Origin: Rhodospirillales bacterium
GTDB taxonomy: Bacteria; Pseudomonadota; Alphaproteobacteria; CACIAM-22H2
Assembly (NCBI GenBank): GCA_947445225.1
Contig: CANFCX010000005.1
Span: 1-51,397 of the forward strand
Reading direction: 5' to 3'
DNA: 51,397 nucleotides
Of this stretch, positions 1 to 51,397 are shown one piece after another. Both the position numbers and the translations under genes were made by a program. The first letter of the stretch is position 1, and each line of letters opens with the position of its first letter. Under the pieces are notes generated by a model, which was not told where the DNA came from, made no database searches, and saw only the letters and a program-made list of their open reading frames with translations.

Positions 1-1434
1 CATGAACCAATGGGTCGGGTAGCCATCCGCCCCAAGCTTGGCCTGCATCTTGATCGCGGCCATGGGCCGGTAGGTGCCTTGACGGCTGGTTTCCTCTCGG
101 CTCCACAGCATCTTGACCGGACGTCCGGCCAAGGGGCCCTGAAGCTGCTTGGCGATGGCCACCGCCATACGGACTTCTTCGCCGCCATTGCGACGGCCGA
201 ACGACCCGCCGGACATGGTATCGTGATAAAAGACCTTTTCGGGGGGAAGTTTCAGTTCGTCCATCCCGATGACGTAGGAATTGTCGCCGCTCGCGCCCAC
301 CGAACCCCATATATCGAGGCGATCCGGTCTAACTTGCGCCGTGGCGTTCATCGGCTCGATCAGGAAGTGTTCCTGGAAGGGCGAGAGATATTTCGCTTCG
401 ACCAGCGGCCCAGGCTGCTTGAGCCCGCCCGCCAGAGCCGGGTCGCCCTTCGACCGGATGGTGGCCAGGGCCGGTTTCTCGGTCCCGTCCATGTATTCCT
501 TGTAGATGACGTCGGTGGTCGTGTACTTCGCGCCCGGACCGTCATCCCACTGGATGGGCATGACTTCAAGGGCCGTTTTCGCCTGCCACCACGTATCCGC
601 GACCACCGCAACCGACGATTGCAAGAAACTGCGGGTGTTGCCGCCGAGCTTGCTGGGGTCCGGGGTCTTGTCGATCTTAATCGCGGCGCGCACGCCGGGC
701 CGGTCCTTGATCGCGTTGAAGTCGAAGCTGCGCAGCGTGCCGCCATGGACGGGCGACTGCATGACCGCCGCATAAAGCATGTTGGGCAGCCTGACGTCGC
801 TGCCGTAGACGGCGCTGCCGTTGACCATCTTCTTGGTCTCGAGCTTGCCGTTCTCCATCTTGCCGGCAAAGGTCCATTCTTCCGGCTTTTTAATCGCCGG
901 TTCCTTTTCCAGCCGGATGAGCGCGGCCTGAGCGGCGACCTCGCCATACCGCAGCGTGCGGTTGCTTCTGGCGTGAATCAGCATGCCTTCCTTGGCCTCC
1001 ACCTCCGCAACCGGCACGTTGAGTCGGGCGGCGGCGGCGGCTTTTAGCCGCTCGCGGGCGCTGGCACCGGCTTGCTGGGCGACGACGCGCAGGGCGCGGC
1101 CGCTTTGGCCGAATTGCTGATACACCTTGTTTTGCAAGGCGTTGCGTTGGGGGTCGGCATATACGGTGGAGACTTTTTCCCAGGCGCAGCTCAGCTCTTC
1201 GCAGATGAAGGTGGCGCCGTTCAGCGTGCCGCCATTGCCTTGGCTATGGTTGGGAAGGCGCAGCACGACGGTATCGTCGGCATTGATGAGGATCCAGGGG
1301 TTCATCTCCGTTATAGCGGCCTGGGCCAGCGCGCCGCCAACCGGCGGCAGGGTAACGCCCAGAGCCATGCCGCCGCCCGCTGCGGCCGTCGTAACGACGA
1401 ACTGCCGGCGGTTCACTTCCAATCTATTGGTCAT
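1..1434 (-). CDS. iorB: Molybdopterin-binding subunit of an isoquinoline 1-oxidoreductase-type xanthine dehydrogenase family enzyme (3' part off window)
   Basis: Large catalytic subunit of a molybdenum hydroxylase that oxidises N-heterocycles or aldehydes using water as oxygen donor; the substrate cannot be told from sequence. Only the first 478 codons are present; the frame stays open to base 1, whereas the family is about 700-750 residues. The N-terminus has a twin-arginine motif (NRRQFVVTT) followed by an Ala/Gly-rich hydrophobic stretch, so Tat export of the folded holoenzyme is likely. Family-like segments follow (NHSQGNGG, then GSFGRRNGG near residue 435). The start at 1434 is supported by a strong AAGGGAGG ribosome site that overlaps the iorA stop. 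iorA lies 14 nt upstream and supplies the iron-sulfur subunit. Two-subunit enzymes of this class lack a FAD subunit and usually pass electrons to a cytochrome, an inference here. Confidence 0.85.
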   Translation of the reverse strand, partial: MTNRLEVNRRQFVVTTAAAGGGMALGVTLPPVGGALAQAAITEMNPWILINADDTVVLRLPNHSQGNGGTLNGATFICEELSCAWEKVSTVYADPQRNALQNKVYQQFGQSGRALRVVAQQAGASARERLKAAAAARLNVPVAEVEAKEGMLIHARSNRTLRYGEVAAQAALIRLEKEPAIKKPEEWTFAGKMENGKLETKKMVNGSAVYGSDVRLPNMLYAAVMQSPVHGGTLRSFDFNAIKDRPGVRAAIKIDKTPDPSKLGGNTRSFLQSSVAVVADTWWQAKTALEVMPIQWDDGPGAKYTTTDVIYKEYMDGTEKPALATIRSKGDPALAGGLKQPGPLVEAKYLSPFQEHFLIEPMNATAQVRPDRLDIWGSVGASGDNSYVIGMDELKLPPEKVFYHDTMSGGSFGRRNGGEEVRMAVAIAKQLQGPLAGRPVKMLWSREETSRQGTYRPMAAIKMQAKLGADGYPTHWFM

Positions 1435-1448
1435 ATATGCTGCCTCCC

Positions 1449-1904
1449 TTAGGACTTCGTGTTCTTCGCGGCGAGGTGGATCGCGGCGCGGATGCGCTGA
1501 TACGTCCCACAACGGCAGATGTTCGTGATCGTCTTGTCGATGTCGGCATCGGTCGGCTTCGGTTTGCGGGCCAGAAGCGCCGCCGTCGCCATGATCATGC
1601 CCGACTGGCAATAACCGCATTGCGGCACGTCCAGCTCGATCCATGCCTTTTGGACGGGGTGGCTGCTATCGGCCGATAGGCCTTCGATGGTGGTGATCTG
1701 CGCGCCCACGACCGAACCGGCCGGGGTGACGCATGAACGCTTGGCCTGGCCATTCACATGAACCGTGCAGGCGCCGCATTCGGAAATGCCGCAGCCGTAT
1801 TTCGTGCCGGTCATGCCCATGTTGTCGCGCAAGGTCCACAGCAGTGGCGTGTCCGGCGTGACATCGACGTTGTAGTTCTTTCCGTTCACATTCAGCGTAA
1901 TCAT
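1449..1904 (-). CDS. iorA: (2Fe-2S)-binding subunit of isoquinoline 1-oxidoreductase-type enzyme
   Basis: Small electron-transfer subunit (151 aa) of the molybdenum hydroxylase encoded just downstream. The N-terminal plant-ferredoxin-like domain shows the first cluster motif ([17 protein letters not shown], about residues 37-53). The C-terminal helical domain shows the second cluster motif (CGYCQSGM near 96-103 and CRCGTY near 130-135). Eight cysteines for two 2Fe-2S clusters are therefore in place. The length is normal for the family. There is no signal peptide, so it would be carried across the membrane with the Tat-tagged partner, as known for related complexes. An AGGGAGA site seven bases before the ATG supports the start. 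It is the first gene of a two-gene unit. Confidence 0.92.
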
Positions 1905-2105
1905 TAAGCGGTCTCCCTATGTGGTTTTGAGGCCTCCAACTGCCGACGAAATCCGGCTGTACGATCCTTCGCGAAGATAGGCTCCCGCGTCTCGCACTGC
2001 TCGAAGTTTGCCCCGGTTCGTTGCTCGGGACAATCTGATTCTTGCGATAATCACTTAATCTTGCTGACTTTGCCGCTCTTTCGGCTACCTGCGGATGTAA
2101 GTCTT
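1905..2105. other. Intergenic region between glnS and iorA
   Basis: About 200 bases downstream of glnS and upstream of iorA, both on the minus strand. It must hold the iorAB promoter and possibly the glnS terminator, but I see no convincing hairpin with a T-tract, no tRNA and no small coding frame with a ribosome site. Confidence 0.4.
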
Positions 2106-3803
2106 CTAGGCGGCGCCGCCCGGACTTGCCTTGGCCTTGGCCCAGCTATCCCGCAGCCCAACCGTGCGGTTGAAAACCAGCCGTCCGGGCGCGGAATCGG
2201 GGTCGGCGCAGAAATAACCCTGCCGCTCGAATTGCACCGGTTCCCCAATCTTTGCGGCGGCGAGCGCCGGTTCGACTAAGCTGCCGCGCAGGATTTCGAG
2301 GGAGTCCGGGTTGAGGTCGGCGAAGACATCGCCGCCGGCACCTGGGTCTGGTCGCGTAAACAGATGATTATAAATCCGAATCTCGGCCGGCACAGCGTCC
2401 GCGGCGGCGACCCAATGCAGCGTCGCCTGGACCTTTCGCCCATCCGGCGAATCGCCCCCCCGGGTCGCCGGGTCGTAGGTGCAGCGTAGCTCCACGACCT
2501 CGCCGGCTTCGTTTTTCACCGCCGCGCGACAGGTCAGGAAATAGGCATAACGCAACCGAACCTCGCGCCCCGGCGACAGGCGATAGAATTTCTTTGGTGC
2601 GTTTTCCATGAAATCGTCGCGCTCGACATAGATTTCGCGACCGAAACGGACGGGCCGCTTCCCGGCACCCGGATCCTCCGGATTGTTGTGCGCCTCAAGC
2701 GTCTCGACGCTGTCGGCGGGATAATTCTCGATGACCACTTTAAGCGGGCGCAGGATGGCCATGCGGCGCGGCGCGGTCTTGTTCAAAAGCTCGCGGATCG
2801 CGTGTTCGAACATCCCGACATCAACGACGCTGTTGGCCTTGGCCACGCCGATGCGCCGAACAAAATCGCGAATGGCGGCGGGCGGCACGCCGCGCCGGCG
2901 ATGCCCGGCCAGGGTCTGCATCCGCGGGTCGTCCCAACCCTTCACCGCGCCCCGCCGCACCAATTCGGTCAGGAAACGTTTGGACAGAACGGTGAAGCCG
3001 AGATTGAGTCGGGCGAATTCATACTGCCGCGGCCGCGACGGAACCGGCAAATTGTCGAGAAACCAGTCGTAGAGCGGCCGGTGATCGGCGAATTCCAGGG
3101 TGCAGATCGAATGCGTAATGCCCTCAATGGCGTCGGACTGACCGTGAGCGAAATCATAGGTGGGATAAATGCACCAGGCCTTGCCCGTGCGTGGGTGTGG
3201 GGCATGAAGGATGCGGTAGAGCACGGGATCGCGGAGATTGACGTTTCCAGACGCCATGTCGATCTTGGCCCGCAAGACGCGGGCGCCGTCGGGAAATTCG
3301 CCCGCCCGCATGCGGCGAAAAAGATCGAGATTCTCCGCAATGCCGCGCTCGCGAAAGGGACTGTTTTTCCCCGGTTCGGTCAAGGTACCGCGCAGCGCGC
3401 GTATTTCGTCGGCCGATGAATCGTCGACATAGGCCTTGCCGGCCTCGATCAACAGCTCGGCCCAACCAAAGAGCCGGTCGAAATAGTCCGAGGCGTGGTG
3501 TAGATGCGGACCCCAATCGAAACCGAGCCAGCGCACGTCGCGTTCGATCGCGTCGATGAATTCCTGGTCTTCCTTGGTGGGGTTGGTGTCGTCGAAGCGC
3601 AGATGGCACTGGCCGCCGAATTCCTGGGCCACGCCGAAATTCAGGCAGATGGATTTGGCGTGTCCGATGTGGAGGTAACCGTTGGGCTCCGGCGGAAACC
3701 GCGTCACCACCTTGGCGTGGCGCTTGGCCTCGAGATCGGCGCGAATGATGTCGCGGACAAAATCGCCGGCCGGCTCGGGTGAAGCTGTTTCGGTGGCGGT
3801 CAT
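2106..3803 (-). CDS. glnS: Glutamine--tRNA ligase
   Basis: Class I aminoacyl-tRNA synthetase (565 aa) that charges tRNA-Gln with glutamine in the cytoplasm. The HIGH signature is in [15 protein letters not shown] (about residues 37-51), and the KMSKS loop appears as VLSKR (about 272-276), the usual GlnRS form. The catalytic domain is followed by the C-terminal beta-barrel anticodon-binding region. The length fits bacterial GlnRS. Many alphaproteobacteria make Gln-tRNA indirectly through GatCAB, so a direct enzyme is of some interest. It sits 39 nt downstream of gapR on the same strand. The ATG at 3803 gives the expected short N-terminal tail before the catalytic fold. Confidence 0.95.
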
Positions 3804-3842
3804 TGCATCGCGGACCCTTCGATCAACCGACTCCTGGCGAAA

Positions 3843-4085
3843 TCACAACCCGAGCGCGCGGCGGTAAAGGTCGAGAAGTTCGTCCTGCTCCTTGAGATCG
3901 GCGCTGTCCAATTTCCGCAGGCGCACGATCTGGCGCAGGACTTTCGAATCGAAACCGGTCCCCTTCGCCTCGGAATAGATCTCGCGAATATCGGCGGTCA
4001 GAGCCGAACGCTCACCCTCCAAACGCTCGATCCGATCCACGAAAGATTTGAGCCGCTGAGAAGAGACGCCGCCGGTGTCCGCCAT
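3843..4085 (-). CDS. gapR: GapR family DNA-binding protein (DUF2312)
   Basis: Eighty-residue protein of the DUF2312/UPF0335 family. In Caulobacter the family member GapR binds overtwisted AT-rich DNA as a tetramer clamp and stimulates gyrase and topoisomerase IV. The sequence shows the typical N-terminal coiled-coil segment (LKSFVDRIERLEGER near residues 12-26), then the central helix with FDSKVLRQIVRLRKLD, ending in DLYRRALGL. Length and composition match the family closely. It lies between the DUF1244 gene and glnS on the minus strand, a common alphaproteobacterial neighbourhood. Function is inferred from the family; no DNA target can be read from the window. Confidence 0.9.
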   Translation of the reverse strand: MADTGGVSSQRLKSFVDRIERLEGERSALTADIREIYSEAKGTGFDSKVLRQIVRLRKLDSADLKEQDELLDLYRRALGL

Positions 4086-4179
4086 CGTATCGCCCTCAAG
4101 CTATGAGTGAGGGGGCTATATAGCCGGCGGCACCGGCCCTGTCATCCCGCGAACGCCGCCGCGATCGGCGGACGGCGTT

Positions 4180-4491
4180 TCAATGTTTGTGATCGTGGTC
4201 GTGCTTGGGCGCGGCGGCGAAGCCTTCCTTCTGCTTGGGCGTCGCTTCCTTGTTGTACTTGGTCTTCCATTCGTCATAGGGCATGCCGTAGACCATTTCC
4301 CGCGCCTCGGGATCGGCAACCGACAGGCCGCGCGTCGCCGCCGCCTCGCGATACCAGCGGGCCAGGCAGTTGCGACAAAATCCGGCCGTGTTCATGAGAT
4401 CGATGTTCTGCACGTCGCTGCGTTGACGTAGATGTTGGACCAGGCTGCGAAAGGCCGCCGCTTCCAACTCAATGCGGGTCTGTTCGTTCAT
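4180..4491 (-). CDS. DUF1244 domain-containing protein
   Basis: Small conserved protein (103 aa) of the DUF1244 family, of unknown biochemical role. The family core is clear: a helical N-terminus, the cysteine pair in FCRNCLARWY (about residues 38-47), and the YGMPYDEWKTKY block (about 68-79). The C-terminus ends in a His/Asp tail (KHDHDHKH) that could bind a divalent metal; this is inference. The gene lies between the N-formylglutamate amidohydrolase gene (84 nt upstream) and gapR (94 nt downstream), all on the minus strand. The two cysteines plus His-rich tail suggest metal binding, but no function has been demonstrated that I know of. Confidence 0.88.
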   Translation of the reverse strand: MNEQTRIELEAAAFRSLVQHLRQRSDVQNIDLMNTAGFCRNCLARWYREAAATRGLSVADPEAREMVYGMPYDEWKTKYNKEATPKQKEGFAAAPKHDHDHKH

Positions 4492-4575
4492 CGAATCCTC
4501 CTGAATGCCCGTTGAACGGGCTTTGATACAAATTCCTTACCACAAAACCGGGTTGGGGCGGGAGGGGCACGGCCG

Positions 4576-5418
4576 TTAACCATACCGCTCCACGCGGAAG
4601 AGGGTGGGATCCTCAAGGGCCGGCGCCAGCGCGGCCGCGACCATCTGCGCCCAATGCGCCGCACCCTCGCCGGTGTCGATCAAATCCTGGCGGATTTCGA
4701 GGGCAACATGCGGCCATCCCCGTTGCGCGGCATGTTCGCGGATCGTGTAACCGCGCGGCTCGCGCGCCGAATAGGGCAGGTTGTCGCCTACCACCACATC
4801 GGCCCGATCGCCGAGGCGCCGCATCAAGGGAACGGCGATGCGCGGGTCGCGATCCCATAACACGCCAACATGCCACGGCCGCTCGAATCCCTTGAACACC
4901 GGCGTGAAGCTGTGGATCGAGACCAGGACGGGAACGATTCCTTGCCTGGAAAAGCCGGAGAGGAGGGCCGCGATCGCCTCGTGATAAGGGCGGAAAAGAG
5001 TGTCGATCCGTTGCCGCCGCGCCGCGTCGGATAGGCTGAGATTCGCGCAGATCGTCACATCGTCGCTGATTTCCGGGAAGGCGCCGGGATCGTCCAAGTA
5101 TCGATTGCAGTCCACGACCAGGCGGGAATAGCCGGTCAGGACAAGTCCGGCGCCGAAGCGCCGGGCGAGACACCGTGCGACATCCGCCGCCCCGATATCC
5201 CAGGCGATGTGCCGGCGCAGCTCGGCCTCACCCACGCCCAGATCGCCGAGGGCGCGAGGCAGACGCGGGCTCGCATGATCGCAGACCAGGACCAGCGGGA
5301 GAGAGCCGGTGGCGGCCACCAATTCAACGGCAGGGGGATCGTCCGTGTCCAGCAAAGGCGGCATACGGGCCGCCTCCCGCGCGGCCTCCATCCAAGGCGA
5401 TGCGGCACCGGAGGTCAT
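4576..5418 (-). CDS. N-formylglutamate amidohydrolase
   Basis: Hydrolase of the N-formylglutamate amidohydrolase family (280 aa), which releases formate and glutamate from N-formylglutamate, the last step of one histidine degradation route. Family signatures are visible: VLVCDHAS near residue 47, SRLVVDCNR near 102, SIHSFTPV near 168, and GDNLPYS near 216. The frame is open further upstream, through the start of pyk on the other strand; I chose the ATG at 5418 because homology begins just after it and it leaves an 88-bp divergent promoter region with pyk. No other hut gene lies nearby, so the true substrate may be a related N-acyl amino acid. It leads the minus-strand run to DUF1244, gapR and glnS. 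Confidence 0.85.
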   Translation of the reverse strand: MTSGAASPWMEAAREAARMPPLLDTDDPPAVELVAATGSLPLVLVCDHASPRLPRALGDLGVGEAELRRHIAWDIGAADVARCLARRFGAGLVLTGYSRLVVDCNRYLDDPGAFPEISDDVTICANLSLSDAARRQRIDTLFRPYHEAIAALLSGFSRQGIVPVLVSIHSFTPVFKGFERPWHVGVLWDRDPRIAVPLMRRLGDRADVVVGDNLPYSAREPRGYTIREHAAQRGWPHVALEIRQDLIDTGEGAAHWAQMVAAALAPALEDPTLFRVERYG

Positions 5419-5506
5419 GATCGCGACTATAACTCCAACCCCCTCGAAATTGCCGGGCCGCGAAATCGAATGCGTGATCGCGCCCGCAGGGTTAAGTTGC
5501 CCAAAG

Positions 5507-6922
5507 ATGCGTCGCCTCCGCAATACCAAGATCGTCGCCACGCTCGGTCCCGCCAGCTCGACGCCGGGGCGTATCGCCGAACTCTTCGAGGCGGGCGCGG
5601 ATGTCTTTCGGCTCAATTTCAGCCACGGCACCCCCGAAGACCACGCCGCGCGATTCGCGGCGATCCGCGGCCTCGAAAAGCGCACCGGCCGGCCAATCGG
5701 CATCCTTGCCGATCTGCAGGGTCCGAAATTGCGGCTGGGCCGCTTTCGGGAGGGACCCGTCCGTCTGACCGCCGGCCAGGGCTTCCGCCTCGACCTCGAC
5801 CGCGAGCCCGGCGATATCCGCCGCGCCCCGCTGCCGCACCCCGAGGTATTCGCCGCCCTGACACCGGGCACGGAGCTGCTCCTCGACGATGGGCGCGTGC
5901 GCCTTGCCGTGGCGCGGTGCGGCATCGATTTCGCGGAAACCGAAATCATCGTGGGCGGCGATCTATCCGACCGCAAAGGCGTTAACGTTCCCAATGTCGT
6001 GCTGCCGGTCTCCCCGTTGACGGCAAAGGACCACAAGGACCTTGCCTATGCGCTTGAGCTGGGGACCGATTGGGTGGCGTTGTCTTTCGTGCAACGGCCG
6101 GAGGACATCACCGAGGCGCGCAAACTGATCGGCAACCGGGCGTCGATCCTGGCGAAGCTGGAAAAACCGCAAGCGATCGAACATCTCGACGCCATCCTCG
6201 AATTGTCGGACGCGGTCATGGTCGCCCGCGGCGATCTGGGCGTCGAGATGCTGACCGAAGACGTCCCCATTCTGCAGAAACGCATCGTGCGCGCCTGCCG
6301 CCGGGCCGGCAAACCGGTGGTCGTCGCCACCCAAATGCTGGATTCGATGGTGCATTCGCCATCGCCAACCCGAGCCGAGGCGTCCGACGTGGCGACCGCC
6401 GTTTACGATGGCGGCGATGCGGTGATGTTGTCGGCGGAGACCGCGGCGGGCCAATATCCCATCGAGGCGGTAGCCGTGATGAGCCGAATCATCCACCGCG
6501 TCGAAGCCGATCCGCTGCACCGCCGCATCCTCAACGCCGACCGCGCCGAACCCGAAGCCACGGCGGCGGACGCGATCACCGCCGCCGCCCGCCAGGTGGC
6601 GCACACGATATCTACGGCCGCCATCGTGACCTTCACCAGCTCGGGCTCGACCGCGCTCCGCGCCTCGCGCGAGCGGCCGGAGGTCCCAATCTTGTCCCTA
6701 ACCCCCAATCCGGCGACGGCGCGGCGGCTGACGCTGGCCTGGGGCATCCACAACGCCCAGACCGAAGACGTGCATAGCATCGACGAAATGGTGCAAAAGG
6801 CTTGCAGCGTCGCGCTGCGCGAAGGCTTCGCCAAACGTGGCGATTCCTTGGCGATCACCGCGGGCGTGCCCTTCGGCACACCCGGCGCCACCAATTTGCT
6901 GCGTATCGCCTGGGTCGAATAA
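5507..6922 (+). CDS. pyk: Pyruvate kinase
   Basis: Glycolytic enzyme (471 aa) converting phosphoenolpyruvate and ADP to pyruvate and ATP in the cytoplasm. Signatures in order: IVATLGPAS at the N-terminus, FRLNFSHGT, ADLQGPKLRLG, the catalytic lysine in LAKLEKPQA, VARGDLGVE, and TQMLDSM with SAETAAGQYP. The C-terminal regulatory domain ends at EGFAKRGDSLAITAGVPFG. The reading frame is open for 66 codons upstream of 5507, but those codons overlap the divergent amidohydrolase gene and have no family likeness; the start MRRLRNTKIV is the expected one. A small hairpin follows the stop codon. The methyltransferase gene downstream is on the same strand. Confidence 0.96.
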   Translation: MRRLRNTKIVATLGPASSTPGRIAELFEAGADVFRLNFSHGTPEDHAARFAAIRGLEKRTGRPIGILADLQGPKLRLGRFREGPVRLTAGQGFRLDLDREPGDIRRAPLPHPEVFAALTPGTELLLDDGRVRLAVARCGIDFAETEIIVGGDLSDRKGVNVPNVVLPVSPLTAKDHKDLAYALELGTDWVALSFVQRPEDITEARKLIGNRASILAKLEKPQAIEHLDAILELSDAVMVARGDLGVEMLTEDVPILQKRIVRACRRAGKPVVVATQMLDSMVHSPSPTRAEASDVATAVYDGGDAVMLSAETAAGQYPIEAVAVMSRIIHRVEADPLHRRILNADRAEPEATAADAITAAARQVAHTISTAAIVTFTSSGSTALRASRERPEVPILSLTPNPATARRLTLAWGIHNAQTEDVHSIDEMVQKACSVALREGFAKRGDSLAITAGVPFGTPGATNLLRIAWVE

Positions 6923-6924
6923 TC

Positions 6925-6941
6925 CAAGGGCTTCGCCCTTG
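6925..6941. terminator. Short hairpin directly after pyk
   Basis: A 7-bp perfect inverted repeat (CAAGGGC / GCCCTTG) around a TTC loop begins two bases after the pyk stop. No T-tract follows, so it may be a weak terminator or a 3' end stabiliser rather than a classical intrinsic terminator. Confidence 0.4.
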
Positions 6942-6994
6942 ACCCGCCAGTAAGGGGAACCACGTGCGGCGTTCGATGGTCTAGACTGACATCG

Positions 6995-7735
6995 ATGTGG
7001 ACCGATGTTATCGACCTTCGCGATTTCTATGCTTCCAGCCTCGGGCAGGTGGCGCGGCGCATGATCCGCCGCCAACTGCGTGTGTTGTGGCCGGATGTGC
7101 GGGGGATGCGGGTGCTGGGCCTGGGTTATCCGGTTCCCTTCATCCTGCCGTTTCGCGAGGAGGCCGAACGTGTTGTTTCCGTGATGCCGGCGGCGCAAGG
7201 CGTCCTGCGGTGGCCGCCCGACGCGCCCAATATCGTGGCCCTTTCCGACGAGACCGAGCTGCCTTTTCCCGACCTGTCCTTCGACCGCGTGTTGCTGGTC
7301 CATGCAGTGGAATGCAGCGAACAGCTACGCCCGATGCTGCGCGAGATTTGGCGCGTGTTGTCGGGTGACGGCCGCCTGATCGCGGTGGTGCCCAATCGCC
7401 GCGGCATCTGGGCGCGGACCGACCGCACGCCCTTCGGTCACGGCCTGCCCTATTCCACGGGCCAGCTTTCGCGGCTGCTGCGCGACACCATGTTCGCCCC
7501 CATGGAAAATGCCGGGGCATTGTTCGTGCCGCCCAGCCGGCGGCGGGTGCTTCTCGGCTCCGCTTCGGCCTGGGAGCAAATCGGCCAACGCTGGTTCCCG
7601 GGTTTCGCCGGTGCGGTTTTGGTCGAGGCCGGCAAACAGCTCTACGCCGCCTCGGCGGCACGCGAGCCCCGCCGCCGCCGGGCCGAACATGCCCCGGCAA
7701 TCCAGGGCGTCGGCCGATTGCGCGATCTTACCTAA
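6995..7735 (+). CDS. Class I SAM-dependent methyltransferase domain protein
   Basis: A 246-residue protein with a Methyltransf_11-like Rossmann core. The SAM-binding loop is degenerate (VLGLGYPVPF, about residues 39-48). Motif II/III is recognisable in LPFPDLSFDRVLLVHAVE (about 88-105), followed by LREIWRVLSGDGRLIAVVPN. The C-terminal third is rich in Arg and Ala and ends without a known domain. Similar proteins in alphaproteobacteria are annotated only as methyltransferases and often sit near glyoxalase genes; no substrate can be named. It follows pyk by 72 nt and converges with metW (26 nt gap). Confidence 0.75.
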   Translation: MWTDVIDLRDFYASSLGQVARRMIRRQLRVLWPDVRGMRVLGLGYPVPFILPFREEAERVVSVMPAAQGVLRWPPDAPNIVALSDETELPFPDLSFDRVLLVHAVECSEQLRPMLREIWRVLSGDGRLIAVVPNRRGIWARTDRTPFGHGLPYSTGQLSRLLRDTMFAPMENAGALFVPPSRRRVLLGSASAWEQIGQRWFPGFAGAVLVEAGKQLYAASAAREPRRRRAEHAPAIQGVGRLRDLT

Positions 7736-7761
7736 CGCCCTGCCCGCGCTGAAAACGCGCG

Positions 7762-8394
7762 CTAAGGCCGCCGCAACAAAAACACGGCCTGTTCGCCGAA
7801 CAGATTGGCGAAGAATCCGGGCGAGTTGAGCCGGCGCGTGCGGCCACGGCGGTCCAGTGCCAGACCGCTTTCGATGGCGATGTCCAGCTCCCGGCACAGA
7901 TCGACGAAATCGGTGATGGTGCAGGGATGGATGTTGGGCGTGTCGTACCAATAAAGCCCCCGCGCCTCGGCCACCGGCATCCGCCCATGCCACGCAAGGT
8001 GCCAGCGCACACGCCAAAATCCGAAATTCGAGAACGACACGATCGCGCGGTGCCCGATGCGGACGAGCTGGCGAAGCACGATGCGCGGGTCGCGCGTGGC
8101 CTGCAGGGTCTGGCTCAGGATAACGTAGTCGAAGGCGTCCGAAGGGTAGTCCTTGAGATCGGTGTCGGCGTCGCCCTGGATGACCGACAGGCCATGGCGG
8201 ACGCAGGCATTGACCCCGGCCTGGCTGAGTTCCACGCCCCGGCCATCGACCTGCTTGAAATGGATGAGATAGTCGAGCAGCGCGCCATCGCCGCAGCCGA
8301 CATCGAGCACGCGGCTGCGCGCGGCCACCATATCGGCGACAAGCTGGAGATCGACGCGGATGACATTGGTCCGCGCGGCCGTGTCTCCGTCCAT
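7762..8394 (-). CDS. metW: Methionine biosynthesis protein MetW
   Basis: MetW (210 aa) is a methyltransferase-fold protein that works with MetX in homoserine acylation for methionine synthesis in many proteobacteria. The SAM-fold motif VLDVGCGDGALLDYL lies near residues 19-33, and DAFDYVILSQTLQATRDP near 70-87. Length and C-terminal SPGFFANLFGEQAVFLL match the family. It starts directly after the metX stop codon (TAG at 8395-8397, ATG ending at 8394), so translation is probably coupled. Its biochemical reaction is not settled in general; context with metX is the main clue. Confidence 0.93.
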   Translation of the reverse strand: MDGDTAARTNVIRVDLQLVADMVAARSRVLDVGCGDGALLDYLIHFKQVDGRGVELSQAGVNACVRHGLSVIQGDADTDLKDYPSDAFDYVILSQTLQATRDPRIVLRQLVRIGHRAIVSFSNFGFWRVRWHLAWHGRMPVAEARGLYWYDTPNIHPCTITDFVDLCRELDIAIESGLALDRRGRTRRLNSPGFFANLFGEQAVFLLRRP

Positions 8395-9567
8395 CTATTT
8401 CACGCCGCGATGTTCGGCCGCGCCGTTGAGAAAGCCGGAGAAGGTCGCGAAGAATTCCGGCACGTCGAGCAGAAAGGCGTCATGGCCCTTATCGGTGGCG
8501 ATTTCCACGAAGCTGACATTGGCGGCCACGGCGTTGAGGGCGTGGACGACCTCCCGGCTCTGCGTCGTCGGGAACAGCCAGTCGCTGGTGAAGGAAATCA
8601 CGCAGAACCGCGACTTGGTGCCCCGGAAGGCATTGGCCAGCAACCCGCCATGTTCGGAGGCCAGGTCGAAATAATCCATGGCGCGGGTGATGTACAGATA
8701 GGAGTTCGCGTCAAAACGTTCAACGAAGGCGCTGCCCTGGTGCCGAAGATAACTTTCGACCTGGAAATCGGCGTCGAAGCCATAAGCGACCTCGCGGCGA
8801 TCCTGAAGGTTGCGGCCGAATTTCCGATGCAGCGTGGCCTCGGACAAATAGGTGATGTGCGCCGCCATCCGGGCCACGGCCAGCCCCCGCCGCGGCCGCT
8901 TGTCATGAGCGAGGTAATCGCCGCCGCACCAATCGGGATCGGCCATGATCGCCTGGCGGCCGACCTCGTGGAACGCGATATTCTGGGCGGAATGCCTGGC
9001 CGCGGCCGCGATCGGCACACAGGTGAAGACCCGTTCGGGATAGCTGACCGCCCATTGCAGCGCCTGCATGCCGCCCATCGAGCCGCCGGTGACGCAAAAG
9101 AGCGATTCGATGCCCAGATGATCGATCAGAAGCTTTTGCGCGCGCACCATGTCGGCGATCGTGATCAGCGGAAAGGCCAGGCCGTAGGGTTTACCCGTCG
9201 CCGGGTCAATATCGCTGGGGCCGGTCGTGCCCATGCAGCCGCCCACGACGTTGGCGCAGATCACGAAATACCGGTCGGTGTCGAGGGTCAGCCCGGGGCC
9301 GACCATGTTTTCCCACCAGCCCTCGCGGCCCGTGACCGGGTGCCGCTCCATGACGAACTGATCGCCGCTCAAGGCATGGCAGACGAGAATGGCGTTGCTG
9401 CGGTCGGCGTTGAGCTGCCCATAGGTCTGGTAGGCGATGTCCAGCCGCGACAGACTCGCGCCGCAATCGAGGCGCAACGGCGTTTCGGCGCCGATCGCGA
9501 ACCGATGCCCCGGCAGCGTCACGCCGGGTAGGTGCAGGTTGTGATGGCGCGGTTGCAGTTGGGCCAT
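8395..9567 (-). CDS. metX: Homoserine O-acetyltransferase (MetX)
   Basis: Alpha/beta-hydrolase-fold acyltransferase (390 aa from the chosen start) that activates homoserine with acetyl-CoA (or succinyl-CoA in some relatives) for methionine synthesis. The nucleophile elbow is GGSMGGMQ (Ser163), and the catalytic His is in [10 protein letters not shown] near the C-terminus. Conserved HALSGDQFV and WWENMVGPG blocks are present. An in-frame ATG exists 19 codons upstream (9624), but the start at 9567 has AGAAAG just before it and fits the family N-terminus. Acyl-donor choice cannot be decided safely by eye. metW follows without a gap; the divergent chorismate mutase gene is 171 bp away. Confidence 0.94.
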
Positions 9568-9738
9568 CTTTCTGGCTTCCGAAAGGATCGCTTGTGCAGC
9601 GGGCTGAGGCCGGCAAGCTGGCATAGGCGGGGGGTTAGGGCAAGGTCGGCGACGCCCAACTTGGCATGGCTTTTACTTTGCTTTTGGCGGCCCCGCGGAG
9701 TACTACTCACCACCCGTCGCATTGTGCGAAAACGCTTC

Positions 9739-10620
9739 ATGACGGTCATCCAAACATCGCTTGAAGACCTGAGGCGGCAGATCGACGACATCGACGACGC
9801 CATGCACGACCTGCTGATGCGTCGGACCGAGGTCGTCCAGCGAATCGCCGCCCTCAAGGAGGCCGATGGCGGGAGCCGCTTTCGGCCCGGCCGCGAGGCT
9901 TCCGTGCTGCGCCGGCTGGTGCGGCGCCACCGAGGCCCGTTTCCCCGTCCCGTATTGGTTAATATCTGGCGGCAGTTGATGTCGGCGCTGGTTGGCCTGC
10001 AGGGACCGTTTTCGGTGGCCGTCTATGAAGCGGACGCCGCCGAGGGGTATCGCGATTTGGCGCGCGATCATTTCGGCGGCCGCACGCCGATCGTTCAGTA
10101 CCGTTCCGTACGCCAGGTCGTGCGGTCGGTTATGGAAGGCGCCGCCGCGGTCGGCGTGTTGCCCGAGCCCGAGGATGGCGAGGCCGATCCTTGGTGGCGA
10201 ACGCTTCTGGCCGAGGAAAAGAAGGCACCGCGAATTGTCGCCCGTCTGCCCTTCGCCGGCTCCGGCAACGGACGCGAAGACAAATCCGCCCTGGTCATCG
10301 CCGGGCATTGGCCGGAGCCAACCGGCCACGACCACGCATTTTTGGTGATCGAGACCGAGGGTGAGATCAGCCGGGCACGTCTCCGCACGGCGCTGACCGA
10401 GGCCGGTCTTGCCCCGAGGGTCTTCGCCGCCCTGCGTGTCAGCGAGGATCCGCTTCTGTGGCAGAATTGGGTGGAGGTGACCGATTATGTCGCCCCAAGC
10501 GATTCCCGACTGGCCGCCCTGGTCAAACAGCCTGGCACCGCGGTCAAACGTATCATCCCGCTCGGCGCCTGCGCGACGCCCTTGACCGCCGCCGAGTTGC
10601 TCGGCCCCGATGCGGCCTGA
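9739..10620 (+). CDS. Chorismate mutase (AroQ type) with C-terminal prephenate dehydratase-like extension
   Basis: 293-residue protein. Residues about 5-92 form an AroQ chorismate mutase domain: LEDLRRQIDDIDDAMHDLL, RTEVVQRIAALK and the last helix around RHRGPFPRPVLVNIWRQLM, converting chorismate to prephenate. The rest resembles a decayed prephenate dehydratase/ACT module, with a periplasmic-binding-like segment (VAVYEADAAEGYRDLAR onward) but without the TxT catalytic motif of a dehydratase that I could recognise. It may be regulatory; this is inference. The frame extends far upstream, but MTVIQTSLEDL at 9739 is the family-like start. The hisC start lies inside its last codons, and tyrA follows, giving a tyrosine/phenylalanine-directed operon. 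Confidence 0.85.
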   Translation: MTVIQTSLEDLRRQIDDIDDAMHDLLMRRTEVVQRIAALKEADGGSRFRPGREASVLRRLVRRHRGPFPRPVLVNIWRQLMSALVGLQGPFSVAVYEADAAEGYRDLARDHFGGRTPIVQYRSVRQVVRSVMEGAAAVGVLPEPEDGEADPWWRTLLAEEKKAPRIVARLPFAGSGNGREDKSALVIAGHWPEPTGHDHAFLVIETEGEISRARLRTALTEAGLAPRVFAALRVSEDPLLWQNWVEVTDYVAPSDSRLAALVKQPGTAVKRIIPLGACATPLTAAELLGPDAA

Positions 10621-11716
10621 ATCCATGGCTCCTCCGACACCGCGCCCTGGGATCATGGAGCTTGAGCCTTATGTCGGCGGCAAGTCGTCGCTGCCCGGCA
10701 TGAAAAAGGTCATCAAACTCGCGTCCAACGAAAGCGCTCTGGGACCCAGCCCTCGGGCCGTGGCCGCCTACACGGCTTTGGCCGAGCGGATGTATCGCTA
10801 TCCCGACGGCGGCGCCGCGGACCTGCGGCAGGCGCTCGCCCGCCACCACGGCCTCGACGCCAAGGCCATCGTGTGCGGCAACGGCTCCGACGAACTGCTT
10901 GCGATGCTGGCCAAAGCCTATGCCGGTCCCGGAGACGAAGTGCTCTATAGCCAATATGGCTTCGTCATGTATCCGGTGGCGGCCTTGGCGGCGGGCGCCC
11001 GCCCGGTGACCGCGCCGGAGACGAACTACCGCACCGATGTCGACGCTCTGCTGGCGAAGGTTGGGCCAAAGACGAAAATCGTCTTTCTCGCCAACCCGAA
11101 CAATCCGACGGGAAGTTATTTAACCGACGAGGAGGTACGCGGGCTCCACGCCAAATTGCCGGAAAACGTGCTGCTGGTCATCGACGCGGCCTATGCCGAG
11201 TTCGTTAAGCGCAACGACTACGAGCCCGGCGCTCAACTGGCGACCACCGCCGCCAATGTCGTGATGACGCGGACGTTCTCGAAGATCTACGCCATGGGTG
11301 GGCTGCGACTGGGCTGGGCCTATTGCCCGCCGGCGATCGCCGATGTTCTCAACCGCGTCCGCCCGCCCTTCAACGTCAATTCGGCGGCTCAGGCGGCGGC
11401 CGTGGCGGCGTTGGGCGATGTGGCATTTACCGACCGCGCGCGGGTCCATAACGACACCTGGCGAGACTGGCTAACGGACCGGCTCCGGGAAAACGGCTTT
11501 GTCGTGTCGCCCAGCGTCGGCAATTTCGTTCTCGTCCATTTCGACCGCGACGGCCGCCACACGGCAGCGGCCGCCAATCGTTTCCTCAACGAACGCGGCA
11601 TCATCGTCCGGGCGCTCGAACCCTATGGCCTGCTCGACGCCCTGCGCATCACCATCGGCCGCGAGGATGAAATGCAAGCCGTCGCCACAGCTTTCGGCGC
11701 GTTCAGGGCACGATGA
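10610..11716 (+). CDS. hisC: Histidinol-phosphate aminotransferase family protein
   Basis: PLP-dependent class I/II aminotransferase (368 aa) of the HisC family. Signatures: KLASNESALGPSP near residue 36, GNGSDELLAML near 89, FLANPNNPTGSY near 164, and the PLP lysine in TRTFSKIYAMGGLRLGW near 225. In this position between chorismate mutase and tyrA it may serve mainly or also as the aromatic aminotransferase, acting on prephenate or hydroxyphenylpyruvate; dual HisC enzymes are established knowledge. The first ATG at 10610 overlaps the previous gene by 11 nt; an alternative ATG at 10625 is possible. The tyrA start overlaps its stop by ATGA. Confidence 0.92.
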   Translation: MRPESMAPPTPRPGIMELEPYVGGKSSLPGMKKVIKLASNESALGPSPRAVAAYTALAERMYRYPDGGAADLRQALARHHGLDAKAIVCGNGSDELLAMLAKAYAGPGDEVLYSQYGFVMYPVAALAAGARPVTAPETNYRTDVDALLAKVGPKTKIVFLANPNNPTGSYLTDEEVRGLHAKLPENVLLVIDAAYAEFVKRNDYEPGAQLATTAANVVMTRTFSKIYAMGGLRLGWAYCPPAIADVLNRVRPPFNVNSAAQAAAVAALGDVAFTDRARVHNDTWRDWLTDRLRENGFVVSPSVGNFVLVHFDRDGRHTAAAANRFLNERGIIVRALEPYGLLDALRITIGREDEMQAVATAFGAFRAR

Positions 11717-12594
11717 GCCCGCCTTTCGACCGCGTCGCCCTCATTGGCATTGGGCTGATCGGCTCGTCGCTGGCGCGTGTCCTGCGCCGCGAGGGACTAG
11801 CCCGGCACATCGCCGTCCACTCGCGCAGCGAGGCAACCCGGACAAAAGTGCGCGAGCTAGGCCTCGCCGACAGCCTGCACGCCACGCCCGAAGCGGCGGT
11901 CGCCGGCGCCGATCTGGTCGTGATCTGCACGCCGCTATCGGCCTATGGCGACATCGCCGCGGCCATCGCGCCCCATCTTAAGGCCGGGGCCATCCTCACC
12001 GATGTCGGATCGGTCAAACAATCGGTGATTCGAGATGTCGGCCCATTGGTACCGGCGGGTGTCCACCTGGTGCCGGGGCACCCGGTGGCCGGGACCGAAC
12101 ATTCGGGCCCCGAAGCCGGTTTCGCCGATCTGTTCCGCAATCGCTGGTGTATCCTGACGCCGCCGCCCGGAACCGATGAAACGGCCGTGAACCGCGTCGC
12201 GGATATGTGGCGCCGGTGCGGGATGAATGTCGAGATCATGGAGGCGCGACACCACGACCAGGTCATGGCCATGACCTCCCACCTTCCCCATTTGATCGCC
12301 TACACCATCGTCGGCACGGCCACCGACCTCGAGGGTCATATCGACGCGGACGTGATTAAGTTCGCGGCCGGCGGCTTCCGCGATTTCACCCGCATCGCCG
12401 CCTCCGACCCGGTCATGTGGCGCGACATCTTTCTCAACAACCGCGAGGCGGTTCTCGAGATGCTGGGTCGCCTGACCGAGGACTTGGCTGCGTTGCAGCG
12501 CGCGATTCGTTGGGGTGAAGGTGAAAAGCTGCAGGAACTTTTCACGCGCACGCGCGCCATCCGGCGCAGCCTGATCGAGGCGAAACAGGCGTAG
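11713..12594 (+). CDS. tyrA: Prephenate/arogenate dehydrogenase
   Basis: NAD(P)-dependent oxidoreductase (293 aa) that decarboxylates prephenate or arogenate toward tyrosine. The Rossmann motif IGIGLIGSSLAR is at residues 11-22. The substrate-binding block HPVAGTEHSGPEAGFADLF sits near 117-135, and the helical dimerisation domain ends in TRTRAIRRSLIEAKQA. The start overlaps the hisC stop (ATGA). Whether prephenate or arogenate is preferred cannot be read with certainty. The stop codon lies only a few bases from the decayed IS630-type transposase fragment, so the far C-terminus may have been set by that insertion, although the length is close to normal. Confidence 0.93.
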   Translation: MSPPFDRVALIGIGLIGSSLARVLRREGLARHIAVHSRSEATRTKVRELGLADSLHATPEAAVAGADLVVICTPLSAYGDIAAAIAPHLKAGAILTDVGSVKQSVIRDVGPLVPAGVHLVPGHPVAGTEHSGPEAGFADLFRNRWCILTPPPGTDETAVNRVADMWRRCGMNVEIMEARHHDQVMAMTSHLPHLIAYTIVGTATDLEGHIDADVIKFAAGGFRDFTRIAASDPVMWRDIFLNNREAVLEMLGRLTEDLAALQRAIRWGEGEKLQELFTRTRAIRRSLIEAKQA

Positions 12595-12601
12595 GCCTTG
12601 G

Positions 12602-12676
12602 CCGGCGAGACAGGCAGTCTTTCTCGACCGCCGCAACCACACGCTCACGAAGATCGACAGAATAAGGCTTCCCCAT
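12602..12676 (-). pseudogene. Truncated IS630 family transposase (N-terminal 25 codons only)
   Basis: Reading leftward from the ATG at 12676, the first codons spell MGKPYSVDLRERVVAA, then VEK and finally LSRR. This is the characteristic N-terminal helix of IS630-type transposases (consensus MxxxxSxDLRxRVVAAV followed by SRRxAA). The likeness stops at about 12602, right beside the tyrA stop, and the rest of the transposase is missing. A GGAGG ribosome site lies nine bases upstream of the ATG (12686-12690), as expected for a once functional gene. It is therefore a fossil left by deletion. Family assignment comes from pattern recognition and should be confirmed by a protein search of these 25 residues. 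Confidence 0.75.
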
Positions 12677-12708
12677 CCAAACTGGCCTCCTTCCCCAGCC
12701 AGCATGTC

Positions 12709-12750
12709 GAATCGGATTTGGCCATCGCAGGGAATCCCAAAAATCGATTC
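12709..12750. repeat. Imperfect inverted repeat near the end of the IS remnant
   Basis: GAATCG at 12709-12714 pairs with CGATTC at 12745-12750. With one bulged base, the next four bases also pair (ATTT with AAAT). It lies on the 5' side of the transposase fragment, where an IS end would be expected. No intact terminal repeat pair can be defined because the other end is gone. Confidence 0.4.
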
Positions 12751-12872
12751 AGCCTGAAATCATCCCGTTCTAGCTTGCTGACTCCTTGACAAGTTTCCGA
12801 CGGCAGAAGAATGCTTGCCTACGGCCGGACACGGAACCTTGATCGAGGCGGTTGAAAACCAAGGGGAAGTCC

Positions 12873-14123
12873 ATGATGGGGATGAGACTGGGGGTTGCCC
12901 TTTTCACCGCGATCTTGGCGAGCGGTAGCCCTGCCGGTGCCCAGCAAGCGAAGAATTCGTCTCCCTTCGGAATTGCCTACGCTGCTTTTCTACCGCCGGC
13001 CTCAATGACCGCGGAACATGTAGCCGGCACGTTCAAAGAGGCCAGCGAACTGGGGGCGAAGTCTCTGCGCTGGACTATGCCGTGGCAGGCAATCGAGAGC
13101 CGTAACGGCACACTCAATTGGTCCGTTCTCGATCGAATCGTGCAGGCCGCGGAGGCATCAAAGATCGAACTGGTGTTTGGCTTGACAGGATACTCTCCCG
13201 GCTCCTGCTGCACCAACTACGCCAACCTATATCCCGCGGGCGCCGAAGAGAAGATTCGCGGTTATGAGAGGTTCCTTCGCGAATTGGTCCGCCGCTACAA
13301 AGGAAAAGTTCGCTACTGGCAGATCGAAAACGAAGTTTCTCTTCCACTGTCATGGGGCGGCCCGCTCGAGGACTATATCAGCGTCTTGAGCGCGGCTTAC
13401 CGCACCATCAAGAGTGAGGACCCGGATTCGACCGTTCTTATGGCCGGACTCGCCGGCGTTGGGGATCCGGCGAAGGAACGATTCCTCATTGAGCGCGGCC
13501 GCGGCCATTTCGACGTTCTCGACGCGCATTTGTACTTTGCGCCCGAGGAGCTGCTTGGAAAAATCAACAACCTGCGAACGGAAATGAAGGCCCTGGGGTA
13601 TGACAGACCCATCTGGGTTACAGAGACCGGAGGCCCCCACCCCTGTCGTGTTCGCGGGACTCGGGAACCGCCGCCGGAGTTTCAATCCAGCGAAGTCGTA
13701 AAACGTTATGTCGAACTGTTGGCGGCGGGAGTTGAGCGGGTCTTCTGGTTCGGACTTGAGCGCGCCACGGCCCTACCCGTCTGGGGATGCGGCGGCGGGC
13801 CCTTGGTCAGTTTCGATTTCATGATGTTGAGGCGCGGGCAAGAGCGCAGGCCGGCGTTCTCAACCTACCAACTGATGGCGCGAAAACTTGAGGGATTCAC
13901 CGCGGTGGAGCGCCTCAAGATCGGAGAGAACATCTCGGCCTTTCGTTTTTCCGTGGGGTCGGGATCCGTCGCCGTGCTTTGGGCGGACAAAGACCGGGTC
14001 GCTAACCTCCCGGGCTCCGGCGCGGGTGTCGTCCTCACCGGCGTTTCCGGCGCAACCCGGCGAGTTGACGCCAAGGCAATTCCCCTCAACACCAGCCCTG
14101 TCTTCGTTGAGGAAGCGCGATAG
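12873..14123 (+). CDS. Secreted clan GH-A glycoside hydrolase-like protein
   Basis: A 416-residue protein with a signal peptide (MGMRLGVALFTAILASG..AGA) and a TIM-barrel glycosidase pattern. The acid/base is probably Glu154 in WQIENEVSL and the nucleophile Glu251 in WVTETGG, the spacing expected for clan GH-A retaining enzymes (GH39/GH5/GH42-like). FGIAYAAF opens the barrel, and LRWTMPWQAIE is typical of strand 2. The exact family and sugar substrate are unknown. A TTG start 21 bases upstream is possible, but AAGGGG placed six bases before the ATG at 12873 favours this start. Base composition is visibly lower in GC than its neighbours, and an IS fragment lies just upstream, so lateral gain is likely. 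It converges with the DUF2125 gene. Confidence 0.75.
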   Translation: MMGMRLGVALFTAILASGSPAGAQQAKNSSPFGIAYAAFLPPASMTAEHVAGTFKEASELGAKSLRWTMPWQAIESRNGTLNWSVLDRIVQAAEASKIELVFGLTGYSPGSCCTNYANLYPAGAEEKIRGYERFLRELVRRYKGKVRYWQIENEVSLPLSWGGPLEDYISVLSAAYRTIKSEDPDSTVLMAGLAGVGDPAKERFLIERGRGHFDVLDAHLYFAPEELLGKINNLRTEMKALGYDRPIWVTETGGPHPCRVRGTREPPPEFQSSEVVKRYVELLAAGVERVFWFGLERATALPVWGCGGGPLVSFDFMMLRRGQERRPAFSTYQLMARKLEGFTAVERLKIGENISAFRFSVGSGSVAVLWADKDRVANLPGSGAGVVLTGVSGATRRVDAKAIPLNTSPVFVEEAR

Positions 14124-14141
14124 CCGGCGGTTCGGGAGGGC

Positions 14142-15191
14142 CTATTCGAGGACCAACCTGGGCAGCGGCACGATCGGAAAACCAGCGAGAGACAAGGTAC
14201 CGTCCTGGGCCGCGATCGGCACGTTGATCTGAGGCGGGCCGCCCTCGGGCGGGGTGCGCGCCATGAGGCCAAATACTAATTTCGCCGCCGCCGCCTGATT
14301 GGCGCGGATTAGGCCGCGCGCGACCAGCACATCGACCGTTTCGGCATAACCGCGAATGACGGCGATAAGCCCACCCAGCGGCCGCATTTCCCCATCGAGG
14401 GCGAGCGTGCCATTCATGGCGAGGTCGAGCTTTCCCCACACCAGGCGAAGCGATTTGAGTTCAACCGTGCCGCCGTCGTCCCGCCACGCCCGCAGCCCTT
14501 GATCGCCCCGTCCAGGCGGGATCACACCCATAAGGCTCGCCTCGACGCCCACGACACCGATCGCGGCGCCGAGGGCGCCGCCGGACCCGTCCGGCAAGGT
14601 CACTTTTTCCACCGCCAGAACGACGTCAAAGCTCGGCGAGAGGTGCGGCGGCCGGTCTGGCGAAGGTGGCGGTATCAACACTGTCAGCCCGGCGTGGGCC
14701 GCCCGAATGCGTTCCGGGACGTCGACGCCGCGGGCGAGCGCCACCTCAAGGCCGCCAAGGTCCAACTCCATGGCGGTGATCAGGCCGTCCGCACCCAACC
14801 GCAGTTCGCCAAGCGGCGAGTCCGCACGCGCGGTCACCGGCAGAATGGCCCCGTCCCGCGCGATCGTCAGGTGATGAAGCCCAGGAAACGCGAGCGTTAT
14901 GCGATCGGGGCGCCAGGGAAGAAGCTCCGCGATGATCGACTCGCCCTGCCATTCCCAGGCTAAGGGCGCCGCGCCCCGCGAGACTGGGCCATCGATCCGC
15001 ATCCGCCACCGCCAGGGATAGCCGGAAACCGCGGCCATGCCGTACTCGACCGCGGTGCCATTTTCGCGCTGTCTCTCTACCCAGGTTTCAAACCCGCTTT
15101 GGATCCGGCCCGCGACGTAGAACCAGGCGCCGCTCCACGCCGCCGCAACGACAACCAGGGTCGCAAGAACGATGAACAGCGGCCGGCGCAT
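14142..15191 (-). CDS. DUF2125 domain-containing protein
   Basis: A 349-residue protein of the DUF2125 family, common in alphaproteobacteria and of unknown function. It has one N-terminal membrane anchor or uncleaved signal (LFIVLATLVVVAAAWSGAWFYVAG, residues 5-28) and then a long beta-rich soluble part, so most of it should be periplasmic. The block AVSGYPWRWRMRIDGP (about residues 54-69) is typical. Such repeats of beta strands recall AsmA-like or lipid-transport proteins, but this is only an impression. It is the last gene of the oxidase-operon run, 26 nt after the M32 carboxypeptidase gene. Confidence 0.8.
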   Translation of the reverse strand: MRRPLFIVLATLVVVAAAWSGAWFYVAGRIQSGFETWVERQRENGTAVEYGMAAVSGYPWRWRMRIDGPVSRGAAPLAWEWQGESIIAELLPWRPDRITLAFPGLHHLTIARDGAILPVTARADSPLGELRLGADGLITAMELDLGGLEVALARGVDVPERIRAAHAGLTVLIPPPSPDRPPHLSPSFDVVLAVEKVTLPDGSGGALGAAIGVVGVEASLMGVIPPGRGDQGLRAWRDDGGTVELKSLRLVWGKLDLAMNGTLALDGEMRPLGGLIAVIRGYAETVDVLVARGLIRANQAAAAKLVFGLMARTPPEGGPPQINVPIAAQDGTLSLAGFPIVPLPRLVLE

Positions 15192-15217
15192 CGAAGGCGA
15201 TCGGTCCTTCCCGGCGG

Positions 15218-16726
15218 TCAGGCGGCGAGGACTTCGCCCAGATAGCGCCGCGCGAGGTGGTTCTTGAATATTTCGGGGTCGAGCGGTCGTCCGGTGGCTT
15301 CCGCGATAATCTGTTCGGCCGACAGCGCCGAACCCTTCTCATGCACATGGCGGCGCAGCCAGGCGAACAGCGGCGCGAAGTCGCCGCGCTCGATCAGCTT
15401 GGGCAAATCGGGGATCGCGCGCGCGGCCGCCGCATAAAGTTGAGCGGCCATCATCGCGCCCAGCGTGTAACACGGGAAATATCCCCAGGCGCCGCCCGGC
15501 CAGTGGATGTCCTGCAGACAGCCATCGCTATCATCGGGAGGAACGATGCCGAGCAGGCTGCGCATGCCGTCGTTCCAGGCCCCCGGTAGGTCGCTCAACA
15601 CCAGCGAGCCGCCGATCAGCGCGCGCTCCAGCCGATAGCGCAAAATCACATGGGCGGGATAGGTGACCTCGTCGGCATCGACGCGGATCAAACCGGGTTT
15701 GACCCGCGAAAGCCGGCGAGTCAAATCCTCACCCTCCCAGGCCGGCGAGGCGCCGAAGGTCTCACCCAGCAGGGGCGCCAGGAACCGGATGAATTCGGGG
15801 CTGCGGCAGACCTGCATCTCGACCAACAGCGACTGGCTTTCGTGAATCGCCATCCCGCGCGCCTGGCCGACCGGCTGATAATGTCCGCGCCGCGGCAACC
15901 CGCGTTCGTAAAGGGCGTGGCCGGTCTCATGCACCACACCCATCATCCCCTGCGTCACATCCGATTCGTTCCAACGCGTCGTGATGCGAACGTCGTCGGG
16001 GACACCCCCGCAAAACGGGTGATGGCTCGTATCCAGCCGGCCATGATCGAAATCGAAACCAAGCGCGGTCATCAACCGCAAAGCGAGTTTGTGCTGATCG
16101 GCCGCCGGAAAGGGACCGGTTAGGGGCGCCAAGGGCGGGTTCTTGGCCTGACGTTCGACCACCTTCTTAAGGAAACCGGGAAGGAAGGCCGCATAGTCGT
16201 CGAAGATGCGATCGATGGCGGGGGTACGCAGCCCCGGTTCGTATTCGTCGAGCAGGGCGTCATAGATCGAAAGCCCGAGGCGTTCAGCCTTGATGGTCGC
16301 CTGCTGACGTACCAGGTTGAGCACCTCTTCCAAAGCCGGGCGCAACCCAGCGAAATCATTTTCCGCCCGTGCCCGCCGCCATTGGACCTCGCAGCGCGAG
16401 ACGGCCTTGGACAAGGCCTCGACCAGATCGCCGGGCACCGAAGCGGCGTGGAGCCAGGCGCGGCGCATCTCGCGCAGATTGGCTTGCTGCCAGGCATCGA
16501 GCCCGGTCTCCGATTCCGCGCGGCCCAAATCGTCGGCCAACGCCGGATCGGTCAGGATTTCATGGCTCATCACCTTGAGCGTGGCGAGCTGCTCCCCGCG
16601 TGCCTCCGATCCGCCTTCTGGCATCATCGTCGCCATGTCCCATTGCAGGACGGCGGCGGCGTCACGCAGAACGGTCAGCCGGGCAAACCGGCCTTCCAAA
16701 ACTTTATACGAGGAAGGGGACAACAT
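15218..16726 (-). CDS. Carboxypeptidase M32
   Basis: Zinc metallocarboxypeptidase (502 aa) of family M32 (Taq/Pfu carboxypeptidase type), removing C-terminal residues from peptides in the cytoplasm. The zinc motif HETGH is at residues 266-270 (His266, Glu267, His270), with the third ligand Glu expected in IHESQSLLVE about 30 residues later. The N-terminal LQWDMATMMPEGG and the later GYFPCYTLGAMMAAQLY are strong family signatures. The length is exactly usual. It follows SURF1 by 37 nt on the same strand and so may be co-transcribed with oxidase genes; no functional link is known. Confidence 0.94.
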   Translation of the reverse strand: MLSPSSYKVLEGRFARLTVLRDAAAVLQWDMATMMPEGGSEARGEQLATLKVMSHEILTDPALADDLGRAESETGLDAWQQANLREMRRAWLHAASVPGDLVEALSKAVSRCEVQWRRARAENDFAGLRPALEEVLNLVRQQATIKAERLGLSIYDALLDEYEPGLRTPAIDRIFDDYAAFLPGFLKKVVERQAKNPPLAPLTGPFPAADQHKLALRLMTALGFDFDHGRLDTSHHPFCGGVPDDVRITTRWNESDVTQGMMGVVHETGHALYERGLPRRGHYQPVGQARGMAIHESQSLLVEMQVCRSPEFIRFLAPLLGETFGASPAWEGEDLTRRLSRVKPGLIRVDADEVTYPAHVILRYRLERALIGGSLVLSDLPGAWNDGMRSLLGIVPPDDSDGCLQDIHWPGGAWGYFPCYTLGAMMAAQLYAAAARAIPDLPKLIERGDFAPLFAWLRRHVHEKGSALSAEQIIAEATGRPLDPEIFKNHLARRYLGEVLAA

Positions 16727-16763
16727 TCTGAACCGCCGGGCTGAGGTTGCAGTCGGCGGAGCC

Positions 16764-17486
16764 TTATCCGGCGCGCCGACGGTAGATCAGAATATAGAAT
16801 ACGGCCAGGATCGCCGCCAAACTGTACCAAGTGATGGCGTATTGCAGGTGATTGTTGGGGATGTCGAGCCGGGTCTGCCCGCCGAGCGGCAATTTGGTTG
16901 GGTCGGGATAAGGCGCGGCTTCCACGAAAATCCGCGGCGCCGAGATCCCGGCGTTAGCGGCCATCGCCGGGATGTCCCCAAAAAACCATAGGTTTTGGAC
17001 GGGATTGTTGTCGGGAACGAAGAACGCCTGAGCCCACCCTTTTTGCGCGATCCCTTCGATAACAACGACCCCGGGATCGAGGCTTTGGGGACGCGAGGAT
17101 TGCTGTTTCTTCGCCTGGGGTACCCAGCCGCGATTGACCAACACATAGCCGCCATCCTCGCGCTGCAGTGGCGTGATCAGGTCATACCCGACATTGCCGC
17201 GTTGGGTGTGGGCCAGGACATGCATCTCGTGTTCGTGGAGAAAACGTCCTCGCACCGCGACCCGCCGATATTGCCACGCGTCCGGGTCCAGCGCGTCGCC
17301 GACGGGAAGCGGCACGGCCGGCATCGCGATCCGCGTTTGGATGTTGGCGATTACGCTCTGTTTCCAGGCGAGCCGATTGATCTGCCAGGTCCCCAGACCG
17401 GCCAGGATCGCAAAGCCGGTCAAGGCCGCGACCGTAAGCCACAGCATTGAGCGCTGGGTTGTGGTCTCTGTGTCGAGTTTCATCAT
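16764..17486 (-). CDS. SURF1 family cytochrome oxidase assembly protein
   Basis: Membrane protein (240 aa) of the SURF1/Shy1 family that helps place heme a in subunit I of aa3 oxidase. It has the classical layout: one TM near the N-terminus (LWLTVAALTGFAILAGLGTWQ, about 15-35), a large periplasmic domain with GNVGYDLITPL and YVLVNRGWVP, and a second TM near the C-terminus (YSLAAILAVFYILIY, about 220-234). The family motif NNHLQYAITWYSLA precedes TM2. Two adjacent ATG codons (17486, 17483) could start it. It is encoded within the oxidase operon after DUF983. Confidence 0.93.
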   Translation of the reverse strand: MMKLDTETTTQRSMLWLTVAALTGFAILAGLGTWQINRLAWKQSVIANIQTRIAMPAVPLPVGDALDPDAWQYRRVAVRGRFLHEHEMHVLAHTQRGNVGYDLITPLQREDGGYVLVNRGWVPQAKKQQSSRPQSLDPGVVVIEGIAQKGWAQAFFVPDNNPVQNLWFFGDIPAMAANAGISAPRIFVEAAPYPDPTKLPLGGQTRLDIPNNHLQYAITWYSLAAILAVFYILIYRRRAG

Positions 17487-17542
17487 TTTCGCATCATATC
17501 AGTGTCGGACGGCGCTATGGGCGCGAGGCTGCATGACGCGGG

Positions 17543-17914
17543 TCACGGCGGGGCGTAGTCGTCCCTTCGATGTTTGTACTGCAGCGCGATCATCGTCGCC
17601 TTGAACGGCCGCAACATCCCCAGCGCCCCGCCGATGATGAGCGGCGGCCAGATCATGGCGTGAATCCACAGCGCCGGCTGGTAGCGGACCTCGATGACCA
17701 GCACCATCCCAACGATGATGAAACCCAGAATCAGGATGATGAAGACCGCGGGCCCGTCGCCGCTATCTGCGGCCTTCAAATCGAGGCCACAGGCGTCGCA
17801 ATTTTCCACGACGGTCAGAAAGCCGGTAAACAGCCGCCCCTTCCCGCAGCGGGGGCACCGACACAGGAACCCTGCGTTCAGTGCCCCGATATGCGGAAAA
17901 GGTGGCTCGATCAC
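17543..17914 (-). CDS. DUF983 domain-containing zinc-ribbon membrane protein
   Basis: A 123-residue protein of the DUF983 family. A zinc ribbon is formed by CPRCGKGRLF (about residues 20-29) and CDACGL (about 39-44). Two TM helices follow (VFIILILGFIIVGMVLVIEV and an adjacent second one around IWPPLIIGGALGML). In alphaproteobacteria this gene regularly lies between ctaE and surf1, as here (15 nt after ctaE), which points to a role in oxidase biogenesis, possibly metal handling. No biochemical role is established that I know of. Confidence 0.9.
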   Translation of the reverse strand: MIEPPFPHIGALNAGFLCRCPRCGKGRLFTGFLTVVENCDACGLDLKAADSGDGPAVFIILILGFIIVGMVLVIEVRYQPALWIHAMIWPPLIIGGALGMLRPFKATMIALQYKHRRDDYAPP

Positions 17915-17929
17915 GCCGATGCGGACGAC

Positions 17930-18751
17930 CTAATGATGCACCGGCGCGCTGCCGGCACCCCACCAATAAACGCAGCTAAACAGGAACACCCATACCACGT
18001 CGACGAAGTGCCAATACCACGCCGCCGCCTCGAAACCGAAATGATGGTCCGGCTTGAAATGCCCGGCTTGGGCGCGGAAGAAACAAACGATCAGGAAGGT
18101 TGTCCCGACAATGACGTGGAAACCGTGGAAGCCGGTCGCCATGAAGAAGACCGTGGGGTAGATCCCGTCTTTGAAGTTGAACGGCGCATACATGTACTCA
18201 TAGGCCTGAAAACCCGTGAAGGAGAGGCCAAGAAGAATGGTCAGGCCAAGCCACAACACGGTGCGTTCGCGATCGCCCTCCAAGATGTAATGATGGGCGG
18301 CGGTGACGGTCGCGCCGGAGGTCAACAGGATAAGGGTGTTGAGAAAAGGGATGTCCCAAGCGTTGAACACGGAGACGCCCTGCGGCGGCCATTGATTGCC
18401 CATCGCCTCGGTCGGGAACAGGGAGGCATTAAAAAAGGCCCAGAAGAAGGCGGCGAAGAACATCACCTCCGAGGCGATGAATAGGGCCATGCCATAACGG
18501 AGGCCGAGCTGCACGACCGGTGTGTGATGCCCTTCGAACGTGGCCTCATTGACCACGTCGCGCCACCAGCCCCACATCGTGTAGAGGACGCCGATGAAAC
18601 CGATGGTCATCACCCAGCCGCCGCCGCCGTGCATGTACATGATGGCGCCCACGGCCAATACCAGGGCCGCGATGGACCCGATGACCGGCCACGGGCTGGG
18701 GTCGACCAAATGGTAGGGATGTTTGCGTGCGGTCGCGTGTGCGTCGGCCAT
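17930..18751 (-). CDS. ctaE: Cytochrome c oxidase subunit III
   Basis: Integral membrane subunit III (273 aa) of aa3-type cytochrome c oxidase, supporting proton uptake and stability. Seven hydrophobic helices are visible. Characteristic segments are HPYHLVDPSPWPVIGS at the N-terminus, the FEGHHTPVVQLGLRYGMALFIASEVMFF region (with the conserved Glu of helix III), and YWHFVDVVWVFLFSCVYWWG at the C-terminus. It follows ctaG by 13 nt and precedes DUF983 by 15 nt, all on the minus strand. Confidence 0.96.
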   Translation of the reverse strand: MADAHATARKHPYHLVDPSPWPVIGSIAALVLAVGAIMYMHGGGGWVMTIGFIGVLYTMWGWWRDVVNEATFEGHHTPVVQLGLRYGMALFIASEVMFFAAFFWAFFNASLFPTEAMGNQWPPQGVSVFNAWDIPFLNTLILLTSGATVTAAHHYILEGDRERTVLWLGLTILLGLSFTGFQAYEYMYAPFNFKDGIYPTVFFMATGFHGFHVIVGTTFLIVCFFRAQAGHFKPDHHFGFEAAAWYWHFVDVVWVFLFSCVYWWGAGSAPVHH

Positions 18752-18764
18752 GTCGAAGTCTCCC

Positions 18765-19418
18765 CTATTCCCTTGCAGCCGTCAGCGGCCCTGACGTCGT
18801 TTCGTTAAATGTCGAAGATAGTGCATACCGCGACAAATCGAGCGCGCTCGTCGCCGTTACGCCATCACTTTTGGCGCGGAAAAACGTGTAGTGCAACGTC
18901 ACGGCGTCCAGGTTCTTCAAATCCTTGTCGGCGGCAATGTCGGGATCGATGAAGAACGATACCGGCATGTCCACGACCTGGCCCGGCTCCAGCCTTTGTT
19001 CGCTGAAACAGAAACAGGCGATCTTGCTGACGTAACGGCCGGCTTGTTCGGGCGTCACGTTAAAGGTAGCCGAACCCGTGATCGGGATCGCGGCATCGTT
19101 TTGGGCGCGAAAGAAGGCGAGAGTCTCCTGGCCGACCAACACGCGCATCTGGCGTTTTTCCGGCCCGAAAGTCCAGGGCAGGCCGGGGAACACATCGCCG
19201 TCGAACCGCACGGTGAAAACACGGTCGCCGACGGCCCCCGGGGCGGCGATCGCGCGTCCCGGCGTGCCATCCCAACCGGTCGCCAGACAGAACCACCGAT
19301 AAAGCGGCACCGCGGCAAAACTGAGGCCGACCATGCCGGCGACAAGTGCCGCCGACGACCACGCCGTCACCGCCTTGCGGCGGGCCAGGGATGAGCCAAG
19401 GCGGGCTGCCTTCGTCAT
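18765..19418 (-). CDS. ctaG: Cytochrome c oxidase assembly protein CtaG (Cox11 type)
   Basis: Copper chaperone (217 aa) of the Cox11/CtaG family, delivering copper to the CuB site of subunit I. One N-terminal TM (residues about 20-40) anchors a periplasmic immunoglobulin-like domain. The copper-binding CFCF motif lies in KIACFCFSEQ (Cys135, Cys137), and another conserved Cys44 follows the TM. VDMPVSFFIDPDI and VTLHYTFF complete the family pattern. The start codon overlaps the stop of the 45-codon coxF-like gene (ATGA at 19415-19418), implying coupled translation. Confidence 0.95.
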   Translation of the reverse strand: MTKAARLGSSLARRKAVTAWSSAALVAGMVGLSFAAVPLYRWFCLATGWDGTPGRAIAAPGAVGDRVFTVRFDGDVFPGLPWTFGPEKRQMRVLVGQETLAFFRAQNDAAIPITGSATFNVTPEQAGRYVSKIACFCFSEQRLEPGQVVDMPVSFFIDPDIAADKDLKNLDAVTLHYTFFRAKSDGVTATSALDLSRYALSSTFNETTSGPLTAARE

Positions 19419-19552
19419 TGTCCGCCCATCCGCACGACCGTGATCGCATAGAACAGAAAAACCAACCCGACCAGGACAAGGGCGAGCGCCGCGTTCTTCG
19501 CGCGCAGCCGCTTTTGTTGTTTCAGGTTCATCAAATCGGTCTCGATTGTCAT
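19415..19552 (-). CDS. CoxF-like small membrane protein in the oxidase operon
   Basis: A 45-codon gene between ctaB and ctaG. The product begins MTIETDLMNLKQQKRLRAKN and continues with one TM helix (AALALVLVGLVFLFYAITVV), ending in RMGGQ. Basic residues before the helix predict an N-in orientation. Small proteins of this design, often called CoxF, are found between ctaB and ctaG in many alphaproteobacteria. The gene starts 10 nt after ctaB, and its stop overlaps the ctaG start by ATGA, which strongly supports translation. Its role is unknown; assembly of the oxidase is the contextual guess. Confidence 0.85.
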   Translation of the reverse strand: MTIETDLMNLKQQKRLRAKNAALALVLVGLVFLFYAITVVRMGGQ

Positions 19553-19562
19553 GTGCGACCGT

Positions 19563-20489
19563 TTACCCGACCAACCCGGACGCCGGAACGTGATCGACCA
19601 TCAGAAGAGCGAACAAGACGAACAGATAGAGGATCGAATACCCGAACAACCGGCGGGCCGACGCATCGGTTTCATCCCACCAAACGCGCCAGGCGCCGAT
19701 CAGGAAAAAGACGCCGAGGATGACCGCGCCGCTCGCGTAAACCCATCCCGCCGCGCCCAGGAAGGCCGGCGTCAGGGAAAGGGGCAGCAGCAGCAGCGTA
19801 TAAAGGACAATCTGGCGCTTGGTTTCCCTGACGCCCGCGACGACCGGCAGCATCGGGATTCCGGCCCGGCTGTAGTCGTCGGCCCGGTAAAGCGCCAACG
19901 CCCAGAAATGCGGCGGCGTCCACATGAAGATGATGGCGAACAGCGCCAGCGGCACCAAGGTAACATCGCCGGAAACCGCCGCCCAACCGATCACCGGCGG
20001 AAAAGCGCCCGCGGCGCCGCCGATCACGATGTTCTGCGGCGTCCGCCGCTTCAGCCACATCGTGTAGACGAAGACATAGAACAGGACCGACAAGGCCAGC
20101 AGCGCCGCGGCAACGTAGTTCACCGCCAGGCCCATGACCGCCACCGCGGCGACCGCCAACACGATGCCGAAGCCGAGCGCGTCCCCGGGTTGCATCCGCC
20201 CGGCCGGAATCGGGCGTTCGCGGGTTCGGTGCATCAACGCGTCGATATCCCGGTCGTACCACATGTTGATCGCGCCGGAAGCACCCGCCGCCACCGCGAT
20301 GCACAGAATGGCGACCACGGCCAGCAGTGGATGAATAGTGCCGGGCGCGGCGATCATTCCGGCCACACCCGTGAAAACCACCAGCGACATCACCCGCGGC
20401 TTCAGCAGGGCGACATAATCGCCGACGCTGGCTTCCCCGGCCTCCGCGTCGGCGGTGCCTGCCTCGACCGAGGATTTGAGCACCGCCAT
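19563..20489 (-). CDS. ctaB: Protoheme IX farnesyltransferase (heme O synthase)
   Basis: Polytopic membrane prenyltransferase (308 aa) that adds farnesyl to heme B to give heme O, the precursor of heme A. The first aspartate-rich motif is NMWYDRDIDALMHRTRERPIP (about residues 76-96, written here in part), and the second loop is around GAAAGAFPPVIGW. About nine TM helices are visible. It lies 32 nt after ctaD and 10 nt before the coxF-like gene in the oxidase operon. Confidence 0.95.
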   Translation of the reverse strand: MAVLKSSVEAGTADAEAGEASVGDYVALLKPRVMSLVVFTGVAGMIAAPGTIHPLLAVVAILCIAVAAGASGAINMWYDRDIDALMHRTRERPIPAGRMQPGDALGFGIVLAVAAVAVMGLAVNYVAAALLALSVLFYVFVYTMWLKRRTPQNIVIGGAAGAFPPVIGWAAVSGDVTLVPLALFAIIFMWTPPHFWALALYRADDYSRAGIPMLPVVAGVRETKRQIVLYTLLLLPLSLTPAFLGAAGWVYASGAVILGVFFLIGAWRVWWDETDASARRLFGYSILYLFVLFALLMVDHVPASGLVG

Positions 20490-20521
20490 CGCCGTGCCGT
20501 CCTAAGACCCGGCGCGCCGGG

Positions 20522-22991
<2,470 letters not shown>

Positions 22992-23210
22992 GTCTCTCGT
23001 CCGTCCCTGGTTGTCGTTGAAATCCCGAATGTTCCGCGGCGGGTCGGGAAGCGCCCCGCGGCCGTAACGGCCGTAATCGCTTCGATTTTCCCCCGCAGCG
23101 CAACAACCCCTTGTGAAAATACACTACCTGTCGGGTATGGCTCAACCATGTTGACGATACCGACTTAGCGCCGGCTGCGGCGAATCGTCGCGAGATGCCG
23201 TGCGCCGGCG
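22992..23210 (-). promoter_or_regulatory. Leader and candidate promoter region of the oxidase operon
   Basis: The 219 bases between the DUF3422 gene and ctaC (both minus strand) hold no convincing gene. Reading leftward, TTGAGC (23145-23140) and TGTATT (23123-23118) are separated by 16 bases and form a plausible sigma-70 type promoter, leaving a leader of roughly 120 bases before ctaC. This is a visual match only. Confidence 0.3.
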
Positions 23211-24503
23211 TCATGTCGGCTGCCGATCGAGATCAATCCGCCGCCGAATTCGTCTAAGGCCGATCCACACGCCCGCAATCACGAACGGAATCGCGATGGC
23301 GGTTCCGAATTCGGGATCGATGGGGACGCCAAACGAGGCAATACCGTTGATCGCGTGAGCGACAAGTCCGACCACGTAGTAGCTGATTGCCGCCGCCGAC
23401 AGCCCCTCAACCGTCTGCTGCAACCGCAATTGTTGCCGCGCCCGCCGGTCCATGGATTGAAGAAGATCGCGGCTCTGCGCCTCGACGCCGATCTCGACGC
23501 GCGTACGCAGCAAGGTCAGCGCGCGCGCCAGGCGGTCGGCCACGGCCTCCTGCCGCTCGGCGACGGCCTTGCAGGTACGCATCGCGGGCACCAGCCGGCG
23601 CTCCATGAATTCGCCGATCGTCTGCACACCCTCGGTTCGCCGCTCGCGCAATTCCACGATGCGCCGCTCGACCAGGCCAAAATAGGCCTGGGCGGCACCG
23701 AAACGATAGCCGTTGGCGGCGACAAAACGCTCAAGTTCGGCGGCCAAAGTCGCCAGCCGAACCAGCAATGACTGTTCGTCGGCGAGGCTTTGGATCCGGG
23801 CCAGGGATTCGGTGATGTCCGCAAGCGCCTGCTCGACCGCGGTAACCCTCGGGCCGGCTACGCGCGCCAAGGGCAGCGCGAGCAACGCCATCATTCGGTA
23901 AGTTTCGATCTCCAACAGCCGCTGCGCGAGCCGTCCCGCCTGGCGTGGCCGCAAGCCGCGGTCGCGGACCAGGACTCGGCCGAAGCCATCCTTATGAATC
24001 CGGAAATCGGTCCAGACCTCGGCGAGGCCATCCGCCGGCTGGCTGCCGGCCAGAAATTCAGGTTCGAACCAGGTCCCGAGTTCCTCGGGGGCCTGGATAT
24101 TGGACTGGCCCTTCATAAAGGCGGCGTTGATCGCCACCAGCCGGCTGCCGGGCAGGTTTTCCAGCCAATCGGTCGGCACGCTGGCAACGGCCGGATCGGC
24201 GAAAGGATCGGAAAACGGACCGCGCCGATAGAAGGTATAGGTGCAGAATTCGGCGTGGCGCTCCCATTTCATCCGGAAATCGCCGAAATCCTGGAAAAAG
24301 TGGTTGGCGCCCGCGGGCGGTTCGGCAACACCGAAACGCCTGCACAAACCGGCGAGATGGACACGATCGGCCGCGGCGCCCTCCTCGCCGGATACCATGG
24401 CGATGTGCGAAACCCTCTCGGGCGGCGCGAGCGCGGAGGCCGGCCGGGCGTGGACCTCGTCGGTCAAGGACTGCCGAAGGGGATGATCCCGCCATTGGGT
24501 CAA
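23211..24503 (-). CDS. DUF3422 family protein
   Basis: A 430-residue protein of the DUF3422 family, widespread in alpha- and betaproteobacteria and without a known function. The N-terminus is the family signature (HPLRQSLTDEVHARP, residues 6-20). A soluble N-terminal half is followed by a long helical region (about 215-370) with several ERRxxELRERR-like stretches, probably coiled coil. Two TM helices close the protein (ISYYVVGLVAHAING and AIAIPFVIAGVWIGL), with a short basic tail. The shape recalls CorA-like or membrane-anchored coiled-coil proteins, but no such function is shown. It is divergent from tldD. Confidence 0.88.
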   Translation of the reverse strand: MTQWRDHPLRQSLTDEVHARPASALAPPERVSHIAMVSGEEGAAADRVHLAGLCRRFGVAEPPAGANHFFQDFGDFRMKWERHAEFCTYTFYRRGPFSDPFADPAVASVPTDWLENLPGSRLVAINAAFMKGQSNIQAPEELGTWFEPEFLAGSQPADGLAEVWTDFRIHKDGFGRVLVRDRGLRPRQAGRLAQRLLEIETYRMMALLALPLARVAGPRVTAVEQALADITESLARIQSLADEQSLLVRLATLAAELERFVAANGYRFGAAQAYFGLVERRIVELRERRTEGVQTIGEFMERRLVPAMRTCKAVAERQEAVADRLARALTLLRTRVEIGVEAQSRDLLQSMDRRARQQLRLQQTVEGLSAAAISYYVVGLVAHAINGIASFGVPIDPEFGTAIAIPFVIAGVWIGLRRIRRRIDLDRQPT

Positions 24504-24629
24504 GGGATGCGCCAGGTAAGAGGAAGTTGAACGATCGCCGGCTGCATTCCGGCCGCCGAAGGATTATCTTAAAGCGTAGCCTACCGCCACCCCACCGAGC
24601 GGAACCCGCGAGCGGGAAAGGATTCGATC

Positions 24630-26063
24630 ATGAGCGCCCTCAGAACGACCGACGATCTGTTTTATGCCCAGGCCGGACTCGACCGCGGCCGCATTGAGGG
24701 CCTGGTCGGCGAAAGCCTGCACGGAACCGACGACGGCGAGCTGTTCCTGGAATATCGGCAATCCGAAAGTTTCGCCTTTGACGACGGCCGCCTGAAAAGC
24801 GCCAGCTTCGACACCACCCAGGGTTTCGGATTACGCGCCGTTGCCGGCGAAACCGTTGGTTTCGCCCATGCCTCCGACCTGTCCGAAGCCGCGATTCGCC
24901 GCGCCAGCGCCACGGTGCAGGCGGTGCGCACGGGCAAAGGCGGCAAATTGGCGGCCCCGCCCATCGGGACCAACCACGTGTTGTATACCGACGCCAACCC
25001 CCTCGGCCTCGTCGATTTCGCGACCAAGGTCAAGTTGCTGGCCGATATGGACGCCTACGCCCGCGGCAAGGATCCGCGCGTGCGTCAAGTGATGGCGTCG
25101 CTTTCCGGCGAGTGGCAGGCCGTGCAGATCGTGCGCGGCGACGGGCACCGCGCGGCCGATCTGCGCCCGCTGGTGCGGCTAAACGTATCCATCGTCGTGG
25201 GTGAAGGCGACCGCCAGGAACAGGGCAGCGAGGGCACCGGCGGCCGTGTCACTTATGAACGCATGTTCGCGCCCGACTATTGGCGGGGTCAAGTGGATGC
25301 GGCGCTCCGCCAGGCGCTTGTCAATCTGTCCTCGGTGCCGGCGCCGGCCGGTGAAATGCCGGTGGTTCTTGGACCCGGCTGGCCCGGCGTCATGTTGCAT
25401 GAAGCGATCGGTCACGGGTTGGAAGGCGATTTCAATCGCAAGAAAACTTCGGCCTTCGCCGGCCTGGTGGGCAAACGCATCGCCGCGCCCGGTGTCACCG
25501 TCGTTGACGACGGTCTCATGCAGGACCGCCGCGGCTCGTTGTCCATCGACGATGAGGGCACGCCGACCGAATGCACGACCCTAATCGAAGACGGCATTCT
25601 CGTCGGTTTCATGCAGGACCGGCTGAATGCCCGCCTCATGGGCGTGAGGCCGACTGGCAACGGCCGGCGCCAAAGCTTCGCCCATCATCCGTTGCCGCGC
25701 ATGCGCAACACTTACATGTTGCCCGGCAAACATGAGCCGGAAGAGATCATCCGCTCGGTCAAACGGGGGCTGTACGCCGTCAATTTCGGGGGCGGCCAGG
25801 TCGACATCACGTCCGGAAAATTCGTGTTTTCCGCCTCCGAGGCTTATCTCATCGAGGATGGCCGCGTCGGGCAGGCGGTGAAGGGCGCGACCCTGATCGG
25901 CAATGGCCCCGATGCCCTGACCAAGGTGACGATGGTGGGCAACGATCTCAAACTCGACCTTGGCGTGGGTACCTGCGGCAAGGAAGGACAGGGTGTGCCC
26001 GTCGGCGTGGGTCAACCCACGATGCTGCTCGAAAGCCTGACCGTCGGCGGCACGCGGGCCTGA
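24630..26063 (+). CDS. tldD: Metalloprotease TldD
   Basis: Zinc protease subunit (477 aa) of the TldD/PmbA family; with TldE/PmbA it degrades unfolded peptides and matures microcin-like peptides in E. coli. The family zinc motif HEAIGH is at residues 257-262, followed by GLEGDFNRKKTS. The conserved Cys in GTCGKEGQGVPVGVGQP near residue 450 is the third ligand. No tldE/pmbA partner lies in the window. It is divergent from DUF3422 with 126 bases between, and a small secreted protein gene follows by 27 nt. Confidence 0.95.
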   Translation: MSALRTTDDLFYAQAGLDRGRIEGLVGESLHGTDDGELFLEYRQSESFAFDDGRLKSASFDTTQGFGLRAVAGETVGFAHASDLSEAAIRRASATVQAVRTGKGGKLAAPPIGTNHVLYTDANPLGLVDFATKVKLLADMDAYARGKDPRVRQVMASLSGEWQAVQIVRGDGHRAADLRPLVRLNVSIVVGEGDRQEQGSEGTGGRVTYERMFAPDYWRGQVDAALRQALVNLSSVPAPAGEMPVVLGPGWPGVMLHEAIGHGLEGDFNRKKTSAFAGLVGKRIAAPGVTVVDDGLMQDRRGSLSIDDEGTPTECTTLIEDGILVGFMQDRLNARLMGVRPTGNGRRQSFAHHPLPRMRNTYMLPGKHEPEEIIRSVKRGLYAVNFGGGQVDITSGKFVFSASEAYLIEDGRVGQAVKGATLIGNGPDALTKVTMVGNDLKLDLGVGTCGKEGQGVPVGVGQPTMLLESLTVGGTRA

Positions 26064-26090
26064 CCATCTCGGGCGCAAGGGGTAAGGACG

Positions 26091-26384
26091 ATGCTTAAGG
26101 TAGCCAAGGCGCTGATCGGCGCCATTGCGGGGGCGGGGGCGATTGTGTTTTCGGCCGATGCCGCGGCCCCGGTCAAGCCAGCGACGAGCGACTTGCTGCG
26201 GACCATTCAGGGCGTCCCGCGGGCGCCCGAAAAGGCCGCGCCGACGGCCACGAAGAAACCGGCGGCGCCGGCCGCCAAGAAAGCCGCCACGCCCCAGGCC
26301 AGACCGGCGCCCCAAAGCGCGGCCAAACCGCAGATTCCGACAAGAAGTTTCGGGCGACCCGGGCGTACCGCCGCCGGCCAATAA
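26091..26384 (+). CDS. Small secreted Pro/Ala/Lys-rich protein, unknown
   Basis: A 97-residue protein that I do not assign to a family. It has a clear signal peptide (MLKVAKALIGAIAGAGAIVFSADAAA in outline, cleavage near residue 25). A short segment SDLLRTIQGVPRAPEK follows, then a low-complexity basic tail made of PAA, KKPAAPAAKKAA and PAPQSAAKP units (about residues 45-82). Such tails are expected to be disordered and could bind peptidoglycan, nucleic acid or lipopolysaccharide. It follows tldD by 27 nt on the same strand and ends two bases before the convergent usp gene. The frame and signal peptide make it a likely real gene. Confidence 0.65.
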   Translation: MLKVAKALIGAIAGAGAIVFSADAAAPVKPATSDLLRTIQGVPRAPEKAAPTATKKPAAPAAKKAATPQARPAPQSAAKPQIPTRSFGRPGRTAAGQ

Positions 26385-26386
26385 CG

Positions 26387-26869
26387 TCAGGCGAAGATTT
26401 CAATATCCTCGGCCGAAAGCGAGCCCGGCACGATCATCAACGGCACGCGTAGCCGGCCCGACATCTTGCCGGCCAGCGCGGAGACCAGCGGCCCCGGCCC
26501 CGCCGGCCCGGTTCCCGCGCCCAGCACGAGAATCGAAACGCTTGGTTCCTCGTCCAGAAGTTTGAGCAATTCATCGCGCAGCGAGCCCTCGCGCACGTAA
26601 AGCACCGGTGTCGTGCCGGTCATTTCCTGGACGATCGCCGACAGATCCTGCAGGCGCCGTTCGGCGTCGGCTCGGCGTTCTTGGCGCATCAAATCGCCGA
26701 CGGCGACCCAATGCTGGTCGTCGGCCGGCTCGGTAACGTCCAGCAGGGCGATGCGCCCGCCCGTCGATTTCGCGCGGCGGCAGGCATAACGCAGCGCGAT
26801 ACGCATCTCCTCGCTGTCGTCGACGACCAGAAGGAACACACGCTGCGCTTGTTTCGGACGATCGACCAT
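26387..26869 (-). CDS. Universal stress protein family protein
   Basis: A 160-residue UspA-like protein. It opens with RVFLLVVDDSEEMRIALRYACRRA, the usual strand-loop-helix with an acidic loop. It ends with the nucleotide-binding pattern VLGAGTGPAGPGPL and PLMIVPG, the G-x2-G-x9-G type that suggests ATP binding. The start at 26869 has GGAGG four bases upstream; an earlier ATG at 26884 is in frame but overlaps the previous gene. It is the last gene of the tauE-TIGR02186-usp group on the minus strand. Confidence 0.85.
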   Translation of the reverse strand: MVDRPKQAQRVFLLVVDDSEEMRIALRYACRRAKSTGGRIALLDVTEPADDQHWVAVGDLMRQERRADAERRLQDLSAIVQEMTGTTPVLYVREGSLRDELLKLLDEEPSVSILVLGAGTGPAGPGPLVSALAGKMSGRLRVPLMIVPGSLSAEDIEIFA

Positions 26870-26880
26870 GCCGCCTCCGA

Positions 26881-27633
26881 TCATGCCCGCCGGAAGACAA
26901 CGCCGCCAAGCCAACCCGCGAGGGTGCCCAGAACAACGGCGAGCAAACCATACAAGGCGGCGTGGGCGTGGGCGAAATCATAAACCTCGGCGCTGAACCC
27001 GTCTTTGCTGACGATCAACGGGGTCGTCTGCGCCGCGACAACCTCCCCGCCGCGCAGGAGTAGAACCTCGACCGAATAGGTTCCGGTCGGCAAGTTGCTG
27101 GGGAAATCGAGAGGCGTGCGGAACAGCCTCTGGCCGAGGAACGAGACCTTGCCCACTTCGGCCACGAATAATCGGCTCTCCTGTTTCTGCCGGATCAGGG
27201 CGTCGCGGAAGGCGGCGACTTCACCCGTCGCGGCGGGGTCCACGGGCGACAGGCGAAGGCGGTCGACGCCGAGCTGATACCGCGCGCGCAACGTCGGCGG
27301 CGCGATCTGATCGAGCGGCCGGCTGCTCGCCACGGCATAAAACGCCGGCACACCGGCGAACGCCACATCCTCGCGGTTGACCCACAGGCCCCAAAACTTT
27401 CCTTTACGCCTGACGACGGTGTCGGTTCCAGGACCTCGGACAAGAACGACCACGTCGCCTTCTTCCTCGATGGCGCCGAACAACAGGACTTGGGTGCCGG
27501 CGAAGCCGGTGGTGATCGCCACCAGATGGCTCGACAAATCCGCGACCAGAGGTTGGCCCGCCGCCGGTCCTATCGCCGAGTGGATCAATGTCGCCAACAC
27601 CACCGGCATGAAAAATGATCGACGAGTCATCAT
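26881..27633 (-). CDS. TIGR02186 family membrane-anchored protein
   Basis: A 250-residue protein of the TIGR02186 family (unknown function, usually next to TauE/SafE genes in alphaproteobacteria). It has a signal peptide (RRSFFMPVVLATLIHSAIGPAAGQ, cleavage near 27), a periplasmic beta-rich domain containing LVADLSSHLVAITTGFAGTQ and FGAIEEEGDVVVLVRGP, and one C-terminal TM (LYGLLAVVLGTLAGWLGGVVF) with a short basic tail. The frame runs open far upstream inside tauE, but the ATG at 27633 overlaps the tauE stop by ATGA and gives the expected signal peptide. Co-translation with TauE suggests a partner role in transport. Confidence 0.87.
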   Translation of the reverse strand: MMTRRSFFMPVVLATLIHSAIGPAAGQPLVADLSSHLVAITTGFAGTQVLLFGAIEEEGDVVVLVRGPGTDTVVRRKGKFWGLWVNREDVAFAGVPAFYAVASSRPLDQIAPPTLRARYQLGVDRLRLSPVDPAATGEVAAFRDALIRQKQESRLFVAEVGKVSFLGQRLFRTPLDFPSNLPTGTYSVEVLLLRGGEVVAAQTTPLIVSKDGFSAEVYDFAHAHAALYGLLAVVLGTLAGWLGGVVFRRA

Positions 27634-28553
27634 TCTTTCCAGAGAACGGCCAGGGAATAGGGATCGGTCGGCGTTTCCACGAGATCGAGGAAAAGCTTCG
27701 CCGACACCCCCAACACCAGCAGCGCCAACAGCCCACGAACCTGTTCGCCGCGCAGCCGCGCGCCGATCCAGGCGCCGATTTCCGTGCCCACGACACCGCC
27801 GATCACCAAAAGGCCAGCCAAGACCACATCGACGGATTGGTTCTGATAGGCCTGGAGGAAGGTCACGTTCGCGGCCACGACCAGGATATAGAGCAGCGAG
27901 GTTCCGACCGTCACCGATGTCGGCATGCCGAGCAGATAGATCATGGCCGGCACCAGGATGAACCCGCCGCCAACGCCGAGCAGTGCGGCCAACAAGCCCA
28001 CGACCAGGCCGATCAACACCGGCGCGATCGCGCTGATATACAGCTTTGATTGGCGAAAGCGGAGTTTCAAAGGCAGCGCGTGCAGCCAGAAATGTTGGTG
28101 CAGCTTGGCGCGATTGCCGGTCCCGGTCCTGCCCCGTTTCCGGATCGCCCGCAGGCTTTCCAGCAGCATCAACCCGCCGATGACCGAAAGCAGGACGACA
28201 TAGGCAAGCGAGACGAACAGGTCGACCTGACCGATCCCCTTGAGCACCGAAAAAGCCCAGACGCCCAGCGTGGAGCCGACCAACCCGCCGCCGAGCAGAA
28301 CCCCACCCATCGCGAAATCGACATTGCCCCGCCGCCAATGCGCCAATGTCCCGGAGACGGATGTCGCGAGAATCTGATTGGCGCCGGTGGCGACGGCAAC
28401 CGGGGCCGGTACGCCTAGGAAAATCAGGAACGGGGTCAGCAGAAACCCGCCGCCGATGCCGAAGGCACCCGAAAGCAGACCGACCACGCCACCGAGCCCC
28501 ACGACCACGAACAGGTCGAGGGAAAGCTCCGCGATGGGCAGATAAATTTGCAT
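27630..28553 (-). CDS. Sulfite exporter TauE/SafE family protein
   Basis: Polytopic membrane transporter (307 aa) of the TauE/SafE/TSUP family, moving small anions such as sulfite or organosulfonates. Eight or so TM helices form two repeats. Both carry the family GxxxGxGGGFxxxP pattern: GAFGIGGGFLLTPFL (about residues 29-43) and LGVGGGFILVPAMIYL (about 195-210). The start at 28553 follows a 145-base gap after trpS. Its stop overlaps the TIGR02186 gene start. The substrate is not determined by the sequence. Confidence 0.9.
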   Translation of the reverse strand: MQIYLPIAELSLDLFVVVGLGGVVGLLSGAFGIGGGFLLTPFLIFLGVPAPVAVATGANQILATSVSGTLAHWRRGNVDFAMGGVLLGGGLVGSTLGVWAFSVLKGIGQVDLFVSLAYVVLLSVIGGLMLLESLRAIRKRGRTGTGNRAKLHQHFWLHALPLKLRFRQSKLYISAIAPVLIGLVVGLLAALLGVGGGFILVPAMIYLLGMPTSVTVGTSLLYILVVAANVTFLQAYQNQSVDVVLAGLLVIGGVVGTEIGAWIGARLRGEQVRGLLALLVLGVSAKLFLDLVETPTDPYSLAVLWKE

Positions 28554-28698
28554 CGAATTGGGGATGAGCCAGCCAAGAGCGCCACGGCGCCTGTTTTGGT
28601 TCGATCGTTTTCCTTATGCGCCGCGGGCTGGGGCGTCGGCAAGGAAATTGCGGCGGCTTCGGACCGAAATTTCGATGCCGTGCCAGGAACTTGCCCGG

Positions 28699-29697
28699 TT
28701 AGGGGCGAAGCAACCCGAGGATAGTGTGGATTTCCGACAAATGATGACGCGAAATCTCGCCGGCGCGTTCGGCGCCGCGCCGCAAGACCGCATCGACATA
28801 AGCCGGCTCGCGCATCAGGCGTTTCATTTCCGCGCCGATCGGGCCCAGTACCGAAACCGCGAGGTCCACAAGCTCGGCCTTGAAGGCGGAGAACGCGGCC
28901 CCCGCGAATCGGATCACGGCGGCCTCCTGCGCGATACCCGCCAGCGCCGCGTAAATGCCGAGTAGGTTCGCGGCATCGGGGCGCGCCTCAAGACCCGCCA
29001 AGGATTCCGGCAACGGCTCGGTGTCGGTCTTGGCCTTCTTGATCTTTTGGGCGACCGTGTCGGCGTCGTCGGTCATGTTGATGCGCGAATAGTCCGAGAG
29101 GTCGGATTTGCTCATCTTCTTGGTGCCGTCGCGAAGGCTCATCACCCGGGTGGCCGCGCCGAAGATTTGCGGCTCAGGCAACGGAAAATAATCGACGTTA
29201 AATTGCCGATTAAACGCACCGGCGATGTCGCGCGCCAGCTCCAGATGTTGTTTCTGGTCGTCACCCACGGGCACGTGCGTCGCCTTATAAAGGAGTATGT
29301 CCGCCGCCATCAGCACCGGATAGGCGTAGAGGCCAAGCCCGGCATTGTCCTTTTGTTTGCCGGCCTTTTCCTTGAATTGGGTCATGCGGTTGAGCCAGCC
29401 GAGCGGCGTCAAACAGCTGAGCAGCCAAGCTAGCTCGCTGTGGCCGGCAACCATGCTCTGGTTGAAGATGATGCAACGCTCCGCGTCGATTCCCGACGCG
29501 ATATAGGCCGCCGTGACCTCGCGGGTCTGCGCGCGCAGCGTCGCCGGATCCTGCGGCGTGGTCAGCGCGTGCAGATCGACGATGCAAAAGATGCAGTCGA
29601 AATCCGCTTGCAACTGCACCCAGTTGCGGATCGCGCCGAGATAGTTGCCGAGGTGCAGATTACCGGTGGGCTGCACGCCCGAGAAGATTCGCTTCAT
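28699..29697 (-). CDS. trpS: Tryptophan--tRNA ligase
   Basis: Class I aminoacyl-tRNA synthetase (332 aa) charging tRNA-Trp. HIGH is in the form [12 protein letters not shown] (about residues 11-22), and KMSKS is exact in [10 protein letters not shown] (about 197-206). [17 protein letters not shown] is the typical binding block. The length is normal for bacterial TrpRS. It lies 57 nt after murJ on the minus strand, a conserved alphaproteobacterial arrangement. Confidence 0.97.
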
Positions 29698-29754
29698 CGC
29701 CCGTCCGATCGTTCCGCGACAAGCGGCGAGTTATCGCGCCTCGCCGCGAGGCGG

Positions 29755-31317
29755 TCAATCGGCTTGGTCCGAGGGCCCCGGCGCGCGGCCGAGTTGCCGC
29801 CGTACCTCGCGCCAATCCGCCGCGCCGGCAAGCTGCGCCGCCCCGGCGAAAATCGCGACGCCACCCAAGACAAGCAACGCCAGACCGAAGGCGCGCGCGG
29901 GCAGCGATCCCGCCAGCAGGGGCGCCAGCACCGCCAAACCAATGACCAAGCCGCCGGCCATCGCCGCGGTGGCCAGCGCCATGCGGGGAAGGCGCCGCAA
30001 GAGCCGGGCGTCGAGCACCAGATGATTGCGTCGGCGGAGGGCCATGAAAAGCAACACCACATTGAGCCAGGCGGAGGCCGCCGTGGCCGCGGCGATACCG
30101 ACATACGCGAAGCGTGTCATCAGGGCGACCGAGATCGCGACATTGGCGGTTAGGCAAAGGATTCCGATCTTGACCGGCGTGGCGGTGTTTTCGCGGGCGA
30201 AGAATCCCGGCGTCAGCGCCCGGATCAGCACATACGCCGGCAACCCGCAGGCATAAGCGGCGAGTGCCGCGGCCGTGGCGGCGGCGGCATCGGCGCCAAA
30301 CGCCCCCCGCTGGAACAGCGTCGACATGATCGGCCCGGCCAGCATGATCAGCGCCGCGGCCGCCGGCAGGGCCAACACCAGGGCAATTTCGATGGCGCGA
30401 TTCTGGCTGTTGGCGGCGGCGTCGATCTCGCCATTCCGCAATTGGCGCGACAACAGGGGCAACAGCGCCGTGCCCACGGCGATACCAACCACGCCCAGCG
30501 GCAACTGGTTCACACGGTCGGCGTAATACAGAAACGAGATCGAGCCGGTCGGCAGCAGCGAGGCGAGCATGACGTTCACCACCACGCCGATCTGCGTGGC
30601 GCCGGCACCCAACGCCACCGGCATCATCAGACCCAACAGACGCCGCACGTCCTTGGACGGCCGGGGCACCGTCAGCCGCAGGCGCAGCCCGGCGTTGTGG
30701 CAGGACAAAGCGAGCCAGGAGAATTGCAGGCCGCCGGCCACGGTCACACCCCAGGCCAGCGCGTGGGCCGGCGTCTCCAGGATTTTCCCGAGCCCCAGCA
30801 ACGCCCCGATCATCGCGATATTGAGCAGGATCGGCGTGCCCGCCGCCGCGGCGAAACGTCCAGAGGCATTCAACGTCGCGCTGAACAGTGTCGCCATGGA
30901 CACGAAGAGAAGATAGGGGAAGGTCAGGCGCATCAGCTCGACGGCCAAGGCCTCGATCGCCCCATCGAAGCCCGGCGCCATGACCGCGACCACCCAGGGC
31001 ATGGCGATTTCGGCGAGTACCAGCACGACAAATAGAATGAACAGGAGCGCGGCCAAAACTTGCTCGGCGAGTCGAATGGCCGCCTCGTGCCCCTCCCCGG
31101 CCAGGCGCCGGGCATAAAAGGGAATAAAGGCGGCGTTGAACGCGCCTTCGGCAAAGAGGCCGCGAAAGACGTTGGGCAGCTTGAAGGCGACGAAAAACGC
31201 ATCGGCGACGGGACCGGCGCCCAATGCCGCGGCGATCAAGATGTCGCGAACGAAGCCGAAGACCCGGCTGACCAAGGTCAAGCCGCCAACCGTGGCGACG
31301 GAACGAAACAAACTCAT
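29755..31317 (-). CDS. murJ: Lipid II flippase MurJ
   Basis: Polytopic MOP-superfamily protein (520 aa), required to flip lipid II across the inner membrane for peptidoglycan synthesis. About 14 hydrophobic helices are visible. Family blocks are SRVFGFVRDILIAAALG (about residues 17-33), VFRGLFAEGAFNAAFIP (about 54-70), and FYARENTATPVKIG near the middle. The frame is open 12 codons further upstream, but MSLFRSVATVGG at 31317 is the family start. It follows the unknown 220-aa gene by 11 nt. Confidence 0.95.
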   Translation of the reverse strand: MSLFRSVATVGGLTLVSRVFGFVRDILIAAALGAGPVADAFFVAFKLPNVFRGLFAEGAFNAAFIPFYARRLAGEGHEAAIRLAEQVLAALLFILFVVLVLAEIAMPWVVAVMAPGFDGAIEALAVELMRLTFPYLLFVSMATLFSATLNASGRFAAAAGTPILLNIAMIGALLGLGKILETPAHALAWGVTVAGGLQFSWLALSCHNAGLRLRLTVPRPSKDVRRLLGLMMPVALGAGATQIGVVVNVMLASLLPTGSISFLYYADRVNQLPLGVVGIAVGTALLPLLSRQLRNGEIDAAANSQNRAIEIALVLALPAAAALIMLAGPIMSTLFQRGAFGADAAAATAAALAAYACGLPAYVLIRALTPGFFARENTATPVKIGILCLTANVAISVALMTRFAYVGIAAATAASAWLNVVLLFMALRRRNHLVLDARLLRRLPRMALATAAMAGGLVIGLAVLAPLLAGSLPARAFGLALLVLGGVAIFAGAAQLAGAADWREVRRQLGRAPGPSDQAD

Positions 31318-31328
31318 CCCGGCGCAAC

Positions 31329-31991
31329 CTAACGCGACGGGCCGGACATGCAATCGCCGTCGCCGAGTAAATCCGTGCGGGCGGTTGGATGAAAGCGGAT
31401 GACGACCCGGCGAGGCAGCGCGGCCGGGTCGATGCGCTGGCGTTCGGTGGATGGCTCCCGGATATCGCGGTCGCGGTTGGGGTCCTCGAACAGCAGGTCG
31501 CGGTTAAGAAAGTCGAGGAAGACGACATGGACCGTCGTCGTCGGGAACACCCACCGCGCCTCCCTTACCTTCACCGCGGCGCCCGGTCGATCCGGCGGGC
31601 ATTGGGCGTAAGGCGGTCCGTATTCCTGTTGAAGGGCACCGAGCACCGCCTCATAGGCGGAAGGCCCGGTCTGGCGCGGCTGGCGCTCCAGCAAGACCTG
31701 CTGCAGCCGCCCCGTCGTTTCACCCATCTGAAAGAAGGCGATGAACCGTTGATCGGCGAAGGAAAGGTTGAGGATCGCCCGCTCGGCATAAGCACCGCCA
31801 TACTGCCAGCGCCCGGGAAGCGCGGCGAGCGCGAATCCGAATGAGGCTTGCAGTTCCGGCTGCGTCATGCCCCAGCGCGCAGCGCGCCAACCGAGGACAT
31901 CGTCGGGCGGCGCGGCTTCGGCGGGTGGCTCGACCAGGCACAGACCGACCAAGCCGATCGCCGCCAGGCGGCGCCGCCAAGCCGGTCTCAT
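31329..31991 (-). CDS. Hypothetical secreted protein between glnD and murJ
   Basis: A 220-residue protein that I do not recognise. It has a short basic N-terminus and signal peptide (RRRLAAIGLVGLCLVEPPAEAA, cleavage near residue 27). A compact domain starts with LGWRAARWGMTQPELQASFG, a pattern seen in small periplasmic or lipid-binding proteins with WGxTxxEv repeats. Later segments include LNLSFADQRFIAFFQMGE and ALQQEYGPPYAQCPPD. Its start overlaps the glnD stop by ATGA and murJ follows by 11 nt, so it is clearly part of the operon. Confidence 0.75.
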   Translation of the reverse strand: MRPAWRRRLAAIGLVGLCLVEPPAEAAPPDDVLGWRAARWGMTQPELQASFGFALAALPGRWQYGGAYAERAILNLSFADQRFIAFFQMGETTGRLQQVLLERQPRQTGPSAYEAVLGALQQEYGPPYAQCPPDRPGAAVKVREARWVFPTTTVHVVFLDFLNRDLLFEDPNRDRDIREPSTERQRIDPAALPRRVVIRFHPTARTDLLGDGDCMSGPSR

Positions 31992-34780
31992 GCGCCAACG
32001 GCGGTGCCGCGACGGCGCACCGGCGGCGCCGGTGGCTCGACCACCTCACCCTCTGGATCGGCCAGCGCCTTGAGGAGACCGTCGCGAATCTGCTTGAGCT
32101 TGGTTTCCTGCTCCACCTTCAGCCCGAAGACATCCTTGACGTAGAAGACGTCGACCGCGCGTTCGCCGTAGGTCGATATTTTCGCGGTCATGATTTGCAG
32201 GCCCAACTCGGTCAACGCCCGCGTCACGTCAAACAGGAGACCGGTCCGGTCGCGCCCGCTGACTTCGATCAGGGTGAGCGTCGCCGACGCGGCGTTATCG
32301 ATGAAGACCCGCGACGGCACCGCGAACACCCTGTCGGCGCCTTGCATGAGCCGACGTTTCTTCAAGGTTTCGGCCAGACGCAGCCTCCCCGACAGAGCCT
32401 GTTCGACGGAGGCCGAGAGCTTCGTCAGCCGGTCGGGGCGGTCGAAGGCGCCGCGATCCTCGTCCTGGACCCAAAACGTATCGAGCGCCATGCCGTTGCT
32501 GAGGGTGTGAATTTTCGCGTCCACGATGTTGGCGCCCGCCACCGCCAACGCCCCCGCGATACGCGAAAACAGGCCCGGGTGGTCGGCCGTGTAGATCATG
32601 ACTTCGGTGACGGCGCGCGCGCGATCGACCCGCGTACCGATCGACAGCGGCCGCCGCTCCCGATTGGCCTCGCGCACCAAACGCGCATGGCGGCCAAGCG
32701 TCGCGGTATCGGTCGACAGCCAATAGGCCGGGTAGCCGAGCGCCAGATGGTTGGCGAATTCCTCGTCGTTCCAATCGGCGACTTCGGCCCGCAAGGCGTC
32801 TTGCGCGGCCTTGATGCGCTCCTTGCCGGCGGCATAATTGCCCGACATTTCGTCTTCGGCGGCGTAATAAAGGTCGCGCAGCAACGCCGCCTTCCAGTTG
32901 TTCCACACCGCCGGCCCAACCGCGCGAATATCGGCGACGGTCAACACCAACAGCAGCCGCAGCCGCTCCAGCGACTGCACCAGGTCGACAAAGGTGCGGA
33001 TTGTTTGGGCGTCCTGGATGTCGCGTTTGAAAGCCGTGTTGCTCATGGCCAAATGGTGGCGCACGAGCCATGACACGGTTTCGGTTTCCTCGGTGCTCAG
33101 GCCCAATCGCGGTCCGAGCTTCAAAGCGACATCGGCTCCAAGAGTGGAATGATCGCCGCCGCGGCCCTTGGCGATGTCGTGCAGCATGACGGCGAGATAA
33201 AGCGCGCGGCGGGACTGAATCTTGTGGATCACGTCGCTCGCCAGCGGGTGATCGTCCTTGAGCGACCCCATTTCGATGCGGTGCACGATTCCCAGCGCGA
33301 ATATCGTGTGCTCGTCGACCGTATACACATGATACATGTCGTGTTGGGTCTGGGCGACGACCCGGCCGAAATCGGGCACGAATCGGCCCAGAACGCCGGC
33401 CTCGCTCATCCGCCGCAGCGTCACTTCGGAGTCGGTTTCCGCCGCCAAGACTTCCATGAACAGCCGGTTGGCCTCGGGGTTGGCGCGCAGCTTTGCGTCG
33501 ACCAGGCGCAGATTTTGGCGGATCAGGCGCAAGGTCCCCGGGTGCACTTCAAGCCCATGACGGTGGGCGACATGGAAGATGCGGACGAACCGCACCGGAT
33601 CGGTGATAAAGGCGTCATCGGCAGAAACCGCCAGCCAATCGCCCTCGACGGAGAAATCCTCGACCGAACGCCGCCGCAAAAAGGGCGTGCGCCAGCGCGG
33701 CTTGCGGGTCTGTTCCGCTTCGATCGCCGCGCAGAAAATGCGGGTCAAATCGCCGACATCCTTGGCGACGAGAAAGTAATGTTTCATGAAGCGTTCGACG
33801 CCGCGGCTGCCGCGATGTTCGGTGTAGCCCATGCGGCGGCCGATTTCCTGCTGCACGTCGAAGGTCAGCCGGTCTTCGGCGCGGCCGGTGAGATAATGAA
33901 GGTGGCAACGGAGCGTCCATAGAAAAGACTGCGCCTTGTCGAATTTCGCCGCCTCGTCCTTGGCGAACACCCCGCGCGGAACGAGCTCCTGCACCTCATC
34001 GACGCCGTACAGATATTTGGAGATCCAGAACAAGGTGTGGAGGTCGCGCAAGCCCCCTTTGCCTTCCTTGATGTTGGGCTCCACGACGTAGCGCGAATCG
34101 CCGAGTTTCTGGTGGCGCAGATTGCGCTCCGCCAGCTTGGCTTCGATGAACGCGGGGCCGCTGCCGGCAACGATTTCCGCCCGGAAGCGGCGCTTGAATT
34201 CGGCATGAAGTTTGTCGTCGCCCCAAATCCATCGCGCTTCGAGCAAAGCCGTACGGATCGTGATGTCGGATTTCGAGAGCCGGATGCATTCATCGGACGA
34301 CCGTGTGGCATGGCCGACCTTCAGCCCAAGATCCCACAGCATGTAGAGGATGAATTCGACGATCTGCTCGGCCCGTGGCGTCAGTTTGTAAGGGAGCAGA
34401 AAAAGCAGGTCGATATCGGAATGCGGCGCCAGCTCACCCCGGCCATAGCCACCCACGGCCACCACGCTCATCTTCTCCGCCGCCGACAAATTCGACACCG
34501 GATAGGCGTACCAATCGGCGAAATCGTGGATGACGCGGATGATCTGGTCGAACAGGAAGGAGTTGGCGCGCACCGCCGCGGCCCCGTCGCTGTCGGCATC
34601 GAAACGGCCGCGCACTTCGTCCCGCCCGGCGGCCAGCGTTGTTTTCATCAAATCGAGAAAGCGGGCACGGCGCTGTTCCGCGTTCAGCGAATCGTCGCGC
34701 CCGATCTGCGTCAGCCGGTCGTTGAGAACGCGGCGATCGATGATTTCGCGCTGGCTGGGTACTCCGTCCATGCCGGGCAT
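31988..34780 (-). CDS. glnD: [Protein-PII] uridylyltransferase/uridylyl-removing enzyme
   Basis: Bifunctional nitrogen sensor (930 aa) that adds UMP to PII when glutamine is low and removes it when glutamine is high. Domains in order: nucleotidyltransferase with VGGYGRGELAPHSDIDLL (about residues 108-125), HD hydrolase with MLHDIAKGRGGDHS (about 504-517), and two C-terminal ACT domains beginning near YTADHPGLFSRIAG and SGRDRTGLLFDVTRAL. The length is normal. An internal ATG three codons in (MDGVPSQ) is an alternative start. It lies 19 nt after the GNAT gene. Confidence 0.96.
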   Translation of the reverse strand: MPGMDGVPSQREIIDRRVLNDRLTQIGRDDSLNAEQRRARFLDLMKTTLAAGRDEVRGRFDADSDGAAAVRANSFLFDQIIRVIHDFADWYAYPVSNLSAAEKMSVVAVGGYGRGELAPHSDIDLLFLLPYKLTPRAEQIVEFILYMLWDLGLKVGHATRSSDECIRLSKSDITIRTALLEARWIWGDDKLHAEFKRRFRAEIVAGSGPAFIEAKLAERNLRHQKLGDSRYVVEPNIKEGKGGLRDLHTLFWISKYLYGVDEVQELVPRGVFAKDEAAKFDKAQSFLWTLRCHLHYLTGRAEDRLTFDVQQEIGRRMGYTEHRGSRGVERFMKHYFLVAKDVGDLTRIFCAAIEAEQTRKPRWRTPFLRRRSVEDFSVEGDWLAVSADDAFITDPVRFVRIFHVAHRHGLEVHPGTLRLIRQNLRLVDAKLRANPEANRLFMEVLAAETDSEVTLRRMSEAGVLGRFVPDFGRVVAQTQHDMYHVYTVDEHTIFALGIVHRIEMGSLKDDHPLASDVIHKIQSRRALYLAVMLHDIAKGRGGDHSTLGADVALKLGPRLGLSTEETETVSWLVRHHLAMSNTAFKRDIQDAQTIRTFVDLVQSLERLRLLLVLTVADIRAVGPAVWNNWKAALLRDLYYAAEDEMSGNYAAGKERIKAAQDALRAEVADWNDEEFANHLALGYPAYWLSTDTATLGRHARLVREANRERRPLSIGTRVDRARAVTEVMIYTADHPGLFSRIAGALAVAGANIVDAKIHTLSNGMALDTFWVQDEDRGAFDRPDRLTKLSASVEQALSGRLRLAETLKKRRLMQGADRVFAVPSRVFIDNAASATLTLIEVSGRDRTGLLFDVTRALTELGLQIMTAKISTYGERAVDVFYVKDVFGLKVEQETKLKQIRDGLLKALADPEGEVVEPPAPPVRRRGTAVGA

Positions 34781-34799
34781 TATAGACTAGTCGGAGGGC

Positions 34800-35339
34800 T
34801 CACTTGACCAGCGCATAGACGCGGAAATCCCGCGGGCGATGCGGATCGAGATTCGGATTCACGGCCCACCGGCGAAGAATGGCTTCAAAACCGAGCCCCG
34901 CCTTTTCCATCACCCGGGCAGACGCGGCATTGTCCACGTCGCAAGTTCCCCACACGCGCCAAACCGCGGGCTCGGCCGCCGCCCACCGCACGACGGCGGT
35001 CAACGCCTCCGTCATGTAGCCACGGCGCCAGCAAGGCCGCGCCAACACATAGCCGAACGTGAAGCCATGAGCGCCCGGGAGAAGACCGAGGGCGCCCACC
35101 GCCGTCTGTCCGACCCCTTCGGCATCGATGACATAGGTGCGGCCTTCCTGCGCCTCCCACCGTTCCAGGCAAGAAGCCACATAGCGGCGTGTATCCCCGA
35201 TGGTCTGGTGGGGCAGCCAACTTAGGTAGCGCGTAACTTCGGGGTCGGTTGCGTAGGCGCGGAATAGAGCCTCGGCGTCCGATGGCGTCGGCTTTCGCAA
35301 AACCAGGCGGGAGGTTCGGAATTCGTCCGGCGGCATCAT
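34800..35339 (-). CDS. GNAT family N-acetyltransferase
   Basis: A 179-residue acetyltransferase of the RimJ/RimL-like GNAT type. It begins [18 protein letters not shown], has the acetyl-CoA motif [19 protein letters not shown] (about residues 94-112), and then [13 protein letters not shown] near 140. The acceptor (a protein N-terminus or a small molecule) is unknown. The frame is open for 137 more codons inside mutS, but the ATG at 35339 overlaps the mutS stop by ATGA and is the natural start. It sits between mutS and glnD. Confidence 0.9.
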
Positions 35340-37990
35340 TGACCGAGAGCCTTGAGGCGATAAAGGGCCTCCAGCGCCTCCTTCGGCGACAACTCGTCGG
35401 GATTGATCGCGGCCAGCGCGTCGGTCAGGGGGGAGGTTTTCGACGGAGCCGGAGGCGCCGCGCGGAACAGGGGCAAATCGTCGGCGAGCCGCGCCAGCGC
35501 ACCCGCTTGTTCGCCCTTTTCGAGCACCGCCAATATTTCCTCGGCGCGGGCCACGACCGCCGGCGGCAGCCCGGCGAGGCGGCCGACGTGAATGCCATAG
35601 GAACGGTCGGCGACGCCGGAAGCAACCTCGTGCAGGAACACGACGCTGCCCTGCCACTCCTTCACGCGCATGGTGTGGCAGGCCAACCCGCGCAGCCGGG
35701 CCGCTAGCGCGGTCAGTTCGTGATAATGCGTGGCGAATAAAGCGCGGCAAGCGTTGCGGTCGTGAAGATGTTCGACCGTGGCCCAGGCGATGGATAGGCC
35801 ATCGAAGGTCGCCGTGCCGCGACCGATTTCATCGAGGATGACCAACGCCCGTGGCCCCGCCTGATTGAGAATAGCGGCGGTTTCGACCATTTCGACCATG
35901 AAGGTCGAACGCCCGCGCGCGAGATCGTCGGCCGCGCCCACGCGGCTGAACAGCCGGTCGACGATGCCGATATGCGCGGCCTCCGCCGGCACGAAGGAAC
36001 CCGCCTGGGCCAGCACGGCGATAATCGCGTTCTGGCGAAGGAAAGTGCTTTTACCGGCCATGTTGGGGCCGGTGACAAGCCACAGCCGGCTCTCCGGCGG
36101 CAGCGCGCAATCATTGGGAACGAAGGTCCCGCTCGCGGAACCGCCGAGGGCCGCCTCGACCAGGGGATGCCGGCCGCCTTTTATGGAAAACGCCACGCTG
36201 TCATCCACCAGCGGCCGCACATAACGCCGTTCGACCGCGACCTCGGCCAAGGCCGAGGCAACATCAAGCGCGGCGATCGAACGCGCCGCCAGGGCGATGG
36301 GCTCGGCCCGCGCCATGACTTCGCCGGTCAAATCGGCGAACAAATTCAGTTCCAGCGCCAAGGCCTTGTCGGCGGCGCCGGTGATGCGGTCGGCAAGTTC
36401 GGCCAATTCCGTCGTCGTGAACCGCATCGCCCCCGCCATCGTCTGGCGGTGGATGAATTTTCCCGTGAGTTTGCCTGCATGGGCGGCGGAAATTTCGACG
36501 TAATAGCCGATGACATTGTTGTGGCGAATTTTGAGCGAGGTCACGCCGCATTCTTCGGCATAACGCGACTGGAGCCCGGCGATGAGCTGGCGGCTTTCGT
36601 CGCGCAGCGCCCGTAATTCATCGAGCGGCGCGGCATAACCGGCGGCGATGAACCCGCCATCGCGGGCGGCGAGCGGCAATGACGGGCCCAGCGCGCGGCC
36701 CAGCCGCTCCACCAGCACCTCATGTTCGCCCAAATCGCGGAGGACATCGGTCAGCGCCGCCGGGGGCCGGACCAAGCCGTCGCCGCTCATCAATTCCCGA
36801 AGCGTCGCGGTCGCCGCCAATCCGTCGCGAATGGCGGCGAGGTCGCGCGGGCCGCCGCGGCCAAGACCCAGACGCGACAAGGAACGTTCGATATCGGGGC
36901 AATGGCGCAGGTGGCCGCGCAGCCCGTCGCGTTTTCCCGGCGCTTCGACGAAATAGGTCACGCCGTCGAGACGTTCGCCGATGGCTTGGGCGTCGGTGAG
37001 GGGAGCGGCCAGCCGCGCCGAAAGCAAGCGGGCGCCAGCGGCCGTCAACGTAAGATCGATGACCCCGAGCAGGCTTTGGCGCCGTTCGCCGGCGAGGTTT
37101 TGGTGCAATTCGAGATTACGCCGGGTCGCCGCATCGATTTCCATCGTCGCGCCGGCGCGCAGCCGCTGCGGCGGTTCCAGCCTCGGTACCTTGCCCTTCT
37201 GGGTCAGCTCGACATAGTCGACCAGAGTCCCACAGGCGGCGATTTCGGCGCGGCTGAACTGGCCGAACGCCTCCAGCGCCTTGACCCCATAGGTGGATTC
37301 AAGGCGGCGACGCGCCGATTCGCTGTCGAAACGCGCGGCCGGCAGTGGTGACAGCCGATCCTTCCAATCGGCGAAGGGCTCGAACAACTCCGGCCTTTCG
37401 AGAAGGCGGTCGGGCAGCAGCAATTCGCCGGGTTCGATGCGGGCGAGCGCGGCGGCCAGTTCGGTCGCGGCGATTGCCTGAGTCTGCACCGCGCCGGTCG
37501 ACAGATCGAGCCAGGCCAGGCCAAGTTCGCCGCCGATGTCGGCGAGCGCGGCCAGGAAATTGTGGCGCCGGGCGTCGAGCAAACTATCCTCGGTCAACGT
37601 GCCGGGCGTGATCAGGCGCACGACCTCGCGCCGCACCACGGTCTTGCCGCCTCTTTTCTTGGCTTCCGCGGGGTCTTCGATTTGCTCGCAGACGGCGACG
37701 CGGAAGCCGCGGCGGATGAGCCGCGCGAGATAGGTTTCGGCGGTGTGGACGGGAACGCCGCACATCGGCACTTCGGCGCCTTCATGGCGACCGCGGTGGG
37801 TCAAGGTGAGGTCGAGCGCCTTGGACGCCGCCAACGCGTCGTCGAAAAACAGCTCATAGAAATCGCCGAGGCGGTAGAAAAGCAGGCAGCCGGGATGGGC
37901 CCGCTTGATCTCCAAATACTGGGCCATCAACGGCGTCGCCTCGGCGGCGGGCGTTTCCTGGGCGGCGTTACGGGCGCTGGGTGCGGGCAC
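35336..37990 (-). CDS. mutS: DNA mismatch repair protein MutS
   Basis: Mismatch recognition ATPase (884 aa). The mismatch-reading Phe-x-Glu lies in [11 protein letters not shown] (about residues 42-52). The ATPase shows Walker [12 protein letters not shown] (about 635-645), the ABC-type signature with [15 protein letters not shown], and Walker [12 protein letters not shown]. The start codon is GTG at 37990, supported by AGGGAGAG seven bases upstream. It is the first gene of a long minus-strand run and is divergent from maeB with 126 bases between. Confidence 0.97.
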
Positions 37991-38116
37991 GTCCGGGCTC
38001 TCCCTGCGGCATCCAAGCGTCGCGCGCTTTGACGCCGATGAATGCCCGGTTTAACATGACATGTCGAAAAAACAAGGCTTTAGCCCGGTTTTCGCCGAGA
38101 GAGGCGCCGCACCCCC
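37991..38116. promoter_or_regulatory. Divergent promoter region between mutS and maeB
   Basis: This 126-base gap must hold promoters for both genes. It contains ribosome sites for the two GTG starts (AGGGAGAG for mutS, GAGAGG for maeB). No operator or clear -10/-35 pair stands out. Confidence 0.4.
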
Positions 38117-40384
<2,268 letters not shown>

Positions 40385-40392
40385 GTTTGCCG

Positions 40393-41415
40393 CTAACGCG
40401 GCAGTTCAAAACTCGATCGCGTCCCGATCGAATCGCGATTTTTCTTCAGCCAGCGCGCACCGGTCTTGCGGCCTTCGTCGCGGAGGTGGGTAAGGAAGGC
40501 CCAATCGGCGTTGAGCTTGCTGGCCAGGCCAAGCCCCGCCATCAGGGGTTCGTTGCCAACCAAATGAATGCGAACCTGCCGTAGGTGCCGGCGTGTTTTC
40601 ACGCCCTCCGCGGCCATCGAGCTGACCAGTTCGATGGCGCGCAACTCCCGCAACAACGTGGCGTTGAAGCTGATTTCATTGACCCGATCGAGGATCGCGC
40701 GGGCGTCGGCCGGCGGTTCCTGACGCCGAAACGGGTTGATCTGCACGATCACCACGTCGCCGCAGCCGCAGCCGTCGATCAGCGGGAAAATGGCGGGATT
40801 TCCCATGTAACCGCCATCCCAATAATGCTCGGCGCCGATCTTCACCGCCTGGAACAGGAAAGGAAGGCAGGCCGAAGCCAACAGCGCGTCCACCGTCACT
40901 TCTTCGGCGGTGAAAACCTTGAGGTCGCCCGAAAGGACATTGGTCGCGCAAATGAACAGCTTTACCGGCGAACGCTCGCGCAGCGCTTCGAATCGGCAGG
41001 TTTCATGCAGCAGGTCGCGCAGCGGATTGAAGTCCAGCGGGTTTGCGTCACGTGGCGAGATCAGACGGCTGAACAGATCGAAGGCCACAAAACCCGGCGA
41101 AAGATCGGTGTTCCAACCGCCTTTCATCCAATCGAAGGCGCTCAACGGTCCGGTCGCGACGGATGCGACGTCGCTCAGGCGCCGCCAGAATTCGTCCAGG
41201 GCCTTGCGCGCGCCCGGCCGGCCGCCATCCATCAGACCGGCGGCGAGCACCGCGGCGTTGATGGCGCCCGCGCTGGTTCCGGAGATACCCTCGATGTCGA
41301 AACCGTCATCCTCGAGCAAGCGATCGAGCACGCCCCAGGTGAAGGCGCCATGTGAACCGCCGCCCTGGAGGGCAAGGTTGACCGTCTTTCTTTGATGCGT
41401 GGATGTTTGCGCCAT
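40393..41415 (-). CDS. Patatin-like phospholipase family protein
   Basis: A 340-residue serine lipid hydrolase of the patatin family. The oxyanion loop is LQGGGSHGAFTWG (about residues 16-28), the nucleophile Ser48 lies in GISGTSAGA, and the catalytic Asp200 in YWDGGYMGN, so the Ser-Asp dyad is complete. No signal peptide is evident; it may act on cytoplasmic or membrane lipids. Related alphaproteobacterial proteins are linked to polyhydroxyalkanoate or membrane lipid turnover, not decidable here. It is divergent from phoR. Confidence 0.92.
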   Translation of the reverse strand: MAQTSTHQRKTVNLALQGGGSHGAFTWGVLDRLLEDDGFDIEGISGTSAGAINAAVLAAGLMDGGRPGARKALDEFWRRLSDVASVATGPLSAFDWMKGGWNTDLSPGFVAFDLFSRLISPRDANPLDFNPLRDLLHETCRFEALRERSPVKLFICATNVLSGDLKVFTAEEVTVDALLASACLPFLFQAVKIGAEHYWDGGYMGNPAIFPLIDGCGCGDVVIVQINPFRRQEPPADARAILDRVNEISFNATLLRELRAIELVSSMAAEGVKTRRHLRQVRIHLVGNEPLMAGLGLASKLNADWAFLTHLRDEGRKTGARWLKKNRDSIGTRSSFELPR

Positions 41416-41486
41416 TGACGCCTGCCTTCGCCGGTTGTTGAACCGCGGGCTTGACCGCGGATGCCCAAAGCACCTCTTATTCTGAC

Positions 41487-42851
41487 ATGTCCGAGCCGCG
41501 CCTACGTTGGGACCGATTGACGATATTCGCCCTCGCGCTGGTTGCGCCGGCGGCGTTGGTGTTGGCCGTGCTGGCGGCGACCGACGCGCTTTCCGGCTCG
41601 ACCGCGTTTCTCAGCGTGCTGGCGATCGCTTTCGTGGTCGCGCTGATGGTGCGCCCCCATCTCGATGCCATGGAAAGATTGCGACTTTACATGGACAACC
41701 TCGCCGAAGGCGCCAATGAACCGCAGCCGCGGTTTCCTCCGGCCGCCGCCATCGGCGCGTTTTCCGCCGCGTTGGCGCGTCTGGGGCGCGCGCTGGAGCG
41801 GCTGCGGGGGGAGAAAGCCGGCTGGCGCGAAGCCGAATCGGCGGTCATCGACGTGCTGCCCGATCCCTTTTTGTTGATCGACGCCCACGAACGAATCGTT
41901 CAGGCCAATCGCGCCGCCCAGTCCCTGTTCGGGCGAACCATCGTCGGCCGGGACCTTGCCGCTGTTTTGCGCGACCCCGCGATCCTGGCGGCGGTCGAGT
42001 TGGCCATTGCCGGCGGCGATAGCCGGGACATCGATGTCACCCTTACCGGCCAGGTGACGCGTGAATTCAGCGCCCGCGTCGAAGCCTTGCGTCCGGCCGC
42101 GGCGGAAGCCAAGGCCGCGATCTGCCTGCGCGACCTGACCATGATCCGGCGATCCGAACGCATGCGCGCCGATTTCGTGGCCAATGTCAGCCACGAATTG
42201 CGCACGCCGCTTACCTCGCTGCTCGGCTTCACCGAAACGCTGCGCGGTCCGGCCCGCGACGATATCGAGGCGCATGATCGTTTCCTGGCCATCATGCATG
42301 CCCAGGCGAGCCGCATGAGCCGGCTGGTCGCCGATCTGTTGTCCCTGTCGCGCATCGAATTGGAGGAGCACACGCCGGCGGATGGGCTTGTCGATCTGGG
42401 TGCGGCCGTGCGCGGTGTCATCGACTCGCTGGCGCCGCAGGCCGAGGCGAAGGAAATGGCGCTCGACTTCCACGCCGCCGACGGCCTCAAGCCGATCCCC
42501 GGCGATGCCGATCAATTGGCCCAGGTCTTCCAAAACCTGATCGCCAACGCCATTCAGTACGGCCGGCCGGGAACCTCCGTCCGCATCCGCGCCGCACTGA
42601 CGGCGGACGGCCGCAATGTCGCCATAACCGTCGCCGACGAAGGCGACGGCATCGCGCGCGAGCATTTGCCGCGCCTGACCGAGCGTTTCTACCGCGTCGA
42701 CGCCGGCCGGTCGCGGGCCTTGGGCGGAACCGGCCTCGGCCTGGCCATCGTCAAACACATCCTCAACCGCCACCGGGGCAAACTCGAGGTGGACAGCGAG
42801 CCGGGCCGCGGAAGTACCTTTACGGTCAGACTGCCCGCCACGGCGGCGTGA
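41487..42851 (+). CDS. phoR: Phosphate regulon sensor histidine kinase PhoR
   Basis: Membrane sensor kinase (454 aa) that phosphorylates PhoB under phosphate limitation. Two TM helices (about residues 11-31 and 40-55) with almost no periplasmic loop are followed by a linker, a PAS domain (about 118-215), HisKA with phospho-acceptor His236 in NVSHELRTPLT, and HATPase (N box NLIANAIQYG, G boxes DEGDGIA and GGTGLGLAIV). Lack of a periplasmic sensor fits the known model that PhoR reads the Pst transporter through PhoU. A TTG at 41451 could extend it, but the ATG at 41487 is more likely. pstS follows. Confidence 0.93.
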   Translation: MSEPRLRWDRLTIFALALVAPAALVLAVLAATDALSGSTAFLSVLAIAFVVALMVRPHLDAMERLRLYMDNLAEGANEPQPRFPPAAAIGAFSAALARLGRALERLRGEKAGWREAESAVIDVLPDPFLLIDAHERIVQANRAAQSLFGRTIVGRDLAAVLRDPAILAAVELAIAGGDSRDIDVTLTGQVTREFSARVEALRPAAAEAKAAICLRDLTMIRRSERMRADFVANVSHELRTPLTSLLGFTETLRGPARDDIEAHDRFLAIMHAQASRMSRLVADLLSLSRIELEEHTPADGLVDLGAAVRGVIDSLAPQAEAKEMALDFHAADGLKPIPGDADQLAQVFQNLIANAIQYGRPGTSVRIRAALTADGRNVAITVADEGDGIAREHLPRLTERFYRVDAGRSRALGGTGLGLAIVKHILNRHRGKLEVDSEPGRGSTFTVRLPATAA

Positions 42852-42867
42852 GGGGCGTACCAAGTTG

Positions 42868-42896
42868 GCGTCACAAAACTGTCACGGAACCGTAGT
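42868..42896 (+). promoter_or_regulatory. Pho box upstream of pstS
   Basis: Two 7-base direct repeats, GCGTCAC (42868-42874) and CTGTCAC (42879-42885), are separated by AAAA, matching the PhoB box layout (CTGTCAY-N4-CTGTCAY). A weak third repeat CCGTAGT (42890-42896) follows after another four-base spacer. It lies 16 bases after the phoR stop and 115 bases before the pstS start. No confident -10 could be read. Confidence 0.82.
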
Positions 42897-42999
42897 AAAT
42901 CATTTGCGGTGCGATCCTAGCTTGGGGGTTGGAAGCGCCTTGCGGCCCGTCCGGCGCAGCCGGCGCGTCCTCACGCCCTCAACAGATCGGAGAGTTGTA

Positions 43000-43980
43000 A
43001 TGAACCGCAAATCCGCATTGGCCGCGTTTGCCGTGGTGCTGACGGCGCCCTTCGCCGTCGCCGCGCAAACCGTCAACCTCGACCCGGCTCTGCCCGACTA
43101 CAAACAAGTCAGCGGCGTGTCCGGCAGCATCAAGTCGATCGGCTCCGACACGCTCAACAACTTGATGACGTTGTGGGCGGAAGGCTTCAAGGCCATGTAC
43201 CCCAACGTCAAGATCGAGATCGAAGGCAAGGGATCGGGAACCGCGCCGCCGGCCCTGGTTGCCGGCACCGCCCAATTCGGTCCGATGTCGCGTCCGATGC
43301 GCGCCACCGAAGCCGACGAATTCGAGAAGAAATTCGGCTACAAGCCCGTGGCCATGCGCACCGCCGTCGATGCGCTGGCGGTGTTCGTCCACAAGGACAA
43401 CCCGATCGCCTGCCTGTCCCTGCAACAGGTCGATGCGATCTTCTCCAAGACCCGCAAAAGCGGCCTCGACAAGGACATCAAGACCTGGGGCGATATCGGC
43501 ATGACCGGCGAATGGGCCGCCCGGCCGATGTCGCTGTATGGCCGCAATTCCGCGTCCGGCACCTATGGCTATTTCAAGGAAGAAGCGATGGCCAATGGCG
43601 ACTTCAAGGACAGCGTGAAGGAACAGCCCGGCTCCTCGGCCGTGGTCCAGGGCATCGCTTCGGACAAATTCGCCATCGGTTATTCCGGCATCGGCTACAA
43701 GACCGCCGACGTCCGCGCCGTGGCGATTTCCCGCAAGACCGGCGACAAATGCATCGAGGCCAACGCCGACAACGCCTATAGCGGCGATTACGCGATCGCG
43801 CGTTTCCTCTATGTCTATTTCAACAAGAACCCGAACCAGCCGCTCGACCCGGCCCGCGCCGAGTTCATCAAGTTCGTGTTGTCCAAGCAAGGGCAGCAGG
43901 GCGTGATCAAGGACGGGTACTTTCCGGTCACCGCGCCTCTGGTGATGAACGATCTCAAGATACTTGGTTTGATGATGTAA
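43000..43980 (+). CDS. pstS: Phosphate ABC transporter substrate-binding protein PstS
   Basis: Periplasmic phosphate-binding protein (326 aa). A signal peptide (KSALAAFAVVLTAPFAVAAQ, cleavage near residue 22) precedes the two-lobed domain. Phosphate-binding loops typical of PstS are visible: SIGSDTLNNLM near 45, EGKGSGTAPPALVAGTAQFG near 77, and GRNSASGTYGYFKE near 182. The ATG at 43000 has GGAGAG just upstream; the open frame before it includes the Pho box region and is not coding. A strong hairpin after the stop separates it from pstC. It is the most highly expressed gene of the locus in known systems. Confidence 0.96.
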   Translation: MNRKSALAAFAVVLTAPFAVAAQTVNLDPALPDYKQVSGVSGSIKSIGSDTLNNLMTLWAEGFKAMYPNVKIEIEGKGSGTAPPALVAGTAQFGPMSRPMRATEADEFEKKFGYKPVAMRTAVDALAVFVHKDNPIACLSLQQVDAIFSKTRKSGLDKDIKTWGDIGMTGEWAARPMSLYGRNSASGTYGYFKEEAMANGDFKDSVKEQPGSSAVVQGIASDKFAIGYSGIGYKTADVRAVAISRKTGDKCIEANADNAYSGDYAIARFLYVYFNKNPNQPLDPARAEFIKFVLSKQGQQGVIKDGYFPVTAPLVMNDLKILGLMM

Positions 43981-43988
43981 GCCTGCCG

Positions 43989-44016
43989 GCGGAGGCGGGC
44001 GCGCGCCCGCCTCCGC
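43989..44016 (+). terminator. Perfect 12-bp hairpin between pstS and pstC
   Basis: GCGGAGGCGGGC (43989-44000) and GCCCGCCTCCGC (44005-44016) form a perfect 12-bp G/C stem around a GCGC loop, eight bases after the pstS stop. Only AATTCTT follows, so it is a partial terminator or an mRNA 3' stabiliser rather than a full stop. It would let pstS mRNA accumulate above pstCAB mRNA. Confidence 0.75.
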
Positions 44017-44052
44017 AATTCTTAGGCGGGCCTTGCCGGACGAACGGACCCC

Positions 44053-46659
44053 ATGCAAGCACCCGCCACGCCGAAATCCCAGACAGCGCCGATACGGCCA
44101 AAGGCTCGCGTCACGCGGCGCTCGGTATTGATCGCCGACCGCGTCGCCGACTGGACGATTCGGATCGGCGGTCTGGCGATCATCCTCGCCGTGTTCGGTA
44201 TCATGATCTTCCTGCTCCAGGTCGCCATACCTCTGTTTCTCGGCGCCTCCGTCACCGGCCATTTCCAGCGCGACATTGCCAATGGCGCCGGCAATCCACG
44301 TTTCGTCGCGGTCGATGAATACAACACCGTCGGCATCCTGATCGGCGACGATGGCCGCGTCTCGGCCTTTCATCTGCCGACGGGCGCGGCCCTTACCGTG
44401 AACAATCTCGACTTCGGCGGCGGCGTGGCCACGGCGGCGTCGCGCACGCTCGACTGGCGCGACATGGCCTTTGGCTTCGCCGACGGCCATGTGCGCTTCG
44501 CGCGCCTCGACCCGACGGCCGGCGTCATCGCGGGCGATTCCCTACCGCCGGGGCTGACGCGGCTGGCAAACGGAGATTCGACCGACGGCAAGGTGGTCTA
44601 TGCCGCGGCGCCGGGCGGTCAATACCGGCGGATCGGTGTCGGCGTCGCGACCGATGCGGCGCAGCCGATCGCCGAGGGCGCCGCCATCGTGGCGATCGAC
44701 TACCGTGTCGGCGGCACGATCGAACGTCCGAGCCGGGCGTTCGTCACCGTCGATTCCAAGGGCGTCGTGCGGCTGAGCAGCGCCGAAACGCGAATGAACC
44801 TGCTCACCGGCGCGGCGCGCACGACGATAACGACGGCGACCCTGCCGCCCTTGCCCGTGGGAACACAGGTGGCGCGGGTTCTTTTGACCGCGAACGCCGA
44901 TCAGGCCTATGTCGCCGATGCGGGCGGCACCGTCTACCGCTACGACACGCGGAACCTGAACGCGCCGGTGTTGGCGGAGACGGTCGATCTGCTGCCGCGC
45001 GATGCCCGGCTTTCGGCTTTCGGTTTCCTGATCGGCGAGCAGTCGTTGATGGTGGCTGGGACCGACGGCACGGTCGCCGGCTATTTTCGCCTCCAGCGCG
45101 AGAGCGCTTCGACCGGCGACGGCTATAGACTGATCCGGGCCCACGATCTGGAGCCCCATGCCGCCGCCGTCACCGGGTTCGGCGCGAGCCAGCGCGGCAA
45201 GATGTTCGTCACCGGCACGGCCGACGGTCTTTGGATCCGGCACGGCACCAGCGAGCAGACCCTGCTCAAACTGAGCCACGCCGAGAGCGCGGGCGGTCGC
45301 CATGTCCTGCTCAGCCCGCGCGACGACGGTGTCTTTGCCTTCGGCGGCGACGGCAAGGTCGATTTCTGGCGTGTCAGCATCCCGCACCCGGAGACGACGC
45401 TGAAGACGATCTTCGGACAGGTCTGGTACGAAGGCTATTCGGAGCCCGGCTATACATGGCAATCATCCGCCGGCACCGATAGTTTCGAGGCCAAGCTTTC
45501 CCTGATCCCCCTGATCTTCGGCACGATCAAGGGCACGGTTTATGCCCTCTTGTTCGCGGTGCCGGTGGCGCTGTTGGCGGCGATCTATACCTCGGAATTC
45601 CTCAATCGCCGGGCGCGTTCCGTCGTCAAGCCGGCGATGGAAATGATGGCCTCGCTGCCCTCCGTGGTGCTGGGCTTCATCGCCGCGCTGATCCTGGCGC
45701 CAATCGTCGAGACCTGGATCGCGGCGGTGATTCTCGCGGTCGTCGTGGTGCCGCTGTCCCTGCTCGTGGCGGCGCATCTGTGGCAGATTCTGCCCATCGA
45801 CTGGGCGCTGCGGCTGGACGGCGTGCCAAAGCTCCTCATGATATTCGCGACCGTCGCGTTGGGCGTCTATCTCGCCACCCTGCTCGGCCCCGCATTCGAA
45901 TATGTGTTCTTCGCCGGCGACTTCCGGGCGTGGGTGAACGGCAGCACGGGAAGGGCGACGCCGTTCTTGTTCATTCTGCTCTTTCCCGTGTCTTTCCTGG
46001 CCGCGCAATTGGCCGCGGAGCGGCTCGATCTGCCTTGGCTGCGCGCGATCGCCGACCGCACGCGCAAGGATGGGGTGGTGGCCATGCTGCGTTGGCTGGT
46101 TCTGCTGACGGGGTCGGCGGCGATTGCCTATGGCATCGCCGAAATCCTGGCGGCGCTGGGCGCGGATCTGCGCGGCGGTGTTGTCGGCACGTATGTTCAG
46201 CGCAACACCCTGATCGTCGCCTTCGCCATGGGGTTCGCCGTCATCCCGATCATCTACACCATCGCCGAGGACGCGCTGAATTCGGTTCCCGAACATCTGC
46301 GGGCGGCGAGTTTGGCCTGCGGCGGCACACCCTGGCAGACGGCGACGCGCGTGATCCTGCCCACCGCGATGAGTGGCGTGTTCGCCGGTATCATGGTCGG
46401 CATGGGGCGCGCCGTCGGCGAAACCATGATAGTGGTCATGGCGGCGGGTAACACGCCCATCCTCGACTGGAACGTCTTCAACGGGCTGCGCGCCTTGTCC
46501 GCCAACATCGCCGTGGAGCTGCCGGAATCGGTGAAGGACGGCACGCTCTATCGCACGCTGTTCCTCGCCGCGCTGACTTTGTTCGTCATGACCTTCGTCA
46601 TCAACACAGCCGCGGAAATGATTCGCCAGCGCTTCCGCAAGCGCGCCTTTCAGCTCTAA
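44053..46659 (+). CDS. pstC: Phosphate ABC transporter permease PstC, enlarged with a periplasmic beta-propeller-like domain
   Basis: Inner-membrane permease of 868 aa, against about 320 in E. coli PstC. One TM lies at about residues 38-62. The following 400 residues carry seven repeats of the form hydrophobic-(D/G)-G-x-V-aromatic: starting near residues 94, 139, 229, 285, 332, 384 and 427 (examples LIGDDGRVSAF, AGTDGTVAGYF, FGGDGKVDFWR). This looks like a seven- or eight-bladed propeller in the periplasm. The permease core follows from about residue 480, with the EAA loop EHLRAASLACGGTPWQ and GMGRAVGETM. The ribosome site before the ATG is weak. It pairs with an equally enlarged PstA, six bases downstream. 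Confidence 0.92.
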   Translation: MQAPATPKSQTAPIRPKARVTRRSVLIADRVADWTIRIGGLAIILAVFGIMIFLLQVAIPLFLGASVTGHFQRDIANGAGNPRFVAVDEYNTVGILIGDDGRVSAFHLPTGAALTVNNLDFGGGVATAASRTLDWRDMAFGFADGHVRFARLDPTAGVIAGDSLPPGLTRLANGDSTDGKVVYAAAPGGQYRRIGVGVATDAAQPIAEGAAIVAIDYRVGGTIERPSRAFVTVDSKGVVRLSSAETRMNLLTGAARTTITTATLPPLPVGTQVARVLLTANADQAYVADAGGTVYRYDTRNLNAPVLAETVDLLPRDARLSAFGFLIGEQSLMVAGTDGTVAGYFRLQRESASTGDGYRLIRAHDLEPHAAAVTGFGASQRGKMFVTGTADGLWIRHGTSEQTLLKLSHAESAGGRHVLLSPRDDGVFAFGGDGKVDFWRVSIPHPETTLKTIFGQVWYEGYSEPGYTWQSSAGTDSFEAKLSLIPLIFGTIKGTVYALLFAVPVALLAAIYTSEFLNRRARSVVKPAMEMMASLPSVVLGFIAALILAPIVETWIAAVILAVVVVPLSLLVAAHLWQILPIDWALRLDGVPKLLMIFATVALGVYLATLLGPAFEYVFFAGDFRAWVNGSTGRATPFLFILLFPVSFLAAQLAAERLDLPWLRAIADRTRKDGVVAMLRWLVLLTGSAAIAYGIAEILAALGADLRGGVVGTYVQRNTLIVAFAMGFAVIPIIYTIAEDALNSVPEHLRAASLACGGTPWQTATRVILPTAMSGVFAGIMVGMGRAVGETMIVVMAAGNTPILDWNVFNGLRALSANIAVELPESVKDGTLYRTLFLAALTLFVMTFVINTAAEMIRQRFRKRAFQL

Positions 46660-46665
46660 GAGCCG

Positions 46666-48402
46666 ATGTCCATGCCCCCCGATTCCGGCCACACCTTCAC
46701 CACATCCGGCGCGGCGCGAGCCACCAGCCGGCCGACCGATCTTCGGGCGCGCGGCGAGCCCTTTTTGTGGGGGCTGGGCGGAGCGCTCGCTTTCGGCGTG
46801 ATGATGGTCGCGGGTCTGCTGTTGCTGGTCCTGTGGAACGGATTCGCCACCTTCTATCCGCGACCGATCCATGTCGTGACCCTGGTCAATGGCGATGTCA
46901 TCGCCGGCGAGCCCACACGCACCGAAGATTTCCGGCCACCGGCGACCGAAGTCGCCGCCCTCCCGGCGGCGGTACGGGCAGGGATCGAGACAAACCTTGG
47001 CTTCGCCGACCGCACGCTGTACCGCACCGGCAATTTCGATCTCTATGGCGACGATTTTCGTTGGATAACCGACTATGCGGTCGCGCGCGTGGCCACGCCG
47101 CCCGACCTCTATCTATTCGAGCGGCTGGAATGGGGTGCTTTCATCGGCCGCATCAAATCCGTCGACCTGGCGGGCGCCACGTTCTACGCCGGCGGAATTC
47201 CGCTGGATCGCCTGGTGGCCGCTCATGACGAGGCGCGGCGACGCTGGCGGCAGATTCGCGAGATCGAACACGACGAGATCGGCCGCGTTAACCAGCAGAT
47301 CGAGTCCGAGAGACTCGCCTTGCGCAAGGTGGAATTGCGGAGCGGCGGGCCCGCGACCGACTACGCCGACGCGGCACGGCGGACCGACGCCCGCGTCGTT
47401 ACGCTGACCGGCGAATATGAGGGATTGGCGGCACGGGCCGCGGCGTTGAAGGCCGAAAACGCGCGCTACACGATCACGCTCACCGAAATCGGGGGGCGCG
47501 AGAAATCGCAGAACCTTGCCGACATCGTGCGTTTCTATCCGGCCAATGATTTATCGGTATTGGCGAGGCTCGGCGTCTATTTTTCGCGGTGGGGCGAGTT
47601 TCTGACGGCGGAGCCGCGCGAGGCCAATACCGAAGGCGGCGTCCTGCCGGCGATTTTCGGCACCTTCGCCATGACCTTGTTGATGGTCGTGGCGGTGGCG
47701 CCCTTTGGCGTGATGACGGCGCTCTACCTGCGCGAATACGCCCGGCAAGGACGGCTGGTTTCCATCGTCCGCATCTCGGTCAACAACCTCGCGGGCGTTC
47801 CGTCCATCGTGTACGGCGTGTTTGGCCTTGGCTTCTTCGCCTATATCGTCGGCGGCACGATCGACCAGGTCTTTTTTCCCGAACGGCTTCCCAATCCGAC
47901 CTTCGGCACCGGCGGGTTGTTATGGTCGGCCTTGACCTTGGCGTTGCTCACCGTGCCGGTCGTGATCGTCGCCACCGAAGAAGCCTTGGCCGCGGTGCCG
48001 CGTTCGATGCGTGAAGGCTCGCTGGCCTGCGGCGCCTCCAAATGGCAGACCATCCACCGCATCGTGTTGCCGCGGGCCATGCCCGGCATCATGACGGGCT
48101 TGATTCTGGCGATGGCGCGCGGCGCCGGCGAAGTCGCGCCGCTGATGCTGGTTGGGGTCGTCAAATTGGCCCCGGAGCTTCCGATCGACGGCATCTTCCC
48201 GTACATCCATTTCGAACGCAGCTTCATGCACCTGGGTTTCCACATCTATGACGTGGGTTTCCAATCGAGGAATTCCGAGGCCGGAAAGCCGATGGTTTTC
48301 GTGACGACATTGCTTCTGATCGCGCTGGTCGCGTTGATGAACGCGACGGCGATCGTCGTGCGCAACCGGCTCAAACGGAAATTTGTTGGCGGTCAGTTCT
48401 AG
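46666..48402 (+). CDS. pstA: Phosphate ABC transporter permease PstA with DUF3333-type periplasmic extension
   Basis: Inner-membrane permease of 578 aa (E. coli PstA about 296). An N-terminal TM (about residues 34-62, ALAFGVMMVAGLLLLVLWNGF) is followed by a periplasmic region of the DUF3333 type. It contains a long charged coiled coil (about residues 186-275, with DEARRRWRQIREIEHDEI and later LAARAAALKAEN). The permease core begins near residue 325 (LPAIFGTFAMTLLMVVAV) and shows the EAA loop SMREGSLACGASKWQTIH and ARGAGEVAPL. The start overlaps nothing; it lies six bases after pstC. Confidence 0.93.
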   Translation: MSMPPDSGHTFTTSGAARATSRPTDLRARGEPFLWGLGGALAFGVMMVAGLLLLVLWNGFATFYPRPIHVVTLVNGDVIAGEPTRTEDFRPPATEVAALPAAVRAGIETNLGFADRTLYRTGNFDLYGDDFRWITDYAVARVATPPDLYLFERLEWGAFIGRIKSVDLAGATFYAGGIPLDRLVAAHDEARRRWRQIREIEHDEIGRVNQQIESERLALRKVELRSGGPATDYADAARRTDARVVTLTGEYEGLAARAAALKAENARYTITLTEIGGREKSQNLADIVRFYPANDLSVLARLGVYFSRWGEFLTAEPREANTEGGVLPAIFGTFAMTLLMVVAVAPFGVMTALYLREYARQGRLVSIVRISVNNLAGVPSIVYGVFGLGFFAYIVGGTIDQVFFPERLPNPTFGTGGLLWSALTLALLTVPVVIVATEEALAAVPRSMREGSLACGASKWQTIHRIVLPRAMPGIMTGLILAMARGAGEVAPLMLVGVVKLAPELPIDGIFPYIHFERSFMHLGFHIYDVGFQSRNSEAGKPMVFVTTLLLIALVALMNATAIVVRNRLKRKFVGGQF

Positions 48403-48429
48403 GGCCCCGAGAAAGGCGGAGACGAAAAA

Positions 48430-49254
48430 ATGGCGACCGTTGCGCGCAGCATCCAGCCAGACGAAAGCGGGACCGTGTACCATGTCCGTGCCGGCGCCGA
48501 GGGCACCGTCATCGACGTCGATGGGTTCAACCTGTTCTACGGCAAGAAGCAGGCATTGTTCGACATCACGTTTTCGGTGCCGCGCGGCCTGGTCTGCGCG
48601 CTGATCGGCCCTTCGGGCTGTGGCAAGTCGACGCTGCTGCGTTGTCTCAATCGCATGAACGATCTCATCGACGACGTGACGATAAACGGCGACATGCGCA
48701 TCGAGGGCCACGATCTCTACGGTCCCGGAGTCGACGTCATCGCGCTGCGCAAACGGATGGGCATGGTCTTCCAAAAGCCCAACCCGTTTCCGATGTCGAT
48801 TTTCGAGAACGTGGTTTATCCCCTGCGGATCGATGGCGTGCGCGATCGCAACGTGCTCGAAGAGACCTGCGAACGTGCGTTGAAGGGTGCCGCCCTCTGG
48901 GACGAGGCGAAGGATCGGCTTAAGGAAAGCGCCTTGGGATTGTCGGGCGGTCAGCAACAACGCCTGTGTATCGCCCGCGCCATCGCCGCCGATCCGGAGG
49001 TGCTTTTGATGGACGAGCCCTGTTCGGCGCTCGATCCCATCGCCACCTCGAAAATCGAGGAGCTGATCGACGAACTCAAAGGCCGCTACACCATCATCAT
49101 CGTTACGCACAATATGCAGCAAGCGGCGCGTGTCTCCGACAACACGGCGTTCATGTATCTCGGCCGCCTGATCGAATTCGGCGAGACCGAGATATTGTTC
49201 ACCGCGCCCAAGGTGACCAAGACGCTCGATTACGTCACCGGACGCTTCGGCTGA
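48430..49254 (+). CDS. pstB: Phosphate ABC transporter ATP-binding protein PstB
   Basis: Cytoplasmic ATPase subunit (274 aa) powering phosphate import. Walker [12 protein letters not shown] (about residues 59-69), Q-loop [11 protein letters not shown] (about 114-124), signature LSGGQQQRL (about 174-182), Walker [14 protein letters not shown], and the switch His in VTHNMQQA are all intact. [12 protein letters not shown] is characteristic of PstB. It follows pstA by 27 bases and precedes phoU by 26. Confidence 0.97.
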
Positions 49255-49280
49255 CGTCGCGAACCCGGAAAAGGACATCC

Positions 49281-50024
49281 ATGAACAGCGACAGCACACA
49301 TACCGTCAAATCCTACGACGAAGACCTGCGCCGCCTGAACAAGACGATCGCGGAGATGGGCGGATTGGCCGAAACCCAACTCGCCGATGCCGTCGACGCA
49401 CTCGTCGGCCGCGACAGCGACAGCGCCGCCGGCGTCATCGAGAGCGACCAGCGCATCGACCAACTCGAACGCGAGGTGGACGCGTCGGTGGTTCGCCTGC
49501 TCGCTTTGCGTCAACCGATGGCGAGCGATCTTCGGTTGATCGTCGCCGCGCTCAAGATCGCCTCCGATATCGAGCGCATCGGCGATTACGCCGCCAACGT
49601 CGCCAAACGGTCCATCGCCTTGAACCAGATGCCGTTGGCCCGCCCCATGAATTCCCTGCCGCGCATGGGCCGCCAGGTCCAGCAAATGATCAAGGACGTG
49701 CTCGACGCCTTCGTCGACAAAGACGCGGCGAAGGCGGAAGCCGTATGGAATCGCGACGAGGAAGTCGACGATACCTACAACAGCCTGTTCCGCGAGCTGT
49801 TGACCTATATGATGGAAGATCCCAGGAACATCAGCGCCTGCACCCATCTTTTGTTCATCGCAAAAAACATCGAGCGCATCGGCGACCACACCACGAACAT
49901 CGCCGAGACCATCCATTTCATGGTCCATGGCAAACCGATCGCCGCGGTCCGGCCCAAGGGCGATTCCACCGCCTTCGCCGTGATCAAGCCCGGCCCCGGT
50001 GAGAAAGGAGCCGCTCCCCAATGA
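49281..50024 (+). CDS. phoU: Phosphate signaling complex protein PhoU
   Basis: Cytoplasmic regulator (247 aa) that links PstB status to PhoR and keeps the regulon off when phosphate is plentiful. Two three-helix PhoU repeats are visible, each with the metal-binding pattern: ASDIERIGDYAANVAKR (about residues 94-110) and AKNIERIGDHTTNIAE (about 194-209). The frame is open upstream within pstB, but the ATG at 49281 has AAAGGA before it and starts the family-like N-terminus. The phoB start overlaps its stop by ATGA. Confidence 0.96.
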   Translation: MNSDSTHTVKSYDEDLRRLNKTIAEMGGLAETQLADAVDALVGRDSDSAAGVIESDQRIDQLEREVDASVVRLLALRQPMASDLRLIVAALKIASDIERIGDYAANVAKRSIALNQMPLARPMNSLPRMGRQVQQMIKDVLDAFVDKDAAKAEAVWNRDEEVDDTYNSLFRELLTYMMEDPRNISACTHLLFIAKNIERIGDHTTNIAETIHFMVHGKPIAAVRPKGDSTAFAVIKPGPGEKGAAPQ

Positions 50025-50728
50025 AACAGCGCATCCTGGTCGTCGAGGACGAAGACGCCGTCGTTGAATTGCTGCGTTACAATCTGGAAAAGGCCGGCTT
50101 CGACGTGGCCGCCGCCGGAGACGGCGAAGAGGCGTTGAGCGCGGTGGCCGACGGTGTGCCCGATCTTCTCATCCTCGACTGGATGTTGCCGCATGTATCG
50201 GGCATCGAGGTCTGCCGGCAGATTCGGCGCAAACCCGAAACCCGAGACATTCCGGTATTGATGTTGACCGCCCGTGGCTCGGAGGCCGACCGCGTCCGCG
50301 GCCTTGATTGCGGCGCCGACGATTACGTCGCCAAGCCGTTCTCCACCAACGAGCTGATGGCGCGGGTGCGGGCCCTGCTGCGCCGGGCCAAACCGGCCGA
50401 GATCGCCGGCAAATTGACGTTCGGCGGCGTCGAGATGGACCTCGGTTCACATCGCGTCAGCCGCGCCGGCCGTTCGATCCATCTCGGACCGACGGAGTTC
50501 CGCCTGCTCAAACATCTAATGGAGCGGCCCGGCCGCGTCTTCAGCCGCGAGCAGCTTCTGGACTCCGTCTGGGGCCGCGACATCTATGTCGAGCCGCGCA
50601 CCGTTGATGTCCACGTTCGCCGTCTGCGCAAGGCGTTGAACGGCCCCGACGATCTCGACATCATCCGCACCGTCCGCGCCGCCGGCTACAGCCTCGACGA
50701 GACCACCGAAGAAGAAAAGTCGGCCTAA
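50021..50728 (+). CDS. phoB: Phosphate regulon response regulator PhoB
   Basis: OmpR/PhoB-type response regulator (235 aa). The receiver domain has the acid pocket Glu9-Asp10-Glu11, phospho-acceptor Asp53 in LILDWMLPH, Thr83 and Lys105 in VAKPF. The winged-helix DNA-binding domain (about residues 135-230) shows LGPTEFRLLKHLMERPGRVFSR and VDVHVRRLRKAL. It should bind the Pho box upstream of pstS. Translation is coupled to phoU. It converges with the methyltransferase gene, four bases apart. Confidence 0.96.
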   Translation: MKQRILVVEDEDAVVELLRYNLEKAGFDVAAAGDGEEALSAVADGVPDLLILDWMLPHVSGIEVCRQIRRKPETRDIPVLMLTARGSEADRVRGLDCGADDYVAKPFSTNELMARVRALLRRAKPAEIAGKLTFGGVEMDLGSHRVSRAGRSIHLGPTEFRLLKHLMERPGRVFSREQLLDSVWGRDIYVEPRTVDVHVRRLRKALNGPDDLDIIRTVRAAGYSLDETTEEEKSA

Positions 50729-50732
50729 AGCC

Positions 50733-51397
50733 TTACCGCCCGCCGAACAGCTTCGAGCGGAACGGCCGGCGTTTCTTGACCGCCACCATAAGAACACGCG
50801 ACTGCGTGCGGATGTCGGCCCACCACAAATCCTCGGTCGGCGCGAACACCATCTTTTGCACCTGCTCGAAGCCGACGTCGCGCAGAAGGGCGACCAGGGA
50901 TTCTTCTGTCAGCCACACGGAAAAATCGTTCTTCAGCGACGCCGTGGCGGACAGGTCCTTGTGCAATTGGCTCGCGCCCGGATCGAATTCCCGGTAATCG
51001 CAACCGCGATAGGTCTTGCCCTCGAACACGTAGTCCTTGATAGGGGACAATTCCGGTTTCCAGCTTTTGTGTTTCTGGCGGATGATCTTGGGCTGGCCCT
51101 CCCAAGCGACATGTGTGTCGATGACGATGAAATCGGTGCACAGCCCGGCCATGTTCTTCAGGAACCGGAAGGGATCGTCGAGGTGGTAGAGCAGGCCGAG
51201 GGAAATGACGACATCGAAGGATCCGTATTTGCCCTTCGTCACTTTCATAGCGTCGTCCTGGACGTAGGATAGGTTTTTCAGGCCGAGCACCGATTTGGTG
51301 AATTCGCATTTCTTGAGGTTGAGAAGTTTACCTTCCACGCCAAGGACCTTGGCCCCTTGCAGCGCGCATTCGGTCGCGTAATACCCCTCCAGGCAGC
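50733..51397 (-). CDS. Class I SAM-dependent methyltransferase (5' end off window)
   Basis: C-terminal 220 codons of a methyltransferase whose start lies beyond the right edge; the frame is open to the last bases. The SAM-binding loop is at the visible N-terminus (CLEGYYATECALQGAKVLGVEG in outline). Then come the acidic/motif II segment VQDDAMKV, SFDVVISLGLLYHLDDPFRFLKN (motif IV/V region), and FIVIDTHVAW. This resembles methyltransferases related to CmoB/DUF1698 or those found in surface polysaccharide clusters. The substrate is unknown. It converges with phoB. Confidence 0.8.
   Translation of the reverse strand, partial: CLEGYYATECALQGAKVLGVEGKLLNLKKCEFTKSVLGLKNLSYVQDDAMKVTKGKYGSFDVVISLGLLYHLDDPFRFLKNMAGLCTDFIVIDTHVAWEGQPKIIRQKHKSWKPELSPIKDYVFEGKTYRGCDYREFDPGASQLHKDLSATASLKNDFSVWLTEESLVALLRDVGFEQVQKMVFAPTEDLWWADIRTQSRVLMVAVKKRRPFRSKLFGGR

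Follow-up and report, generated by a model that had tools for sequence, protein, structure and literature searches.

Why do the two permease genes of a Pst operon in an alphaproteobacterium encode proteins far longer than those of Escherichia coli, and what might the additional parts do? The window, a 51,397-nucleotide stretch of DNA from a Rhodospirillales bacterium, carries on its plus strand, in this order, phoR, pstS, pstC, pstA, pstB, phoU and phoB. Models of phosphate import and Pho regulation rest on the E. coli transporter, whose PstC and PstA have 319 and 296 aa and lack both the periplasmic modules and the extra core helices listed here. The coordinates and lengths that a sequence-only reading had given for the two permeases (the pstC and pstA lines below) are exact.

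41451..42851, plus strand: phoR, with PAS, HisKA and HATPase domains and membrane segments within residues 20-74
42865..43980, plus strand: pstS, TIGR02136 (PstS_2) subfamily (260.8 bits, cut-off 206.6)
44053..46659, plus strand: pstC, propeller-type phosphate permease, 868 aa (ORF, TIGR02138, AF2 model)
44119..44238, plus strand: PstC TM1, residues 23-62 (hydropathy; AF2 helix 23-62)
44248..45378, plus strand: predicted periplasmic seven-bladed WD40-type beta-propeller of PstC, residues 66-442 (AF2, Foldseek, VIA, weak WD40 Pfam matches across family members)
44515..44610, plus strand: insertion in blade 2, residues about 155-186 (gapped in gammaproteobacterial relatives; strand order)
45379..45504, plus strand: propeller-permease junction (WYEGY...WQSS), residues 443-484 (conservation)
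45505..46656, plus strand: PstC permease core, residues 485-868 (Pfam BPD_transp_1; hhalign to ordinary alphaproteobacterial PstC)
45949..46188, plus strand: core insertion of about 80 aa (about 633-712) with two extra helices, 636-657 and 673-701 (alignment, AF2)
46666..48402, plus strand: pstA, 578 aa (ORF, TIGR00974, AF2 model)
46861..47187, plus strand: PstA beta-domain, first part, residues 66-174 (AF2; motifs kept where the hairpin is lost)
47203..47463, plus strand: PstA helical hairpin, residues 180-266 (AF2, pLDDT 92-98)
47467..47553, plus strand: PstA beta-domain, second part, residues 268-296 (AF2)
48430..49254, plus strand: pstB (TIGR00972, 386 bits, above cut-off; PstB tree)
49281..50024, plus strand: phoU, alphaproteobacterial lineage (TIGR02135, 258 bits; PhoU tree)
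50021..50728, plus strand: phoB, alphaproteobacterial lineage (TIGR02154, 341 bits; PhoB tree)

PstA scores above the equivalog cut-off of TIGR00974 (241.7 bits against 193.45), and the PstB and phosphate-binding protein of the same operon are both above their NCBIfam cut-offs. PstC falls just below that of TIGR02138 (194.5 bits; cut-off 196.45), with the match split in two, and the identity of its core and the gene order agree with a PstSCAB phosphate importer. E. coli PstSCAB is the best Foldseek match of the PstA model and the best sequence match of the PstC core, and the permease core of E. coli PstC and PstA (cryo-EM structures 9k3s, 9k3x and 9k3y) is the same as that in the window. Pfam finds in PstC and PstA the permease core alone (BPD_transp_1 in PstC), save that PstC also matches WD40_Prp19 weakly. 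By its genes, the phosphate importer of the window is a PstSCAB of a distinct subtype, called propeller-type Pst below. The E. coli Pho-box consensus is absent from the window at up to three mismatches, a result that is uninformative for alphaproteobacteria.

Repeats resembling the blades of a beta-propeller had been noticed in PstC from its letters. They are well above chance (residues 63-480 hold 6 matches, and 2000 shuffles gave 0.35 on average and 4 at most), and structure prediction, the check proposed for the propeller, likewise returned this fold. In the AF2 model (96-row alignment, mean pLDDT 87.6, pTM 0.79) residues 66-442 form almost only strands, mostly with a pLDDT of 90-97, and strand assignment on the predicted model divides 28 strands among seven blades of four, the last of which, blade 7, is probably closed by the N-terminal strand. 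The best PDB matches of the model are WD40 propellers (Foldseek, VIA; Z up to 25.9, residues 63-445). AIP1, Ski8, Sec12 and eIF3i share the fold of the module (VIA Z 24-26 over 63-445), whereas the PstC propeller is about 10-13% identical to them, periplasmic and fused into an ABC permease. It lies below the curated Pfam level for WD40 domains (WD40_Prp19, 23.4 bits; cut-off 320), and several WD40-type Pfam families match relatives of PstC weakly. The module is predicted with high confidence to be a seven-bladed WD40-type propeller. An eighth blade, thought to hide in a 90-residue gap between repeats, is ruled out by the alignment to gammaproteobacterial relatives and the AF2 strand order; the gap is the blade 2 insertion, a stretch gapped in those relatives.

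Conservation in PstC is highest at the junction (mean 0.61), followed by the permease core (0.56) and the propeller (0.30), which has no strongly conserved loop face and in which blades 5-6 stand out as more conserved. Such a pattern fits a scaffold that has a contact patch close to the junction and blades 5-6 better than it fits a ligand pocket or a ligand-binding sensor. The core insertion with its two extra helices, which the sequence-only reading had missed, occurs only in alpha-type PstC, where the stretch is 88-99 residues long as against 9-14 in gammaproteobacterial members.

The module of PstA, like that of PstC, sits between TM1 and the permease core (AF2, hydropathy). The coiled coil proposed there holds as an antiparallel helical hairpin in the AF2 model (94 rows, pLDDT 88.0, pTM 0.83), with helices 180-226 and 231-266 at a pLDDT of 92-98, but the beta-domain that hosts it had been overlooked. 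Mean conservation is 0.64 in the core, 0.36 in the beta-domain and 0.32 in the hairpin, and helix 1 of the hairpin has a conserved middle stretch (N209, E213, R216, L217, R220). A Pfam search of the window's PstA module gave no match, a sequence search for solved relatives of the module gave chance coiled-coil matches only, and the structural matches of the PstA model are filled by the permease core. The hairpin region is enlarged in two loci, to 156 residues in L138 and 272 in L145 (Planctomycetaceae MAG) as against about 90; the reading frame of L145 may be disturbed.

The alphaproteobacterial Pst type with DUF3708 in PstC and DUF3333 in PstA is also enlarged N-terminal to the core, has the operon order of the window and occurs in relatives of the window genome. 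The window's PstC and PstA do not match PF12501 (DUF3708) or PF11812 (DUF3333), both of which are matched by a relative with an ordinary operon used as a positive control, and hhalign aligns cores only (in PstC, core and junction). The profile comparison gives no support to the modules being homologous to DUF3708 or DUF3333, and the PstA module is not DUF3333.

Propeller-type Pst is widespread. A PstC-module profile search of 398 Pseudomonadota genomes matched 58, of which 55 are propeller-positive once three weak matches without a Pst operon (G124, G156, G358) are dropped; all but the window's own genome lie outside its class. A junction-motif scan of 84,980 species genomes gave at least 578 confirmed loci, and the best 80 of these carry names from about a dozen phyla, some MAG labels among which may be wrong: Pseudomonadota, Thermodesulfobacteriota, Nitrospinota, Nitrospirota, Planctomycetota, Verrucomicrobiota, Ignavibacteriota, KSB1, Acidobacteriota, Rokubacteria, Methylomirabilota and Latescibacteria. 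The nearest named relative among the best 80 is the isolate Baikal-deep-G46, a Rhodospirillaceae MAG with 95% identity across the module. A literature search for a propeller on PstC, largely of sources other than subscription journals, found nothing relevant; the type is undescribed in the literature searched, and its modules are not modelled by Pfam.

The two modules are normally inherited together. Each of the 55 propeller-positive genomes has the PstA module as well. A long PstC lies next to a long PstA in 33 of 33 fetched loci and in 70 of 70 named loci with enough flanking sequence, one genome being counted in both sets and seven further loci being left out as frame-shifted or at the edge of a contig or fetched stretch. 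Outside a single gammaproteobacterial family (f69), the survey of co-occurrence that had been proposed finds the pair in about 100 of 100 testable operons, but within that family the two are separable. Nine genomes carry the PstA module without a propeller match; their PstC is divergent and of full length in four (712-749 aa), has lost the propeller in four (371-383 aa) and keeps about half of it in one.

In this family 37 operons have a propeller stretch of 317-377 residues, 12 have one of 156-186 and 26 one of 0-20; the erosion series runs through about 365, 320, 160 and 0 residues (loci L205-L209, L227-L279). Three genomes (G445, G478, G489) hold a full-propeller and a half-propeller operon together. 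The PstA segment, that is the stretch between TM1 and the core, was measured in 24 propeller-less operons of the family and is 207-220 residues long in 13 and 163-194 in 11; nine genomes of one genus keep a propeller of about 318 residues with a PstA segment of 155 (window, 255). The hairpin thus varies by itself: it is missing in some genomes that have most of the propeller and present in others that have none. Loss of the whole PstA module was considered and rejected: the hairpin alone is lost, and the beta-domain motifs are present in every propeller-type PstA read through. Strict pairing of propeller and hairpin is ruled out by their independent losses in the family, which leaves a superstructure that needs both parts without support. 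The joint periplasmic superstructure proposed earlier is borne out in part, the modules being real and normally inherited together. On comparison of these genes, the propeller can be separated from the hairpin, and what stays constant is the beta-domain of PstA. Since operons without propeller or hairpin persist, the modules are not essential for keeping a Pst operon.

How, then, might the modules act? Our preferred though tentative reading, put forward by analogy and at somewhat less than an even chance, is that they form a scaffold that docks PstS as MalF-P2 does for the maltose-binding protein. MalF-P2 too is periplasmic, is inserted in the permease of a type I importer and lies beside the binding protein; its position in the protein differs from that of the PstC and PstA modules, and the likeness is one of working only, with no homology claimed. 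PMC8134467, with its reference 30, provides MalF-P2 as a precedent for a periplasmic domain docking a binding protein. On this model, the modules on the periplasmic mouth would capture and orient PstS, the gate would be coupled to the propeller by way of the junction, the PstA beta-domain would be indispensable with propeller and hairpin as auxiliaries that can be lost, and Pho signalling would proceed as usual via PstB, PhoU and PhoR in the cytoplasm.

Both modules follow TM1 and precede the core, and so lie on the face of the membrane at which PstS works; this counts for docking. Among seven PstS tested, those of four propeller-bearing operons are above the TIGR02136 cut-off and those of two ordinary alphaproteobacterial operons and one propeller-less operon below it, so that the subfamily score follows propeller presence, which also counts for docking but is suggestive only. 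In the eroding family the PstS score drops as the propeller shortens, with a rho of 0.54 in the divergent lineage, uncorrected for relatedness, and of 0.40 after division by the core score. Three things count against docking: propeller length in that family follows core conservation roughly as closely as it follows PstS; operons persist without propeller or hairpin; and a simple coevolution test of the PstC and PstA modules, although dominated by relatedness, gave no propeller-hairpin or propeller-beta signal.

The repeated erosion within the family, together with the weak conservation of the propeller, would also be expected if the modules were mainly structural, stabilising PstC and PstA, with their extra transmembrane helices, or assisting their assembly without a specific partner. 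This is unlikely, as about 100 operons from a dozen phyla have retained the modules whole and the junction is better conserved than the permease core. Rather unlikely too is that they tether the importer to an envelope partner such as the cell wall, an outer-membrane phosphate porin or alkaline phosphatase, raising the local phosphate supply: elements such as a propeller, or a hairpin borne by a beta-domain, typically make protein contacts, and the conserved residues of hairpin helix 1 point the same way, but the phyla that have this Pst differ in their envelopes, which speaks against one common envelope partner.

The history of the operon bears on both docking and signalling. In trees built from samples, the window PstB falls in a supported clade of propeller-type PstB only, whereas PhoU and PhoB of propeller-type alphaproteobacteria branch among alphaproteobacteria with ordinary Pst. 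The PstC and PstA cores score about 220-540 bits against propeller-type operons and about 100-125 against ordinary alphaproteobacterial ones, and the best bit scores of PhoU, PhoB and PhoR are against alphaproteobacteria. Across phyla the pstSCAB transport genes travel together, whereas phoU and phoB go with the lineage of the host, a pattern that points to a role in transport. By its gene trees and scores, the operon is chimeric, a pstSCAB cassette joined in Alphaproteobacteria to native phoU and phoB. A contig labelled Candidatus Marinimicrobia (L102) has phoU and phoB that group with alphaproteobacterial ones and is probably mislabelled or contaminated.

It had been argued that PhoR, which has membrane segments only within residues 20-74 and so no room for a periplasmic sensor, receives its input from the modules. 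That the modules sense phosphate or the state of the envelope and feed the Pho pathway would fit this, as well as their place in a pho operon and the common use of WD40 propellers as interaction platforms. The argument is weak, however, and we consider this reading improbable. A Pst of the ordinary kind has no modules and signals via PstB and PhoU, and the E. coli-type PhoR also has no periplasmic sensor domain yet works with a Pst without modules. The separate histories of transport cassette and signalling genes, PhoU and PhoB following the host and not the module, argue against modules tailored to one PhoR; operons without propeller still carry phoU, and the propeller lacks a conserved loop face. 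Least probable, and very doubtful, is that the propeller and the PstA beta-domain and hairpin form an extracytoplasmic unit gating import or Pho signalling by PstS occupancy or an envelope partner, though if true such a control unit would be a layer absent from the E. coli paradigm and present in P. aeruginosa and a dozen phyla.

Many gammaproteobacteria, including P. aeruginosa, and many other phyla use a Pst with the two extra periplasmic modules. The PstC and PstA of P. aeruginosa (plasmid record NZ_CP070468.1; WP_003123734.1 and WP_003096667.1) are propeller-type, with a full-length propeller and the PstA module, and 86% identical to a gammaproteobacterial member. They differ from the alpha type in that PstC has neither the blade 2 insertion nor the pair of extra core helices. 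The role of the modules is therefore testable in P. aeruginosa by module deletion, and the natural erosion series shows which parts are removable and suggests clean deletion boundaries. The deposited P. aeruginosa PstC starts at locus position 1768 (677 codons). Its frame is open from 1474 (locus 1474-3801), with an ATG at 1516, about 84 codons upstream of the annotated start, followed by TM1 and first strands conserved across the family. The annotated start probably omits TM1, an error that, if real, would affect constructs built from the annotation. Elsewhere in the window, a 622-aa ORF at 29660-31528 on the minus strand has no Pfam match and may be a shadow ORF.
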